Positions 1-64,000 of a stretch of DNA of 64,000 nucleotides are shown piece by piece. The notes under the pieces are model-generated. The model did not search any database, was not told the DNA's origin, and saw nothing but the letters and a program-made list of their open reading frames with translations. The stretch lies in assembly GCA_014654705.1 (NCBI GenBank), contig JACVZY010000004.1, positions 1 to 64,000 on the forward strand. Direction: 5' to 3'. The translations under genes were made by a program, and so were the position numbers. The stretch is from Ignavibacteria bacterium. Lineage in GTDB: Bacteria > Bacteroidota > Ignavibacteria > Kapaibacteriales > UBA4661. Within the stretch, counting starts at the first letter, position 1, and each line of letters opens with the position of its first letter.

Positions 1-65
1 GGCAGACTGGCTGCCGCTTTGATTGCTCTGATTTTTAACTTTTAATTGGCATTAGCATTCTTTTG

Positions 66-776
66 TTATTCCTCGTCGCGGTCATTGTCCTTATCGGCAT
101 CGAAGGGCTGACCGTCGTCTTCGGTGTGAATGGAGCGCACCAGTTTTGCTTCCACAAGAAAGATAACGTTTTCGCAGATATTTGTGGCTTGGTCTGCCAT
201 ACGCTCCAGATTGCGCAGCACCATCAGCATTCCTACTGAGGGATCAATCACCGATGCGTCGCGTTTCATCAGTACAACGGTCTCGTCAAAAATTTCTTTC
301 GTGAGCGCGTCAATGTGGTTGTCCGTCCGCATAATTTGATACGCCAGTTCGGGGTCGTTATTCACAAAGGCGTCCAGACTCCCTTTGACCATCGTGTGTA
401 CGCCTTGCGTAAGGCGCTCCAAATGAAGCGTCCCGGCAATTTGCGGCAGGCTCGGCTGCTCTATCAGATTACGGGCTATATTAAATGCTAAATCTCCGAT
501 ACGTTCCAATTCGTTGTTAATTTTTAGTGCCGCCAAAAGCAAGCGTAAATCACTTGCCACGGGCTGATGCAGTGCGAAAATCTTCTGGCATTGCTTGTCA
601 ATTTTCATGTCAAGTTTGTCCACCTTGTCGTCGCGTTCCATCACCAAACGAGCTATTTGCTCGTCTCCCTTCAATACGGCACGGAACGAAAATTCTACCT
701 GCTCCTCCACGATACTACCCATGCGGATAAGCCGTGTGCGGAGTTTATCTAAGCTGTCTTCAAATGAACGGTGCAT
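66..776 (-). CDS. phoU: PhoU phosphate-uptake regulator
   Basis: A 236-residue protein of normal PhoU length with two tandem PhoU three-helix domains (about residues 10-105 and 115-210). Family motifs such as IKINNELERIGDLA and VLRNLERMADQATNICE are visible; they hold the E/D residues that bind metal in PhoU structures. PhoU is a cytoplasmic negative regulator that links the Pst transporter to the PhoR-type kinase. It is the last gene of the minus-strand pst operon, after pstB and a small lipoprotein gene, as expected for its role. The acidic C-terminal tail (about the last 20 residues, DADKDNDRDEE) is an extension beyond the conserved domain. The start is the ATG at 774-776. Confidence 0.96.
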   Translation of the reverse strand: MHRSFEDSLDKLRTRLIRMGSIVEEQVEFSFRAVLKGDEQIARLVMERDDKVDKLDMKIDKQCQKIFALHQPVASDLRLLLAALKINNELERIGDLAFNIARNLIEQPSLPQIAGTLHLERLTQGVHTMVKGSLDAFVNNDPELAYQIMRTDNHIDALTKEIFDETVVLMKRDASVIDPSVGMLMVLRNLERMADQATNICENVIFLVEAKLVRSIHTEDDGQPFDADKDNDRDEE

Positions 777-835
777 GATTACTGAGAATGAGGAATGAGA
801 AATGAGAGCTTACGGGAAATTCCTAGTGGGAATGG

Positions 836-1186
836 CTATAAATAGCGAATCAAACGACCACGAAGAATTGGAGTTGATACTACGCCGTTTTCCGAGGATG
901 GTTGCGAGGTAAGGTTGTAACTTATTAAGATCGCACTTGCGCCTCGTTGTTTACCCGCTTCAATAAGCATATTTTCCAACTCAGGTGTTACAAGACCACC
1001 AACATTAAGGAAAACTTCTCCAACATACTCATATTGAGGCGCTTTGATGTCTTTTTCTGCATAGAAAACATCAATTGTTGCGACCACAGGGTAGGACTTA
1101 CCCAAGTGCTGAACGGTTCTCCACCAACTGCATCCGGTGAGCAATAATACACAAAGTACCAAAACGCTTACATAACGATAATTCAT
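836..1186 (-). CDS. Small lipoprotein inserted in the pst operon
   Basis: A 116-residue protein with a clear lipoprotein signal: hydrophobic residues 6-17, then lipobox LTGC with Cys at about residue 19. The rest is a small alpha/beta domain with VVATIDVFY, YEYVGEVFLNVGG and AGKQRGASAILISYNL. The last stretch resembles the 'GA.AI' strand of YbjQ/heavy-metal-binding-like small domains, but this is only a visual resemblance. It lies between pstB (24 bp away) and phoU (about 60 bp away) on the same strand, so it is probably co-transcribed with the phosphate transporter. It is not a standard member of pst operons. The function is unknown. Confidence 0.75.
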   Translation of the reverse strand: MNYRYVSVLVLCVLLLTGCSWWRTVQHLGKSYPVVATIDVFYAEKDIKAPQYEYVGEVFLNVGGLVTPELENMLIEAGKQRGASAILISYNLTSQPSSENGVVSTPILRGRLIRYL

Positions 1187-1209
1187 CTGTACCGCCTCTT
1201 AAAAAACAA

Positions 1210-1980
1210 TTAACCGAAACGTCCGGTTACATAATCCTCAGTCTCTTTTTTGCTGGGATTTGTGAATATTTTACGAGTTTTATCGTACTCTACCAAATGC
1301 CCCATGTAAAAGAATGCAGTATATTCACTTACGCGAGCGGCTTGCTGCATGTTATGCGTCACAATCACAATCGTGTACTGTTTTTTCAATTCCAAAATCA
1401 ATTCTTCGACCTTCGCCGTTGAAATTGGGTCAAGCGCCGAACAAGGCTCGTCCATGAGCAAAATAGACGGATTGACCGCCACTGCCCGCGCAATACACAA
1501 GCGCTGCTGCTGTCCACCCGATAAGCCCATTGCCGATGAATCCAAGCGGTCTTTGACTTCATCGAAGAGTGCTGCATTGATGAGGCTTTCTTCGACGATT
1601 TTATCCAGCTCGGTACGGTCAGTGATGCCGTTTAAGCGGGGTCCGAAGGCAACATTATCATAAATGGACTTTGGAAAGGGCGTTGACTTTTGGAACACCA
1701 TGCCAACGCGCTTACGGAGTTCGACCACATCCACACTGCTGTGGTAAATATCCACACCGTCAATGTAGAGATTGCCCGTCACGCGGGCTGTGGGCACAAG
1801 GTCGTTCATTCGGTTGATGCTGCGGAGGAAGGTAGATTTGCCGCAGCCCGACGGACCGATGAAGGCAGTAACCTCACGCTCGAAAAGGTCAATCGAAATG
1901 CGGTGGAGCGCTTGCTTTGCGCCATAATACACGCATAAATCTTTTGCCTCAATTTTAGTTTCCGTAATTTTTTTGCTCAT
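1210..1980 (-). CDS. pstB: Phosphate ABC transporter ATP-binding protein PstB
   Basis: A 256-residue ABC ATPase that drives the PstCA channel. Walker [10 protein letters not shown] is at about 42-50, the Q-loop Gln at 97, signature LSGGQQQR at 153-160, Walker B ILLMDEP at 173-179 and the H-loop His (IVTHNM) at 209. The open frame extends upstream to 2043 into pstA. The ATG at 1980 gives a protein of the usual PstB length and leaves a 13-bp gap after the pstA stop, so I chose it. The order pstS-C-A-B matches the canonical operon. Confidence 0.97.
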
Positions 1981-1993
1981 AGTAAAAATCGTA

Positions 1994-2893
1994 TTAACGA
2001 AATTGTTTGCTTCTGATGCGAGAACGAATGAAGGTTGCAGCAAAATTCAGGGTGAAGGTGAGCATAAGTAGCACGAGCGTTGTAGCATACTGCAAAGGCA
2101 GGGTTTTATCAACGTCGGGGGACTGCGTAGAAAGAACAAAGAGATGATAACCCAAGTGCATGAACTGGCTCGAAACGCCATCCGGCAGTTGCGGCAGCGA
2201 ATAAACAACACCCGTGAAGAGTATCGGTGCGACTTCGCCCGCACTGCGTCCGATTGCCAGAATAGAACCAGTCAAAATGCCCGTTGTGGAGTTCGGAAGA
2301 ACAATCTTCCAAATTGTCTGCCAGCGCGTTGCTCCAAGGGCAAGGCTGCCTTCGCGCATCTCTTGGGGAACGTTTTTGAGCGCTTCCTCGACTGAGACAA
2401 TTACCACCGGTAAGGTAAGTGCGGCAAGCGTTGCAGAAGCCCATATTAGAGCGGGTTTCGCCCAAATTGCCTCGGTATTGCCAAAGGTTTTGTCCAGCCC
2501 GACACCGAGAAATTGCACAAAAAATCCCAAACCAAAAAGTCCAAAAACGATAGACGGCACGCCCGCCAGCGTATTGACAGCGAAGCGAATGACGCGCGGC
2601 ATCACGGCTCCGGCGCGGGTATATTCGTTCAGATAAATTGCGGTAATTGTGCCAATCGGTACGCCGAGAATGGACATCACGAGCACAAGCAGCGTTGTGC
2701 CGTAGATAGCAGGAAATATGCCGCCTTCGGTGTTGTTGTTGCGCGGAGCTTCGGAGAGAAGCTGCCACGTTATGTTTGGCAAGCCTTTCACGAGAAACGT
2801 TCCCATCGTGCTAAAGACAAGCCCGGCAATGGCAATCACTGCGACCGTAGCTGCGCCGACGGCAAAAATTCCTATGAGGCGTTTTGTGGACAT
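1994..2893 (-). CDS. pstA: Phosphate ABC transporter permease PstA
   Basis: A 299-residue inner-membrane permease with about six transmembrane helices. The family EAA loop [20 protein letters not shown] contacts PstB. The periplasmic sequence [19 protein letters not shown] is typical of PstA. It lies 103 bp downstream of pstC and just before pstB on the minus strand. The intervening AT-rich spacer carries an inverted repeat (see the separate entry). Confidence 0.97.
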
Positions 2894-2925
2894 GATTGAA
2901 AAGAAAGTGTTGAATTGTGAATGCT

Positions 2926-2981
2926 GAGTTTTGAATTTTTTTACTTTATGGCGGCTTTTTTTTATTCACCATTCAAAACTC
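2926..2981. repeat. Inverted repeat in pstC-pstA spacer
   Basis: GAGTTTTGAAT at 2926-2936 and its exact reverse complement ATTCAAAACTC at 2971-2981 flank a T-rich loop in the pstC-pstA gap. The loop is long (34 nt), so this could be a weak attenuator or the remains of a dispersed AT-rich spacer repeat. The 14-mer GTTTTGAATGGTGA occurs here in reverse orientation (2966-2979) and again at 15423-15436. Confidence 0.45.
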
Positions 2982-2996
2982 AAAATTTTGACCACC

Positions 2997-4148
2997 TTAC
3001 CCGCCTTGCAGCTTTTTTGCGAGACGTTCTTTGATAAAAAGTTCGGTCACGGCATTGAGCGTGAATGACACGATAAAAAGCAGAACGCCAAGGAAAAACA
3101 AGATGCTGTAATGCGCGGAACCCCAAATAACCTCGCCCATCTCCGCACCAATAGTTGCGGAGAACGTGCGCACAGGGTCGCCAATAGAGGCAGAAACCAT
3201 AGCGGCGTTGCCCGTCGCCATGAGCGCAATCATTGTCTCGCCGAACGCCCGACCAATGCCAAGCAGTACCGCCGCAAATACGCCCGGAAAAGCAGCGGGC
3301 AACATCACCTTGTAGGCGCTTTCCCACTGCGTTGCGCCCATGGCGAGCGATGCCTCCAGAAGAGATTTCGGTACCGCGGAGAGTGCATCCTCCGTGATGG
3401 TAAACACAATCGGTATAACGGCAATCGCAAGCCCAATGCCGCCTACGAAGGCATTGAGCCGAAAATCAAATCCGAAAAGGTTTTGCAGCGCCGAGCCGAC
3501 ATAAAGCAAGCAGAAGAAGCCAATCACGACCGACGGAAAGCCCGCCAAAATCTCCACCATTGGCTTGATGATTTCTCGCAAACGGCGAGGAGCGAAAAAT
3601 GCAGCATAGAGTGCAGCCAAGATTCCAAGCGGTGCACCGATAAAAATTGCTACAAAGGTCGTTTTTGCCGTACCGATGATAAGCGGCATAATACCGAACT
3701 TTGGCATAGTCGAAACGGGTTGCCAGACGGTCCCGAGAATATTCGCCAGCGTGATGTGGTCGCCTTCGGCTTCGGTCTCGTTGTTTATTTTTTCGGCATG
3801 AATAGTAGTAGGTACACTGACATCAGGATTATAGACTTCGGGCGCAAATTCTTCGGGTGCTTGATGTTCACTCAAGATTACATCGGGGTTATAGACTTCG
3901 GGTTTGAGGTTGAGGGTATCAGATAGGCTTGATTGTGCTGTACTTTGGGCAGTCTGGGATTGCGAAAAAGCACCCATAAGCAGTGGCAGAGCCTCGCGCA
4001 GCACAAAAAGTAAAATCAGGAAAATTAGGACAACAGCAACGCCCCCGATAATCTTGACGCAGCGCTCAATAATACGCTCGCCAATATTATTCGTCTTGCG
4101 GACAAAAGAGTGTTTTTGTTCGGGAGAAGGCGTTGTAACTTGTTCCAT
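2997..4148 (-). CDS. pstC: Phosphate ABC transporter permease PstC
   Basis: A 383-residue permease, longer than the usual 300-320. The N-terminal transmembrane helix (about 33-55) is followed by an enlarged periplasmic loop of about 100 residues before the conserved permease core. This loop contains PEVYNPDV twice (the EVYNPDV core is separated by about 20 residues), a small internal duplication. The core has the EAA motif region EDALSAVPKSLLEASLAMGA and the conserved GRAFGETMIALMATGNAA stretch of PstC. It pairs with PstA to form the phosphate channel. It is co-directional with pstS, 63 bp downstream of its stop. Confidence 0.96.
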   Translation of the reverse strand: MEQVTTPSPEQKHSFVRKTNNIGERIIERCVKIIGGVAVVLIFLILLFVLREALPLLMGAFSQSQTAQSTAQSSLSDTLNLKPEVYNPDVILSEHQAPEEFAPEVYNPDVSVPTTIHAEKINNETEAEGDHITLANILGTVWQPVSTMPKFGIMPLIIGTAKTTFVAIFIGAPLGILAALYAAFFAPRRLREIIKPMVEILAGFPSVVIGFFCLLYVGSALQNLFGFDFRLNAFVGGIGLAIAVIPIVFTITEDALSAVPKSLLEASLAMGATQWESAYKVMLPAAFPGVFAAVLLGIGRAFGETMIALMATGNAAMVSASIGDPVRTFSATIGAEMGEVIWGSAHYSILFFLGVLLFIVSFTLNAVTELFIKERLAKKLQGG

Positions 4149-4211
4149 AGTGTTTATCGTTGTAATGGCTCAGGTGATTACTTGAAAGAAGCAGGCAGTG
4201 AACGGGCAACG

Positions 4212-5078
4212 TTAGAATTTTTTTGTGGGTAAGTAGCCTACTTCGTTCACAACATCTTGCCCACTTTTGCTGATAACCCAATCAATAAATTCTTTTGTCA
4301 GGCCGCTTGGGCGCTCTTTGAGGTAGAAATAGAGCAGCCGCGAAACGGGATAATTGCCGCTTAAAATCTCTTCCTCTTTGGGAAGCACATAGCGGCTACT
4401 TTCGTTGAAAGCAAGTGCCGCAGGTTTCACGCCGCTTGCGTATGCTATTCCACCGAAGCCGATAGCGTTGGGGTCTTTTGCCACCGCGTTCACAAGAGCG
4501 CCGGTGCCGACCATGTGTTGTGTCTGCGAAGCAAAATCTTGTTTTTGTAAGACATGCTCTTTGAAAAACTCATAAGTACCGGAGTTGTTTTCGCGGCTGT
4601 ACAGCACTATTTTAGCGTCGTTGCCGCCGAGTTCTTTCCAGTTCACAATTTCGCCTGTGTACACGCGCTTTACCTGACCAATAGTAAGGTTTTGGACAGG
4701 GTTGTTCACGTTCAAATAGACAGCAATACCGTCGCGTGCCACGCGCACTTCCAGCCCGTTGTACTTATATTTTTCGCGAATTTGCTTGACTTCGCTTGGT
4801 TTCATCGGGCGTGAGGACGAGCAAATATCGGTCGTGCCATTGATAAGCGCGGATATGCCCGTGCCGGAACCACCACCGGTTACTTGAAATTGTACTTTGC
4901 TTTTATCGGGAAACATCTCCGTCCAGCGCTGCACGAGAATTACCATCGTGTCGGAGCCTTTTATTGTGAGGACAGGCTTGCGGGGATTGTCCTGCGCAGT
5001 AGCGTACGAGAATATGAACGTACAGCCAAGCAGCACACGGAGCGTGATATTGCGAAAGCGGTTAATTTGTTGATTCAT
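4212..5078 (-). CDS. pstS: Periplasmic phosphate-binding protein PstS
   Basis: A 288-residue protein with a signal peptide (residues 1-28, hydrophobic core VLLGCTFIFSYATA). The phosphate-binding-family start is TIKGSDTMVILVQRW, and the phosphate-contacting loop TGGGSGTGISALINGTTDI is well preserved. The domain end FIDWVISKSGQDVVNEVGY is typical of PstS. It captures phosphate in the periplasm for PstCAB. It is the first gene of the minus-strand pst operon, so the promoter should lie in 5079-5230. I could not identify a convincing Pho box there. A Cys inside the signal (LLGC) could be read as a lipobox. Confidence 0.95.
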   Translation of the reverse strand: MNQQINRFRNITLRVLLGCTFIFSYATAQDNPRKPVLTIKGSDTMVILVQRWTEMFPDKSKVQFQVTGGGSGTGISALINGTTDICSSSRPMKPSEVKQIREKYKYNGLEVRVARDGIAVYLNVNNPVQNLTIGQVKRVYTGEIVNWKELGGNDAKIVLYSRENNSGTYEFFKEHVLQKQDFASQTQHMVGTGALVNAVAKDPNAIGFGGIAYASGVKPAALAFNESSRYVLPKEEEILSGNYPVSRLLYFYLKERPSGLTKEFIDWVISKSGQDVVNEVGYLPTKKF

Positions 5079-5230
5079 AAAAGTATAGTCAATTTTTATC
5101 GAAAGTTTTATGCCGTTATGCTTGCATTATGCCGATGATAGTTTTATTGAAAGTCGCGCCAATTTATCACTTTTACCTGTTTTTCAGGCAGACGAAAGTA
5201 TGAAAGGCGTATTACGATTTGATAACAACA

Positions 5231-5269
5231 AAGCCCATACAACAATTCGTCATCGTGTTGCATGGGCTT
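5231..5269 (-). terminator. Rho-independent terminator after nuoK
   Basis: AAGCCCATACAACA (5231-5244) and TGTTGCATGGGCTT (5256-5269) form a 14-bp stem with one mismatch and an 11-nt loop. On the minus strand the stem is followed by TGTTGTT, a T-rich tail. It lies 28 bp after the nuoK stop and upstream of pstS, so it would separate nuoJK transcription from the pst operon. Confidence 0.75.
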
Positions 5270-5297
5270 GAGGAATAATCCATAAAAAATCACAACA

Positions 5298-5609
5298 TTA
5301 CCAGCGCATCAAATTCACTTCATCTACATAGACGGTTTGCTTATTACGGAAGAGCGCGAGAATGATTGCCAGCCCCACGGCAGCTTCAGCAGCAGCGACG
5401 GTCATGGTGAAAAAGACGAAAATCTGCCCTGCGGTATCGCCCAGATAGCTGGAGAAAGCGACCAGCGTAAGGTTCACCGCATTGAGCATGAGTTCGATAC
5501 ACATGAACATCAGAATTGCATTGCGGCGTGTCAGCACACCAACAGCACCGATACAAAATAATGTGCCCGAAAGCAGAAGGTAGTATTCAAGCGGTATAGA
5601 CTGAAACAT
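5298..5609 (-). CDS. nuoK: NADH-quinone oxidoreductase subunit K
   Basis: A 103-residue, three-helix membrane subunit of complex I. The conserved [24 protein letters not shown] segment contains the functionally important helix-2 Glu, and [22 protein letters not shown] carries the second conserved Glu. The open frame runs upstream to 5780 across the end of nuoJ. The ATG at 5607-5609 gives the standard NuoK length and was chosen. It pairs with nuoJ but no other complex I gene is in the window. Confidence 0.94.
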
Positions 5610-5703
5610 AACTGAATATTGAAAAATAAATGCTGAGGGATGATTTTTGGAATGACATGGCGAGCGATGGGACAAAAACTCCCAATCAACAATCCGGTAA
5701 GTG

Positions 5704-6216
5704 CTAGTTTTCGAGTTTGCGCTTGGCAAGAGTAAGCGAACCAACAACCGCCGACAGTAGCAGTAATGACACCGCTTCAAACGGAAATAGATAATCGGTA
5801 TAGAGAACGCGCCCTAATTCGCCGACGCTGCCCACAAGCTCTGCATTAGGCGGTAATGACGTATGGTTACTTTGCTGTCCCAATAAAAACGCCAGCAACT
5901 GTAAGCCCATGACACCAACAAAAACAATAACCACAACCGACCGTACTTGTGAATGTTTGACGGACTTTACTTCGTCGCCCAGATTGAGCAGCATGATAAC
6001 GAACACCACCAAGACCATGATGGCTCCTGCATAGACCAGTACCTGCAAGGCAGCTAATAGCTGTGCCTGTAAGGTCAGGTATAAACCCGAAAGGCAGAAA
6101 AAATGCGTAATGAGGCAAAGCGCGGCAGGAATCGCGCTTTTACGCGTAATGAGCAAAATTGCGGTGGCAACAGCGCCCGCAGCAAAGACGAAAAATGCGC
6201 CAGTGGCAAGACTCAT
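5704..6216 (-). CDS. nuoJ: NADH-quinone oxidoreductase subunit J
   Basis: A 170-residue membrane subunit of complex I with about five transmembrane helices. The NuoJ hallmark [20 protein letters not shown], followed by [13 protein letters not shown], is intact. This region holds the pi-bulge helix TM3 important for coupling. It is followed by nuoK after 94 bp and preceded by a divergent chemotaxis-receptor gene, so this pair starts its own transcription unit instead of sitting inside a full nuo operon. Confidence 0.94.
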
Positions 6217-6677
6217 GGCTCTAGTCAGAATACAAAGTGGGAAAAATTGCTGTGTATGTTTTCAATCAACAATGCGCACAAAGATACAAGAAAGATGGAA
6301 ATTTCATACGTTTTTCTGACGAATCGTTTGCTTTTTCGTGAATATCACCGTAAGTGCACGCCTTGATTGCCTCTTGAAATGTAGGAGAGAAAAATGTGCT
6401 CGCATTTTTGTAAGAATCGTTTCACAAAGTGGTCTTTTTATCGTATTTTTTTACTCACCATTTTTTAGGTTCACGCTTGTATCGCAAAAGCATCACTTTT
6501 TTCATCACCTCAGGTTGTATGCGCGGTTAATGGCTACGGTAACAAGTAGCGTTGTTAGGTACTAGATTTAGGCACACAAATTGTGGTAATCATTGCATCG
6601 CAAAAATATCCCTCGCTCTGCGGTTGGATAGCGCTTTTGTGATATTTCACTCCACCCTCACGTCCTCGGCAAATGCT
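6217..6677. other. Divergent intergenic region, nuoJ / chemotaxis receptor
   Basis: A 461-bp AT-rich region between the divergent starts of nuoJ (minus) and the chemotaxis receptor (plus). It must hold promoters for both. I see no convincing ORF, RNA gene or strong hairpin in it. The receptor's reading frame is open from 6552, but the extension lacks coding character. Confidence 0.6.
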
Positions 6678-9026
6678 ATGAATCTCTTACATAACCTTTC
6701 CATGAGCAAAAAATTTGCCGTGGTCATCACAGGGTTTATGATACCCATTGCGATTTTATTGTTTTTTTTCATCCAAGAAGCCGACAAAGCCATTCAATTC
6801 GCGCAAAAAGAGGTGGAGGGCGATACGTATTTGCGCCCCTTGCGTGGACTAATGACACAGCTGTCGTATCACCGCCTTTATGCCCTTCGAGCAACTGCTA
6901 ACGACGCTCAGGCACAGGAGCTTCTTAGCAAAACAAGAGAAAATATCGAGTTGTTGCTCAAGGATTTGCGCAAGCAGGACGAGCGCTACAATATGTCGCT
7001 CAGTATCGGCGGGCGGGCGAAAAAAATAGAGCATCTATGGCAAATCTTGAAGGGGAAAGCGACGTCGCTCACACCCGACCAAATCAAATCCGAGCATGAC
7101 GCATTGGTCGCTGAAACCAGAGCGCTTGTGGTCTGGGTGGGCGACAAATCGAATTTGATTCTTGACCCTGACCTTGATTCGTACTACATCATGGATGCCG
7201 TTCTCATTCGGCTCATGGATGATATTGACTTAGTGCATCAATCTCTCTATGGCATAGAGCATACACTCCGGCAGAATCAAAACACAGGACTCGCCTCGCC
7301 CAATGACCGCTCCGATGCAAAAGTGCTTTTGGTGCTGATGAGTGCACACACGGTGGGTTTGGAAGGGGATTTTTCGACAGCATACGATAATAATACACTT
7401 GGCAACCTCAAAATGAGGCTCAACGGCACATTCCGGGAACACATCGCCGCCAAACGCGCCTACCAAAGCGCTGTCAATGACAAATTTGTTATGACCGACA
7501 TCACACAACTTACCCTTAGCGAGATTGATCCTCTGGCAAGCACTTATATTCGCACCAGTGATGAACTCTGGTATAATTCCGTCAATGAGCTTGATGCGCT
7601 ACTGTATGCCCGGATTGAAACCTTCCGTATGCGCTTGGTGGTCAATATTGTGGGCGTCGCTTTGATTTTACTCTTGGTAATGGTTATCGTTCACCGCACT
7701 CTCCGCGATATGCACTTCTCGGTCGAAGACCTTGTCCAGACTACAAATCGTGTCAAGTCAGGCGACCTCGCCGCACAATCGTCGATCAAAGGCGAGGATG
7801 AATTCGCAAAACTTGCCGATGCTGTTAACAGTATGATAGAGCGTATTAAGACAGGCGTGGGCGAGCTTCGTGCAGAAAAAACAACAATTCAGAAGCGTGT
7901 CGAGGAAGCCGTCCGTGATTCCGAAGAACAACGTATCTATTTGTCAAAAAGTACACAAGTTCTCTTGCACGAAATGGAATTGTTCGCACACGGCGACCTG
8001 ACGGTGCGCCTACACCACGACCGCAAGGACGACATTGGTGCTCTTTTTGCGGGATTCACCCAAGCCGCGACCAATCTCCGCTCCACAGTCGAGAAAGTCT
8101 ATGAAGCCGTCAATGCTACCGTAAGCGCCAGCACGCAAATTGCCGCAAGCAGCAATCAAATCTCTGCCGGGGCACGGCGACAGTTTGATGAAATCTCTGC
8201 TATCGTAGCTGCGATTGCGGAAATGAGCCAAAGCATCAACGACAACTCACGTCTTGTAATGCTCGTTTCCAATTCTGCGCAAGATGCCGGAACGATGGCG
8301 CAAGAAAGCGGTAACGTGCTTGCGGCAACGGCACGCGATATTACCAACGTGGCGAGTATCGTCGAAGCATCCGCAAAGACCGTGCAGCAACTTGGCGGGC
8401 AGAGTCAAGAAATCGGTGAAATTATTCAAGTCATTGACGACATTGCCGACCAGACGAATCTTTTGGCGTTGAATGCCGCTATTGAAGCCGCCCGCGCCGG
8501 TGAGCAAGGCAGGGGATTCGCGGTCGTAGCCGACGAGGTACGAAAACTTGCCGAACGAACCACCAAAGCAACAAAGCAGATTTCCGATATGATTCAGCAT
8601 ATTCAAGAATCCACCGAAGAGGCTGTGCAGACGATTCAGAGAGGTATCAGTGAGGTTCGGCGTGGGAAAGAATCTGCCGACCGCGCACAAGGAACCGTCG
8701 TCGGCATTATTGAGCGCTCCCGGAGTGTTGCCGATGCGATAATGCAAGTCGCAGCTGCCACTGAAGAGCAGTCGCAAGCAAGCGAAGAAGTATTGCGCAA
8801 TGCTGAGGTGATTAAGCACATCACCGAAACAACATCTGCGGGTATTATCCAAATCGTCCATGCCGTCGAGGATGTAAGCAAACTGGCAGTGCACCTTGAG
8901 GCAATGGTACGGCAGTTCAATATCGGCACGACCACGCAAAAGCATCAGCAAAAAACACCCTCGCCGCCGGAACAAGCAACGCCACTAGGAGCAACCTTTA
9001 ACTCATCTCCAAATTTACTTGTCTGA
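6678..9026 (+). CDS. Methyl-accepting chemotaxis protein
   Basis: A 782-residue transmembrane chemoreceptor from the chosen ATG at 6678 (a second ATG at 6702 is possible). TM1 is at about 12-33 ([18 protein letters not shown]), followed by an extracytoplasmic helical sensor of about 280 residues and TM2 at about 318-338. HAMP comes next, then a second HAMP-like stretch ([20 protein letters not shown]). The cytoplasmic signalling hairpin has its highly conserved tip near 585-625 ([35 protein letters not shown]), which binds CheA/CheW. No CheR-binding pentapeptide is visible at the C-terminus. No che genes are nearby, so it is an orphan receptor. The ligand is unknown. Confidence 0.93.
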
Positions 9027-9100
9027 TTTTTGCGAAAATTTTCCCATTTTACTGATTACAATTTGTCCAACATTTTTGCTCAATGTAATCAAGGAACGCT

Positions 9101-9487
9101 ATGCACTACGAATTTAGCACTGAACACAACACGCTCTTTACCAACTTGGCATCGAAACTACGCACTGTTGGTATCACCTTCATTGTGCTGGGAGTGTTGC
9201 AAAGTTTTCTTGCGCTCATCAACGCCGGAACATTCGGCATCATTACCGGTGTTGCCGGTGGTGTTCTCTTTGCGGTGATTGGTGTGCTGATGGTCAATGC
9301 CGCCAGTTCCTTCAAACTTATCGTGGATACCGAAGGGCAGGATATTGACAATCTCATGCAGGCGCTTCGTTCCTTGCTTTCGATGTACACCGTTCAATTC
9401 TGGGCGCTCGTTACGTCGGTATTACTCGTGCTTCTCGTCGTCATCCAAGCAATCATAGCGCTTTCTGCAATTTCAAGTCGTCACTAG
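9101..9487 (+). CDS. Small membrane protein, DUF5362-like
   Basis: A 128-residue protein with three hydrophobic segments: about 23-40 (VGITFIVLGVLQSFLALI), 48-68 (ITGVAGGVLFAVIGVLMVNAA) and 104-123. The pattern of two adjacent helices, a short amphipathic stretch (DTEGQDIDNLMQALRSL) and a final helix resembles DUF5362-type small membrane proteins of Bacteroidota. I infer this family by eye only. It lies 74 bp after the chemoreceptor on the same strand; a functional link is unproven. Confidence 0.7.
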   Translation: MHYEFSTEHNTLFTNLASKLRTVGITFIVLGVLQSFLALINAGTFGIITGVAGGVLFAVIGVLMVNAASSFKLIVDTEGQDIDNLMQALRSLLSMYTVQFWALVTSVLLVLLVVIQAIIALSAISSRH

Positions 9488-9552
9488 ACCGTATCAAGGT
9501 TCGTAGTGTAAGTATAATCGCTTGCACACGACAAAGAAAGAATACGAACTTA

Positions 9553-9587
9553 AGCGTGTAGCTCATCGTCAAGACGGGCTACACGCT
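9553..9587 (+). terminator. Stem-loop between small membrane protein and dsbD
   Basis: AGCGTGTAGC (9553-9562) and GCTACACGCT (9578-9587) form a perfect 10-bp stem with a 15-nt loop. It has no strong T-tract, so it is a terminator candidate or a 5' structure of the dsbD transcript, which starts at 9668. Confidence 0.5.
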
Positions 9588-9667
9588 CAGTATTGTTAGC
9601 AGTAGCAATCTTCGTATTCATGCTATTGTTCAACAATTTCTTCTCCCCACTGTTTTCACACCACGCC

Positions 9668-11743
9668 ATGAAAAAGATTGTTTTTGGGTACGCTTTTATC
9701 CTTGTTTTTATCCTGCAAACCGCTTTATCGCTGACACTATCAGCATCACCTCGTACCGTTCTCCTGAGCAAACACACGAAGTTTTCTCTCAGCCCGCAGG
9801 CTCTCACGCTTAAGCCAGGTGAGGAAGCAACACTCAAACTTACCATGACCATTGATGCAGGCTGGTACACCTACGGGCTTCAGCCGCGCAAGGACAAAGA
9901 CGGTCTAGGTCCGCAAGAAACCATAATAAGCATTGCACCCGCTAAAGTGCTGGTATTGGCGGGCAAAGTGAAAGCACCAAAACCCAAGCAAAAATTTGAC
10001 CAAGGCTTTCAAATTGACATTGATTATTACGAAGGAGAAATTGTTTTCACTGTTCCCGTGAAAGCAGCTTCCAATCTTGCCTCCGGTAAATACACTGCGA
10101 CGCTGACGGTTACATCCATGACCTGTTACGCTGAAGGCTGCCTTCCGGCTACCGACGAGGAGATTCCAATTACCGTTACCATTAAAGAAGGCATAGCAGC
10201 CCAAAACACAGTATCTCCGGCGGATACAACAACGCAGCAAGCCGCAGCAATCCAACAGCCAAATAATCAAGAACCAACGAACCAAACATCAAGCAGCCAA
10301 GCATCAAGCAGCCAAGCAGTTACCGGTCAAGTTTCCAAGCCCCAAACAACAGAATCCCAAACCGAAATTGCACAAAAACGGAGCGAAGGCATTTGGGCAT
10401 TTTTGCTTTTTGCAATGGGCGCAGGAGCTTCGGCATTACTTACGCCGTGCGTGTTTCCGATGGTGCCGATAACGGTGTCATTTTTCACGAAGCGGGCAGA
10501 AAAGCAGCGCGGACGCGGTTTGCGGGATTCACTGGTTTATGCACTGGGAATTGTGTTTACTTTTACAGCACTCGGATTTTTCTTGTCGCTCATTTTTGGC
10601 GCAACGGGTATTTCAGACTTCGCGGCGAATCCCTGGGTGAATGTAGCTCTGGCACTGGTGTTTATCCTTTTCGCCTTTAATCTTTTCGGTGCGTTTGAAA
10701 TTCCCCTCCCCAATATGCTGCTCAACCGCATGAACAATGCCGCCGGAAGCGGTGAAAGCGTTGGCGCGGTTGTGCTGATGGCGGTTACATTTTCGATTAC
10801 GTCGTTCACCTGTACCGTTCCATTTGTGGGTGCGGCGCTCATTTCTGCATCAACGGGCGAATGGTTTTACCCGCTTATCGGCATGGCAGGCTTCTCTTCG
10901 GTTTTTGCATTGCCGTTTGTGCTGCTGGCGTTGTTTCCTTCTGCCATGCAGCGCCTTCCCAAAGCGGGCGGCTGGATGAACAATGTCAAAGTCGTGATGG
11001 GCTTTTTAGAAATTGCTGCCGCCATGAAATTCATCAGCAATAGCGATTTAGTCTGGGCGTGGGGCGTTCTTTCGCGCGATGTCTTTTTAGCGATCTGGAT
11101 TGGTTGCGCGGTGATGATAACGTTGTACGTGCTGGGCGTATTTCGCTTCCCACACGACAGCGAAGTCAAAAGCATCGGTACGCCACGAGCGGTCATTGCG
11201 CTTATCTTTGCGTCGCTCACGTTCTATCTTATTGCGGGCTTAATGGGTAAAAAACTTGGCGAACTTGACGCATTTTTGCCCCCGATGGACTACGAGCGCA
11301 TTATTGGGAAAGCGCCCAATGACGGCAGTTCCGAGAAGAACGGGGCAAGCCGACAATCTCAAAACAATCAAGCGTTCAACGCCCATACCCCCGAAACATG
11401 GATACAAAGCTATGAAATAGGGCTGGCAGAAGCAAAGCGCACCGGCAAGCCCGTTTTTGTTGATTTCACGGGGTTCACCTGCACAAATTGCCGATGGATG
11501 GAGGCAAACGTCTTTCCTACGCCGGAGGTGCAGGCGCTCATGGGCAGTATGGTCAAAGTGCAACTTTTCACCGATCGCAAGCAAGAGCCGTATCTATCGC
11601 ACAAAAAGCGCCAGTTAGAGCAGTTTGGCTCTATTGAACTTCCCCTCTACGTGCTTCTGAAGCCCGACGGCACGGTGATTGCGACGAAAGCATTTACCCG
11701 CGACAGAGCCGAATTTGTCGCATTTCTGAAAAAAGCCTTGTAG
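9668..11743 (+). CDS. dsbD: Thiol:disulfide interchange protein DsbD
   Basis: A 691-residue protein that moves reducing power from cytoplasmic thioredoxin to periplasmic thiol proteins. It has a signal peptide, then an N-terminal immunoglobulin-like domain (about 30-165, with the active-site pair region TSMTCYAEGCLPATDEEI). A low-complexity Q/N/S/T linker (about 175-225) follows, then an eight-helix membrane domain with the two redox cysteines in LLTPCVFPMVPI and TSFTCTVPF. The C-terminal thioredoxin domain carries CTNC at about 605-608. The frame opens at 9593, but the ATG at 9668 gives a normal signal peptide. The long polar linker is unusual. Confidence 0.95.
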   Translation: MKKIVFGYAFILVFILQTALSLTLSASPRTVLLSKHTKFSLSPQALTLKPGEEATLKLTMTIDAGWYTYGLQPRKDKDGLGPQETIISIAPAKVLVLAGKVKAPKPKQKFDQGFQIDIDYYEGEIVFTVPVKAASNLASGKYTATLTVTSMTCYAEGCLPATDEEIPITVTIKEGIAAQNTVSPADTTTQQAAAIQQPNNQEPTNQTSSSQASSSQAVTGQVSKPQTTESQTEIAQKRSEGIWAFLLFAMGAGASALLTPCVFPMVPITVSFFTKRAEKQRGRGLRDSLVYALGIVFTFTALGFFLSLIFGATGISDFAANPWVNVALALVFILFAFNLFGAFEIPLPNMLLNRMNNAAGSGESVGAVVLMAVTFSITSFTCTVPFVGAALISASTGEWFYPLIGMAGFSSVFALPFVLLALFPSAMQRLPKAGGWMNNVKVVMGFLEIAAAMKFISNSDLVWAWGVLSRDVFLAIWIGCAVMITLYVLGVFRFPHDSEVKSIGTPRAVIALIFASLTFYLIAGLMGKKLGELDAFLPPMDYERIIGKAPNDGSSEKNGASRQSQNNQAFNAHTPETWIQSYEIGLAEAKRTGKPVFVDFTGFTCTNCRWMEANVFPTPEVQALMGSMVKVQLFTDRKQEPYLSHKKRQLEQFGSIELPLYVLLKPDGTVIATKAFTRDRAEFVAFLKKAL

Positions 11744-11773
11744 GGCGCAAACAATACCTGCTCACGGGAAACA

Positions 11774-11779
11774 AGGAGG
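11774..11779 (+). promoter_or_regulatory. Shine-Dalgarno for K+ channel gene
   Basis: AGGAGG lies 8 nt upstream of the ATG at 11788. It is one of the few textbook ribosome-binding sites in this window and fixes the start. Confidence 0.75.
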
Positions 11780-11787
11780 CAGTATCT

Positions 11788-12804
11788 ATGCGCTTTTTAC
11801 CAACCATTGAGAAAATAGCGCGACTTTTGCTAGAAAAGAAACTCCGGCTTGCGCTGATACTGCTGGCTATTATTCCGCTTTCTGGGACGGTGGGATATAT
11901 GCTTGTCGAGCATTGGAGCGCCTTCGATGCGCTCTACATGACGATGATAACCGTAACGACGATTGGTTACGGTGAAATTCATCCACTGTCTCCCGCAGGG
12001 CGGCTTTTTACAATTATTTTTATCCTCTTTGGCGTAGGCATTGCGGCGTACTCGCTGACGATTTTGATAGAATCAATCTTGCGCCCCGAACTCATTACCA
12101 ATAGCATCAACAAACGAAAACTTCGCGCCATGCAGCAACACTATATTATCTGTGGCTACGGTCGTTCCGGCAGCCGCATAGCGAAAGAGCTTCTGGAATT
12201 GGGTAAGCAAGTGGTCGTGGTCGAGCAGGCGGAGGAAAAATTAGCAGCAATTCAAGCTGCTGGCATTGTGGGAGTCATTGGCGATGCGACGGACGAAGAA
12301 GTATTACTCAAAGCAGGAATTGAGCGTGCTGGCGGGCTGGCAACGTCCTTAGACAGCGATGCGGCGAATATCTTCGTTACGCTGACCGCACGGGGATTGA
12401 AGTCCGACCTCTATATCGTCGCCCGTGCCGACCAATACTCATCGCAAAGCAAACTCAAACGCGCCGGAGCCGACGCCGTGCTTTCTCCCCAAGAAATCGG
12501 CGCCGTGCGGATGACCCATATGCTTTTGCAGCAAAATGTAATTGACTCCTTTGAACTCGTTACAAGGCGCATTGCGCTTGATGTTTCGGTGAAAGAACTG
12601 CGTGTGAGCGATTATCCTGAGTTTATCGGCAAGACGATTGACACGCTTCGTATTCGCCAGCGCTTCAACGTCATTATCTTTGCCATTAAGCTCCCCGATG
12701 AAACCATGCAATTTCCCGCACAGGTTGACACCGTGCTTGATGGCGCTATGACGCTCATTATTGCCGGCGTGAGCGATGACGTGATGAAGCTGTCCCTTGC
12801 TTAA
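11788..12804 (+). CDS. Potassium channel with RCK (TrkA-N) domain
   Basis: A 338-residue protein. It is a two-helix pore: TM1 about 20-38, pore loop with selectivity filter TTIGYGE at 57-63, TM2 about 74-94. A cytoplasmic RCK-N Rossmann domain follows (nucleotide loop CGYGRSGSR at 122-130, then GDATDEE), and an RCK-C domain ends the protein. This is the MthK/Kch-type layout, a ligand-gated K+ channel of the inner membrane. Its stop overlaps the start of the next gene by 8 bp, so the two are translationally coupled. Confidence 0.93.
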   Translation: MRFLPTIEKIARLLLEKKLRLALILLAIIPLSGTVGYMLVEHWSAFDALYMTMITVTTIGYGEIHPLSPAGRLFTIIFILFGVGIAAYSLTILIESILRPELITNSINKRKLRAMQQHYIICGYGRSGSRIAKELLELGKQVVVVEQAEEKLAAIQAAGIVGVIGDATDEEVLLKAGIERAGGLATSLDSDAANIFVTLTARGLKSDLYIVARADQYSSQSKLKRAGADAVLSPQEIGAVRMTHMLLQQNVIDSFELVTRRIALDVSVKELRVSDYPEFIGKTIDTLRIRQRFNVIIFAIKLPDETMQFPAQVDTVLDGAMTLIIAGVSDDVMKLSLA

Positions 12805-14350
12805 TTTGCTATCACTTCCTAATTTTTTCTACCCCGTGAAAATACTCACTTCCGACGAACATGTACTGCGAGCGGTCGGTGCTTTTGCCGACGAAAGCGG
12901 CGTAGAAATTTACGTGGTGGGCGGCTACGTGCGCGATGCGCTCCGCGCCTCTCCACGCAAAGACCTTGATTTCACGCTTGTCGGCGATGCGGTGCAGTTT
13001 GCAAGACACTTTGCCGAGCGCATGAACACACACGCCGTCGTCTATGAGCGCTTTCGCACGGCGCTTGTGCCGATTCACACGCCCGCTGGCTTGTACCAAT
13101 GTGAATTTGTCGGCACGCGCAAGGAAGAGTATAAGCCACATTCGCGCAAGCCGATTGTGAGCGAGGGTACATTTGAGGACGACCTTCGGCGCCGCGATTT
13201 TACGGTCAATGCAATGGCAATGCGCCTCAACGCTGCAGAGTATGGCACATTGGTAGATATGTTCGACGGCAAAGGCGACATGGAGCGCCAGCTTTTGCGT
13301 ACCCCGCTCGACCCACATATCACCTTCAGCGACGACCCGTTGCGTATGATGCGAGCCGCTCGTTTTGCCGCACAACTCGGCTTCCGCGTTGACGATGCAG
13401 CACTTGCAGCCATGAAAGATATGGCGGGGCGTATCACGATTATATCGCAAGAGCGCATCACGGACGAATTTCTCAAGATTCTTGCTGCCCCGAAGCCGAG
13501 TATTGGGCTGGCGCTGCTGTTTACCACAGGGCTGATGGAGCATATTTTCCCGGAAATTCATGCTCTGGCGGGCGTAGATTTGAAGCGGGTGGAAGGTCAT
13601 GCGTATCGGCACAAAGACGTTTTTTATCATACCCTGCAAGTCGTGGACAACGTTGCCACAGCAAGCGACGACCTCTGGCTGCGCTTCGCAACGCTCATGC
13701 ACGACATTGCGAAGCCGAAGACGAAGCGCTTTCTGAGTGGCATCGGCTGGTCGTTTCACGGACATGAGGAATTGGGCGCACGGTGGCAAGACCGCATTTT
13801 TCGGAAGATGAAACTGCCTTTGCACCACTTGGAATACGTCAAAACGCTTGTGCGTCTGCACCAACGTCCGATGGCGCTGGTGGACGAGGAAGTAACCGAT
13901 TCCGCCATTCGCCGCTTGATTGTCCAAGCCGGGGAAGCGGGTGAAACGGCGCTCAACGACCTTTTCACGCTCTGCCGCGCCGATATTACGACGAAGAACC
14001 CCAAGCGTGCCGAGGAGTATTTGCAAAACTATGAACTGGTCTATCAGAAAACGCTTATTGTGCGCGAGCGTGATAATCTCATGGCGTTTCAGTCCCCGGT
14101 GCGCGGTGAGGAAATTATGGAACTCTGCGACTTACCGGCTTCACGGGCAATCGGCATCTTGAAAACGGCGGTAGAAACGGCAATTCTGGAGGGAATCATC
14201 AGTAATGAGTACGAAGCAGCAAAAGAATATCTTCTCGCCAATAAAAATGCCATTTTAGAGCAGATAGATGCCCCTTCCAACAGGCGTGGCGACGTGGAGC
14301 GGCGTTTGGCAGAAAAGCGCGAAGCAACGCGAAAACGAGTGCGAAAGTAA
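12797..14350 (+). CDS. CCA-adding-type tRNA nucleotidyltransferase with HD domain
   Basis: A class II polymerase-beta-type nucleotidyltransferase of about 500 residues. The signature GGYVRDAL and the metal-binding RKDLDFTLVGDA come first. The template-binding region (RRRDFTVNAMA, DPLRMMRAARFAAQLGF) follows, and then an HD domain (LMHDIAKP, FHGHEELGA). It matures tRNA 3' ends by adding CCA; a poly(A) polymerase role cannot be excluded. There is no ATG near the start. TTG at 12797 or 12806, or GTG at 12836, are the options, and I list the longest. It overlaps the K+ channel stop. Confidence 0.93.
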   Translation: MLNLLSLPNFFYPVKILTSDEHVLRAVGAFADESGVEIYVVGGYVRDALRASPRKDLDFTLVGDAVQFARHFAERMNTHAVVYERFRTALVPIHTPAGLYQCEFVGTRKEEYKPHSRKPIVSEGTFEDDLRRRDFTVNAMAMRLNAAEYGTLVDMFDGKGDMERQLLRTPLDPHITFSDDPLRMMRAARFAAQLGFRVDDAALAAMKDMAGRITIISQERITDEFLKILAAPKPSIGLALLFTTGLMEHIFPEIHALAGVDLKRVEGHAYRHKDVFYHTLQVVDNVATASDDLWLRFATLMHDIAKPKTKRFLSGIGWSFHGHEELGARWQDRIFRKMKLPLHHLEYVKTLVRLHQRPMALVDEEVTDSAIRRLIVQAGEAGETALNDLFTLCRADITTKNPKRAEEYLQNYELVYQKTLIVRERDNLMAFQSPVRGEEIMELCDLPASRAIGILKTAVETAILEGIISNEYEAAKEYLLANKNAILEQIDAPSNRRGDVERRLAEKREATRKRVRK

Positions 14351-14487
14351 GCACATGATTTCTTCGTGCCTGCGACCCTCCAAAGAGATTTCTACTGGAT
14401 TTTTACTCTATATTTCGTTACTTTGTGGGGATATCACAGCAAAAGAACAGCAAATTTGTCTTTTTCACATTTCATAATGTTCGCTCT

Positions 14488-15405
14488 ATGAAACTTCCTA
14501 CAAGTGGTTGGATTTGGATGAATGGTGAGTTTGTCCAGTGGCAGGATGCTAAAATCCACGTTTTATCACACGTTGTGCATTATGGCACAAGTTGGTTCGA
14601 GGGAATACGTGCCTACGAGACCAAACGAGGAACGGCGATTTTCCGCCTTCCCGAACACATTAAGCGCCTCGAACGGTCAATGAAAATTTACCATACCGAA
14701 ATGCCGTACAGTGCGCATGAAATTGAGGAAGTCTGCAAGGAAACCTTACGCCGTAACGACCTCAAGTCAGCGTACTTGCGCCCTGTGGTGTGGCGCGGCT
14801 ATGGCGAAATGGGTATTTCTCCGCTTCCCTGCCCAGTGGAAGTTTCCGTCGCTGCATGGGAACTGGGTGCATACTTGGGTGAAGCCGCAGAGCGCGGTGC
14901 AAACGTCTGTATTTCCTCATGGAACCGCCTCCCGCCCAATACAATGCCCGCGATTGCAAAAGCAGGCGGCAATTACATGAACGCCCAGCTTATGAAGATG
15001 GAAGCCATTCGCAACGGTTATGACGAAGCGCTCACGCTGGACATCTACGGCAATGTTTCGGAAGCAAGCGGTGCCAACGTATTTGTGGTCTATGACGGCG
15101 TTCTCTACACGCCGCCCATTGGCGATTCCCTCCTGCTCGGCATCACGCGCGATACGATTTTAACGCTTGCAAAAGATTTGCTTATCGAAGTCCGCGAAAC
15201 CCTGATTCCACGCGGCATGATTCACGTTGCCGATGAAATCTTCCTTGCCGGAACAGCAGTAGAAATCAACTGGGTCAAATCCGTTGACAAGCAGCTTGTC
15301 GGCAATGGTACGCAAGGTGAAATCACACGCAAACTCAAATCCCGTATGGCTGATATTACCACCGATGGGCTTGATCCCTACAAATGGTTGAGTTTTGTGG
15401 AATAA
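14488..15405 (+). CDS. ilvE: Branched-chain amino acid aminotransferase
   Basis: A 305-residue class IV PLP aminotransferase that interconverts branched-chain amino acids and 2-oxo acids. The family start WMNGEFVQWQDAKIHVLSH and the FEGIRAYET motif are intact. The PLP-Lys region AKAGGNYMNAQLMKMEA and the phosphate-binding GITRDTILTLAKD are also clear. The frame is open from 14425, but the ATG at 14488 starts directly before the conserved domain. No other branched-chain synthesis genes are nearby. Confidence 0.94.
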   Translation: MKLPTSGWIWMNGEFVQWQDAKIHVLSHVVHYGTSWFEGIRAYETKRGTAIFRLPEHIKRLERSMKIYHTEMPYSAHEIEEVCKETLRRNDLKSAYLRPVVWRGYGEMGISPLPCPVEVSVAAWELGAYLGEAAERGANVCISSWNRLPPNTMPAIAKAGGNYMNAQLMKMEAIRNGYDEALTLDIYGNVSEASGANVFVVYDGVLYTPPIGDSLLLGITRDTILTLAKDLLIEVRETLIPRGMIHVADEIFLAGTAVEINWVKSVDKQLVGNGTQGEITRKLKSRMADITTDGLDPYKWLSFVE

Positions 15406-15532
15406 ATTCCGGCTCGTGTTACGTTTTGAATGGTGAGTAATGCCTTGAAAAGACTGCAAAGCCCAAACGGGCACGTCTCAGGGAAAGTACCCAAAAACTC
15501 AACATTCAACACTGCAAAACATCGTTCATACT

Positions 15533-16861
15533 ATGACCCCCCATACCCTTGTACTTTTCGACTCCGAAGGCAGCGTGAGCAATTCGTCATCGTCGTCGGT
15601 TCGCCAAAGCCCGAGCAATCTCTATCCCTTCAATATTCTTCATCCGAGCTTTGAACTTCGCTGCGGTGCGTTGCGTATTTTTGAAAAAGTGCAGCATCAG
15701 TTCCCTCATTTGCGTTTGCTGTTTCATGCCTCTGCACCTGAACGGAAGCCACATCTTGCCAGCTTTCAGGCACGATTCGGACAGCATGGCGATAAAGCGC
15801 TTCGCTCGGGCGAAGATATATTTGTGCTGCAAGGAAACATCGCCCCTACGGCACAACTCTGGCAAACGCTTGGCGATGACATTGAGCGTCTCTACACAGC
15901 ACACAGTCTGGAGCATCCGATTCTTTTTACCAACGATGGTCAGCCTTTCGCCGCGTTTCTTCCCAAAGAAGCTGTTGAGCGACAAGGACTGCCAACACTT
16001 GATGCCGTTACGCTTTTCAGCAGCGCCGTGTACGAACAAACTGTGCGTGTAGAAATCGCCGATGTGCAGCGTCTCAGCTATCTCTGGGATGCTATTGCGT
16101 TCAATGCACGAGCCATTCAGGATGATGCACGATTCTTTGCCCATACGAATAGTGAAGCGCTTTCTGCGCCCGGCATCTTTACCATGAAGCCTGAAAGTAT
16201 CACTGTTGGCGAGGGCACGACGATTGCGCCGCTTGTCGTTCTTGATGCGTCGAAAGGAGCAATCATCATTGGCAAAAACGTCGAAATACAGCCGCACGTG
16301 AGCATTTTCGGACCGTGTTTTATTGGCGATAATGTTGTTATCAAGGCTGCATCCCGAATCTATGAAGGCACGACGCTTGGCGAATACTCAAAAGTGAGTG
16401 GCGAAATCAAGAACACTATTTTTCAGGGATTCGGCAATAAACAGCATGACGGCTGCTTGGGGTACTCGTTCATCGGAGAATGGGTAAATCTTGGTGCCGG
16501 AACGAATGTCTCGGACTTGAAAAACAACTACGGCACAATTCGCGCACGGTTTTCATCGGACAAGTCGCAAGAAATCTCGACGGGCTTGACATCGCTGGGG
16601 CTACTGGCAGGCGACCACACCAAAAGCGCCATCAATACTTCCTTCAATACTGGTACTGTTACCGGTATCAGCGCAAATGTATTTGCCCCATCGCCCGAGA
16701 AATTTGTGCCGTCGTTCTCGTGGGGTGGGCTTTCGGACTCGCCCGTGTTTGAAGCAGAGAAGGCTATCGAACTTGCCCGCACGGTCATGTCGCGTCGCAA
16801 GCGCCAACTCACGCCGGAGGAAGAGACACTCTTGCGCATAGAGTTTGAACAAAGAGTTTGA
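15533..16861 (+). CDS. Bacteroidetes-type GlmU-like sugar nucleotidyltransferase/acetyltransferase
   Basis: A 442-residue protein. The N-terminal half (about 1-210) is a diverged nucleotidyltransferase-like fold beginning VLFDSEGSVSN. The C-terminal half (about 215-410) is a left-handed beta-helix of hexapeptide repeats (VVLDASKGAIIIGKNVEI, IFGPCFIGDNVVI, GYSFIGEWVNLGAGTNVSD). The layout matches the alternative GlmU-like family (TIGR03991) of Bacteroidetes, proposed to make UDP-GlcNAc. The N-terminal sequence here is more divergent than the hexapeptide part and lacks the standard GxGTRxxP loop, so nucleotidyl transfer is less certain. Its stop is 37 bp from the convergent PAP2 gene. Confidence 0.85.
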   Translation: MTPHTLVLFDSEGSVSNSSSSSVRQSPSNLYPFNILHPSFELRCGALRIFEKVQHQFPHLRLLFHASAPERKPHLASFQARFGQHGDKALRSGEDIFVLQGNIAPTAQLWQTLGDDIERLYTAHSLEHPILFTNDGQPFAAFLPKEAVERQGLPTLDAVTLFSSAVYEQTVRVEIADVQRLSYLWDAIAFNARAIQDDARFFAHTNSEALSAPGIFTMKPESITVGEGTTIAPLVVLDASKGAIIIGKNVEIQPHVSIFGPCFIGDNVVIKAASRIYEGTTLGEYSKVSGEIKNTIFQGFGNKQHDGCLGYSFIGEWVNLGAGTNVSDLKNNYGTIRARFSSDKSQEISTGLTSLGLLAGDHTKSAINTSFNTGTVTGISANVFAPSPEKFVPSFSWGGLSDSPVFEAEKAIELARTVMSRRKRQLTPEEETLLRIEFEQRV

Positions 16862-16898
16862 ACAAACGCAGATGTAATCAAAGAGCGCCGTACATTGC

Positions 16899-17777
16899 TT
16901 ACCGAAAATGGTAGGTCAGTCCGACACCGGTGAGAGTGGGGTAAACAAACAACTGTTCGCCAGCACTTAGTTTCTTTGCGCGTTCTCGTTCCAGATACGT
17001 TACGAGCAAGCCCGCACCTGCACCGATTGCGCCGCCGAGCACCACATCGGAAGCCCAGTGTTTCGTGTGGTACATCCGCGAAAGGGCAGTAAGTGACGCA
17101 AGAGCGTACAAGCCTGCACCTACCCACGGGTTCCCAATGCGCTCTGCGAGCACCGCCGACACAGCAAAGGCAACCGTTGTGTGACCGGAAGGAAAGGATG
17201 TTTCGTCTGTTCCGAACTGCACTGGTCGAAAGGTGAACGCGCCATCTCCGGTATAAGGGCGGCTGCGCCCTGTGAGTGATTTGAGCGTAATATTGACAAT
17301 GCCGCCGTAGGTAAGCGCTTCGAGCGTGAGCCTGCCCGTTACGCGAACATCCTCATTTTGCGCAGCCAAACCAATAACGTACAGTCCTGCACCGATGCCG
17401 CCGCCAACGGCAAGGTCGCCATACAAACGCCCAGCCTCGGCAAAGACATCAGCAGTTTGCGAATGACTACGGAGCATGGCGCTATTCAGGCTTTCGTCGG
17501 CAGGCATAAGCGCAGCAGATGCGCCCAGCGTTCCTGCGGCAATAAGCCAATCTGCCGAAGAAAAGCGCAAAGGAGCAGTGAAATATGCACCCGCATCCGA
17601 AAGGACAATTTGTGCATCGGAAAGAAGAATTGCTCCAATATCGTGCTTCGCAGCCGTGCGCGAGGAATCCGTATCGACACGGCTTTTTGCTGTTGCGGTT
17701 AAACCTGCGCTCAAGAGAAATGCACAAAGACAGAGAATGAAATGCCGACGGGCAGAAAAAAACGTAATCATGGTCAT
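16899..17777 (-). CDS. PAP2-family phosphatase
   Basis: About 292 residues with a signal peptide and several membrane segments. The three PAP2 motifs are present: KSLTGRSRPY (KxxxxxxRP), FPSGHTTVAF (PSGH) and SRMYHTKHWASDVV (SRxxxxxHxxxD). These form the catalytic site of phosphatidic-acid or undecaprenyl-pyrophosphate phosphatases on the outer face of the inner membrane. The frame has a TTG at 17783, but the ATG at 17777 is preferred. It is divergent from the DUF6702-like gene 61 bp away. The substrate cannot be told from the sequence. Confidence 0.92.
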   Translation of the reverse strand: MTMITFFSARRHFILCLCAFLLSAGLTATAKSRVDTDSSRTAAKHDIGAILLSDAQIVLSDAGAYFTAPLRFSSADWLIAAGTLGASAALMPADESLNSAMLRSHSQTADVFAEAGRLYGDLAVGGGIGAGLYVIGLAAQNEDVRVTGRLTLEALTYGGIVNITLKSLTGRSRPYTGDGAFTFRPVQFGTDETSFPSGHTTVAFAVSAVLAERIGNPWVGAGLYALASLTALSRMYHTKHWASDVVLGGAIGAGAGLLVTYLERERAKKLSAGEQLFVYPTLTGVGLTYHFR

Positions 17778-17838
17778 GGACAAAATAGTGAACAGTCCGT
17801 GGTAGATTTAATTTTACAAATATAGCCACACTCCGCCA

Positions 17839-18360
17839 ATGAGCACCTTTCGTTTTCGATTACACCTGCTTGTTTTTTGTATCGTTTGTCTCGCGGCGCT
17901 TCCCGCAAGCGCTCGCCATCCCATTCACGCAAGTATCACGACAATAGACCTCAACCCCAAAACACGTTCATTCGAGATTGCGTGCAAAATTTTCGCCGAC
18001 GACCTTGAGGAGGTTATCCGCAAAACGACCGGAACGCAACTCTACATCGGCTCGGCAAAGGAAAATCCGAAGCAAACGAATGCAAAAATTGAGGAATATC
18101 TGCGCAGTCATTTTCGTGTGGAAGCAGACGGGAAAGCGCTTCCGCGCTGGACGTTTGTGGGGCGTGAGCTAGAGGGCGACGCGGTGTGGTGTTATCTGGA
18201 AGTGCAGAATGTGCCCGCTCTCAAGCGGCTTCTCGTTTCCAATACCGCACTGCACGACCTCCACGACGACCAGACAAATCTTGTAAACGTGACCATATTG
18301 GGGACGCGCCGCAGCGCGGTGCTGCGGCGAGGGAAAGAAGTGGAGACGTTGGAGTTTTAG
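17839..18360 (+). CDS. DUF6702-like exported protein
   Basis: A 173-residue protein with a signal peptide (hydrophobic 8-20, cleavage near PASA-RH). The mature start HPIHASITTIDLNPKTRSFEIACKIFADDLE matches the opening of DUF6702 proteins, which are small periplasmic or surface proteins of Bacteroidota often found near peptidases. No catalytic motif is seen. It is a single gene, convergent with the propeller cluster. Confidence 0.82.
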   Translation: MSTFRFRLHLLVFCIVCLAALPASARHPIHASITTIDLNPKTRSFEIACKIFADDLEEVIRKTTGTQLYIGSAKENPKQTNAKIEEYLRSHFRVEADGKALPRWTFVGRELEGDAVWCYLEVQNVPALKRLLVSNTALHDLHDDQTNLVNVTILGTRRSAVLRRGKEVETLEF

Positions 18361-18446
18361 AGGTGGCGTGAGTTGTTGGAAGATATTGTGCTCGAAGCTA
18401 ACGGTTTTTATTTGGATTGAAAGTGAAAGAGTTTGATTGCTATTTT

Positions 18447-20603
18447 CTACCGTACCAGCCGCAACAGCACCGTCTGCGCCACTGCTCCCGCCTGCAAACG
18501 AGCAACATATACGCCACTGGCAAAACTACTCATGTCCGCAGAAATGCTATGCCGTCCTGCTTGCTGCCACTCGTCCACAAGCGTCATCAGCTCTTGCCCA
18601 AGCGGAGAATAGAGAGTGAGACGCACGTGCTGCGGCGCGGGAAGGTCGTATTCGAGGGTGGTTTGGGCGGTGAAGGGGTTGGGGTATTGGGTGAGGATAG
18701 GAGATTGTGCGGGTTGCTCTTGGACGGCGGTGGTGCCGGAGAGAGAGGTGCGGTAAATACCGTTTGCTGTGGATACAAAAAGTGTTGGTCCGACCATTGT
18801 GAGATTTCCCACGCTTTTGTTATCTAAGGGTAATCCTGCATTTTCGGATGTCCACGTTAGTCCATTGTCTGATGAACGAAATACTCCATTATATCCACCA
18901 GCAAAAATTGTCTTATCACTGACGAGAAAAGAATAAATACTTCCCAAACTTGTATTCATTGGTACCCAATTCAGACCATTATCAGTAGAACGATAAACAC
19001 CACACCCCGATGGTCCGGCGAAAAGAATTGTGCCAATCGCAGATACCGAGTAAACTGATGTGGTAGTAAATGTCCCATAATCTGGTCCATGAGATACAAT
19101 AACACTTTTAGGCATACCTCTATTTGCTTCTGTCCATGTCATCCCATTATCTGTAGAACGATAAGCTCCTTTCGTACCTACAGCAATTAGCACCGAGCCA
19201 TTGGTGGTGATTGCCTGAACTTCGCCTAAATTTTGATTTATCGCCTTCCATGTTATGCCGTTGTCTGTCGAGCGTAAAAGTCCCGCACTTGTACCGGCAA
19301 ATATTGCACCATTTTGAATGAAAAAGGTATAGCACCACAGATTGGCAAATCCTGTATTCACCGATGTCCATGTTGCACCATTATCAATCGAAGTAAAGAT
19401 TCCGTTGTTGCTATATCCATTCCATGTTCCTATGAATATCTTTGTTCCAACTTGCGCAATCGCACGGACATTTAGATTGGTTAGCCCGGCACTTACAGAG
19501 CCAAGTTCTGACCAACTCATTCCATTGTCTTTTGAGCTATAGACACCACCACCAAGCAGTCCAGCAAAAATTGTTGTACCGTTTACTGCGAGACTTTGGA
19601 TAAATGCACCTCTCAATCCCGTATTTGTTTGTGTCCAACTTCTACCATTGTCTGAAGATCGGTAGATACCACCACCCCACATTCCGGCAAAAACAGTCGC
19701 TTCACCACTCCCAATAGACCAAACCAACCGACTCTTCAAACCTGATTGCACCCAAGTTCTGCCACTATCTGTGGAACGATATATACCATCACTTCCATTT
19801 TGAGCATCTGAGGTTACAAACAATGTTGTTTTGTGAATTCCCAAAGACTGGATAAGAATGCCATAATCAACGACTCCTAAAATATTCCATGTTTCACCAT
19901 TATCAGTTGAGCGATAGACACGATAAGATGTTGCTGCAAAAAGAATAGAACCCAGCTGAGTAAGAGAGTTGATGTTTACATCGGGTAATCCATTCATTGC
20001 TACCCAAGTTGCACCACTATCTAATGAACGGTAAAGACCAGCTCTTGTTCCGGCAAAGAGCGTTGTTCCAATAACTGTAAGTGAGTTTATGTTTTTGTTT
20101 GTAAGCCCCGAATTTACTTCTTGCCACGTAGTACCGTTGTCGAGTGAACGAAAGATTCCAGAATATGCACTGGCAGCAAAAAGCGTTGTCCCAATAACTG
20201 CAAAAGCTTTTACATATGGGATAGGTTGAGATTTATTATTCAGGCTGCTCCAATTTAAACCATTGTCGGTGGAGCGAAAAACACCATTATTCCAAGTGCC
20301 TGCAAAAAGTGTTGTTCCGATGTTACCAATCGCAGAAATGTATAATTCGGTCAAGCCTGTATTTATTGCTGACCACGTAATTCCATTGTCTCGTGAGAGG
20401 TAGATGCCATTGCCAGATGTTCCTGCGAAGAGAGTGTTATTCGTTGAGAGAAAACAGCGCACATCTCCTCCATACGGACTATTCGACTGTTCCCATTGGA
20501 GGAGCGCTTGGCTATGTCCTTGTGTGAATGTAATGCAAAGAAGTGCCAACACCACGCCACAGCGCACGGCGGCACGAGAGAGAAAGAGCAAGGAGGTTTT
20601 CAT
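18447..20603 (-). CDS. Asp-box propeller protein with T9SS sorting domain
   Basis: A 718-residue secreted protein: signal peptide (1-29, ends GHSQA), then an N-terminal half unit (SNSPYGGDVRCF), then 13 repeats of about 40 residues each starting S.DNG.TW (Asp-box) and ending LFAGT..G.YR. The C-terminal T9SS type A domain (YPNPFTAQTTLEYDLP to GVYVARLQAG) signals export across the outer membrane. Asp-boxes are a structural turn in beta-propellers such as sialidases, but no sialidase Arg triad or FRIP motif is visible, so no enzymatic role is assigned. It is the last gene of a closely spaced minus-strand run, 68 bp after a lipoprotein paralogue. Confidence 0.9.
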   Translation of the reverse strand: MKTSLLFLSRAAVRCGVVLALLCITFTQGHSQALLQWEQSNSPYGGDVRCFLSTNNTLFAGTSGNGIYLSRDNGITWSAINTGLTELYISAIGNIGTTLFAGTWNNGVFRSTDNGLNWSSLNNKSQPIPYVKAFAVIGTTLFAASAYSGIFRSLDNGTTWQEVNSGLTNKNINSLTVIGTTLFAGTRAGLYRSLDSGATWVAMNGLPDVNINSLTQLGSILFAATSYRVYRSTDNGETWNILGVVDYGILIQSLGIHKTTLFVTSDAQNGSDGIYRSTDSGRTWVQSGLKSRLVWSIGSGEATVFAGMWGGGIYRSSDNGRSWTQTNTGLRGAFIQSLAVNGTTIFAGLLGGGVYSSKDNGMSWSELGSVSAGLTNLNVRAIAQVGTKIFIGTWNGYSNNGIFTSIDNGATWTSVNTGFANLWCYTFFIQNGAIFAGTSAGLLRSTDNGITWKAINQNLGEVQAITTNGSVLIAVGTKGAYRSTDNGMTWTEANRGMPKSVIVSHGPDYGTFTTTSVYSVSAIGTILFAGPSGCGVYRSTDNGLNWVPMNTSLGSIYSFLVSDKTIFAGGYNGVFRSSDNGLTWTSENAGLPLDNKSVGNLTMVGPTLFVSTANGIYRTSLSGTTAVQEQPAQSPILTQYPNPFTAQTTLEYDLPAPQHVRLTLYSPLGQELMTLVDEWQQAGRHSISADMSSFASGVYVARLQAGAVAQTVLLRLVR

Positions 20604-20671
20604 AGAAGTTATGTGCATGAGTGAAAAAATTATGATTGATATTTCAGAAATATCCAAAAAACAGGTACTTC

Positions 20672-22522
20672 TTATTTAAGGCGGAGGCGATACACTCCGT
20701 TGTTGAATGTTCCGGCAAAAAGGTTATCCTCCTTGACAAAAAGTGCGACGACATTGGGTACGACTTTTCCCGTATTCAGACGAGTCCATGAAAAGCCGTT
20801 GTCTGTAGATTGGAAAACTCCTCCCGACGTTGTACCCGCAAAAAATGTTGAATCGTTGGAGGCGAAAGCATTTACCCATTGCCCTTCTAAACCCTTTGTT
20901 GGCAACCACGCAATGCCATCATTTGTTGAACGGAACACAGCATTATCGGTAGCGACAAGACTAATGCCTCTACTCATTATAAGTTTTCTGGCATTAATCA
21001 AACTACTTGATGTTGGCAAAATGCCAGTATTTGCAGTTACCCATGTCATCCCATTATCTATTGAGCGTAGAATTCCTTCACCCGTTGCAGCAAGAGCTTT
21101 CGTACCACTTATGGAAATGTCACTTACATAGGGTGACGTGGGATAGACAATGTTCCAAGTATTTCCATTATCAATGGAGCGTGCTATACTCGTATTATCG
21201 CCGATGAGTATAACAGAATTGTTTGCCGCAACTGCCTGAGGGGCTTGACCAGAGTTTAACCCCGTCCATGAAAAACCGTTATCCGATGAGCGATACACAC
21301 CAATTCCTGCCTGAAAAACACCAGCAAACAAGGCACTACTATTCGCGGCTAATGCCGTTATATCGAAATTATCCATAGTACCATTTGTTTGCTCCCATGA
21401 CGCACCATTGTCTTGTGAACGGAAGACACCACCACCCTTTGAGCCTACAAAAAGTGAACCGCCAAACTCAGCAAATCCACTGATATTCGCAGCATTCATA
21501 CCGACATTGGAACGAATCCATGTTACACCGTTATCATTTGAACGCAATACACCCTGTCCTGATGTTCCTGCAAAAAATGTAGATCCCTGTGCTACCAACA
21601 CATTCAAGGCGCTACCAACTATACCTTGTGTGATAGTTTTTGTCCATGTTATACCACCATCAGTAGATCGATAAATCCCACGATACGTTCCTACGACTAT
21701 TGTAGAGCCACTAACGAGGAGTGAGTAAATATCAAGATTTCCTATCTTTGTCCATGAAACTCCATTGTCAGTAGAACGGAATACTCCATTGCCAGCTCCT
21801 GCAAACAGAGTCGTTCCATTTGCAACAAGTTTTAAATTGCTATTCTGAGGTAGAATGTTTGGGAGTTGTAACCATGTTCTGCCGTTATCTGTTGAACGTG
21901 CTATCATTCCTTCGTGACTAGCTGCAAATATTGTTGTACCAATAACGGCAAAAGAGCTTATCCACGAATTGGATGGTAATACCTGTGTTGATGTCCATGC
22001 GGTACCGTTATTTCCTGAGCGAGCAATCAAGCCGAAGCCGCCACCAATAAGAATAGTCGAATCCAATATGAGAAATACCCTTGGAAATATTTGTATGCCT
22101 CCCATTGCGATTTTTTGCCATGTTGCACCGTTGTCGGTCGAGCGAAATACTTCTCCCGTTCCCAAGCCTGTTCCGGCATAGAAGGTAGTACCACGTGCTG
22201 CAATAGCATCCACAGGAAACTCAGATAAAACAGTTTCTGACCATGTTGTACCATTATCAATAGAACGAAAAAGACTACCATGATAATTTACTCCCGCAAC
22301 AAGCGTTGATCCGGAAATTGCTAAACACTGTATCAAACCCCCATCTATGCCTTTGAGACGCTGCCATTCACCGTTACCGGGGGGATTTAGTTGTTGTTGT
22401 GGGGTGGTATCACCCTCAATAGATACTTTGCAGCTGTACAGTACCAGTGGAAGAAAAGTAATAAGCAGCGACAGACCGCCGTAGGTAATATAGCGGCGGA
22501 GATTGTGAATATAGATTCGCAT
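20672..22522 (-). CDS. Asp-box propeller lipoprotein
   Basis: A 616-residue lipoprotein. The signal ends at LYSC (Cys at about residue 31), followed by KVSIEGDTTPQQQ. The body starts GEWQRLKGIDGGLIQCLA and contains 13 Asp-box units (SIDNGTTW, STDNGATW and so on), ending exactly with the last unit FNNGVYRLRLK, with no sorting domain. It aligns along its whole length with the lipoprotein at 30190-32034 (both have KWxxALxxxNDSxFFAGT-type unit 12 and NNGVYRL ends). The start at 22522 was chosen because it begins the signal peptide. Probably anchored to the outer membrane. Function unknown. Confidence 0.88.
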   Translation of the reverse strand: MRIYIHNLRRYITYGGLSLLITFLPLVLYSCKVSIEGDTTPQQQLNPPGNGEWQRLKGIDGGLIQCLAISGSTLVAGVNYHGSLFRSIDNGTTWSETVLSEFPVDAIAARGTTFYAGTGLGTGEVFRSTDNGATWQKIAMGGIQIFPRVFLILDSTILIGGGFGLIARSGNNGTAWTSTQVLPSNSWISSFAVIGTTIFAASHEGMIARSTDNGRTWLQLPNILPQNSNLKLVANGTTLFAGAGNGVFRSTDNGVSWTKIGNLDIYSLLVSGSTIVVGTYRGIYRSTDGGITWTKTITQGIVGSALNVLVAQGSTFFAGTSGQGVLRSNDNGVTWIRSNVGMNAANISGFAEFGGSLFVGSKGGGVFRSQDNGASWEQTNGTMDNFDITALAANSSALFAGVFQAGIGVYRSSDNGFSWTGLNSGQAPQAVAANNSVILIGDNTSIARSIDNGNTWNIVYPTSPYVSDISISGTKALAATGEGILRSIDNGMTWVTANTGILPTSSSLINARKLIMSRGISLVATDNAVFRSTNDGIAWLPTKGLEGQWVNAFASNDSTFFAGTTSGGVFQSTDNGFSWTRLNTGKVVPNVVALFVKEDNLFAGTFNNGVYRLRLK

Positions 22523-22586
22523 AGTGCCTCCAATGGGAATTGTGGTATTGAATATATTTTTGGGGAAGTCCATTTAGGGGTAGATG

Positions 22587-23366
22587 TTATTTTCCAGTAG
22601 CAAAGGGCGCATAGCGCAAGGACACACCAGCGCGGAGGGTGGTGAGCGCCCAAATGGAAGGTTCTGGTATAATTGATCCAAGGAAGTATGTGTAGAATAA
22701 CTCTAATGCACAAAACCATTGTTTACTGTTGTCAATCGGAATTTCATAGCAAGCACCTGCTGAAAGACCCAGATTTGGGTTGTTGAAAGTATTGAACGAT
22801 CCAGTGAATTCATAACGCATCTTCTGCCCGTTGGAAAAAACCGAATAACGGTTTGTGTCCAATATGCGTACACCTCCTTCAATGGGCGTGTTCATGATTG
22901 TTGCCAACTGCACACCTGCGTAGAGTACAAATCTGTCCAGTAGTCGAAAGGTCAGATACGCTTCCGTTCCCAGTTGTGCCAATGGCGAGGTATCAAAATA
23001 TTGTTCCATAAGCGGGCTGCTTTCATATGGTGCGGTCAGTAGCCCGCCAATCTTCGCATATGAAAATCGGAAGGACATACCGAATTCATTCAGAAGCGGT
23101 AATTCTATCAAAGCTCCTGAAGACCAACCAAAAGCCATTGCACCAAAGTTTTTTTCAGTTCGTACTCCCCTTGCCGGTGAATAGAGACCATAGAATGCCA
23201 TACTCACAATTTGTCGTGAATCAATATATGGTGCCTTATGAAAATTCACCCCCGCCGACCCAAAGACTCCATACCGCACAAGCCGCGCTGCGCTATCTTG
23301 CTGCGCACGAGCAGACACGCCACAAAGCAGCAACAATGCTACAAAAAGAAATATCCGAATCTTCAT
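22587..23366 (-). CDS. Outer-membrane beta-barrel protein
   Basis: A 259-residue protein with a signal peptide (1-22, ends SARAQ). The body alternates hydrophobic and aromatic residues as in porin-like barrels, with GSAGVNFHKAPY near the start and LSLRYAPFATGK at the end. It resembles the protein at 42206-43132 (GxxGVNFHxA, then ELPL), so the two are probably paralogues. It lies between the two OM/lipoprotein groups of the propeller cluster, so it may be a membrane partner of the propeller proteins. That is inference. Confidence 0.78.
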   Translation of the reverse strand: MKIRIFLFVALLLLCGVSARAQQDSAARLVRYGVFGSAGVNFHKAPYIDSRQIVSMAFYGLYSPARGVRTEKNFGAMAFGWSSGALIELPLLNEFGMSFRFSYAKIGGLLTAPYESSPLMEQYFDTSPLAQLGTEAYLTFRLLDRFVLYAGVQLATIMNTPIEGGVRILDTNRYSVFSNGQKMRYEFTGSFNTFNNPNLGLSAGACYEIPIDNSKQWFCALELFYTYFLGSIIPEPSIWALTTLRAGVSLRYAPFATGK

Positions 23367-23400
23367 AAAAATCTCCCAAAATGATGATGAGAATGCAATT

Positions 23401-23955
23401 CTAAAAACTCCATCCAAAGCTCAAACCAATAAATGGGATGATAAAATCGCTGTAAGGAGCAATAACACTTTTTGGTGGAAAAGCCATTGCCGTAGCCCGA
23501 AAAAGAAAGCCTCCTTGGGCGGGTTGATAACGATACCCTAACGACGGAAGCTGAGGGAATATCTGCATATCAACACCGTATTGATTTGTATTGACAATGA
23601 AGGGTAAGCTATAACTTATCTCTAACTTATCATTACCACTTCCAATAAGGGCAAAAAGTCCTATTGGCATAATCATACCCAAGCGATTGTACGACCTATC
23701 TAAAACGAACAGATTAAAGGAGCCTGCCATTGGCAGGCAGCCTATCCGAAAACCAAACATCTCGGAAAAAATATATTCATAATTGACAGAGCCTAGCACT
23801 CCCGCACCTAGAAGCTCGATATAGGCGTTATTGATAGTTCGAGGTGCTGTTGCTTCAATGTGTACATTGGCATTGGTGGATTCTTGAGCCGTTGCATATT
23901 GTGCCGTGAGCCACGACATTGCACAGATGATGCCGCAAAGAACGAGTCGTTTCAT
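23401..23955 (-). CDS. Small outer-membrane protein, unknown
   Basis: A 184-residue protein with a signal peptide (1-23, cleavage near ATAQ-ES). The rest shows beta-strand alternation (INNAYIELLGAGVLGSVNYEYIF, IPFIGLSFGWSF at the C-terminus, ending in Phe as many barrels do). It probably forms an eight-strand barrel. It is 34 bp upstream of the next barrel gene, so the two are likely co-expressed. Not recognised further. Confidence 0.72.
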   Translation of the reverse strand: MKRLVLCGIICAMSWLTAQYATAQESTNANVHIEATAPRTINNAYIELLGAGVLGSVNYEYIFSEMFGFRIGCLPMAGSFNLFVLDRSYNRLGMIMPIGLFALIGSGNDKLEISYSLPFIVNTNQYGVDMQIFPQLPSLGYRYQPAQGGFLFRATAMAFPPKSVIAPYSDFIIPFIGLSFGWSF

Positions 23956-23991
23956 AGTCTTGTGTCAAAAAAATGTGGAATTCAATAACTG

Positions 23992-25044
23992 TTAAGGTAA
24001 TGGAACAGGTGAGACCGCTAGGACAATCGCAGGAGGTTCAAGAAATTGGCGCTGATTTGTACCATCGAGATTGATAATAGAAGGAGTAAGACCTCCTCCA
24101 TTGGTAATAATTTGTTCACTATCTGGCAGCCAGATTGTCAAAAAAAGAGACTCTGAATTACTAATACGTGAATACGTACCACTAATCGTGACAAGATAAT
24201 TTGAGGCACTGCCATCGCTTGCTATCAGGTATTGCCCATTTGGTGACCACGGTGAAGAAAGCGAGGTTACATTTAATCCTACAGCAAATGGTATTCTATC
24301 GGTACCGTCCTCCTTGACACTATATATCTCCCTTCTACGCGTAAGATATATCAAACGCTTACTAGCGGGAAGCCACCGAGGCTCTATATCATCAAAGGCA
24401 GAGGTGGTATCCGTAAGTGTGGTTATATTTGAGCCATCCGCATTGATTGTCATGATCGAAGACAAAGAAGACAGCCTAACTTTTTGAAACGCAATCTTTT
24501 CACCACTGGGAGACCAATAGGCATTATAAAAAGGAAAACTTTGAGAGTAAATTTGCTTTACATTGGAGCCATCGGCATTGGCAACAAAGAGATTCATAGT
24601 ACTACCATTAGCATCCCCACCTTGAACCCTAAAGACCAAGCGCCTGCCATCCGGAGACCAACGCGGAAAAAGAGGTTGTTTGCCAATGGGATTGGTAATT
24701 TTCTGACGGTTTGTTCCATCGGAATTTATCACATAAATTACATTTTCGCTTTGAGCAACATACGCAATCTTCGTTCCGTCAGGCGAGAATGATGCTGATA
24801 CCTCTGTTATGTCTTCCTCCTGCTTCAAATCAGCCAATTTCCAACGGTTTGATCCATCAAGATTCGCAATCCATAACATCCGCAACTTGCCAACTGCACC
24901 AGCAAAAAGAACTTTGTACTGTGGATTCTTTGGGTCGGGCGCTCCTGTATTGATGGTACAGCCCTTCAAGAATAAGTGTACCAGAATAATCATGGTAAAT
25001 TTGAGCAGGAGAACTCTGCTTTTCGGCATAAAGACTTGTTTCAT
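23992..25044 (-). CDS. TolB-like (PD40/WD40-like) propeller lipoprotein
   Basis: A 350-residue lipoprotein: signal LVHLFLKGC with Cys at about 29. It has about six repeats of the PD40 type (FSPDGTKIAYVAQ, WSPDGRRLVFRVQ, WSPSGEKIAFQ, WSPNGQYLIAS) alternating with N.DGSN/NADGSN turns. The arrangement is that of a TolB-type six-bladed propeller. This family is different from the Asp-box propellers around it. It is probably anchored in the outer membrane or periplasm; no peptidase domain follows. An internal ATG at 25029 is an alternative start. Confidence 0.87.
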   Translation of the reverse strand: MKQVFMPKSRVLLLKFTMIILVHLFLKGCTINTGAPDPKNPQYKVLFAGAVGKLRMLWIANLDGSNRWKLADLKQEEDITEVSASFSPDGTKIAYVAQSENVIYVINSDGTNRQKITNPIGKQPLFPRWSPDGRRLVFRVQGGDANGSTMNLFVANADGSNVKQIYSQSFPFYNAYWSPSGEKIAFQKVRLSSLSSIMTINADGSNITTLTDTTSAFDDIEPRWLPASKRLIYLTRRREIYSVKEDGTDRIPFAVGLNVTSLSSPWSPNGQYLIASDGSASNYLVTISGTYSRISNSESLFLTIWLPDSEQIITNGGGLTPSIINLDGTNQRQFLEPPAIVLAVSPVPLP

Positions 25045-25089
25045 TGAGTGTATTTCCGATAGTGTTACATTATAGAATTCAAAGTAGTA

Positions 25090-26514
25090 TTACAACCGCA
25101 GCGAAACCCCATACGTCACGCCCACTTTCGGCGACCAATAATTTACGCCTTGATGTCCATAGAGAAGCGCACTCGCTTCCACGCCAAGCAAAAACTGCGT
25201 TACGCCGTCCGGCGAATATGTGCAACCAACCTGCGTGCGTCCCAGAAAGCCATACCCTGCCACGCCCAGTGTGGCGCTGGCGTAGGGCGAACAGAGGTCT
25301 TCGGGCGTGAAATTGTACCGATACGTCAGTCCAGCCCACCATTGCGTCGGATATTGCGTCACGGTGTAGGTGTCTTGATTTTCCGTACTTTGGTAGCGTT
25401 GGAAAAATGCTTCCTGCCCCACTTCCACACCGACCAAATGATTCGGCGAAAGCGCATAGTGCAGGCTGAGAGCGGCATTATTGAAGAAAGGTGTGGCGCT
25501 TGGTTCCATCGAAGGCGCAGGCAGAGAAAGCGTCGTGAAGCCGCGCACACCCAATCGGAAGCGGTGCAGCACATCGGTGAAGGTTTCCTCGCGATCCGGC
25601 GTATTCGTCAATGCGGGTGTGAATGCGTTCTGAGCAATGCTTGGTGCTGAAGAGCGCTTTGATGCTTGCTCCACCGCGTGACGCGCAACCATTTCCGCCG
25701 CCGATTCCTTTGGTACATTGACCGTCTGCACGTGTGCCGATTCATTGCGAGACGCCGCATTGTTTCCATTCTCATTCTCCATCTCATTTTTCGCAATACT
25801 TGGCTCATGCACATAACGAACCGTTTCTTTCACAATCTCCCGCACAATGACGCGCTCTCGCACGGTGTCGGCGTACATTCCTCCTAGACTGGGATTAGTA
25901 GGATGTAGGAGATTACTGGGATTGTTCGGGTTGTTTGGGTTGTTCGGTGCGCCAAAGCTGTTTTCCAGTGCGGGCGAATGATTTGCTGACGAAGCGTTTG
26001 CGCTTTGTGCTGCGCCGTTGTTGGCTATATTGCTGTTACTTGTTCCACCTGTGCGCCAATTCATCAGCAGCACCGTTGCCAGCGAAGCCACACACGCCGA
26101 AGCCAGTACTGCGCCATAGCTGCGCCATGCACCTGCAAGGGCAACTTTTGCGGCACTGCCCATCACCGCCAAGCCCGACAGCACCTTCGCTGCGCCTGCC
26201 GAAGCGCTTGCAGACGCGCCAACAGCCGTGCCAACGACGGCACTTGCAAGATTTGCACTCGCAATACCTGCACTGGCAAGGCTCGGAATATCTGCCGGAA
26301 CACTAAAGCCCAAGCGCCCGAAAATGGCACTCGTGTCGGCGGGTGAGGGCGTAAAGGCTGCGGTATCGTTCTGGACGGCAGCGCGAATACGGATGAGGTC
26401 TTGGAGTTCGGTGCGGAGTTCGGGGTCGTGCGCCAGTGCGATAAAGACGGCTTCCTCGTGCTGGCTTGCCAGTGTGCCGTCTATCCAGTCGTGGAGAAGT
26501 TCTGAGTAATTCAT
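25090..26514 (-). CDS. Anti-sigma-like protein with C-terminal barrel-like domain
   Basis: A 474-residue protein. The N-terminus (1-50, LLHDWIDGTLASQHEEAVFI then HDPELRTELQDLIRIR) resembles cytoplasmic anti-sigma/FecR-type N-domains without the zinc motif. Residues 50-130 are Ala/Ser-rich, a transmembrane segment lies at about 133-153, and a low-complexity stretch (NNPNNPNNPSN, about 190-200) and a charged linker follow. Residues 318-474 look like an outer-membrane barrel (LSLHYALSPNHLVGVEVGQEA, WWAGLTYRYNF, ending KVGVTYGVSLRL). It directly follows the ECF sigma gene (58 bp), the usual sigma/anti-sigma order. A protein with both an inner-membrane helix and a barrel-like end is odd; see findings. 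Confidence 0.82.
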   Translation of the reverse strand: MNYSELLHDWIDGTLASQHEEAVFIALAHDPELRTELQDLIRIRAAVQNDTAAFTPSPADTSAIFGRLGFSVPADIPSLASAGIASANLASAVVGTAVGASASASAGAAKVLSGLAVMGSAAKVALAGAWRSYGAVLASACVASLATVLLMNWRTGGTSNSNIANNGAAQSANASSANHSPALENSFGAPNNPNNPNNPSNLLHPTNPSLGGMYADTVRERVIVREIVKETVRYVHEPSIAKNEMENENGNNAASRNESAHVQTVNVPKESAAEMVARHAVEQASKRSSAPSIAQNAFTPALTNTPDREETFTDVLHRFRLGVRGFTTLSLPAPSMEPSATPFFNNAALSLHYALSPNHLVGVEVGQEAFFQRYQSTENQDTYTVTQYPTQWWAGLTYRYNFTPEDLCSPYASATLGVAGYGFLGRTQVGCTYSPDGVTQFLLGVEASALLYGHQGVNYWSPKVGVTYGVSLRL

Positions 26515-26572
26515 GATAGTTTTTCTGCAAATAGTATCGTTAGTAGCGTTGTGGAAGTTTGCTCTGGAAAAA

Positions 26573-27139
26573 TTACTTGTTCAAATCGTGCAAATATGGT
26601 GATAAAATCTGCCGTATTTTCTGCTTCGCGCGGTGAACGCGGGTGCGGATGGTGGCTTCGTTCGAGTTCAGAAACTCCGCTATTTCCTGATGCGATAGCC
26701 CGTCGTATTCGCGCAAGACAAATGCCTCGCGGTGCTCGAAATCAAGCAGTTCCAGTGCGGTGGTGATAAGCGAAAGGAGTTCGTTTTCTTCGATGCGCCG
26801 CACGGCGTGGTGGTCTGGCGAATCGTAATCTTCAAAGCGAAAGGTAACGCGGGTATTGCGCTTGTGCTGAAGGCAGAGATTACGCGCTATCACGAGCAGA
26901 TACGCCGGAACGTTGGTCATGGTGCGCTCCGCTGCCGTCTGGGCGCTTTCGTAAAAGCGCGCAAAGGTCTCTTGAAAGACATCGGAGGATTCTTCCCGTG
27001 AGCCAAGCACGCGCTTGCAATACGCATTGATGCGCGGCGCATGGCGGCGATACAGTTCCGCAAATGCTCGCTCGGCTTCGGGGTGTGAGGCGCGAAGCTG
27101 GGCGTAGAGCGCGATGTCGGTTTGGTTGTTTGGGGGCAT
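26573..27139 (-). CDS. ECF-type RNA polymerase sigma factor
   Basis: A 188-residue sigma-70 family protein from the ATG at 27139 (frame open to 27181). Region 2 is visible around AFAELYRRHAPRINAYCKR and DVFQETFARFYESA (-10 recognition). Region 4 has REAFVLREYDGLSHQEIAEF and ATIRTRVHRAKQKIRQIL (helix-turn-helix, -35 recognition). Regions 1.1 and 3 are absent, as in ECF sigmas. It is followed by the anti-sigma-like gene and sits in the middle of the propeller gene run, so it may control these genes. Confidence 0.94.
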   Translation of the reverse strand: MPPNNQTDIALYAQLRASHPEAERAFAELYRRHAPRINAYCKRVLGSREESSDVFQETFARFYESAQTAAERTMTNVPAYLLVIARNLCLQHKRNTRVTFRFEDYDSPDHHAVRRIEENELLSLITTALELLDFEHREAFVLREYDGLSHQEIAEFLNSNEATIRTRVHRAKQKIRQILSPYLHDLNK

Positions 27140-27182
27140 GATGATGTTTGAAATCGTCTTACTATCTTGGGATTTCGGCAAA

Positions 27183-27959
27183 TTACCTGCTCACAATAAT
27201 TCTCTGCATTTTGATACCGTCTATGCTCCGAACACGGCAGAAATAAATACCATTGGTGAGATTACTCACATTCAGTGGTTGTCTGTGGTTACCTGCTGGC
27301 TGCACGTCCAAATTGATAACCGACTGAATGACTTCGCCGCGCATATTCACGAGTTCAATCGTAACATAACTTGTTTGGCGAAGGCTATATTGTAGCGTCG
27401 TTTGCTCACTGCAAGGGTTGGGAAATATTGGTAGAGATGGCTCATCCTCGATTCCTCTTACGGCGGTGTTTACTAATACCTTGTTTAAACTGTCTATCCA
27501 CTTCTCTCGTTCAGCACTCCATCGCCCTGAGGTTTGGAAACAGGGACCATAATTGATTGCAAAAGTTGGCGCAACGCCAAGAAATAGTATTTGTCTATTT
27601 GTGTCGGGTACATACTGACCACCACTCAGATTGCCAAATGTAAAACGCCCGCACGAACTTATTGCAATGCAGCTACCATAGAGTTCCGAAAAAGTAAGAA
27701 TCGATTTTTCTCGGATGCTTCCACGGATGATTCTTTCCACTTCAAATCGTATTTCGACGTTTCGGCAATCAAACGGGGAATTTGGCAGAACTGTATAGCC
27801 AATAACCTTTCCTATCACAACATTTGCTGTCCTGCTCAAAGCTGCGCTCATATATACATTTCTCACTGTGGCATCTGTTATGAACTCACAACTGCACCCA
27901 ATCAACGGTTCAAAATTTGCCATGAAATAAATCAGTATTAGCATGATGAGTGTTTTCAT
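27183..27959 (-). CDS. Secreted NTR/TIMP-like protein with T9SS domain
   Basis: 258 residues. The hydrophobic leader ends LIG followed by CSC (Cys 22 and 24). A domain of about 150 residues has ANVVIGKVIGYTV, VEIRFEVERIIRG and a Cys-rich GSCIAISSCGRF...GGQYV. This order matches netrin/TIMP-like (NTR) domains, which begin with a CxC pair. The C-terminal 80 residues are a T9SS type A domain (IFPNPCSEQTTLQYSL to GIYFCRVRS). LIGC also fits a lipobox, so the mature N-terminus could be lipidated. It lies 43 bp upstream of the sigma factor start. Confidence 0.72.
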   Translation of the reverse strand: MKTLIMLILIYFMANFEPLIGCSCEFITDATVRNVYMSAALSRTANVVIGKVIGYTVLPNSPFDCRNVEIRFEVERIIRGSIREKSILTFSELYGSCIAISSCGRFTFGNLSGGQYVPDTNRQILFLGVAPTFAINYGPCFQTSGRWSAEREKWIDSLNKVLVNTAVRGIEDEPSLPIFPNPCSEQTTLQYSLRQTSYVTIELVNMRGEVIQSVINLDVQPAGNHRQPLNVSNLTNGIYFCRVRSIDGIKMQRIIVSR

Positions 27960-28022
27960 CGTGGTTCTCCAAAGAAGTACATAAAAATGATGTTGAGTCA
28001 GAGGGAATATTGGGAAACACAA

Positions 28023-30131
28023 TTATCGCCGTACCTGCAAGAGCCTGTGCGCACGTTCGTTTCCGGCTTGCACCACCACGCTGTATGTGCCATTGGGTAA
28101 CGTGTGAAGGTCTTGCTCTATATCGTGTACGCCTGAGGGAAGCTCACCAAGCGAGCGCTGTTGCATGAGACGACCAAGAGCATCGAAAATACTAATCTCT
28201 ATCATACCCGCTCTGGGTATATCCAGCGTCAGGCGTGTTCGGTCAAAAGCGGGATGCGGAGCGAAGGAAATTCCAATAGTGGCGGGCTGCGGCGCGGAGG
28301 TGCGGACGGAAACCGAAGAAGTGCTGCCGATGTTTGCTTTGAATACTCCGCTGCCACCCGTTCCGGCAAAGAGTGTGGAACCAATCACGGTAGGAGACCA
28401 GACTTTAGAATTCGTTAAGCCGTTGCTGACTGATTCCCATGTTATTCCGTTATCTGTCGAGCGAAATACTCCCTCGGCACTTCCAGCAAAGAGAGTGCTC
28501 CCGCTCATGGTGATAGAATTGAAATAAGCGTTTCTCAAGCCGTTACGGATTATTTGCCACGTTGTACCGTTGTCTGTCGAGCGAAAAATTCCGGCATCTA
28601 TCCTCGCAAAGAGTGCAGTGTTGTTGACGAGTAGTAGATTGAAAAAAGAACTTCTCAAGCTGCTACCGAGTGTTTGCCATGTTGTGCCGTTGTCTATTGA
28701 ACGTAGCACTTTACCGCCATTTGTTCCCGCAAAGACTATCGTCCCATTGACCGCAAAGGAAACAACATCGGTATTCATTAAGCCATTATTGACCAGTTGC
28801 CACGTTGTGCCGTTATCTGTCGAGCGATATACCCCACCTAGTGTCGCGGCAAAGAGCGTGGTTCCACTAACAACAAGAGACAGGACAGATGAGTACCTCA
28901 AGCCGTTGACTGCTTGCCATGTTGTGCCGTTGTCGGTCGAACGGAAAACACCGCTAGATGTAACTGCAAAGAGCGTGGTACCGCTCACAGCTAAAGAATA
29001 TATAATAGTCCTCGTCAAGCCGTTATTAACAGCTTGCCATGTTGTACCATTGTCTGTTGTGCGAAATACGCCGTTATCGTAAGTCGCCGCAAAAAGCGTT
29101 GTGCCGTTCACGGCGAAAGATTGAATATCTGTATTGATTAAGCCGTTATTGACTGCTTGCCACGTTGTGTCGTTGCCTGTCAAGCGAAGTACTCCATGAC
29201 CATTGGTCCCAGCAAAGAGAGTCGTGTCGCTGACGATGAGAGACTGGAAAAGGACATCATCAAAGCCGCTACTGATTGCTTGCCATGTAGCGCCACTATC
29301 CGACGAGCGAAAAACTCCACCCCCAGCACCATATGACCCTGCAAAGAGGGTTGTGCCACTCACGACGAGAGATCTGATTAATTTTTTTAAGCCTACATTA
29401 ACCCATGTAGCGCCGCTGTCCGACGAGCGAAAAACACCGCTTAAAGTTCCCGCAAAAAGAGTTGTTCCGCTGATGGCTAGAGAAGTGACAGAGTTGAAAT
29501 AGAAATTGTCCAAGCCTATGGAAACCCTTTGCCAAGTTATGCCATTGTCCGTCGAGCGATAAATTTCCGCGGGCTCCGTTCCCGCAAAGAGCGTGGTGCC
29601 GCTTACAGCGAAACACAAGACTGCGTAACTTGTCAAACCACTATTCACCCACGTAGTACCATTATCTACGGATCGGAATATGCCGCCTCTTATCCCAGCA
29701 AAAAGCGTAGAACCACTAACGGCGAGAGAAAAAACAGTGGAACCCGTTAAGCCGTTATTTACCGCTTGCCACGTTAAGCCATTATCCAAAGAGCGAAATA
29801 CACTGCCGTTGCCGATACCATCATTTACGCCAGCAAAGAGAGTCGTGCCGCTGACAGCCAGATCATCGATAAAAAAATTCGTTAAGCCACAGCTGACCCA
29901 TGTTGCCCCGTTATCCATTGAGCGGAATACACCACCAGGGGATGTCCCTGCAAAAAGCATAGTTCCATTTTTTGCAAAACACTTTACGTCGCCCCCATAC
30001 GGACCATTCGTCTGCTGCCATTGTACATCTTGAGCCTGTGCGGGGTACAGAGTGCAAAGAGACACAAACAGAATGAGATACAGTGCTGTTATTTGCGCTT
30101 TGGTATTGAGTATGTCAAGAGAAGTTTTCAT
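28023..30131 (-). CDS. Asp-box propeller protein with T9SS-like end
   Basis: A 702-residue protein. The signal peptide (ends PAQA, about 33) is followed by QWQQTNGPYGGDVKCFAKNG and 13 units of the pattern VSGTTLFAGT.GGVFRSTDNGTTWQAVNNGL. Unit 7 is degenerate (LTGNDTTW in place of STDNGTTW). The last 80 residues (ISFAPHPAFDRTRLTLDIP to GTYSVVVQAG) are a divergent T9SS sorting domain with HP in place of NP. The nucleotide sequences of the units are strongly similar to each other, so unequal recombination or conversion is possible. Upstream is the lipoprotein paralogue at 58 bp. Confidence 0.9.
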   Translation of the reverse strand: MKTSLDILNTKAQITALYLILFVSLCTLYPAQAQDVQWQQTNGPYGGDVKCFAKNGTMLFAGTSPGGVFRSMDNGATWVSCGLTNFFIDDLAVSGTTLFAGVNDGIGNGSVFRSLDNGLTWQAVNNGLTGSTVFSLAVSGSTLFAGIRGGIFRSVDNGTTWVNSGLTSYAVLCFAVSGTTLFAGTEPAEIYRSTDNGITWQRVSIGLDNFYFNSVTSLAISGTTLFAGTLSGVFRSSDSGATWVNVGLKKLIRSLVVSGTTLFAGSYGAGGGVFRSSDSGATWQAISSGFDDVLFQSLIVSDTTLFAGTNGHGVLRLTGNDTTWQAVNNGLINTDIQSFAVNGTTLFAATYDNGVFRTTDNGTTWQAVNNGLTRTIIYSLAVSGTTLFAVTSSGVFRSTDNGTTWQAVNGLRYSSVLSLVVSGTTLFAATLGGVYRSTDNGTTWQLVNNGLMNTDVVSFAVNGTIVFAGTNGGKVLRSIDNGTTWQTLGSSLRSSFFNLLLVNNTALFARIDAGIFRSTDNGTTWQIIRNGLRNAYFNSITMSGSTLFAGSAEGVFRSTDNGITWESVSNGLTNSKVWSPTVIGSTLFAGTGGSGVFKANIGSTSSVSVRTSAPQPATIGISFAPHPAFDRTRLTLDIPRAGMIEISIFDALGRLMQQRSLGELPSGVHDIEQDLHTLPNGTYSVVVQAGNERAHRLLQVRR

Positions 30132-30189
30132 CGTTGTTGTATGATAAGCGAAATCCGAGAGGAGTTTCAGAGTGATTCAAAATGTGGTT

Positions 30190-32034
30190 TTAGCGAAGCG
30201 GAAGGCGGTACACGCCGTTGTTTTGTGTTCCGGCAAAAACACTACTACCCATGAAGAAGAGTGATGTGATATTTTTAGGAGCCGTTTTGCCTTGATTCAT
30301 AGATGTCCACGTCGCGCCGTTGTCTTTAGAGCGAAATAACCCATCTGCAAATGTACCGGCGAAAAATACGGAATCATTTACCGCCGTCAGAGCAGTACAC
30401 CATTTTCCTACCATCTCGCCGCCGCTTATCGTCCATGTTTTGCCGCCATCGCGGGAGTAAAACGTATTGTCCGGGCTGGTTGTGGAGGCGATAATGGTAG
30501 ATTTATTAACGGCAAACCTCGTGTAGAAAAAAGTTGAGCCAGTCGGGATAATACCAGTTTGAGAAACTGCCCATGTCGCGCCGTTATCAACAGAGCGCAA
30601 AACCCCCTTAGAACTTGTTACCAAAATGCTTGAGCCTTGTATCGCAATGTTGCCAAGACCCGAAGCACCATTGGGAAAGGTCGTTTGCCGCCACGTTCTT
30701 CCGCTATCTTGCGAAAGAGAAATATCCACTGCTCCGGCGATAGCAATACTTGAGCCATTAACGCAGATGGCTCTCACATCAAAGTTTGTTGGTACGCCGC
30801 TCCATGAAGAACCATTGTCGGAAGAACGGTACATACCGGTGCCGGATTGACCTACACCAGCGAAAATGGTATTTCCAATAGAAGCAAGGCTCTGAATAGT
30901 AAAATTATTGAGGTTTCCATTAGTGCGAGTCCATGAAGCACCATTGTCTTGAGAGCGCATAAGTCCGCCGCCGCGTAAGCCTGCAAATAGCGTATTTCCT
31001 ACTGCCGTGATGCCCGTAACTGTTGGAGCGCTTAGTCCGCTATTTGATGTCGCCCACGAAGTGCCGCCATCGGTTGAGCGCAAAATACCTAAGCCCGAAG
31101 TCCCCGCAAAGAAAGTGGAGCCGACAAGACTTAGCATATTGATAGCGTTACCACCCAAGCCCTGCACCGATGCTATTCCCCATGTCGCTCCGGCATCTGT
31201 CGAGCGGAAAATGCCGTTAAATGTTCCGGCAATCATCGTTGAACCGCTGGCAACCATACTATACACATCAAGAGAGCGCAAGAGCGTCCATGATTGCCCG
31301 CTATCAAGCGAACGAGAAATGCCACTTCGGGTTCCGGCAAAGAGTGTCGTACCGACTACCACTAACTTGGGGGTATTACCAGGCGGAGAATTGGGAAGCA
31401 TAGACCATGATTGTCCGTTGTCATCGGAGCGCCAGAGCGTATTGTTTGCTACACTCGCAAAAATTGTGTTTCCTATCGTTACCAGTGAAAGAATCGTTCT
31501 ATTCGCTCCGGGAGTGATTGGAAGAGTGATAGTTTGCCATGTTTCTCCAAGATTGGTTGAGCGCATAATTCCTCCAGAACTGCCACCGGCAATAATAGTA
31601 GAGCCGATGACCAAAAATTCTTTCGGATACACACCGAAATTTGCGTTTTGTAATACTTGCCATGTCGTGCCGTTATCTTGTGAGCGAAGTAACTCCTTGC
31701 CCGCTAAATTTGTCGCGGCAAAGAATGTACTTCCGGATGACACCACAGCGCCGATATAGAGCTGCTCCGCATCCAGAGCTTTCCAGTTCAACCCATTGTC
31801 CTGTGACCGAAAAAGACCGCCATTGGTGGCAATAATTAACGTCGTGCCGGAGCTTGCGAGAGAACCAACAGTACCACCATTTACGCCCGTTAATTGCTGC
31901 CAATCTCCATTGCTCACTAATTCCAGCACACGCGGAATATCGCCTTGCAAGGGGTCTTTGCAGCTTTGCACATTCATCAAAAAGAGACAAGCGACCAGCA
32001 GGAGTGCTGGCTTCAGGAATGAGGAGGTTTTCAT
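30190..32034 (-). CDS. Asp-box propeller lipoprotein (second copy)
   Basis: A 614-residue lipoprotein with signal KPALLLVACLFLMNVQSC (Cys at about 25), followed by KDPLQGDIPRVLEL. The body starts GDWQQLTGVNGGTVGSLA and holds 13 Asp-box units (SQDNGLNW, SQDNGTTW, STNLGETW and so on), ending NNGVYRLPLR. It is a full-length paralogue of the gene at 20672-22522, and its first 40 codons are almost identical to those of the gene at 33793-35658. It follows the membrane-protein gene by 27 bp and precedes the T9SS propeller. Confidence 0.88.
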   Translation of the reverse strand: MKTSSFLKPALLLVACLFLMNVQSCKDPLQGDIPRVLELVSNGDWQQLTGVNGGTVGSLASSGTTLIIATNGGLFRSQDNGLNWKALDAEQLYIGAVVSSGSTFFAATNLAGKELLRSQDNGTTWQVLQNANFGVYPKEFLVIGSTIIAGGSSGGIMRSTNLGETWQTITLPITPGANRTILSLVTIGNTIFASVANNTLWRSDDNGQSWSMLPNSPPGNTPKLVVVGTTLFAGTRSGISRSLDSGQSWTLLRSLDVYSMVASGSTMIAGTFNGIFRSTDAGATWGIASVQGLGGNAINMLSLVGSTFFAGTSGLGILRSTDGGTSWATSNSGLSAPTVTGITAVGNTLFAGLRGGGLMRSQDNGASWTRTNGNLNNFTIQSLASIGNTIFAGVGQSGTGMYRSSDNGSSWSGVPTNFDVRAICVNGSSIAIAGAVDISLSQDSGRTWRQTTFPNGASGLGNIAIQGSSILVTSSKGVLRSVDNGATWAVSQTGIIPTGSTFFYTRFAVNKSTIIASTTSPDNTFYSRDGGKTWTISGGEMVGKWCTALTAVNDSVFFAGTFADGLFRSKDNGATWTSMNQGKTAPKNITSLFFMGSSVFAGTQNNGVYRLPLR

Positions 32035-32061
32035 AATGTGTAGAGGAAAGAAAAGAGAATG

Positions 32062-33507
32062 TTATCGTTCTTTAGGAGTAGAGAAGGTATGACGGATGCT
32101 GAGAATCGGAAGCGAATATCCCACGGGAAGCAAGTGCGGATAGGCAACACCCACAAGCCCCACAGGAGAAAACTCAACCTTTGTATTTTGTGCGAATTCA
32201 TCAAATATCGAGGGAGTGACAAGCGTACTACTCGCACCTTCCAGAAGGTTCGTTTGCGCTTGAAGTTCTGCCCGCGCTGCGGCTTGTCCGTAGGAAATCG
32301 CAAACCCAACTGTGCCGCCAAGCGCCGAAAGACCGAGCATATATTGCACCGCAACGTTGGGCGGACTGATAAGAAATGCTGCCAATCCTGTCAGCATACC
32401 GAGAGTAGTCGCTCCGGTGATAGCAGCGCCTTGATAATAGGTAAAGTCTTTATTGTTGATAAGCCAACTCCCGACCAAATACGAGCCAAGATGCGTCGCC
32501 AGTGAAGTCGCAACAAGGGCTTTCGGATCAATGGCATTTGGACTGGAAAGTGCGAGAAGAGCGGTCGGCAGCATAAGCCCGATTGGTGATAGTGCTCCAA
32601 AGACAAGTGCATCGCCATTTGCCCACGATTGTCCTTGAGAAAGTGCGTATCCAGCCGCAAAACCCGCACCCGAACCCAGCAGAGCACCACCACTGACGGC
32701 ATTGAGGTTTGTAGAAAAAATATATCCCAATCCCGCACCCGTTAATAAACCTGATGTTCCCAGTTCGGTAATGAGTGTGGTTTGTCCATAATTGAGCTGG
32801 AGTTTTTCTGCTACATATACGCCCAAGGCAGCTTCTATCACACCGGTTGCCACACCCGTTACCCATGAATCGGAGAATTTCGTGCTTTGTGCATTCGAAA
32901 AAAGCCCGCTTAATGCCAAACCATGCACTGTGCCGATGGTGAGACCATTTTCCAGCATGACCAGCGATGAGCGATTGAACCAAGGTTGCGAAACCGCCCA
33001 AATACTGCCGCCGCCGATGATAAGCGGCATCATTATACTGGTAGCGGGAAGAGGAGAAGAGCTACCTGCAGAGGCAATCAGCCCGACAAAACCATATCCA
33101 AGCCCCAGTGCGGTGTTTCCTACGGCAGTGCCGACTTTTTCAACATCAGCAAGTGTGATTTCTACATCAGGAATCGTCTTGCGGAGAGCCAGCACAAAGC
33201 GCTTCCGAAGGGCAAGCAGTTTGGGCAGATCCATTGCAATCATTTCACGTTGCGGCACATCATTGACGATATGAATTACTTCAAGCACATAGGAAGAATC
33301 GGGCTGCTGAAGCAATCGCGCACGAAGGAAATTGAGGTACTCTGGGAATAAATGGAGCTTACGTTCCTGTTCGGGACCAATAGTCAGAAACTTTCCTTCG
33401 GGGTCAAACGCGGCTTGGCGTTCCTGAGCAAAGAGTTTGCCGGAAGAAAAAAGAAATCCTGATAGACAAGCTACAAGACAAAAGGAGCACAGAAGGGCAC
33501 TCGGCAT
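32062..33507 (-). CDS. Glycine-rich exported membrane protein, unknown
   Basis: About 481 residues (ATG at 33507; another at 33519). It has a signal peptide ending near FAQERQ. A soluble N-terminal region of about 100 residues (LTIGPEQERKLHLFPEYLNFLRARLL...ALRKRF) comes before about 300 residues of Gly/Ala-rich hydrophobic segments (LGLGYGFVGLIASAGS, LSGLFSNAQ, GTSGLLTGAGLGYIF, AALGVYVAEKLQLNYGQ) and an 80-residue polar tail. The segments are short and glycine-rich, like a membrane channel or a glycine-zipper protein. I recognise no family. It is the first gene of the minus-strand run. Confidence 0.75.
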   Translation of the reverse strand: MPSALLCSFCLVACLSGFLFSSGKLFAQERQAAFDPEGKFLTIGPEQERKLHLFPEYLNFLRARLLQQPDSSYVLEVIHIVNDVPQREMIAMDLPKLLALRKRFVLALRKTIPDVEITLADVEKVGTAVGNTALGLGYGFVGLIASAGSSSPLPATSIMMPLIIGGGSIWAVSQPWFNRSSLVMLENGLTIGTVHGLALSGLFSNAQSTKFSDSWVTGVATGVIEAALGVYVAEKLQLNYGQTTLITELGTSGLLTGAGLGYIFSTNLNAVSGGALLGSGAGFAAGYALSQGQSWANGDALVFGALSPIGLMLPTALLALSSPNAIDPKALVATSLATHLGSYLVGSWLINNKDFTYYQGAAITGATTLGMLTGLAAFLISPPNVAVQYMLGLSALGGTVGFAISYGQAAARAELQAQTNLLEGASSTLVTPSIFDEFAQNTKVEFSPVGLVGVAYPHLLPVGYSLPILSIRHTFSTPKER

Positions 33508-33519
33508 CGTTGTACGCAT

Positions 33520-33792
33520 AATACAAAGGGGTTAAATTTTGAATGACGGAGATTTTTATCGTCAGGGCATCAGTCCTACTGCGCTTTTACAGAGAGCAAA
33601 GATAGTCGTTACTTGGCAAACAAAAGATACGAAAAACAGTATTCGGGCATCTGACAAAAAGCAATAATCCACAAAATCGAAAAACGTTTCAGAAAAAAAT
33701 GCTTATCGTACAAAAAAATGCTTGTGTCCTAAAATCGTTGCTTTGGCTTTATGGAGCGGCTTTCTTGTAGGACACGACCAAACGGAGAAGTG
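33520..33792. other. Intergenic region with duplicated 5' element
   Basis: 273 bp between the fifth propeller gene and the start of the run at 33507. 33647-33702 is closely similar to 35751-35808, with a perfect 24-mer TGACAAAAAGCAATAATCC... at 33652-33675 and 35759-35782. Both copies lie upstream of a minus-strand gene of this cluster, so this may be a shared promoter or leader element. Confidence 0.55.
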
Positions 33793-35658
33793 CTAATGGA
33801 ATTCTGCTTTGAAAACCCCGCCGCTACTTGTCCCCGCAAAAATAGTCCCATTGCCGCTAAAAGTGAGGGTACGGACAAAGGTATTTGCTAGCCCCGCATT
33901 CACCGATGTCCACGTTGTGCCGTTGTCCGAAGTGAGAAAAACCCCGTCATCTGTCCCAGCAAAAATAGTCCCAGTGCGGCTCACTGTGAAGGTATGGACA
34001 GAGGAACTTGTTAGCCCCGCATTCACCGGTGTCCACGTCGCGCCATTGTCAAACGAGCGGAAGACCCCGCCACCATCTGTCCCAGCAAAAAGCGCCCCAG
34101 TGCCGTTCACAGTGAGAGCATTGACAGAGGAACTTGTTAGTCCAGCATTCACCGATGTCCACGTCGCTCCATTGTCCGACAAGCGGAAGACCCCACCATC
34201 TGTCCCTGCAAAGATAGCCCCATTGCCGCTCACCGTGAGGGCGCGGACATATGGATTCGTTAGCCCTGTATTCGCAGGTGTCCAATTTGTCCCATTATCC
34301 GAAGAGCGAAAGACCCCACTACCTAATGTCCCAGCAAATAGGGTTCCCATGCGACTCACCATGAGGGCAAAGACATTGGTCTTATTTTGTAACCCCACAT
34401 TTACCGATGACCACGTCGTCCCATTGTCTAACGAGCGCAAGATCCCCAAAGGGTATGTCGCAGCAAAGAGCGTCCCCGTTCCGCTCACCGTGAGCGCAGA
34501 GACTGAGGAAGTATTCGGTAGCCCAGTATTCACTGGTGACCAGGTCTCACCGTTGTTCGACGAGCGAAAAAATCCACCATCTGTCCCAGCAAAAAGCGTT
34601 CCATTGCCGCTCACTGTGAGGGCATAGGTATAGGAATTCGTGAGTCCAGTATTCGCAGGTGTCCAATTTGCACCATTGTCCGACGAGCGGAAGACCCCGC
34701 CACCTAATGTCCCAGCAAAGAGCATCCCATTGCCGCTAAAAGTGAAGGCACGGACTGAGTTAGTTGCTAGCTCCGCATTCGCAGGTGTCCAATTTGCACC
34801 ATTGTCCGACGAGCGGAAAATCCCATTATAGAACGTTCCAGCAAAGAGCGTCCCATTGCTGCTCACCGTGAGGGCAAAGACAGCGATATTATTTCGTATC
34901 CCCATATTCATCGGTGTCCACGTCGTGCCATTATCCGACGAGCTGAAAACACCACCGTCTGTTCCAGCAAAGATAGTCCCATTACTGTTCACAGTGAGGG
35001 CATTTACATAGGAATTCGTTAGTCCAGCATTCACCTGTGTCCACGTCGCGCCATTATCGGAAGTGCGGAAAACACCACCTAATGTCCCAGCAAAGAGCGT
35101 CCCATTGCCGCTAAAAGTGAGGGCATTGACCGAGGTATTTGTTAGCCCCGCATTCATTGGTGTCCACGTCGCGCCATTATCGGAAGAGCGGAAACCGCCA
35201 TCGTTTGTTCCAGCAAAGAGCATCCCATTGCTGCTCACCGTGAGGGCAAAGACAGCGATATTATTTCGTATCCCCATATTCATCGGTGTCCACGTCGTGC
35301 CATTATCCGACGAGCTGAAAACACCACCGTCTGTTCCAGCAAAGATAGTCCCATTACTGTTCACAGTGAGGGCATTTACATAGGAATTCGTTAGTCCAGC
35401 ATTCACCTGTGTCCACGTCGCGCCATTATCGGAAGTGCGGAACAATCCGCCGTTTGTCCCAGCAAAAAGCGTTGTACTGTTTTGCACAAAACACAGAATA
35501 GTACCCCCATACGGACCATTGGTCTGTTGCCATTTCCCATTTAATTCCAACACACGCGGAATATCGCCTTGCAAGGGGTCTTTGCAGCTTTGCACATTCA
35601 TCAAAAAAAGATAAGCGACCAGCAGGAGTGCTGGCTTCAGGAAAGAGGAGGTTTTCAT
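33793..35658 (-). CDS. Asp-box propeller lipoprotein, chimeric
   Basis: A 621-residue lipoprotein whose first 40 codons match those of the gene at 30190-32034 almost perfectly (signal to C-KDPLQGDIPRVLEL). The body starts QQTNGPYGG, as in the T9SS-type paralogues, not the lipoprotein type. It has 13 Asp-box units (RSSDNGATWTPVNAGLT with spacer LTVSGNGTLFAGTDGGVF) and ends GVFKAEFH with no sorting domain. Units 1-2 and 4-5 are identical over a 220-bp DNA repeat. The start ATG at 35658 follows the same leader as the paralogue. Confidence 0.88.
   Translation of the reverse strand: MKTSSFLKPALLLVAYLFLMNVQSCKDPLQGDIPRVLELNGKWQQTNGPYGGTILCFVQNSTTLFAGTNGGLFRTSDNGATWTQVNAGLTNSYVNALTVNSNGTIFAGTDGGVFSSSDNGTTWTPMNMGIRNNIAVFALTVSSNGMLFAGTNDGGFRSSDNGATWTPMNAGLTNTSVNALTFSGNGTLFAGTLGGVFRTSDNGATWTQVNAGLTNSYVNALTVNSNGTIFAGTDGGVFSSSDNGTTWTPMNMGIRNNIAVFALTVSSNGTLFAGTFYNGIFRSSDNGANWTPANAELATNSVRAFTFSGNGMLFAGTLGGGVFRSSDNGANWTPANTGLTNSYTYALTVSGNGTLFAGTDGGFFRSSNNGETWSPVNTGLPNTSSVSALTVSGTGTLFAATYPLGILRSLDNGTTWSSVNVGLQNKTNVFALMVSRMGTLFAGTLGSGVFRSSDNGTNWTPANTGLTNPYVRALTVSGNGAIFAGTDGGVFRLSDNGATWTSVNAGLTSSSVNALTVNGTGALFAGTDGGGVFRSFDNGATWTPVNAGLTSSSVHTFTVSRTGTIFAGTDDGVFLTSDNGTTWTSVNAGLANTFVRTLTFSGNGTIFAGTSSGGVFKAEFH
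34851..35070. repeat. Perfect internal direct repeat, copy 1
   Basis: 220 bp identical to 35223-35442 at an offset of 372 bp (three propeller units). I compared the two stretches base by base and found no difference. It encodes Asp-box units 4-5 of the protein. Confidence 0.9.
35223..35442. repeat. Perfect internal direct repeat, copy 2
   Basis: Second copy of the 220-bp repeat at 34851-35070. It encodes units 1-2. Flanking units are clearly different, which points to recent copying of a segment. Confidence 0.9.
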
Positions 35659-35956
35659 ACGAGGAAAGAAAAGGGAACGATAGATAATGGATTTCGTCAA
35701 GGAGGAAAAGCACCGTCTATTGGCAAACTATGGCATCCAAAAACTTTGTGGCATCCGATGACAAAAAGCAATAATCCACAAACTGCAAAAGTGTTTCATA
35801 AAAAATGCACACCGAGCGAAAATATTTCGTATGGGCTGCACAGCCCGCATGAGTTCACGCCTCGGCGCAAACATTTTTTTCGCGCTCTTTGTTATCTGCC
35901 AATTTGGAGCGATATTGCGCCGCATATTTTCCTTTTCACTCACACATCAAAGCATT
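35659..35956. other. Divergent intergenic region
   Basis: 298 bp between the minus-strand propeller gene and the plus-strand peptidase. It contains the second copy of the duplicated 5' element (35751-35808). The reading frame of the peptidase is open upstream to 35831, but the stretch has no signal-peptide character. Confidence 0.5.
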
Positions 35957-37501
35957 ATGAATTTTTATTCGACATTTTCCCGCGTAGCACAGGCGTTGTG
36001 CGCTTTTGCGGTAGTTTGTTCCGCCGCCGCGCCTGCACTCTTGGCGCAGCCCGCATTGGCGCAGCCTGCTACCGAAGCCGAGTGCAAAGCGCACTTGCAG
36101 TTTATCGCCTCCGATAAGTTCATGGGGCGCATGACCGGCACACCTGGCAACGACGAAGCCGCCCGCTACATAGCCGAACACTTCCGCGCAAACAACGTAG
36201 CCTTTGCCGGAAGCATGAAATCATACTTCCAGCCAATAACGTTTGTAAAGCGCCGCGCCGCAGCAAGCGGCTCGCTCATCATTGCAGGCGATACGCTGGC
36301 TCTCGACCGCCGTTTTGTGCCAGCCTATATTCACACGGCACTTCTGTCCGGCAATGCGGTCTATGCAGGCTTTGGCGTGGTGGATTCGGCGGCGAAGCGT
36401 GATGATTACGCAGGACTGGACGTGAAAGGGAAAATTGTTATCATCCGATTTGGCGAGAACGATAGTACAGACGTGCGCAAGGGCTTTAATATGAGCTTCC
36501 GCAAACGTGATATTGCCGAAGCAAAAGGCGCTGCGGGACTTGTGGAGCTGTTCACGCCGGATAATCAGCTCATGTGGGGCAATGTGGTCGCTTTCAATAA
36601 AAATACTCGTCCTGATTTGGCGAGCACAGAGACAAAACCACACACAATGAACTGGGTGCTTGCTTACGACGGCGGCAAAAAAATGACCACGAAACTCGCC
36701 ACCGAAGCCGCACAAAAGCGCCCTATTGCTGTCAGCATGAGCCTTGAGCCGACACGCTACGACACACTCTATTCCAACAACGTTATCGGTGTTATCAAAG
36801 GCACAGACCCTGTGCTTAGTCAAGAGTATGTCTTGCTTTCGGCGCACTACGACCACATTGGCACGGGTAAAAGCGCCGACGGCAAAGACAGCATCTACAA
36901 CGGCGCACGCGACAACGGTATGGGAACAACGGCGATTCTGGCAGCCGCCAAATATCTTGCTGCTAAGCCGCCCAAGCGCTCGGTGCTTGTGCTGGCTTGT
37001 ACAGCAGAAGAAGTTGGTTTGCTGGGCAGCAGTTATTATGCAAAAAATCCCGCTATTCCGCACAAAAACGTTATTTACAATCTCAACATTGATGGCGCAG
37101 GCTTCAACGACACAACACTTGTAACAGTGATAGGGCTTGAGCGCACAACCGCACAACCATTGCTGGAAGAAGCCGCTAAAACGCAGGGACTCAAAGTCGC
37201 AAACGACCCTGCGCCGGAGCAGAATCTTTTCGACCGCTCGGATAACGTCAGTTTTGCAAAGTTCGGTATTCCTGCACCGACATACTCGCCGGGCTTCACA
37301 GCGTTTGATGCGGAGATTGCGAAGTATTATCACCAATTAGCTGACGAAGCAGGCGAAGACTTCAACTTCCGCTATCTGACTCGCTTTGTCAATTCGTTTA
37401 TCACCGCTTCCCGCCTTATTGCCGACGCAAACAGTCGTCCGCGCTGGAAAGTGGGCGATAAGTACGAAGCAGCGTTCAAAACGCTGTATGGCGAGAAGTA
37501 G
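35957..37501 (+). CDS. M28-family zinc peptidase
   Basis: A 514-residue exported protein: signal peptide (1-33, VVCSAAAPALLAQPALAQ), then a PA-like insert (about 90-240, VKGKIVIIRFGEND) and the M28 catalytic domain. Zinc ligands are visible: LLSAHYDHIGTG (His, Asp), GARDNGMGTTAIL (bridging Asp) and LACTAEEVGLLGS (catalytic Glu pair), then IYNLNIDGAGF (Asp) and the final His region (FAKFGIPAPTYSPG, KYYHQLADE). It is an aminopeptidase-like enzyme of the periplasm or outside. It is divergent from the propeller cluster. The start at 35957 gives the signal peptide. Confidence 0.92.
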   Translation: MNFYSTFSRVAQALCAFAVVCSAAAPALLAQPALAQPATEAECKAHLQFIASDKFMGRMTGTPGNDEAARYIAEHFRANNVAFAGSMKSYFQPITFVKRRAAASGSLIIAGDTLALDRRFVPAYIHTALLSGNAVYAGFGVVDSAAKRDDYAGLDVKGKIVIIRFGENDSTDVRKGFNMSFRKRDIAEAKGAAGLVELFTPDNQLMWGNVVAFNKNTRPDLASTETKPHTMNWVLAYDGGKKMTTKLATEAAQKRPIAVSMSLEPTRYDTLYSNNVIGVIKGTDPVLSQEYVLLSAHYDHIGTGKSADGKDSIYNGARDNGMGTTAILAAAKYLAAKPPKRSVLVLACTAEEVGLLGSSYYAKNPAIPHKNVIYNLNIDGAGFNDTTLVTVIGLERTTAQPLLEEAAKTQGLKVANDPAPEQNLFDRSDNVSFAKFGIPAPTYSPGFTAFDAEIAKYYHQLADEAGEDFNFRYLTRFVNSFITASRLIADANSRPRWKVGDKYEAAFKTLYGEK

Positions 37502-37528
37502 TTTTTTGTACAGTTCATAAATACTGAA

Positions 37529-37569
37529 GTTCACGGCACAGGCATTCGTGTCTGTGCTGTGTGAACTTC
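37529..37569. repeat. Palindromic repeat after M28 peptidase
   Basis: AGTTCAC...GGCACAGGCA TTCG TGTCTGTGC...GTGAACT forms a long stem of about 17 bp with a 2-nt bulge and a 4-nt loop. Its core GCACAGGCATTCGTGTCTGTGC (37536-37557) is of the same family as two palindromes at 42100-42167. It could also terminate the peptidase transcript. Confidence 0.7.
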
Positions 37570-37612
37570 TTGTTCATGTTCACTGCTTGTTTTTCTCAAC
37601 GATTCCGAATCA

Positions 37613-38950
37613 ATGTTCACATCTTCATCCGCACACACACGTTTCTCGCCCGCTCCCGACCTTGACAAAAAAGTCTTGGTGATTGCGTACTATTTCCCGC
37701 CGATGGGCTTAAGCGGCGTGCAACGAACGCTCAAGTTTGCGAAGTATATGCGGCACTACCACTGGGAGCCAACGATCATCACCACAGGTCCCGTAGGCTA
37801 TTATGCCCTTGACCAATCCTTGCAGGAAGAAGCCGAGCGCGAGAACTTGCGCATCGTCCGCACAAGCGGTGGCGACGTCAATGCACTCCTTGCGGGCAAG
37901 GGCGAGTTCAAGCAGCGCGCTATGCCTGCGGAGTACATTCGCAAATTTTTATCGCGCGTGAGTAATTGGCTTTTCATCCCCGACAACAAGCGCTCATGGG
38001 CGCGGCAGGCATACAAAACTGCTGCGAAACTGATGGAAGAAGAAAAATTTGATCTCATTTTCGTCAGTGGACCGCCCTTCTCCGCCATGCAAGCAGCAGC
38101 GCGGCTGAAGAAAAAGTATGGTGTCCCGCTTGTGGTGGATTATCGCGATTTGTGGCTGGGCAATCAGTTTATGTCCTTCCCAACGCCGCTCCACACCTAT
38201 CTTCATGGGAAAATGGAATATGCCGTGCTGCGCGAGGCGAACCAAATCATCGTTACCAATCGCCGCATGAAAGAGCGGATGCTCAGTCATCATCTTTTTC
38301 TCCAACACGAAGACATTACCATTATTTCGCAGGGCTACGACCCCGAAGATTTTCTTGTGCCGCCTGCACACCGTCCCAATTTTAAGTTTCGTCTAGGATA
38401 TGCCGGTATTTTCTACGACTTCATCACGCCAAAGTATTTACTGAAGGCGTTTCAGATGATTGTGAAGGAACGCCCCGAGGTTGCAGCCGATATGGAACTG
38501 CACTTTATCGGGATATGGCGCAAAGAGAACATCCGGCTTGTGAAGAAATTAGGGTTAGAGAAATATGTGGAGGTTCACGGCTATCTCGACCACAAAGACT
38601 CTGTTGCCATGATTTCTTCCTGCGATGCGCTTTGGATAATGGTGGGGAACACTCGCAGCGCCGATACGGTTTCAAGCGGTAAACTCTACGAGTATTTCGG
38701 CAGCCAGAAGCCGCTTCTGGTCAGCGTGCCGGAGGGAGCATTAAAGCAAGCGGCACAAAAGTACGGTGCGGCTATCGTAACCGAACCTGATAATGTGCAT
38801 CAAATCAAAATTGCGCTGCTGCAACTCTATCAAGACCACAAAGCAAAAACGCCGATGAAGCCCCACGTGGAGTACGTCGAGCAGCACAGACGCGATTATC
38901 TCACCGAGCAGCTCACCAAAGAGTTCAATTTTGCGCTGGATAATCCCTAA
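37613..38950 (+). CDS. Glycosyltransferase family 4-like protein
   Basis: A 445-residue GT-B fold enzyme. The N-terminal domain starts VLVIAYYFPPMGLSGVQRTLKFA, with the glycine loop near the acceptor site. A linker with LVVDYRDLWLGN follows. The C-terminal donor-binding domain has RLGYAGIFYDFI, FIGIW and the E-rich motif SGKLYEYFGSQKPLLVSV. It probably adds a sugar to a surface polysaccharide or lipid. It is 30 bp upstream of wecB on the same strand, so the pair likely works together in polysaccharide synthesis. Confidence 0.9.
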   Translation: MFTSSSAHTRFSPAPDLDKKVLVIAYYFPPMGLSGVQRTLKFAKYMRHYHWEPTIITTGPVGYYALDQSLQEEAERENLRIVRTSGGDVNALLAGKGEFKQRAMPAEYIRKFLSRVSNWLFIPDNKRSWARQAYKTAAKLMEEEKFDLIFVSGPPFSAMQAAARLKKKYGVPLVVDYRDLWLGNQFMSFPTPLHTYLHGKMEYAVLREANQIIVTNRRMKERMLSHHLFLQHEDITIISQGYDPEDFLVPPAHRPNFKFRLGYAGIFYDFITPKYLLKAFQMIVKERPEVAADMELHFIGIWRKENIRLVKKLGLEKYVEVHGYLDHKDSVAMISSCDALWIMVGNTRSADTVSSGKLYEYFGSQKPLLVSVPEGALKQAAQKYGAAIVTEPDNVHQIKIALLQLYQDHKAKTPMKPHVEYVEQHRRDYLTEQLTKEFNFALDNP

Positions 38951-38980
38951 GCCGTCATTCCATTCAACAACCAACACACA

Positions 38981-40111
38981 ATGCCCAAACCCCTGATTCT
39001 TTCTGTCGTCGGTGCTCGTCCGAACTTTATGAAAGTTGCTCCTTTGCATCGTGTCTTTGCCACGCCGGAAATGTTGGCGCTCGTGGAGCATCGCATCGTT
39101 CACACGGGGCAGCATTACGATGCCGCGATGTCGGACGCATTTTTCCACGACCTCGAAATGCCGGAACCCGCATATTTCCTCGGTATTGGTTCGGGTTCTC
39201 ATGCCGAGCAGACGGCGCGGGTAATGATGGAATTTGAGAAGGTGTGTTTGGAATCAAAGCCCGCACTGGTGCTGGTGGTGGGCGATGTTAATTCCACCAT
39301 CGCAGCCACGCTCACCGCCACGAAGCTGGGAATACCGGTGGCGCACGTAGAAGCCGGCTTGCGAAGCGGCGACCGCACCATGCCGGAAGAACTGAACCGT
39401 ATTGCGACGGATGCGCTTTCCGATTATGCCTTTGTTACCGAGCAGAGCGGTATGGATAATTTGCTACGCGAGAACTTCCGCAAAGAGCGCTTGTTTTTGG
39501 TGGGAAACACCATGATTGATTCGCTGCATTTCGCGCTTCCCAAAGCCCGCCAAGCATCAATTCTGAACGAACTCGGCGTTGCATCAAAAGAGTACGCGCT
39601 TGTAACGCTGCATCGTCCCTCGAATGTGGACGATGTCGCACAACTACGAGCACTGATAACTATGCTCTTCGAGGCAACAAGCGAGTGTGCGGTCGTCTTT
39701 CCTGTGCATCCGCGTACACGGAAAAATCTGGAGCGTTTTGGACTACTGAACCTGATAGAATCAAGCCCGCGCTTTGTTCTCACCGAACCGCAAGGCTACG
39801 TCAATTTCCTTGCGCTGATGATGAACGCGCGGTTCGTGATGACCGATTCCGGCGGAGTGCAGGAGGAAACAACTGCGCTTGGTGTACCGTGCCTGACGCT
39901 TCGCACCACGACCGAGCGCCCCGCGACGTGCGAGTATGGCACAAACATTCTCGTCCCGCCCACACAAGAAAACATCCAAACAGCGCTTCAGAACGCGCTC
40001 AAAGGTGTATTTCGCACGGACGGCGTGCCGGCTTCCGTTCCACCGCTTTGGGATGGAAAAGCTGCGGAGCGCATTGCAACGATTATCCTCCGTGAGTGTT
40101 TATCCCATTGA
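38981..40111 (+). CDS. wecB: UDP-N-acetylglucosamine 2-epimerase
   Basis: A 376-residue non-hydrolysing epimerase that makes UDP-ManNAc from UDP-GlcNAc. The family start VVGARPNFMKVAPLHR, the conserved HTGQHYDAAMSD, and HVEAGLRSGDRTMPEELNRI (catalytic residues) are intact. The UDP-binding end has DSGGVQEETTALGVPCLTLR. It follows the glycosyltransferase. The next gene's frame overlaps its end, but the real lnt start is 60 bp later. Confidence 0.95.
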   Translation: MPKPLILSVVGARPNFMKVAPLHRVFATPEMLALVEHRIVHTGQHYDAAMSDAFFHDLEMPEPAYFLGIGSGSHAEQTARVMMEFEKVCLESKPALVLVVGDVNSTIAATLTATKLGIPVAHVEAGLRSGDRTMPEELNRIATDALSDYAFVTEQSGMDNLLRENFRKERLFLVGNTMIDSLHFALPKARQASILNELGVASKEYALVTLHRPSNVDDVAQLRALITMLFEATSECAVVFPVHPRTRKNLERFGLLNLIESSPRFVLTEPQGYVNFLALMMNARFVMTDSGGVQEETTALGVPCLTLRTTTERPATCEYGTNILVPPTQENIQTALQNALKGVFRTDGVPASVPPLWDGKAAERIATIILRECLSH

Positions 40112-40170
40112 CCGCACCGCATTATCTCAATCAAGCATCATCTCTTTTCACCAATTCACCTTCAACCCGC

Positions 40171-41895
40171 ATGAACATTTTCCGCCCCGACAACCTCCGA
40201 ATAACTGCGTTTCTGACTCTTTCCGGCATTTTGTTGGGAATAGGCTTTGCGCCGCTTCATTTGGGCGTACTTGCGTACATCGGATTTTTACCGCTTCTGG
40301 TGGTGTTGGAGCGGACAAGCGGTGTGATGCAAACGCTGCGGCGCTTGTATTGGACATTTTTTGTGTTTCAGGGTGTAAGCAACTGGTGGGTTAGTTCATG
40401 GCAGCGCGAAGCAGATCCGTACCTGATGGCAGCTGGAATAGCGCTCTGGCTGGGGCATCCCCTCTTTTTTGCGGTGCCGATGTTTGGCTACACATTCTTG
40501 CATAAACGCCTCGGACGCGCTTCCGCACTCGCGATGCTGCCATTTTTATGGGCGGCGTTTGAGTGGTTGCATGGCTTGGGCGAGGCTTCGTACCCATGGC
40601 AGGCTCTGGGCTACACGCAAGCATTCTATACGCCGCTCATCCAAATCGCCGATATTACTGGCGTCTGGGGGCTTTCGTGGTGTATTGTTGCCGTCAATGC
40701 GTTGCTTGCGGCGTGTTTTTTCACGTTTCGCGGTTTGCCCGTCGCAATCGATTCCCTTGCGGTACGTTTGACCAAAACCTTGTACCTGTGCCGTTTGCAA
40801 GTCGTTAGTGTTCTGGGCTTGCTCCTCTGTATGCTGGGGTATGGTGTTTGGCAAGTGCGTAATTTTCAGCATGAAGCCTTGCTACAGTCCCACAAAAGCG
40901 TGTCGGTAGGCATTATTCAGCCCAATATCAACCCCTGGGGAAAGTGGCAGGGAAGCGCTCAGGAACAGGTCGCACTGCATCTGCATTTGGTAGATTCGCT
41001 GCGTTTACACCTTCCCAAAGGCGTTTCGCGTCTTGATTTCACGCTCTGGAGCGAGACGGCAATTCCATATCGCATTTTGATTATGCAGAATTTCCCGTAC
41101 CTTGATGGGCTTCGCGCATGGACGGATAGCACGGGAATCGGCATCCTGAGCGGGCTACCGACCGACCGCATCTACCGCACACGCGCAGAAGCCCCCATTA
41201 CGGCTTCGGTGATACCGCGTATGTTCGATACGCTCTATGCCGAAAGTTTCAATTCCGCTATGATGCTTGCGCCGCGCACGGACATTACTCACAGCGACCC
41301 ATTCATGCCGTATCCGCCCGCTATTGCGGTTCACCGCAAGATGAAGCTCACACCTTTTGCGGAGCGTGTTCCCTACGCAGAAAAAATTTCTTTTGCCGTC
41401 AAAGCGCTAACGTGGGGTGTTGGTATATCTGGATGGGGCTTGGGACGAGAACAGAAGCCGCTTCCGCTTAAGCGAGAATCGGACACGGCGCAGATTGGAG
41501 CGGTGATCTGTATTGAATCTATTTATCCGGCGTTTGTGGCAGATTATGCCCGCAAAGGCGCAACGCTGCTTGTGGTGATTACAAATGATGGTTGGTTCAA
41601 TCACACGCCCGGACCCGAGCAGCACTATATGATAGCTGCAATGCGGGCTGTGGAAAGTAAGCGCTATCTGGCTCGATGCGGCAATACCGGTGTTTCCGGC
41701 TTCCTCACGCCGCTAGGTACGTCGCTTCAGCGCACGGAAATAGACACCCAAACCGCACTGGCACAAGCCCTGCCATTGCTTACGGGCGAGACACTCTATG
41801 TACGCTTTGGTGATTGGTTGCCGATAGCGTCGTGTTTGCTCGTTGCGCTGGCGCTGGGAGCGTCTTTTGTGAAGCGCAGAAGCGTAGAGGAGTAA
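40171..41895 (+). CDS. lnt: Apolipoprotein N-acyltransferase
   Basis: A 574-residue inner-membrane enzyme that adds the third acyl chain to lipoproteins, which fits the many lipoproteins of this window. It has about six to eight N-terminal helices (GFAPLHLGVLAYIGFLPLLVVL, WAAFEWLHG), then the nitrilase-like periplasmic domain with the catalytic triad: Glu in LWSETAIPYR, Lys in HRKMKLTPFAERVPY and Cys in GAVICIESIYP. A final helix is at about 545-565. The frame is open from 40096. The ATG at 40171 starts at the conserved region. Confidence 0.95.
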   Translation: MNIFRPDNLRITAFLTLSGILLGIGFAPLHLGVLAYIGFLPLLVVLERTSGVMQTLRRLYWTFFVFQGVSNWWVSSWQREADPYLMAAGIALWLGHPLFFAVPMFGYTFLHKRLGRASALAMLPFLWAAFEWLHGLGEASYPWQALGYTQAFYTPLIQIADITGVWGLSWCIVAVNALLAACFFTFRGLPVAIDSLAVRLTKTLYLCRLQVVSVLGLLLCMLGYGVWQVRNFQHEALLQSHKSVSVGIIQPNINPWGKWQGSAQEQVALHLHLVDSLRLHLPKGVSRLDFTLWSETAIPYRILIMQNFPYLDGLRAWTDSTGIGILSGLPTDRIYRTRAEAPITASVIPRMFDTLYAESFNSAMMLAPRTDITHSDPFMPYPPAIAVHRKMKLTPFAERVPYAEKISFAVKALTWGVGISGWGLGREQKPLPLKRESDTAQIGAVICIESIYPAFVADYARKGATLLVVITNDGWFNHTPGPEQHYMIAAMRAVESKRYLARCGNTGVSGFLTPLGTSLQRTEIDTQTALAQALPLLTGETLYVRFGDWLPIASCLLVALALGASFVKRRSVEE

Positions 41896-42205
41896 TTCAC
41901 TCTTATACCAAAAACGATTTGGAGGCGGTGTGCGACATTGTCGGAATGCCCGACTATTTCTTTTGCTCGAGTCGTCTCAGCCGTATTTTCTTCTCGCCGC
42001 ATTGAAAGCGGGGAGATTGACGTACATTTTGTCTTTTGAAGAATGATATGCTAAGGAACGTCAGAAAAATAAGTTGCTAAAGTTCTTTTGGCTTCGGTAG
42101 CACAGACATTCCTGTCTGTGAGGTTTGAAGCGATGTTCAAGAGTTACACAGACAAGAATATCTGTGCCACAAAGAAAAGTTTGACCACTTGTTTTTGACC
42201 CGTTC
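41896..42205. other. Intergenic region with hairpin and repeat element
   Basis: 310 bp between lnt and the minus-strand OMP gene's stop. It contains TCTCGCCGC/GCGGGGAGA (41992-42000 and 42008-42016), a hairpin with one mismatch that could terminate lnt, and the inverted-repeat element listed next. No ORF is supported. Confidence 0.5.
42085..42179. repeat. MITE-like inverted-repeat element
   Basis: A 95-bp element with two 21-bp palindromes, GCACAGACATTCCTGTCTGTG (42100-42120) and CACAGACAAGAATATCTGTGC (42147-42167). They are nearly reverse complements of each other (19 of 21 bases). The outer arms CTTTTGGCTTCGG and CACAAAGAAAAG extend the inverted repeat. The core recurs at 37536-37557. No coding capacity. 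Confidence 0.65.
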
Positions 42206-43132
42206 CTAAGGAATAATCGTTGGTTTATTACCGTGCCATTGGTAGGAAATGTTGATACCGAATCGCAGTTGTGATAGAGACCAACGCTCCTGAGAAGATA
42301 AATTTCCGAGAAATTGATTCAGCCCTATCATACCCATCACTTCTGGGGTCAATACCCAGCGACCTCCAAAAGGAGATTTTGGCGTGGTGAGAAAAATGTC
42401 GTAACCAACACCCACCAATGGTGAAACTACAAGATTTGTTGACTCGAGAATATCGCTAGCAGGGCTTGAGTAACTGTTGGCAGTCGAGTTTGGAAATGAA
42501 TACTGTCTGCCAATCAAGCCTGAAAAAGCAAAGCCAAGGTATGTTCTCCAGTGCTCGCCCAAAGTAAAAATAGCAAGAGCTTCTGATGTGAGAGTGGTCA
42601 GGGAAACATCAAATTTGGATGAAAATGAATAGGTTTTCATGACGAGAGAAGCACTTTGAGTGGATTGATAAAGCCGAAGACCAATGGCAAAAATTTCTGT
42701 TAAGGGAAGTTCCGCTGCAATACCGAGCGAAACGCTTGGTGCGGTAAATGTTGTGGAGGAGGGGGAAACAGTAGTATTAAAGATTCTTGTTTGACTTTCA
42801 AGAAAGTATCCGGGCAGATTGAATGCGGCATCATGGAAATTTATTCCACCACCAGCTAATGCGCCAAGACGGAAAGCCTTTTCAAGGTATGGTTCATTTA
42901 ACTTAGCGAAGTACTGTTGATCAAATTTAGCCCACAAATTAGGAGGAAGTTCAGAACGACCTGGATAACGAAAGGCTTCCATTTGGAGGTTGTACCAATG
43001 CTCTTCATATCTCCAACTTCCATCATCAGATTGCTGGGCAGAAACTTTTGAAGGAATTGTCAAGAAAAATAGCACAAAAAAAGGAAGAGAAAGCAGCACT
43101 GTACTGCGGCGGGTGGCAGGGGAAGTAGGCAT
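42206..43132 (-). CDS. Outer-membrane barrel-like protein
   Basis: A 308-residue protein with a signal peptide (1-33, ends SAQQ) and an OMP-like pattern of alternating residues. FRLGALAGGGINFHDAAF followed by ELPLTEIF parallels the protein at 22587-23366, so they are probably paralogues. The C-terminus ends in HGNKPTIIP, not Phe. It has a local composition that looks AT-richer than the housekeeping neighbours. Confidence 0.78.
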   Translation of the reverse strand: MPTSPATRRSTVLLSLPFFVLFFLTIPSKVSAQQSDDGSWRYEEHWYNLQMEAFRYPGRSELPPNLWAKFDQQYFAKLNEPYLEKAFRLGALAGGGINFHDAAFNLPGYFLESQTRIFNTTVSPSSTTFTAPSVSLGIAAELPLTEIFAIGLRLYQSTQSASLVMKTYSFSSKFDVSLTTLTSEALAIFTLGEHWRTYLGFAFSGLIGRQYSFPNSTANSYSSPASDILESTNLVVSPLVGVGYDIFLTTPKSPFGGRWVLTPEVMGMIGLNQFLGNLSSQERWSLSQLRFGINISYQWHGNKPTIIP

Positions 43133-43503
43133 AGTTGCATCAAATTTGAATAGATAGGCAGTTCGATGGTGTAAAGTAAATATTCTGTCATTAAAAAGCA
43201 ACGTATTTCCTTCCATAGTCTGTATATTTTTTGAGAATGTAGGTTTGATGAACCTCCAATGCTCCTCAAACCTATGGGCTTTAGCCCAAGATTTTAGTTT
43301 CTACGAACCTCCCGAAGATTGTATATTCGCAGCGTGATATTTCAACGATAACATGGCTGAGTAGCTCAGTCTCATCAACCAACAGGAGTAACGCTACGAG
43401 CTTCAAGAGCGGGATTGAATGGCACGCGAAGGGTCGGTGGTGTTTTTGTTGTGTCCGATACATATTTTTTGCAGATTGCAGGAAAATTGTTGGTATCGAC
43501 TCT
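43133..43503. other. Divergent intergenic region with small palindromes
   Basis: 371 bp. It contains TGGGCTTTAGCCCA (43275-43288, a perfect 6-bp stem with a 2-nt loop) and CTGAGTAGCTCAG (about 43358-43370). The second looks like a tRNA D-arm at first sight, but no acceptor stem or anticodon arm can be built. No gene is supported; a dispersed-repeat origin is possible. Confidence 0.45.
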
Positions 43504-43788
43504 ATGAACTTGCATCATCCAGCCTATAAAGCCATGACCCGCAAAGCTAGAGAACTCGCCATGATGCTCTTCAACGAGACGCAACAGAAATTTCCCGAAA
43601 TTACTTTTTCCAGTATTATGCCCTCACCGGAACTGAGAAAGCGCTATTGGATAATGGTAACGGGCGAACTGAGCGAAGAGCGCCACAATGCAATGCGAGA
43701 ATTTGTCGCCGACCGAGGAACGGATATTCTCATTGACGAAGGCTATTCTTTTGCGGCGAAACTTAAGCATACGCTGGATACGGCGTGA
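43504..43788 (+). CDS. Small hypothetical cytoplasmic protein
   Basis: A 94-residue protein with no signal or transmembrane segment. It reads as a compact alpha/beta protein (YKAMTRKARELAMMLFNET, WIMVTGELSEERHNAMREF, DILIDEGYSFAAKL). I recognise no family. It lies 35 bp upstream of dxr on the same strand, so it is probably co-transcribed. Confidence 0.65.
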   Translation: MNLHHPAYKAMTRKARELAMMLFNETQQKFPEITFSSIMPSPELRKRYWIMVTGELSEERHNAMREFVADRGTDILIDEGYSFAAKLKHTLDTA

Positions 43789-43823
43789 AAAATTAAAAAT
43801 ACATCCCTCACCATCCTTAGAAA

Positions 43824-45065
43824 ATGTCCCGCACACTCTCCCTACTCGGCGCAACCGGCTCCATCGGCGTACAAACGCTGGATGTCGTGATTGCTCATCC
43901 TGACGAATTTCGTTTGGGTTGGCTCACCGTGAACACGCGCTTCGACCTTTTAGAAGAACAACTGCACCGTCTCCGGAAGCACGGTTTTGTACCGCACGGC
44001 GTTGCCCTTGCCGATGAAAAAGCCTACAATGAGTTCCGGCGTATCACCTCCTTTGCGGGCAAGATTTTGTGCGGTGATGAGGGCGTATGCGCCGCCGCCG
44101 CCGCACCAGAGAATGACATTCTGCTGTCGGCACTGGTGGGCTTTAGCGGTGTGCTGCCGAACTACGCTGCTATTCAGCAAGGTACTCCCATTGCCCTGGC
44201 GAACAAGGAAACGCTCGTGAGCGCGGGTGTAGTGATTATGCCGGAGGCAAACAAGCACGGCGTGGAGATTATCGCAGTGGATAGCGAACACAGTGCCATT
44301 TTGCAATGTTTGGCAGGTGAATTTCTCAGCGAAGTGGAAAAGCTGATTCTGACTGCTTCCGGTGGACCTTTCCGCGAATGGACGCTGGAACAGCTTGAAA
44401 ACGTCACGCCCGCCCAAGCGCTCAAGCACCCGAACTGGTCTATGGGCAGCAAAATCACGATTGATTCGGCAACGCTGATGAACAAAGGCTTTGAGATTAT
44501 CGAAGCCTACTGGCTCTTTGGCGTAGGGGCAGATAAAATCGAGGTCGTCGTGCATCCGCAAAGCATCATTCATTCGATGGTGCAGTTTTGTGATGGCTCG
44601 GTGAAGGCTCAGTTGGGCTTGCCGGATATGAAAATTCCCATTGCTTACGCGCTCAGTCTGCCGCACCGTTATCCGTCGAACTTCAAACGCATGGATATAT
44701 GCGCCTTGCAGAACCTTTCGTTTTTCCCGCCGGATGTGGTACGGTTTCCCTGCTTGCGCCTCGCTTTCGATTCCCTTGCCCAAGGCGGTACTGCTGCGTG
44801 CATTGTGAACGCAGCGAATGAAATTGCCGTTGCGTCGTTTCTGCAATCCACCATTGGCTTTTTAGATATTCCGCGATTGATTGAAACGTGTTTGGAAAAA
44901 ATTACGCATATTGACACGCCATCGCTGGAAGACATTGTGCAGACCGACAAAAAAACCCGCGCACTGGCGGAATCACTCGTGCGCGAGGGCATGAGTACAC
45001 CAACGGTCTTTCTGTCGAAAACAAATGGAACAACTATTGTCGGTGGTAATTCGTCTATTGCATAA
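43824..45065 (+). CDS. dxr: 1-deoxy-D-xylulose 5-phosphate reductoisomerase
   Basis: A 413-residue enzyme of the MEP isoprenoid pathway. The NADPH loop GATGSIG is at 8-14. DSEHSAILQCL (metal-binding Asp and Glu), LILTASGGPFRE, NWSMGSKITIDSATLMNKGFE and VHPQSIIHSMV are all conserved. The order dxr-rseP is common in Bacteria, and the same order is seen here. Confidence 0.97.
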   Translation: MSRTLSLLGATGSIGVQTLDVVIAHPDEFRLGWLTVNTRFDLLEEQLHRLRKHGFVPHGVALADEKAYNEFRRITSFAGKILCGDEGVCAAAAAPENDILLSALVGFSGVLPNYAAIQQGTPIALANKETLVSAGVVIMPEANKHGVEIIAVDSEHSAILQCLAGEFLSEVEKLILTASGGPFREWTLEQLENVTPAQALKHPNWSMGSKITIDSATLMNKGFEIIEAYWLFGVGADKIEVVVHPQSIIHSMVQFCDGSVKAQLGLPDMKIPIAYALSLPHRYPSNFKRMDICALQNLSFFPPDVVRFPCLRLAFDSLAQGGTAACIVNAANEIAVASFLQSTIGFLDIPRLIETCLEKITHIDTPSLEDIVQTDKKTRALAESLVREGMSTPTVFLSKTNGTTIVGGNSSIA

Positions 45066-45167
45066 GAAAACTTGCGAAGCACCTCCTACTGGCAAAGAAG
45101 CCATCTGGAACACGACAAAAATAACTCAAACCGCATATAATCTCATCATTTTCATTTTTTGACCACT

Positions 45168-46544
45168 ATGGAATTTCTTACCATCGCGCTCAGTTTCGTT
45201 CTTGTGCTGGGCATTCTCGTTACTGTCCACGAGCTTGGACACTTCCTCGCAGCCCGCATGACGGGTATGTATGCGGAAACCTTTGCCGTCGGCATGGGCA
45301 ACCGCGTTGTGGGCTTCAATAAAGTTCACGGCGTAAAATTCGGTTCGCTCTCTGAAGAGCAGGAGCAGCAAGTCGTGGATGCAAAAGTCACGGATTACCG
45401 TATTGCCATGCTTCCCATCGGCGGCTATGTCAAGATTTCTGGGATGATCGACGAAAGCATGGACACGGAATTTCTTGCTTCCGAACCGCAGCCGTGGGAA
45501 TTCCGCTCCAAAAATGCGGCGCAAAAAATCTTCGTCATGGCGGCGGGCGTGATTATGAATATTCTGCTCGCAATTGCAATTTTCACCGGAATTGCCATGC
45601 TCGACGGTAAGTCCGTACTGGAAACGACAACAATTGCGCATGTAGAAAAAAATACCATTGCTGAGGCAATCGGCTTAAAAGCGGGCGACAAAGTGCTGAC
45701 CATCAACGGCGACAAACCAAAGTCGTGGACAGATATGACGCTGCTGCTCACGAAAAATGTTGGCGAAGACATCAATGTTATGGTCGAGCGCGGCGGTTCG
45801 CAGTTTCCGCTTCGCATACCTGCCAAAACATTGACCGATGCGCTTGCCGCACAGCAGCCAATTGGCTGGCTGCCTGCGGGAACAGCCGTGATGATAACCG
45901 GTGTGGAAAGCCTGAAGCCAGCAGGAAAGCTGGGCTTGATGTCGGGCGATACGGTTCTGACGCTGAACGGCTTGCCAATGTTCTCCGCTTCACAATTTGC
46001 CGAGCAAATCCGCGCAAATAAGGGCAAGGAAATTGCTCTTGAATGGAAGCGCACCGGCTCGCTCATGAGCGGTCGCCTCACGCCCGACGCTGACGGACGC
46101 ATCGGTGTTGCGCTGGCGGGCATTTTCACAGGTGAACTCAAAAAACAACAGTATGGCTTTTTTGAGTCTTTTGCTGTCGGCACACAAGAAATGGTCTCGA
46201 CAATTACAATGTATGTCAGCTCCATCGGGCAGATTTTCAAAGGCAAAGTCTCCGTGAAGCAGTCCGTGGGCGGTCCGATTCAAATTGCCAAAATGAGTAA
46301 GCAAGCCGCTGACCTCGGTGTTCTGGCGCTGCTACGCTGGATGGCGCTGCTTTCAATTATCCTTGCGGTGATGAACATTCTTCCTTTTCCGGCATTAGAC
46401 GGTGGACATATTCTTTTTATCCTCATCGAAGTTATTATTCGCCGCGAAATTCCCGTGAAAGTCAAACTCGGTGTTCAGCAAGCAGGCATCATCATTCTGC
46501 TCTGTTTCATGGTATTCGTCTTTTACAACGACCTCACACGATAA
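45168..46544 (+). CDS. rseP: RIP metalloprotease RseP (site-2 protease)
   Basis: A 458-residue intramembrane zinc protease. HELGH is at 21-25 in the first helix, and the third zinc ligand lies in NILPFPALDGGHILF. Two PDZ domains are visible (about IGLKAGDKVLTINGDKP and LGLMSGDTVLTLNGLPM), as in the E. coli-type enzyme. It cleaves membrane-bound anti-sigma factors. It may act on the anti-sigma-like protein at 25-26.5 kb; this is inference. The frame begins with TTG at 45159, but the ATG at 45168 is preferred. Confidence 0.95.
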   Translation: MEFLTIALSFVLVLGILVTVHELGHFLAARMTGMYAETFAVGMGNRVVGFNKVHGVKFGSLSEEQEQQVVDAKVTDYRIAMLPIGGYVKISGMIDESMDTEFLASEPQPWEFRSKNAAQKIFVMAAGVIMNILLAIAIFTGIAMLDGKSVLETTTIAHVEKNTIAEAIGLKAGDKVLTINGDKPKSWTDMTLLLTKNVGEDINVMVERGGSQFPLRIPAKTLTDALAAQQPIGWLPAGTAVMITGVESLKPAGKLGLMSGDTVLTLNGLPMFSASQFAEQIRANKGKEIALEWKRTGSLMSGRLTPDADGRIGVALAGIFTGELKKQQYGFFESFAVGTQEMVSTITMYVSSIGQIFKGKVSVKQSVGGPIQIAKMSKQAADLGVLALLRWMALLSIILAVMNILPFPALDGGHILFILIEVIIRREIPVKVKLGVQQAGIIILLCFMVFVFYNDLTR

Positions 46545-46565
46545 GCCACCACTGCATACAAATAC

Positions 46566-46898
46566 ATGGCTGACGATAAACGACCACAACAGCAACCTAC
46601 CCAAGCCTCTCCACGTCTGATGGAGCGGCGATGGGCGGTTTTAGGCGGACTGGCAGGAAGTGCGCTCGTGATAGTGATTTTCGTGAGTAACGTTCTACGA
46701 GTGGGGAAGCTGACTGAGGAAATGGATCGCATGAAAAAAGAGTATCAGCGCCTTGTGCATCAGAACGAACTTTTGCGCGGTGAAATCATTCGCCTTCAGT
46801 CACCAGAGCGCATTACGACTGTTGCCAAGACTCGCTTGGGATTAGTGCCGTCATCATCCGCACCGGTGCGTATTGCGCCCGCTCCCCAAAAGCCGTAA
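46566..46898 (+). CDS. FtsL-like division protein
   Basis: A 110-residue bitopic protein: short cytoplasmic N-terminus, one helix at about 27-45 (VLGGLAGSALVIVIFVSNVL), then a coiled coil (KLTEEMDRMKKEYQRLVHQNELLRGEII) and the SPERITTVAKTRLGL motif typical of FtsL. The layout matches FtsL/DivIC-type division proteins. It lies between rseP and rluD, not in a mur/fts cluster, so the exact paralogue is uncertain. Confidence 0.78.
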   Translation: MADDKRPQQQPTQASPRLMERRWAVLGGLAGSALVIVIFVSNVLRVGKLTEEMDRMKKEYQRLVHQNELLRGEIIRLQSPERITTVAKTRLGLVPSSSAPVRIAPAPQKP

Positions 46899-46925
46899 GA
46901 ACGAAAGAGAAGACTGACAACCACT

Positions 46926-48044
46926 ATGGAAACTGCCGTAGAACCTGAGTTCAATCCGAACTACCCGCCGTACATTGAGCGCGTTTTCACCTTTACCATT
47001 GCCCCAAAGCAAGCTCCTGTGCGCCTTGACGTGTATTTGACCGAGGCAATGCCGAACGCAACACGTTCTAAAGTGCAGGAAGCAATTGAAAACGGAGCGG
47101 TCTTGGTGAATGGTCTCGTCGCGACAAAAGGCAGCCGCAAGACGCAGCCCAACGACGTGATAGAGTGTCGGATGATGAAGCCACCGCCGCTTGAACTTGT
47201 ACCCGAAAATATCCCGCTTGATATTGCCTACGAAGACGATTCATTGCTGGTCATCAACAAGCCTGCCGGAATGGTGGTGCATCCGGGCTTCGGCAATCGC
47301 TACGGAACGCTTGTCAATGCGCTTCTCTGGCATTTCGGGCAGCGCGAGGCTATTCCGCTTCTGGAAACGGACGACGAAGGCGACGATGAAGATGAAAATA
47401 ACGAGGACGAAGAAATAACTGAAAGCGCGTTGTTGGCGAGCGATGCCGTGCGCCCGGGTATCGTTCATCGCTTGGATAAAGACACCTCAGGGATTCTTGT
47501 GGTGGCAAAGGATGTGGTCTCACACGCACGACTGGCAAAGCAATTTGCCGAGCGCACTGCCAAGCGGCAGTATTATGCGCTTGTTTGGGGTATTGTAAAG
47601 GATGACGCAGGAATTATCGAAGGAAATCTGGGACGTTCGCCACGCGACCGCAAGAAGATGGCGGTGTTGCAAAAAGGCGGGAAAGTTGCCATTACGGAAT
47701 ATACGGTGCTGGAGCGTTTTTCATCGTGTACGCTGCTTGCGCTCAAGCTCCGCACCGGACGGACACACCAAATCCGTGTTCACTGCGCTCACATCAAGCA
47801 TCCGCTTGTGGGCGATGACGAATACGGCGGCGGAAGCGTTTTTTACGCAGGGAATAGCGGGCAGTGGAAAGCGCTTGGCGAGCGATTACTGAAGCTCATC
47901 CCAAGGCAAGCACTTCACGCGAAAACGCTTGGTTTTAAGCACCCTGCGGGCAATCATTGGTTAGAATTTGATTCAGAGTTGCCGGAAGATTTTGCCTCAG
48001 CAATCGAAGAAGCGCGGCGCGAGGTGGCAGTGCGTGTTCCGTAG
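46926..48044 (+). CDS. rluD: Pseudouridine synthase, RluD family
   Basis: A 372-residue enzyme that isomerises uridines in 23S rRNA helix 69. An N-terminal S4-like domain (RLDVYLTEAMPNATRSKVQEAI...VLVNG) precedes the catalytic domain. The catalytic motif HRLDKDTSG has its Asp at about 184, and RTHQIRVHCAHIKHPLVGDDEYGG completes the active site. Between the two a highly acidic insertion (about 147-163) breaks the usual linker. It is co-directional with the FtsL-like gene (27 bp). Confidence 0.93.
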   Translation: METAVEPEFNPNYPPYIERVFTFTIAPKQAPVRLDVYLTEAMPNATRSKVQEAIENGAVLVNGLVATKGSRKTQPNDVIECRMMKPPPLELVPENIPLDIAYEDDSLLVINKPAGMVVHPGFGNRYGTLVNALLWHFGQREAIPLLETDDEGDDEDENNEDEEITESALLASDAVRPGIVHRLDKDTSGILVVAKDVVSHARLAKQFAERTAKRQYYALVWGIVKDDAGIIEGNLGRSPRDRKKMAVLQKGGKVAITEYTVLERFSSCTLLALKLRTGRTHQIRVHCAHIKHPLVGDDEYGGGSVFYAGNSGQWKALGERLLKLIPRQALHAKTLGFKHPAGNHWLEFDSELPEDFASAIEEARREVAVRVP

Positions 48045-48055
48045 GCTTTCGGTTT

Positions 48056-49192
48056 TTACACAAATTTTTCGCCACTCTGTTCGCGGAGTGCTGTTACGAC
48101 CTTGCGAACGTCCTGTACACGGTCTTTGGGACAAACCAAGATGCCGTCTTTGGTGGCAACGATGACGAGATTTTCAATACCAATCGCTGCCACTGAAAGC
48201 ACATCGTCGCCAACACTATTCATCACAATACAGTTTTTGCTGTCAAGCAGCAGCGAGCCGCCAACGTTGATATTTCCTGCACTGTCAGGTTCATATACGC
48301 GCTCCAATGCATCCCACGAGCCAACATCATCCCAGCCAAAATCTACGCACACTACTGCCACGTGGTGCGCCCGCTCCATTAGTCCGTAGTCAATCGAAAT
48401 ATCCGGCATTGCCTTGAAAATGGATGCAGTGCCGTCGGGCGCGCCGATAGGCGTTTCTGTGGTTTTCCCTTCCAGTGCCGTGCGCAGTGTTTTGATTTTG
48501 AGACCAACGTCCGGCAAATGGCGTTCTAAGCCGCTTACAATCGTGTCCAAGCGCCAGAAAAACATTCCGCTATTCCAAAAAAAGCGCCCTTGACGCAAAA
48601 ACTCTTGCGCCGTTTCCAAACTCGGCTTTTCGTGAAAACTTTCTACGGGAAGAGCTTGTAAGCCATGTGCCGTGGTGTTCGCTTCGTGCGTCACCGCTGC
48701 AATTTCAATATAGCCGTAACCCGTTGCTGGACGGGCAGGATGGACACCGAAAGTAACGATATTACCTGTTGTTTCGGCGTGATTGAGTGCGGCATCAACG
48801 GCAGCGCAGAAAAGCTCGGTGTTCTCAATATAATGGTCGGCGGTGAGCACGGCAATTGAGATTTCGTCCGACTTCAGCGCCGGATAGCGCTCGGCTATAT
48901 AGGCTGCCCCAAGTGCAATGCAGGGCGCAGTATTGCGTTTCATCGGCTCGGCGATGATATTCTCCGGCGGCAAAAGCGGCAGATGCTCCCGCATGATGGG
49001 TTGCAATGCTTCACTTGTAATCACAAAAATATGCTGCGGCGCAATAAGCGGCGAAATGCGCTCTATTGCTTCGTCGAGCATCGTTTTGTCGGGCGAGACA
49101 AGTTTGAGCAGCTGTTTGGGCTTGGTGCGGCGCGAAAGGGGCCAGAAGCGTTCGCCGGAGCCACCTGCCATGATGAGAACTGTACGTTGCAT
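48056..49192 (-). CDS. manC: Mannose-1-phosphate guanylyltransferase
   Basis: A 378-residue enzyme producing GDP-mannose for polysaccharides and glycoconjugates. The nucleotide-binding loop AGGSGERFWPLSR is near the N-terminus. The metal and sugar region (LTADHYI, SFHEKPS, FFWNSGMFFW) and the C-terminal DFGWDDVGSWDALE are conserved. It has no PMI domain at the C-terminus, so it is the short form. The ATG at 49192 was chosen. It is convergent with rluD. Confidence 0.94.
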   Translation of the reverse strand: MQRTVLIMAGGSGERFWPLSRRTKPKQLLKLVSPDKTMLDEAIERISPLIAPQHIFVITSEALQPIMREHLPLLPPENIIAEPMKRNTAPCIALGAAYIAERYPALKSDEISIAVLTADHYIENTELFCAAVDAALNHAETTGNIVTFGVHPARPATGYGYIEIAAVTHEANTTAHGLQALPVESFHEKPSLETAQEFLRQGRFFWNSGMFFWRLDTIVSGLERHLPDVGLKIKTLRTALEGKTTETPIGAPDGTASIFKAMPDISIDYGLMERAHHVAVVCVDFGWDDVGSWDALERVYEPDSAGNINVGGSLLLDSKNCIVMNSVGDDVLSVAAIGIENLVIVATKDGILVCPKDRVQDVRKVVTALREQSGEKFV

Positions 49193-49456
49193 GATAATGG
49201 TAAAAATGAAAATGCGTGTCAAAAACGATTCGTAACCGTTCAGGTCTTTAATACGAAGCGACGAATATGGTTGGGTGGCGGAACGCAGATAACATGACGC
49301 AGATTACAAGATTTTTAGGATAAAGCGGATTTTCAGAAAAGGAACGTCATTCAATAAAATTACAGTACCGAATATCCTGAAAATTCTGCTCATCCTGGAA
49401 TCTGCGTTCCACAGTTACATAATGGTCAATTTTTCGCTGACCGACTACAACAATTC
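49193..49456. other. Intergenic region with inverted-repeat element
   Basis: 264 bp between manC and the MBL-fold gene, both minus. It contains the element at 49280-49410 described separately. No ORF is supported. Confidence 0.5.
49280..49410. repeat. Inverted-repeat element
   Basis: 131 bp bounded by GGAACGCAGAT (49280-49290) and ATCTGCGTTCC (49400-49410). The inner arms are also related (an ACGCAGAT/GCAGA-AGGAT pattern in the left half, AGGATGAGCAGA in reverse on the right). It looks like a degenerate non-autonomous dispersed repeat. Only one copy is in this window. Confidence 0.55.
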
Positions 49457-50548
49457 CTAGAAATCAATCCAATCGCCCAAGTCTAGCGCTCGAAAGGCTG
49501 CTGGCTCGATAGAGGCTTGCACGAGAGATTTGTGGAGTTCTTCAATTGGCTCCATTTCGCCATCATCGGCAAGGGGAAATGTGCCGAAGTGCATACCGAT
49601 ACTAAGGTGCGAACGTGTGTCTTGATGCACCTTCACGGCTTCTTCCGGCGAAATATGCACCGGTGACATGAACCATTGCGGGCGGAATGCTCCAATCGGT
49701 ATCATGGCGCATTTGATATTGGAAAATTTCTCGCCAATACGCTTAAAATGGCTGCCATAGCCGGAGTCTCCTGCGAAATAGATTTCATCACCCATCTGAG
49801 CACTTTGCACCACAAAACCGCACCAAAGCGATTTGTTGCGGTCGCTCACGCCCCGCCCCGAAAAATGTTGTGCCGGAACCGAGTGGATGTGCAGCGTTCT
49901 TCCGTTGTGCGAGAACGGCGTTTCATTCCACCAGTCCAGCTCAATAATATTGCCGATTCCTTGATTTTCCAGATACGCTTTTACGCCGAGCGGCACGACT
50001 ATCGTAGGCGTGAAGCGCTCTGCGAGGCGTTTCATTGTGCCGATGTCGAGGTGGTCGTAGTGATTGTGCGACAGCAAAATGAGGTCAATCTGCGGCAACT
50101 TTTCAAACGGTACTCCGGCGGGGCGTACCCGCTTCGGACCAACGAGGTCGAACACGCCAGCAACATCTGCCCACACGGGGTCGGTGATGATGTTGATACC
50201 TTCGGTTTGAATAAGCATCGTGGCGTGATTGACGAAGGTGATGCGCGAGGCTTCAATTCGCGCCTCCGGCGTTGTTTGACGAACGGTCGATGCGTCGCGT
50301 GTGGGCAACCATGCGCCCGGATTACGGTTTGTCACCCAGCGCAGCAGGTCGCTAAATTTCCCCGACGGGGGCGCACCAGGCGTAAAAAAGGTTTCGCCGT
50401 TGAAGTGGTCGCTCACAGCACCTTTGTACGGCGGTGTGGCGATAACAAAGCGTTCAAATAAAAATGAAGTTAGTATCACAAGAAATAAGCCTCCGGCAAT
50501 CCAAAATATCATGGGGGTCATAAAAAAGTTTGGTGATTTTTTCTCCAT
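49457..50548 (-). CDS. Metallo-beta-lactamase-fold hydrolase (UlaG/NAPE-PLD-like)
   Basis: A 363-residue MBL-fold protein with an N-terminal membrane anchor (about 10-30, MIFWIAGGLFLVILTSFLF). The metal site is LLSHNHYDHLD (HxHxDH), followed by YFAGDSGYG and SIGMHFGTFPLADDGEM. Such proteins include NAPE-phospholipase-D-like lipid hydrolases and UlaG-type lactonases. The stop codon of the SDR gene overlaps its start (TAATG), so the two are translationally coupled. Confidence 0.9.
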   Translation of the reverse strand: MEKKSPNFFMTPMIFWIAGGLFLVILTSFLFERFVIATPPYKGAVSDHFNGETFFTPGAPPSGKFSDLLRWVTNRNPGAWLPTRDASTVRQTTPEARIEASRITFVNHATMLIQTEGINIITDPVWADVAGVFDLVGPKRVRPAGVPFEKLPQIDLILLSHNHYDHLDIGTMKRLAERFTPTIVVPLGVKAYLENQGIGNIIELDWWNETPFSHNGRTLHIHSVPAQHFSGRGVSDRNKSLWCGFVVQSAQMGDEIYFAGDSGYGSHFKRIGEKFSNIKCAMIPIGAFRPQWFMSPVHISPEEAVKVHQDTRSHLSIGMHFGTFPLADDGEMEPIEELHKSLVQASIEPAAFRALDLGDWIDF

Positions 50549-51312
50549 TACATTGCCGACATACCACCGTCAACGATCATGCCTTGTCCATAGACATAGC
50601 CGGCATCTTCGGAGGCGAGGAATAGAATTGCTTTGGCAATATCGTCAGGCTGCCCCACGCGCTTAGCAGGAATAGCGGCGTAATATCTGTCCATGATTTG
50701 TTGGTCTTTTTCGTTGCGAGCGGCTGTCATGGGCGTATCAATAAAGCCCGGACAAATAGCATTGATGCGGATTCCTGAACGTGCATACTCAAGTGCTGCG
50801 GCTCTGGTCATGCCCATTACGCCGTGCTTCGCGGTCACGTAGGCAAGGTGAAATTGCATCCCAAAATGACCTAGAAACGAAGCGGTGTTCACGATAACAC
50901 CTCCGGCTTTGCTCTCACGCATTGCCTGAATTTGGTACTTCATGCAAAGAAAAACACCCGTGAGATTCACGTCAATTACGCGGCGAAAGGTCGCTTCGTC
51001 GTAATCATGCGTGGCTTTGTCGCGCGAACCTTCAATTCCGGCGTTGTTAATGCCGATATGCAGTCCACCAAACTCAGCAACGGTACGCTGCACAGCCGAT
51101 TCAACTTCCGACGCCGATGCCACATTGGTCTTAATGAACAGTGCTGTTCCGCCTGCATCGGTGATGAGCTTCACCGTTTCCTGCGCTTGCGCCTCGGCTA
51201 CGTCGCAAACCGCTACTCGTGCGCCTTCGTGGGCAAAAGCAAGCGCGGTTGCCCGCCCGATGCCGGTCGCGCCTCCGGTCAGAAAAACAACTTTGTTGTC
51301 AAATCGAGCCAT
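50548..51312 (-). CDS. Short-chain dehydrogenase/reductase
   Basis: A 254-residue classical SDR. The cofactor loop TGGATGIGRA is at about 10-19, NNAGIEG is conserved, and the catalytic Tyr-Lys pair lies in AYVTAKHGVMG, preceded by Ser in NTASFLGHF. The end YVYGQGMIVDGGMS is typical of the glucose-1-dehydrogenase-like group. The substrate is unknown. It is 35 bp after aat and is coupled to the MBL-fold gene downstream. Confidence 0.92.
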   Translation of the reverse strand: MARFDNKVVFLTGGATGIGRATALAFAHEGARVAVCDVAEAQAQETVKLITDAGGTALFIKTNVASASEVESAVQRTVAEFGGLHIGINNAGIEGSRDKATHDYDEATFRRVIDVNLTGVFLCMKYQIQAMRESKAGGVIVNTASFLGHFGMQFHLAYVTAKHGVMGMTRAAALEYARSGIRINAICPGFIDTPMTAARNEKDQQIMDRYYAAIPAKRVGQPDDIAKAILFLASEDAGYVYGQGMIVDGGMSAM

Positions 51313-51347
51313 AATGAAAATCCTTAAAAACGGTGAACCACAATGAT

Positions 51348-51923
51348 TTAGATAAACGTACACGGTAAACGAGTAGCTACTGCCAAACGGCTCAAGTACT
51401 CGTTTCTGGGTATTTCAATTCCACCGAAACTTGCAATGTGAGCATTCAAATACTGCGAATCCAGCAAAATGAAGCCCTGATGGCGCAAATGCTCCACAAG
51501 ATGCACAAATGCGACCTTCGAGCTATCGGACATCTGCGCAAACATGGACTCGCCAAAGAATGCGCCACCAAGCGAAACGCCGTACAAGCCCCCAACAAGG
51601 CGGTCTTCATACCACGCTTCGACCGAATGTGCGAAGCCTAGTTCGTGTAATCGCGTGTAGGCATCAATAATTTCATCAGAAATCCACGTTTCTTCGCGTT
51701 CGGCGCAGTTGATAACGACTTCTTGGAAAGCAGTATCAATGCGAGTTTCGTATATGCCCTTTGCAACGGTCTTGCGCAGCGACCGCGAAATATGAACGTG
51801 GTCAAGCGGTATAATGGCGCGCGGGTCGGGTGAGTGCCAGTACATCTCGCCGTCCGGCTCTGCCATGGGAAAATACCCTTGTTGGTACGCCATAATCAGC
51901 AGTTCCGGTGTGAGAATGTTCAT
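51348..51923 (-). CDS. aat: Leucyl/phenylalanyl-tRNA-protein transferase
   Basis: A 191-residue protein that adds Leu or Phe to N-terminal Arg/Lys of proteins for degradation by ClpS-ClpAP. The family start LIMAYQQGYFPMAEPDGEMYWHSPDPR and the conserved GLYGVSLGGAFFGESMF are intact, as is LLDSQYLNAHIASFGGIEI. The frame is open far upstream (to 52247) into the pfkA region, but the ATG at 51923 fits the family length. Confidence 0.95.
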   Translation of the reverse strand: MNILTPELLIMAYQQGYFPMAEPDGEMYWHSPDPRAIIPLDHVHISRSLRKTVAKGIYETRIDTAFQEVVINCAEREETWISDEIIDAYTRLHELGFAHSVEAWYEDRLVGGLYGVSLGGAFFGESMFAQMSDSSKVAFVHLVEHLRHQGFILLDSQYLNAHIASFGGIEIPRNEYLSRLAVATRLPCTFI

Positions 51924-51972
51924 AATCGTTGCAAGGAAAGTGTATCCTTTATTCGTAGTACCGTAGTGCCGA

Positions 51973-52977
51973 TTACCGTAGTGCGAGCGCAAAATCAATA
52001 AACTCTTGCGGAATCGAATCATAGCTTGCTTCGTCGGCAGCAGCTTCTTCCAGTGGCATTGGCGCGGGCGAGTGTCCGGTGTAATATGCAGTGTAGAAGC
52101 CGCTTTCACAGCCGTTGAACGCATCCTGCACCATGCGATAGCCAATCCAGCTCGCACGGAGAATGTCCGTGACAGAAGTCTTGCCACCACGCTGGAAATA
52201 CCCCATGTCCACAGACCGCACCTCGCGCTTGATGCCGCGATGCGCAAAGATACTTTCGAGTGTCGTGCGGATTTCGTCCAGCGATTTCGGATAGGATTCG
52301 CTCACAATAATACGTGTATCCTTGTCGCGCTCGGCAATAACCGTCGCTACGTGTTCGTAATCCACGTCTTCATTCGGCATAATGACATATTCCGCACCGG
52401 AAGCAATGCCCGAATACAGTGCCAAGTATGCAGATTTACGACCCATTGAGCGCACCAGATACAAGCGCCGATGCGAGCTTGCTGTGTCGCGTATCCACTC
52501 CAGCATTTCCAGACTTTTGTCTAAAGCGCTGTAAAAGCCAATGGACGAGCCTGTGGTGTTGCATACATCGTTGTCAATGGAGCCGGGCGAGACGAGGAAT
52601 TTAGTACGCAGCCCCTCGCGGCGAGCGATGGTATTGAGCGCATTGGAGGCTTTCAAGCTGCCGTTACCACCGCAGACAAAAAGGTAGTTAAAGCCGTTGT
52701 CATGCAAGTTTCGCGCTAAGGTCTCTTGCAAATCCATATCGGTCGCCAATTCCGGGACGCGCGTGGTGCCGAGAATTGTGCCACCGCGACTGGTTAAGCC
52801 GGCAACATCAAGTTTATTCAGGCGGCTGAAATTATTATCCAGCAATCCTTTCCAACCGTCCACTACGCCCCAGACAGAAGTTTGCGGGCGAGCATTCAGC
52901 GTTGTACGCACAACAGCACGTATGAATGCGTTCATGCCGGGACAATCGCCACCGCCGGTGAGTATGCCAAATTTCAT
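51973..52977 (-). CDS. pfkA: 6-phosphofructokinase family protein
   Basis: A 334-residue PFK family enzyme that phosphorylates fructose 6-phosphate in glycolysis. GILTGGGDCPGMNAFIRA starts the ATP-binding region. SPGSIDND keeps the catalytic Asp pair and MGRKSAYLAL matches the substrate region. Two points are unusual. The motif usually written GGDGS reads GGNGS, changing the metal-binding Asp to Asn. The active-site Gly before SIDND is kept, which argues for ATP over PPi use. It is upstream of aat (49 bp). Confidence 0.88.
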   Translation of the reverse strand: MKFGILTGGGDCPGMNAFIRAVVRTTLNARPQTSVWGVVDGWKGLLDNNFSRLNKLDVAGLTSRGGTILGTTRVPELATDMDLQETLARNLHDNGFNYLFVCGGNGSLKASNALNTIARREGLRTKFLVSPGSIDNDVCNTTGSSIGFYSALDKSLEMLEWIRDTASSHRRLYLVRSMGRKSAYLALYSGIASGAEYVIMPNEDVDYEHVATVIAERDKDTRIIVSESYPKSLDEIRTTLESIFAHRGIKREVRSVDMGYFQRGGKTSVTDILRASWIGYRMVQDAFNGCESGFYTAYYTGHSPAPMPLEEAAADEASYDSIPQEFIDFALALR

Positions 52978-53195
52978 AAAAGCATGGATAAGTGAAAAAA
53001 TTCGTTTTGGTTCTTATTTTCTCTATTTGTTTTCTCAAGGCTCAAAGATATTCTTTTCATGGCTTTTTTGCCAATTTTTCTTTTGTGCCGCTTCCATCAT
53101 CGGGCGCAACTTGGAGAGCGCGTAGTTTTTTGATAAATTGGCAAACTATTTTCTTCGTCAGCCACAAACTAATTCTTCAATCGTCCCTTCACCGC

Positions 53196-54953
53196 ATGAA
53201 ATCTACTCCTTTAGGAACATTATTCATTGTGTTAGTTTGTCTTTTGGGGCTTGCTGCCGCACACAATCTTACTGCTCAAGTCGAGCATGTGCCTGTGGCG
53301 CATCCGGTCTATGATTTTCTTATACACGCCGAAGCACGAGGCGTATTCTCAAATTTCTCCTCCACAGCGCTGCCACTTCAGCGAAAAGAAATTATTGCGG
53401 CGCTGGAGGTCATGCGCAGGCACGATACGCTGCTTTCCGGAGCAGAACAGTCAACGCTTGCGGGCTTTGAGCGCGAATTTCGTCTTTTGCCTACCGCGCG
53501 AGCGGTCGTCTTTTCTACACCAAGCGATTCGGCGCAACTCTTTTTTAGCCGATTGCTGACGAATGATGAAAAATTTCTTGCCTTTTATACTTCTACCTCT
53601 ATCACCGTCACAGTTACACCACTTCTGTCGGTAGATGTTCGCGCTGCAAGCGGCAATAATCGTGCGCTTCTCGGCACCTACGGCGGGCGCATCTTCGGGA
53701 CGATTGACAGCGCCCTTGGCTTTTTTCTGCAAGGTTCCAGCACAGGCGTATTTGTGGGCAATACCGAAGGTGATTCAGCATTTCTGAAGCAAGACCCGCA
53801 GTTATTCAAAAACCCTACATTTCGGCTCTATAATCCGCGTTTTATCAATTTTGCCGAATCGCACGTGCGATTTGACCATCGCTGGTTTTATGCGGGTGTG
53901 GGGCGTGAGACGCGGCTTATCGGTTCGGGCTACATGACGCGGGGAATTATGTCGGACAATAGCATTTCTGCTGATGCTTTCATGCTTGGCGCACGCTTTC
54001 CGGAGAATAATCCTGCGTCGGAAACAGGTTTTGAGTATCGTTTCACACATTTTAGTTTGCTTGCTGAGCCGCTTGACTTGAATGGCAATATCAATCCCCG
54101 TTCTGCGGGCGCAGAAACCGTTGTTCCATCAAAGTTTATGGCGTATCACCGAGCCGCAGTGCGTGGAGCTTGGGGCGAAGCGGGCATTTGGGAGTCGGTC
54201 GTGTACAGCAATCGCGGACTGGAGTTGGCATACATGACACCGTTTTCCTTCCTCAAAGGCACAAGTGACAATCTCCGTGACCGCGATAACGCCGCACTTG
54301 GTGTGGATGCGACGCTCCGACCGCTCGCAGGAGTACAGATAAAAGGAACGTTTATGCTAGATGACGTTGAGTTTGGTCGGCTTGGCGCGGATACAAATGG
54401 ACGCTATTGGTGGCAAAATAAAATTGCATGGAATCTCGGCGTAATGCTCTCTTCGAGCGGCATACCGCTAGATGCAACGCTCGAATATGCGATGGTTACG
54501 CCCTACACGTACACGCACTTTTCTCGCCAAAATGCCATGACGCAAGACGGAATCTTGCTTGCCGGAAACTTACCGCCAAATTCCGATGAAATTAAAGCAC
54601 AAGTTCGTTATTTCTGGGGCGGGCGTTACCCGCTATCGCTCACTGCTGCATACAGGCGGCACGGACGCAATGCCTACGATGCACAAAGACGGCTTCAGAC
54701 TAACGTTGGCGGTGATGTGTTGTACACGATTCGTCGTGATTCTGCGTTTAATCCCATCGACCGCACGACGGTTGTATTTTTGGAAGGCGACCGCGAAGAC
54801 CGCTTCACACTCACGCTGGCGGGTGGGCTGGAACTTATTCGCCATGTCAATCTTCAATTTCTCTACCGCTATGCCAAGGTAAGCACTGTGCAAACGCTAT
54901 CCGTCCTGCCGGAACATTATATCGGCTTTACGCTGCGCTTTGAGGATTTTTAA
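53196..54953 (+). CDS. Wzi-like outer-membrane barrel protein
   Basis: A 585-residue protein with a signal peptide (1-27, ends LTAQ). The opening VPVAHPVYDFLIHAEARGVFS and LPLQRKEIIAALEVM are typical of capsule-assembly Wzi-like and related outer-membrane proteins of this group. The remainder is rich in beta-strands (FTHFSLLAEPLDLNGN, RFTLTLAGGLELI), ending YIGFTLRFEDF with a final Phe. Wzi anchors capsular polysaccharide. The gene shares a 26-bp tail-to-tail overlap with the next gene. The open frame upstream to 52992 is not likely to be translated. Confidence 0.8.
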   Translation: MKSTPLGTLFIVLVCLLGLAAAHNLTAQVEHVPVAHPVYDFLIHAEARGVFSNFSSTALPLQRKEIIAALEVMRRHDTLLSGAEQSTLAGFEREFRLLPTARAVVFSTPSDSAQLFFSRLLTNDEKFLAFYTSTSITVTVTPLLSVDVRAASGNNRALLGTYGGRIFGTIDSALGFFLQGSSTGVFVGNTEGDSAFLKQDPQLFKNPTFRLYNPRFINFAESHVRFDHRWFYAGVGRETRLIGSGYMTRGIMSDNSISADAFMLGARFPENNPASETGFEYRFTHFSLLAEPLDLNGNINPRSAGAETVVPSKFMAYHRAAVRGAWGEAGIWESVVYSNRGLELAYMTPFSFLKGTSDNLRDRDNAALGVDATLRPLAGVQIKGTFMLDDVEFGRLGADTNGRYWWQNKIAWNLGVMLSSSGIPLDATLEYAMVTPYTYTHFSRQNAMTQDGILLAGNLPPNSDEIKAQVRYFWGGRYPLSLTAAYRRHGRNAYDAQRRLQTNVGGDVLYTIRRDSAFNPIDRTTVVFLEGDREDRFTLTLAGGLELIRHVNLQFLYRYAKVSTVQTLSVLPEHYIGFTLRFEDF

Positions 54954-56997
54954 CGTGAGAATTTTTAGGCGGAAAGAAAAAATCACGGGTGTTTGACCGA
55001 AAATATTTCCCCAGAAGGCTGACCAGTTCGGCGCTCTGGCGAAAATTGACATTGCGCGAACGAACGGCAACAAAAAGTGCAAGACTGAAGCTCACGAGAA
55101 AGTTCATTGCGCCAATTCCGACGATTCCCAGAACTGTCCATAAAACCGTTCCCGTGCTGACCGTTTCGCCATTCACGAACAAACTCACAAGCGCAATCGC
55201 AAAACTGGCGGCGGCAAAAGTAATGTGGCGAATATCAAACGGCAAGCCTACGATAAAACCAATAGTGGAAGCTGTGCCAAGCATAAATCCGAAGAAAAAA
55301 TTTCCTGCCAGCGCACCCAAGTTGTTTTCTACATAGTTCGCAAAGCGCTCCAGTTTAGGCTTGGAGAGCATTCGGCGCAAAACAGGATGCTGCCGAAGAC
55401 GTTCTGGGATATTGTTGAAAACAACACTATTGTCGTAATATCCCGAAATCAAGCCTGACAAAAATAAGAACACGCCTGCAATACCGGCATGAATGAGCGA
55501 TAAACTGAGGAAAGGGTGAAGCTCGTTAATCATTTTATGTGCTTTTGCAACGTCCGCCATTGGCGAGGTAGTAAGCAAATAGTAGAGTGCCGCCAATACA
55601 CACGCCACAGGGAACGACACAACGACATTTCCGGCAAAGGAGGCGAGTTGGCTGCGTGATACTTTAGCAATCGTTTCGACTAAGTTTTGCAGCGAAATTT
55701 CTCCGCTTGATACCGACTTCCGCCGCACATCCAGCGACTCGGCAATGGCTGAAGCTGTCATTGCGGGCTGCTTGGTGGCAAGTTTGAAACCCACAATATG
55801 AATCAGCATAAAGCCGATAGAATAGTTCAGACTGTACAAAAGTGCCTCGCCGAAGGGCGGTAAATGACGGTATGTCACCCACAATTTTATGCACGTCATA
55901 AACGCCACTATCAACCCGCCGCCCATAGAGGAAGTGAAAAAGGCAATAAATTCTTTACGGGTCGTGGTGATGTAATGTTCACCCGTCTTTGCTGCGTTCT
56001 CCACGATTTGAAAGGTGAGCAGTGCTGTATTGTGGGCGTAGTGCTTGATAAGACTGTGGTCGGTGTCCTCCGCTTCCACGGTTTCTTTCCAAAGCCGTAC
56101 TATGGCGCTTTGTAGCTCGTGAGGCTCATTGACAGTAGGGCTAAAGGTGAGGTAAATGAGCGAGCGGAGTCGTTCAATATGCTGCACGATACGCTGAATC
56201 TGGTACGTCAGGCTGAGGCTTGCTCCCGAACTATGCCGATGGCGACGAATATATTCTATGCAATCCTCACACTGCGAAAGCATCACGAGCGCGTGCTGCG
56301 CATCACTGCTGTCAGCTTTGGAAGGTGCTGTATTGTTCGCACGAATCCTTTCCACATAGCGCACCAGCTCACGGCTCTGTTCCAAAAAAGGTAGGCTTTT
56401 CTCAACAATACTATGCTCTTCATCACTTGCTTTGGGCAGCCGGACTATTACATCCGATTCCGTGCCCATTGCCGCCAGTTTATGCGATAGTACCAGCACT
56501 GCATTGAGTAGTTTATTGTATGTTCCCGTGAAAATATCCACCGTGCTATTGGGTGTAGCAAAGCCGAGCATTTCAAGAAGTTCGACCAGCATTGCATCCG
56601 GTAGAGCGCAGAACCATTCGTGATCGCTGTTATCGTCGAAGACAAGATTGATAATGCCTCTGAGCGTATCAGCATTGTGGGCAGGCGGCAGAATAAGATG
56701 AGTAATTTTCTGAAATGCTTCGCTGAAAAAGCCGTGCTGCGACTGCACTCCCGATTCGGCATAGAGCGACAAATGCGAGGAATTATTCAATAGGCGTTCA
56801 ATGTAGGCAGAAAGTGCCTCTCGAAAAGGCTGATACTCTTGGAGCATTGCGAGTAATTGCCGTAAACGCTGCTCGGCAATGGCGTTTTTGTTAAAAGTCA
56901 TGCGCGAGGGGCGCAGAATGGCAACGATATCCACAAGGTATTGCGGGTTCGTTGTCGTTGGGTCCTTGGCGAGAGATTGGAGAAGGGCTTGAAACAT
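54928..56997 (-). CDS. PF10136-type multi-pass membrane protein ('site-specific recombinase')
   Basis: A 689-residue protein resembling the family annotated as site-specific recombinase (Gcr, PF10136). The N-terminal half is helical and soluble, with no transmembrane segment. The C-terminal half has about six or more helices (GGGLIVAFMTCIKLWVTY, FPVACVLAALYYLLTT, FLFLSGLISGYY, FMLGTASTIGFIVGLP, VLWTVLGIVGIGAMNFLVSF). YARRY-free, with no tyrosine-recombinase RHRY residues visible, so the family name is doubtful. Its stop overlaps the Wzi-like gene. Confidence 0.82.
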   Translation of the reverse strand: MFQALLQSLAKDPTTTNPQYLVDIVAILRPSRMTFNKNAIAEQRLRQLLAMLQEYQPFREALSAYIERLLNNSSHLSLYAESGVQSQHGFFSEAFQKITHLILPPAHNADTLRGIINLVFDDNSDHEWFCALPDAMLVELLEMLGFATPNSTVDIFTGTYNKLLNAVLVLSHKLAAMGTESDVIVRLPKASDEEHSIVEKSLPFLEQSRELVRYVERIRANNTAPSKADSSDAQHALVMLSQCEDCIEYIRRHRHSSGASLSLTYQIQRIVQHIERLRSLIYLTFSPTVNEPHELQSAIVRLWKETVEAEDTDHSLIKHYAHNTALLTFQIVENAAKTGEHYITTTRKEFIAFFTSSMGGGLIVAFMTCIKLWVTYRHLPPFGEALLYSLNYSIGFMLIHIVGFKLATKQPAMTASAIAESLDVRRKSVSSGEISLQNLVETIAKVSRSQLASFAGNVVVSFPVACVLAALYYLLTTSPMADVAKAHKMINELHPFLSLSLIHAGIAGVFLFLSGLISGYYDNSVVFNNIPERLRQHPVLRRMLSKPKLERFANYVENNLGALAGNFFFGFMLGTASTIGFIVGLPFDIRHITFAAASFAIALVSLFVNGETVSTGTVLWTVLGIVGIGAMNFLVSFSLALFVAVRSRNVNFRQSAELVSLLGKYFRSNTRDFFFPPKNSHVKNPQSAA

Positions 56998-57386
56998 AAT
57001 ACTACAAAAAGCGTGGTGATAAGCGACTTGAGAGATAACTATTCAGTAATGAGAAAAAACAAACCGTGACTTCAAGAACCGTTTTTCCTCATGTATGGAA
57101 GGTAATAAAACACCTCCTAAATGCGACCCATGATACGCTTATTAGGGGCAATATCAGAAACTGAATTTGAGGATAATGGCGAGGAAGCAGATATTCTCTT
57201 TACTTTTCCACAATCCCCTCTACGCCAATTTCCACAAGAACTTTGTGGAATGAGATTTATTCAGGTTTTCTCGTACTGCTTACTATCACGCAGCAGCCAT
57301 CGCTGATGTTACCAACGCTCAGGCTGCTCTGGACGATGCCTTCAATAGTTTTGATGTTCTTCTTGATTTTCAGAATGTCTAGTAGA
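56998..57386. other. Intergenic region with hairpin and gene remnant
   Basis: 389 bp upstream of the recombinase-like gene. It contains a hairpin TTCCACAA (57230-57237) / TTGTGGAA (57243-57250) and a short C-terminal coding remnant on the plus strand (next entry). A 61-codon ORF at 57121 is not supported as a gene. Confidence 0.5.
57254..57382 (+). pseudogene. Possible TolC-family C-terminal remnant
   Basis: In the frame ending at the TAG at 57380, the sequence after an in-frame TGA (57251-57253) reads RTAYYHAAAIADVTNAQAAL and then DDAFNSFDVLLDFQNV. This matches the C-terminal helix of TolC-type outer-membrane efflux proteins (AYY.AL.D..NAQAALDRA). No upstream domain survives in any frame, so it is a truncated remnant. 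The similarity is by eye only. Confidence 0.35.
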
Positions 57387-57932
57387 TTATCGAAACACCC
57401 TCGCTACTTTGAACAAATCTGAAGAGAACTCCTGTTTTTCAGCTTTCGTGCGGGGAAGGTGAATAAATACTTTCGGTTTTCCCGCTTCAATACCAATAGC
57501 CACAGACGTTGTACCATTTTCTGTCAAGGAAGGCATTCCTGTAATGGAAAGAATTCCCTTGTCCTCGCAGAACTTCTGTGCTGCCCCTGCGCCGGGTGCG
57601 ATGTAGATAACATCAGCATCACTGGCTTCTCTCGCCATTTGTTGCAGTTTACAAGCTGTGGCTTGAATCCCAATGGCAACAAAGCCCGTCAATGCCTCGT
57701 CTTTAATAATGGAGGAAGCATCAGTAAAGACAATAACAACTTTCACTTGCTTGCCTTGAAGGTTTTTATTGAGAGAAAAAACCTTTTTGAGCAGCACCAC
57801 GTGAAGGTTCACCGGCACAGGAATCTCCTGTGCTCCGGCGGGAACAATACTTGTGATAACGAGGCTTACTACCAGAGAGAGTAGTAGTTTGAAATATAAG
57901 CCAGACGTTTTTCTCGTATTCATAATTTCCAT
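57387..57932 (-). CDS. YfiR-like periplasmic protein (DUF4154)
   Basis: A 181-residue protein with a signal peptide (1-34, ends PAGAQ). The later part DKGILSITGMPSLTENGTT, GKPKVFIHLPRTKAEKQEF and FSSDLFKVARVFR matches the C-terminal half of DUF4154/YfiR proteins (ILTV..., KVRFEINL..A, ...LKLARVV). YfiR-like proteins sense redox or envelope stress and regulate c-di-GMP enzymes; no such enzyme is in the window. It lies 70 bp after the TonB receptor gene. ATGs at 57932 and 57923 are both possible. Confidence 0.75.
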   Translation of the reverse strand: MEIMNTRKTSGLYFKLLLSLVVSLVITSIVPAGAQEIPVPVNLHVVLLKKVFSLNKNLQGKQVKVVIVFTDASSIIKDEALTGFVAIGIQATACKLQQMAREASDADVIYIAPGAGAAQKFCEDKGILSITGMPSLTENGTTSVAIGIEAGKPKVFIHLPRTKAEKQEFSSDLFKVARVFR

Positions 57933-58002
57933 GAAAAAGTATTGGTACAAAATCAACCATCGTGAAGATTTAGTGAAGAACAGTGCAGCATACCTACCGG
58001 CT

Positions 58003-60141
58003 CTAAAACCGAAGGCGATATGCAAGTTTGGCGACTATTTCCCGCGATGGTCCCGGCAAAACCGCATTTCCTATGTTGTAGGGTTGAATAAAATCATACT
58101 TCGCATCAAGCGCATCATACACGCCAACGCCAATATCCAAGCCCTGTAATTGAAACGCATTCTTATAGTTGACAAATATATTCAAGAGTGCAACAGGCTT
58201 CGTTTCCTCTACGCTTTGAGTTCCTTCCAGTATCTTCACCTGCGAGACGGCATAGCGACTGCTCAGGAATATAAACGAGGGATTGATGCTTAGACCATCG
58301 ACAAGCGATGAAAGATTGAGCGACGAGTTCACGGTAACTTTGTGCGGTGCAAATCCTAACAAAACATTATCATTGGTAAAAAGAGATTCTTGCTTGCCGT
58401 TTGCATCAGTACGAAAACTCCAGACGCGGTATGGATTCAAAGCTCGTACGCTATCGGAAAGACCGTCGCTATTTGCCACATAGAATGAGTAGTTCACGTT
58501 GATACTTCCCCACGAGTCCTTGAAGAAGTACTCCAATTCCACACCACGCGTTTGTGTTCGCTCGAAATTTCTATATCCACCGCCGCCAAAAATAATAGCA
58601 TCCTTGATAGAAATATCGAAAATATTTGCTGATACAAACATATTGTATTGCAGCTGATAACCAAATTCTATCTCCAATGCCGTCGTAAGTTCAGGTTTAA
58701 TCTGAGGATAGAGCCGAATATTTTCGATGGATGGGGCGCGGAAATTCTGACCGAAAAGCGCCTTGACGTTGAAATTTCCAATCGTTTTGGTTAATCCCAG
58801 CCACGGAACAACTGCAAGCGGCACGGCGCTGTGCCTGTCCAAACGAAGCCCCGCATTCACGTTCACAATGTCCGTTGTCAAGAGCGTCTGCAAAAACACG
58901 CCGAAATTATTGTATTGAACTGCCCGACTCGCATTACCACTGGTATCGTTCCAAAGCGATGACGGCGGGTCAAGCGGCGAGGCGGTTCCGTTATCAATGT
59001 AGTATTCTGTACCGAGCGTAAAAAAGAGGTTCTTGGATACGTCTGCCGAAATCTGGAGACTGCCGAAGAGCCGCTCGACTGTTTTGTCAATCACCAAAAA
59101 GTTAAACTTTGAAGCGGGATCTACCGCCGATGAATCGGCGAGATTCCAAGGCTGCTGCCGTGTGTAATTCACGCGCGGGGTCAGAGTAACATTGTCAGAG
59201 ATTTTTAAGTCATAACGCGCATCAGCAATAAGCGACGTGAAATTGGTGCTGAAGTTCTGCGGGAGCGTCGTCCCGATGCCATTTCGCATGGTAGTATTGT
59301 AGCGGTCGTACAATACACGGGCTTGAAAATTACCTGCTTTTACGGTCGCATTGACAAAGAGCGGCGACATCGTTTGGTTGCCTGCCATTGGGAAAGAAAT
59401 ATTGTCCAAGCCAGTGTATGTGCGGTCGCTCATATTTGCCTGTCCCATGAATGCTGAGACACCAACGGCAACTTCACCAAATTTTTTCCCAAAAGAAAGA
59501 TTGCCGTTCCATCGTCCCAGAGCGCTTGCCATCTGACCGCCATTACCGGAAATGGTTAGCCCGTTAATGTCTTGCGGTGCGCGGGTGATGATATTGATAA
59601 CGGTCAATTCCGCAAAACCGCCATAGAACGATGAGCCTGGACCGCGAATAATCTCAATTCGCTCAATATTGTCTATGGGAAAACGATTAGCAATCGGCAC
59701 CGTCGCAAAAAGGAAATCATTGATTTGCAGACCGTCTATCATCACAAATGCCTTACCTTCGTTTGCCCAATTACCACGACTACCAAGACCGACAATACCC
59801 TGAACGTCGCCCCCAAACTCCATCCCCGGCACCATCCGTAGCACATCCGTTAGGTCTCGTGCACCGGAGTTTTGAATTTCCTCACGTTTAATGAGTGTCA
59901 CCACGCCCGGAACATCTTTCTTGGAAAGAGGTTTTTTCGACGCTACTTGCAAAAGATCTATATCCAAAAGCTGGTCGAAAGAAAGGTCGTCCAACGTCCG
60001 AATATCAACTTTGCTCACATCTTGCGCCAGCATCGTCCTACTACCCAGCGCTATCGCCATAACGATTGTGACAATCGTCAGGACAAAACGACCAACTATC
60101 GAAGCAAAGCGATATTTCATACGTGTACGCAAAACGTGCAT
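58003..60141 (-). CDS. TonB-dependent receptor
   Basis: A 712-residue outer-membrane receptor. The signal peptide ends TMLAQDVS. A TonB-box-like stretch and the plug domain follow: VPGVVTLIKREEIQNSGARD, LTDVLRMVPGMEFGGDVQG, AFVMIDGLQINDFLF, IERIEIIRGPGSSFYGG and ELTVINIITR. The beta-barrel occupies the rest and ends EIVAKLAYRLRF with the terminal Phe. The N-terminal LLDIDLLQVASKK motif is common in receptors paired with YfiR proteins. ATG at 60120 is an alternative start. The ligand is unknown. Confidence 0.93.
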   Translation of the reverse strand: MHVLRTRMKYRFASIVGRFVLTIVTIVMAIALGSRTMLAQDVSKVDIRTLDDLSFDQLLDIDLLQVASKKPLSKKDVPGVVTLIKREEIQNSGARDLTDVLRMVPGMEFGGDVQGIVGLGSRGNWANEGKAFVMIDGLQINDFLFATVPIANRFPIDNIERIEIIRGPGSSFYGGFAELTVINIITRAPQDINGLTISGNGGQMASALGRWNGNLSFGKKFGEVAVGVSAFMGQANMSDRTYTGLDNISFPMAGNQTMSPLFVNATVKAGNFQARVLYDRYNTTMRNGIGTTLPQNFSTNFTSLIADARYDLKISDNVTLTPRVNYTRQQPWNLADSSAVDPASKFNFLVIDKTVERLFGSLQISADVSKNLFFTLGTEYYIDNGTASPLDPPSSLWNDTSGNASRAVQYNNFGVFLQTLLTTDIVNVNAGLRLDRHSAVPLAVVPWLGLTKTIGNFNVKALFGQNFRAPSIENIRLYPQIKPELTTALEIEFGYQLQYNMFVSANIFDISIKDAIIFGGGGYRNFERTQTRGVELEYFFKDSWGSINVNYSFYVANSDGLSDSVRALNPYRVWSFRTDANGKQESLFTNDNVLLGFAPHKVTVNSSLNLSSLVDGLSINPSFIFLSSRYAVSQVKILEGTQSVEETKPVALLNIFVNYKNAFQLQGLDIGVGVYDALDAKYDFIQPYNIGNAVLPGPSREIVAKLAYRLRF

Positions 60142-60173
60142 TATTATTCCTCTTGAATTCGGGTTCGGATACA

Positions 60174-63100
60174 TTATCGGATGATGGAAAATAGCGATTG
60201 CATCCGTCTAGTCGGAGTTTCAACCACCACGATATACGTGCCATGCGCGTAAGAAACCAATGGCAGTATTGTCGTATATTCTCCGCCATCTTGAATTCCT
60301 TTTTCCACTACTTGTATAGTGTTTCCAAGAATATCTAAGAGTCGAATAATTACTGATTGTGGGACATCAAGAGTGTATGCCACGGTGATATTATCCGATG
60401 CCGGATTAGGATAGCATTTTATTGTGCCAACAGGAACCGTTTCCTTGGTCGGTGGAATGACACCGTCGGGAGTAAAGACAAAAGCCACATTGGACAGAGC
60501 GATACCATTCGGCGAAACAAGAACAATCGAGCCGCTTGTAGCGCCAGTTATCGGAATTGTCAGAATAATTTCCGTGGCACTTACCACTCGGAAAGAAACG
60601 TTCACGCCGCCAATGAGAGCACTGGTCACATCGCTCAAATTCTCACCGATTACGCGTACCGGTATGCCAATATCTCCTTGTTTCGGGCTAAAGTCCGCAA
60701 TAAACGGCGCCGACGTAATAAGCGTAAATGTAGAGGTCGTGGTAACAACACCCAGAGGCGTCGTCAGACCAATCGTACCGGACGCACCTGTCGGCGGAAT
60801 AGTGAGAACAACTTCTGTCGGACTCATCACTTGGAATGCGACATTCACTCCACCAATACCTGCTTGCGTTGTACCACCCAGATTTTGTCCGGTAATGACA
60901 ACACGTGTTCCGGCGACTCCGCGTGTAGGCGAGACCGCGCGAATGGAAGGTATATCATTTATTCCTGAGGTTTGCGCTTTCCCACCGGGTGTGAGCAACG
61001 TTACAACGTCGTTCAGCGAAACTCCCGACGGCAGTGCTGCTGTTACTTGCGATGAATTAACAACAGTGAAAGGAACATTCACTTTCCCAATGCTTACAAG
61101 CGTCGTACCGGTGAAATTCGCACCCGATATGCGCAATATCAATCCCTGGCGGCTTTGGACAGCCCCCGCCGAGCTGATGGTTGGTGGCGGAATAAAGCGG
61201 AATGCTTGCTGCGACAGCCCAACGCCGCCGGGGCTTGCGATGGTAATAATACCTGTCGTTACGCCAGTCAGAGGAATTGTAAAGGTAATTTGTCCATCAT
61301 TATCAACAGCAAATGGTATGCTCATACCGCCTACGGCAACTGTATGGGCTCCCACAAAATTTCTACCCGTAATAGTAACAACCGCACCAATAGCACCGCT
61401 TGAGGGCGCAAACGATGTGGCGATAGGCGCAGGAATAAAGGTAAAGCCCGGTAAACTTCCATTGCCACCTTGTCCTGAAACTGCAACGCTGCCACTTGCC
61501 CCCGCGCCAACAACCGCAGATATCTGCGTTGGAGAAAGAACAGTGTAACTTGCCGCAGGCGTACCGCCGAAACTAACGCTGCTTACTCCGGTAAAATTTG
61601 TGCCGACAATGGTTACTATTTTTCCCGAACCCGCATTCGTAGGTGTAAAGCCCGATATAGTAGGCGGACCAATAAAGGTAAATCCTGTCAGCGCTCCCGT
61701 GCCGCCCGGCGTTGTGACCGAGACACTACCACTTGCACCGGTTCCTACGACAGCACGTACTTCTGTTGCAGAGATAGGCGTAACGCCGAGCGCCGCAACA
61801 CCTCCAAAGCGTACTGTGGTTACGCCGGTCAGATTTGCGCCGGTAATAACTATCATTGTCCCCGAAGATGCCGAGACTGGAGCGAATGAAAATACTCTTG
61901 GTGCATTGATAAGGCTAAAGCCACCGAGAGATGCTGTACCGCCTTGTGTTGTAACTGCAACTGTACCGCCCGTTGTTCCGACGGGAACAATTGCCCGTAT
62001 TTGCGTGGGCGACACAATCGTGACTCCTGCTGCCGGAACGCCACCGAAGCTCACGGTTGCCGTCGTCGTAAAGTTTGCTCCCGATATAATAATTGTTGTT
62101 CCTACTCCCGCACTCGTTGGCGAGAAACTCAGAACGGTCGGCGAAGCAATAAAGCTGAAGCCCGCCAAACTACCCGTTCCGCCGGGCGTTGTAACCGTAA
62201 CTGCACCGCCGAAAGTACCTGGAGCTACAACTGCCGTTATCCGCGTTGCCGATACCACAACAAAACTTATCGCACCCACACCGCCGAAGCTGACTGCTGT
62301 TGCGCCTGTAAAATTTGTACCGTTAATAGTTACGCTTGCTCCGGCTCCGACGCTTGTGGGCGAGAAACTCGTTACCGTAGGCGGCGGAATGAGCGTAAAG
62401 CCCGACCGTGTGCCTGTGCCGCCAGGAGTGGTAACAGAAACGCTGCCACTCGCACCCGTTGCCACAACCGCTGCTATTTGGGTGGGTGAGACAACCATAA
62501 AACTCGCCGCCGCGATACCACCAAAACTCACCACGCTTGCATTACTGAAGTTCGTACCTGTTATGTTCACCGTCATGCCCGCTCCGGCGCTGGTCGGTGT
62601 GAAATTAGTAATAGTTGGCGGCGGAATAAAAGTAAAGCCCTGCAATGATGCTGTGCCTGTCATTGTCGTAAGAACAACACTACCATCGGCACCGGAAGCA
62701 AGAGTAGCTACAGCCCGTGTCGATGAGACAACTATGAAACTCGCTACCTGAACGCCGCCAAAACTGATACTGCTCACACCGACAAAATTTGTTCCTTCAA
62801 TAGTAACAGCCATTCCCGCTCCGGCACTTGTGGGCGTAAACCGCGTAATGGATGGCGAGGGAGCCACATATTGAAAACCCTCCAGACTGCCCGTGCCCCC
62901 CATGCTCGTTACCGACACACTCCCACTCGCGCCCGCCGTAGTCACCTCGGCAGTGATGAGAGTATCGGATACTACCGTAAATGTCGAAGCCGTCACACCT
63001 CCAAAGCGCACAAGAGTCGCACCCGTAAAGAACCGACCAAGGATAGTAATCCTAGCCCCCGGACCGGAACTTGTAGGCGAAAAACTTGTGATAATCGGTG

Positions 63101-64000
63101 CCGAAATAAATGTAAAGCCGGGTTTCGCTACCGTGCCACCCACTGTAGTAAGCGAAACATCACCGCTCCGAATGTTCGCATCGGTTGCCAGCACCGCCAC
63201 AATTTGCGTTGGCGAGACAACGGTAAAATTCGCAACCGTCGTACCGCCAAAGCTAAGACTGCTAACACTGAGGAAGTTTGTTCCAGAGATAGTAATTGCT
63301 GTACCTGCGCCCGCGCTTGTCGGTGTAAAATTCGTAATTGTAGGCGGTGCAGCAAAAACAAATCCTGTAAGGCTTGCCGTACCTGCTGTCGTCGTTACCG
63401 ACACACTGCCTGTCGCACCTGTGCCAAGAACTGCGGTAATCCGCATCGGAGAAACAACGGTAAAGCTCGTAGGCTCCACACCACCAAAGCTGACTCGCCG
63501 CACACCAACAAAATTAACTCCTTCAATCGTTACCGTTGCCCCCGAAGCTGCAATAGCAGGGGTAAAGCCTGTAATAATTGGCGGCGGAATAGTGGTAAAG
63601 CCCGTTGAAATGGCTGTGCCGCCAGGTGTAGTAACTGCTACGTTCCCACCACCACTTACCACAGCAGTAATCACACTGTCGGATACAACCGTAAAATCTC
63701 GTGCTGAAACGCCACCGAAACGCACCGATGTCGTGCCGGTAAAATTGATACCAGTAATTGTCACTGTCGTGCCGGGTACGGCGGTAATTGGTGTTACGCT
63801 TGTAATAACGGGTGCCGGAACATAAACGAAGCCTGGCAGGATTGCCGTACCACCCGGCGTGGTAACAACCACTGAACCGCTTGCTCCTGTTGTAACCAAA
63901 GCAGTTACTTGTGTTAAAGAAATTGACGTTACCACAGCAGGAATACCGCCCAACATTACCGAAGAAGTCTTGAGAAGCCCCGTGCCATTTATGGTGATTG
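60174..64000 (-). CDS. Giant TIG-repeat protein with T9SS domain, 5' end cut by the window
   Basis: At least 1,274 residues; the frame is open to the window edge (codons reading ITINGTGLLKTSS continue a repeat before the first Met). It consists of about 14 complete IPT/TIG immunoglobulin-like repeats of about 80 residues, each with ITSFTPTSAGAGT.VTI.GTNF.G...VSFGG and ending TTPGGTGSL.GFTFI, plus a partial one at the 5' side. The C-terminus is a T9SS type A domain (CYPNPASDNITVAYTLD to GTYIVVVET). Such stalk-like arrays are often surface adhesins. It lies directly upstream of the TonB receptor gene, 32 bp before its ATG. Confidence 0.9.
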   Translation of the reverse strand, partial: ITINGTGLLKTSSVMLGGIPAVVTSISLTQVTALVTTGASGSVVVTTPGGTAILPGFVYVPAPVITSVTPITAVPGTTVTITGINFTGTTSVRFGGVSARDFTVVSDSVITAVVSGGGNVAVTTPGGTAISTGFTTIPPPIITGFTPAIAASGATVTIEGVNFVGVRRVSFGGVEPTSFTVVSPMRITAVLGTGATGSVSVTTTAGTASLTGFVFAAPPTITNFTPTSAGAGTAITISGTNFLSVSSLSFGGTTVANFTVVSPTQIVAVLATDANIRSGDVSLTTVGGTVAKPGFTFISAPIITSFSPTSSGPGARITILGRFFTGATLVRFGGVTASTFTVVSDTLITAEVTTAGASGSVSVTSMGGTGSLEGFQYVAPSPSITRFTPTSAGAGMAVTIEGTNFVGVSSISFGGVQVASFIVVSSTRAVATLASGADGSVVLTTMTGTASLQGFTFIPPPTITNFTPTSAGAGMTVNITGTNFSNASVVSFGGIAAASFMVVSPTQIAAVVATGASGSVSVTTPGGTGTRSGFTLIPPPTVTSFSPTSVGAGASVTINGTNFTGATAVSFGGVGAISFVVVSATRITAVVAPGTFGGAVTVTTPGGTGSLAGFSFIASPTVLSFSPTSAGVGTTIIISGANFTTTATVSFGGVPAAGVTIVSPTQIRAIVPVGTTGGTVAVTTQGGTASLGGFSLINAPRVFSFAPVSASSGTMIVITGANLTGVTTVRFGGVAALGVTPISATEVRAVVGTGASGSVSVTTPGGTGALTGFTFIGPPTISGFTPTNAGSGKIVTIVGTNFTGVSSVSFGGTPAASYTVLSPTQISAVVGAGASGSVAVSGQGGNGSLPGFTFIPAPIATSFAPSSGAIGAVVTITGRNFVGAHTVAVGGMSIPFAVDNDGQITFTIPLTGVTTGIITIASPGGVGLSQQAFRFIPPPTISSAGAVQSRQGLILRISGANFTGTTLVSIGKVNVPFTVVNSSQVTAALPSGVSLNDVVTLLTPGGKAQTSGINDIPSIRAVSPTRGVAGTRVVITGQNLGGTTQAGIGGVNVAFQVMSPTEVVLTIPPTGASGTIGLTTPLGVVTTTSTFTLITSAPFIADFSPKQGDIGIPVRVIGENLSDVTSALIGGVNVSFRVVSATEIILTIPITGATSGSIVLVSPNGIALSNVAFVFTPDGVIPPTKETVPVGTIKCYPNPASDNITVAYTLDVPQSVIIRLLDILGNTIQVVEKGIQDGGEYTTILPLVSYAHGTYIVVVETPTRRMQSLFSIIR

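Follow-up and report, generated by a model that had tools for sequence, protein, structure and literature searches.

The gene pair and its surroundings

We analyzed a 64,000-nucleotide stretch of DNA (hereafter, the window) from an Ignavibacteria bacterium with a genome of 5.7 Mb; the named genomes closest to it are Candidatus Kapaibacterium and 'Ignavibacteria' MAGs. The initial annotation had placed an ORF at positions 25090-26514 after an ECF sigma factor gene, and this was found to be exact: the ORF is on the minus strand, codes for 474 amino acids and lies 58 bp behind the sigma ORF. The pair, the parts of the 474-residue protein and one nearby gene are as follows:

26573..27139, minus strand: ECF sigma factor gene, 188 amino acids from an ATG (Sigma70_r2 E 1.8e-13, Sigma70_r4_2 E 6.4e-15)
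25090..26514, minus strand: whole gene, ATG start, for the predicted dual membrane-spanning anti-sigma protein, 474 amino acids
26314..26514, minus strand: residues 1-67, predicted cytoplasmic class I anti-sigma domain, zinc-less, RseA/RsiW/MucA-like (AF2, PDB matches, standalone homologs)
26050..26157, minus strand: residues 120-155, predicted single inner-membrane helix with a hydrophobic core at 133-151 (hydropathy, AF2)
25561..26049, minus strand: residues 156-318, predicted disordered periplasmic tether (pLDDT, family tether lengths)
25093..25560, minus strand: residues 319-474, predicted 8-stranded OmpA-type outer-membrane beta-barrel with a C-terminal beta-signal (AF2, fold and sequence tests)
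22587..23417, minus strand: secreted 276-residue protein, possible target or partner gene (inferred from the relative at locus L072)

The sigma factor encoded at 26573-27139, whose two Pfam matches are both well above cut-off, is presumed to be the partner of the 474-residue anti-sigma protein. Its listed ORF begins at a TTG at 27181, upstream of the ATG; the ATG start is supported by the sigma ORFs of relatives, which are 183-190 amino acids long (e.g., 188 in loci L010 and L011). Searches of Pfam and NCBIfam with the window protein alone gave no match above cut-off, so that the protein was resolved only by its relatives and by fold comparison. A PDB profile search with the full-length family alignment returned chance hits only. 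A full-length AlphaFold2 (AF2) model, built on an alignment of 15 sequences, had a pTM of 0.39, and it carries no model confidence for the tether or for the placement of the domains relative to each other.

Several other genes surround the pair. A PD40 beta-propeller protein whose start resembles that of a lipoprotein (23992-25044) and a small secreted protein (23401-23955) are encoded between the anti-sigma gene and the gene at 22587-23417. A relative of the latter directly follows the anti-sigma gene in L072, where the anti-sigma protein is 88% identical to that of the window; reading of the two sequences revealed common VRYGVFGSA... and RAGVSLRYAPFATGK ends. Just upstream of sigma, the product of 27183-28022 has a type IX secretion system (T9SS) sorting tail (Por_Secre_tail E 1.1e-12), and this gene could share a transcript with sigma. 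The pair is flanked (18447-22573 and 28023-32034) by four large ORFs composed of repeated 'GTTLFAGT...VFRSTDNG.TW' units, which by eye look like sortilin/BNR-like propellers, and similar units occur beside the sigma pair in L072 and L073.

The M50/PDZ protease RseP had been suggested to process the fusion protein. It is indeed encoded in the window (45159-46544, Peptidase_M50 E 1.7e-55), beside dxr and ~19 kb from the anti-sigma gene. Because rseP beside dxr is a common housekeeping arrangement and the distance is large, its presence is no evidence of a link to the anti-sigma protein, and RseP was set aside as a housekeeping neighbor.

Predicted cytoplasmic domain, tether and barrel

The start of the 474-residue protein had been described as anti-sigma-like over residues 1-50. 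Fold and homologs support this identity, and the domain extends to about residue 67. In AF2 its helices were at residues 3-12, 17-29, 31-54 and 58-67, and residues 1-76 folded alone with relatives formed four helices with a mean pLDDT of 80. A fold search of 350,542 PDB chains gave only 13 matches at E <= 10, each of them weak (E 0.8-9), and all 13 were anti-sigma factors complexed with sigma (RsiW, MucA, RslA, ChrR and the SigK partner). The top PDB sequence-profile match was the cytoplasmic domain of RseA, again weak (E 0.048). Family members also had weak matches to zf-HC2, to RseA_N and to the NCBIfam 'anti-sigma factor' model (best 1.5e-6, in a relative). The zinc motif HxxxCxxC was absent from the family alignment; zinc-less members of class I, such as RseA, exist.

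Elsewhere in the phylum, across further orders and classes, the family profile mostly matched the N-terminal part only. We fetched 20 loci of such standalone homologs, which are proteins of 140-275 amino acids with one membrane helix, and found an ECF sigma gene directly ahead of 18 of them. Several contain the Cys pair of the zinc-binding subgroup, which the window protein lacks. This gene neighborhood is the strongest test of the putative anti-sigma identity. We conclude that the N-terminus fits a class I anti-sigma domain of the RseA/RsiW type, as predicted from models and homologs, each single fold match being weak. It is highly probable that the 474-residue protein inhibits the neighboring sigma factor.

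The single inner-membrane helix, annotated at 133-153, was recovered at 133-151 by hydropathy and at 120-155 in the AF2 model; its exact limits are uncertain because the segment 75-150 is Ala/Gly-rich. Flanking charges do not clearly fix the orientation of the helix in this family. The region described as a linker is disordered (156-310, pLDDT mostly 27-55, below 50 at 151-271 and 283-310). Among 35 family members, the tether between helix and barrel has 99-224 residues (median 155) and is at least 99 residues long in every one. With 0.34 nm per residue, even the shortest tether of 99 residues would reach ~34 nm at full extension, enough to span a periplasm of ordinary width.

For the C-terminus, a barrel-like domain had been proposed from residue 300 onward. 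Structure prediction gave a confident 8-stranded barrel at 319-473, not a beta-sandwich, and thus moved its start to about residue 319. The strands are at 319-330, 347-354, 359-369, 390-401, 408-419, 422-433, 439-454 and 457-473, with block pLDDT values mostly of 88-95, and the model has an extra short hairpin at 372-387. Foldseek searches of PDB with the barrel detected NspA, OmpA and others (best E 2e-5, NspA). In VIA-align comparisons, the highest score was for OprF-N (Z 16.0, rmsd 2.6 over 119), followed by OmpA (Z 14.2) and by NspA and PagL (both Z 13.7). Avidin, a soluble 8-stranded barrel, also matched at a lower Z of ~10-11, and sequence tests of the barrel were added for this reason.

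In tests with 5000 shuffles each, the alternation of hydrophobicity along the strands was equaled four times for the window protein and once for the family mean. A C-terminal outer-membrane beta-signal was present in 31 of 35 family members versus 3 of 74 window ORFs. Six charged residues (R324, E364, E368, R426, E446 and K463), distributed over five strands, are near-invariant, and all are on the non-hydrophobic face. Charged residues make up 3.0% of the hydrophobic strand face and 18.6% of the opposite face; the inward and outward faces were set by hydrophobicity rather than by coordinates, so this contrast is partly built in, whereas the near-invariance of the six charges is not. The charge network is presumed to sit on the inner face of the barrel. 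With its eight strands, hydrophobic face and beta-signal, the modeled C-terminus qualifies as a predicted outer-membrane barrel of the OmpA type.

Conservation of the fusion and its sigma partners

A search for the same fusion beside ECF sigma genes in relatives, as the initial annotation had proposed, found window-protein matches in 60 of 61 genomes (its own and relatives in the order, which consists of Candidatus Kapaibacterium relatives). Full-length relatives in the order were 22-88% identical. We fetched 30 loci, of which 28 were complete and the rest cut by contig ends; an ECF sigma ORF was immediately upstream in all 28. In a set of named-record loci, sigma adjoined in 13 of 15 and the other two were cut by contig ends (this set includes three records that are also among the 30 loci: L072, L073 and L076, there listed as L010, L011 and L013). 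The fusion is therefore not a chance event, being conserved in relatives with sigma adjoining at every complete locus checked. Most family matches are in frames of ~350-500 amino acids, and the shorter ones that were checked were cut by contig ends. One relative with a 7.9 Mb genome (G024) represents a large expansion of window-type sensors, with 34 matches, some of which are pieces of the same gene.

The domain identities, their order, their conservation and the pairing with sigma are all computational observations. They agree with the proposal that one polypeptide links the sigma factor with the outer membrane, which is supported by the fold, by N-terminal homology and by conservation of the fusion, and we regard the dual membrane-spanning architecture predicted for the 474-residue protein with high confidence.

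Four sigma-linked proteins come from outside the order but from the same taxonomic class (L112, L113, L114 and L115, 442-599 amino acids). Their N-terminus is of the same kind and their C-termini end like barrels. The layout from sigma to barrel may extend beyond the order.

The genome of the window has 33 Sigma70_r2 loci. Seven of these have barrel-ended partners: L050, L053, L054 (the window pair), L056 (counted from its sequence and ending), L057, L064 and L065. Among 29 other sigmas found by phmmer, the five nearest to that of the window are exactly the five whose partners have the same N-terminus, and the tree support for this window-type grouping in the genome is 0.995. The barrel of the L064 protein (G000:C6; its sigma is at 86817-86990) is related to those of the window family, with E 4.9e-18 against the family profile; the N-terminus of this protein differs from the window type, and its sigma is distant and belongs to another clade. 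L064 appears to be a case of domain exchange, with parts exchanged among such proteins. Since the partners of the five nearest sigmas share the N-terminal type and the L064 protein does not, it is the N-terminal domain and not the barrel with which the sigma type varies. Judged from these sequences, the cytoplasmic domain is the part that sigma follows, which is what a cognate pair would show.

The same genomes contain sigmas of another clade. The proteins encoded after them combine a short N-terminus with one membrane helix and, at the C-terminus, a T9SS sorting domain:

Own genome: T9SS-tail-type proteins of L066 (G000:C71:267300-269351) and L070 (G000:C5)
Relatives: T9SS-tail-type proteins of L133-L138, L142, L143 and L149, with a T9SS domain in most

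TIGR04183 scored over its cut-off in L066, L070, L133, L135, L138, L139, L142, L143 and L149, and a TonB_C domain was found in five of the scanned proteins (L066, L133, L134, L135 and L138). A sigma ORF was present upstream in the fetched stretch for all proteins of this type except L139. By their sequences, these proteins may be anti-sigma factors that are linked to type IX secretion. Literature text searches found no paper describing a sigma-linked membrane protein with a T9SS sorting tail; the nearest lead is PorA-SigP signaling (PMC7712824). These proteins may be a newer find than the barrel fusion.

We compared the three sigma types (window, Das2 and T9SS-tail-linked) in an IQ-TREE tree of 67 sigmas. 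Each type was on one side of a branch (SH-aLRT 98, 100 and 98, respectively), and a single clade of window-type and Das2-type sigmas was rejected (AU test, p = 0.0175).

Relation to known systems and possible signaling

The idea of a single chain from sigma to the outer membrane is not new. Bacteroides thetaiotaomicron has the four-part layout in its Dma family, which was described in 2024-2026 (PMC13088901 and its reference 16) and first reported in gut Bacteroides in 2024 (as cited in PMC13088901). Dma proteins have the same order of parts, i.e., an anti-sigma domain, one helix, a long disordered tether and a C-terminal beta-barrel, with an adjoining ECF sigma. We recovered Dma2 orthologs via their DUF4943 neighbor and, through them, further Bacteroidales Dma relatives; the relatives in the Dma2 order are also sigma-linked. 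However, Dma2 relatives have only a short stretch of ~40-60 amino acids before the helix (which starts at ~42-62), whereas the window protein has an RseA/RsiW-type domain of ~67 residues. An hhalign comparison of this domain with the Dma2 pre-helix stretch detected no similarity (P 0.8), a result to be read with the reservation that short domains can hide homology. Comparison of the barrel profiles of the window family and Bacteroidales Dma gave a weak P of 0.008. Dma2-type (Das2) and window-type sigmas form separate clades, and the host order is also different. From sequence comparison, the window protein appears to work like Dma but is not filed in the ECF21/Dma family. Because no similarity of its N-terminal domain to that of Dma2 was detected and the sigma clades are separate, it is probably a new variant that was independently assembled, a likelier history than common descent with Dma.

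Other known systems share individual features. The fold of the cytoplasmic domain and the place behind an ECF sigma gene are shared with RseA, MucA and RsiW, in which a periplasmic domain forms the end of the chain and the outer-membrane signal has to come from elsewhere. The window protein differs in having an outer-membrane barrel in the same chain and in lacking the zinc-binding HxxxCxxC motif. In FecR/FecA/FecI, an outer-membrane event likewise reaches an inner-membrane anti-sigma factor and then an ECF sigma, but FecA and FecR are two proteins touching in the periplasm, while the window protein is one chain with an 8-stranded barrel (TonB-dependent receptors have 22 strands). The fold of this barrel is shared with OmpA, OprF and NspA. 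In contrast to them, the window protein lacks an N-terminal export signal and is joined to an anti-sigma domain, and it lacks the C-terminal peptidoglycan domain of OmpA.

The best overall explanation, which we consider very likely, is that the protein is an anti-sigma factor anchored in the membrane and that it senses through the outer-membrane barrel in which it ends. At rest, sigma would be held at the inner membrane by the N-terminal domain, and the barrel, inserted by the Bam machinery, would be anchored in the outer membrane. A change at the barrel (binding of a ligand inside it or at its loops, failed insertion or lost outer-membrane integrity) would expose or pull the tether, after which a periplasmic site-1 protease and then RseP in the membrane may cut the anti-sigma protein. 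The freed sigma would then switch on its target genes, among them probably envelope genes nearby. Release through RseP by regulated proteolysis is slightly more likely than not.

What the barrel reports may be its own assembly. If Bam or outer-membrane assembly failed, an unfolded barrel would be left in the periplasm, a DegS-like protease would see its beta-signal and sigma would be released, so that the protein would resemble an RseA carrying its own test substrate. The RseA/MucA-like anti-sigma domain and the canonical beta-signal of most members are consistent with this, and C-terminal peptides of the beta-signal type activate DegS in Escherichia coli. On the other hand, the many paralogs (the seven sigma-linked ones in this genome; up to 34 matches per genome, some split) suggest different signals, and the conserved charge network suggests a function beyond folding. 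Paralog number favors different signals and the beta-signal favors assembly sensing; we regard sensing of assembly as a possible but less probable reading, one that refines the best explanation and is not its opposite.

It is unlikely that the chain is simply cut during maturation into an ordinary outer-membrane barrel and an ordinary inner-membrane anti-sigma protein, the fusion serving co-production only. The long low-complexity tether would tolerate such cleavage; however, the fusion is kept, the tether never falls below 99 residues, and co-production alone predicts that the genes should sometimes be separate, whereas most matches are in frames of ~350-500 amino acids.

The alternative offered in the initial annotation, a periplasmic beta domain, would make the C-terminus a soluble beta-barrel or beta-sandwich with a ligand-binding role close to the inner membrane. 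Avidin-type barrels do match, but they are outranked by OprF, OmpA and NspA (Z 13.7-16), and the hydrophobic face (3% charge versus 19% on the opposite face), the six near-invariant charges, the beta-signal and weak Pfam OMP_b-brl matches in two relatives all disfavor a soluble domain, which we consider very improbable. Least probable of all is a periplasmic location of the entire N-terminus, with the helix acting as an export signal: the positive-inside bias of the family is indeed not significant (K/R of 1.17 in the N-flank versus 0.94 in the C-flank, p = 0.13), unlike in Bacteroidales Dma, where it holds in 14 of 14, but ~120-130 residues precede the helix, beginning with the anti-sigma domain of sigma-linked single-helix proteins, and such a domain is meaningful only in the cytoplasm.

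In this order, the predicted RseA/RsiW-like domain is joined to an OmpA-like barrel and paired with a sigma group separate from Das of Bacteroides, and the T9SS-tailed proteins would be a third type; we lean toward the view that tethering of the inhibitor to the outer membrane is a general means of envelope sensing that was built repeatedly in Bacteroidota. What had been a sensor class of a few Bacteroides proteins is found across an entire order of environmental bacteria, in almost all genomes sampled, and neither a particular anti-sigma domain nor a particular sigma group is required for the layout. The family offers a clean comparison for how an outer-membrane signal would reach sigma without an intermediate partner protein.
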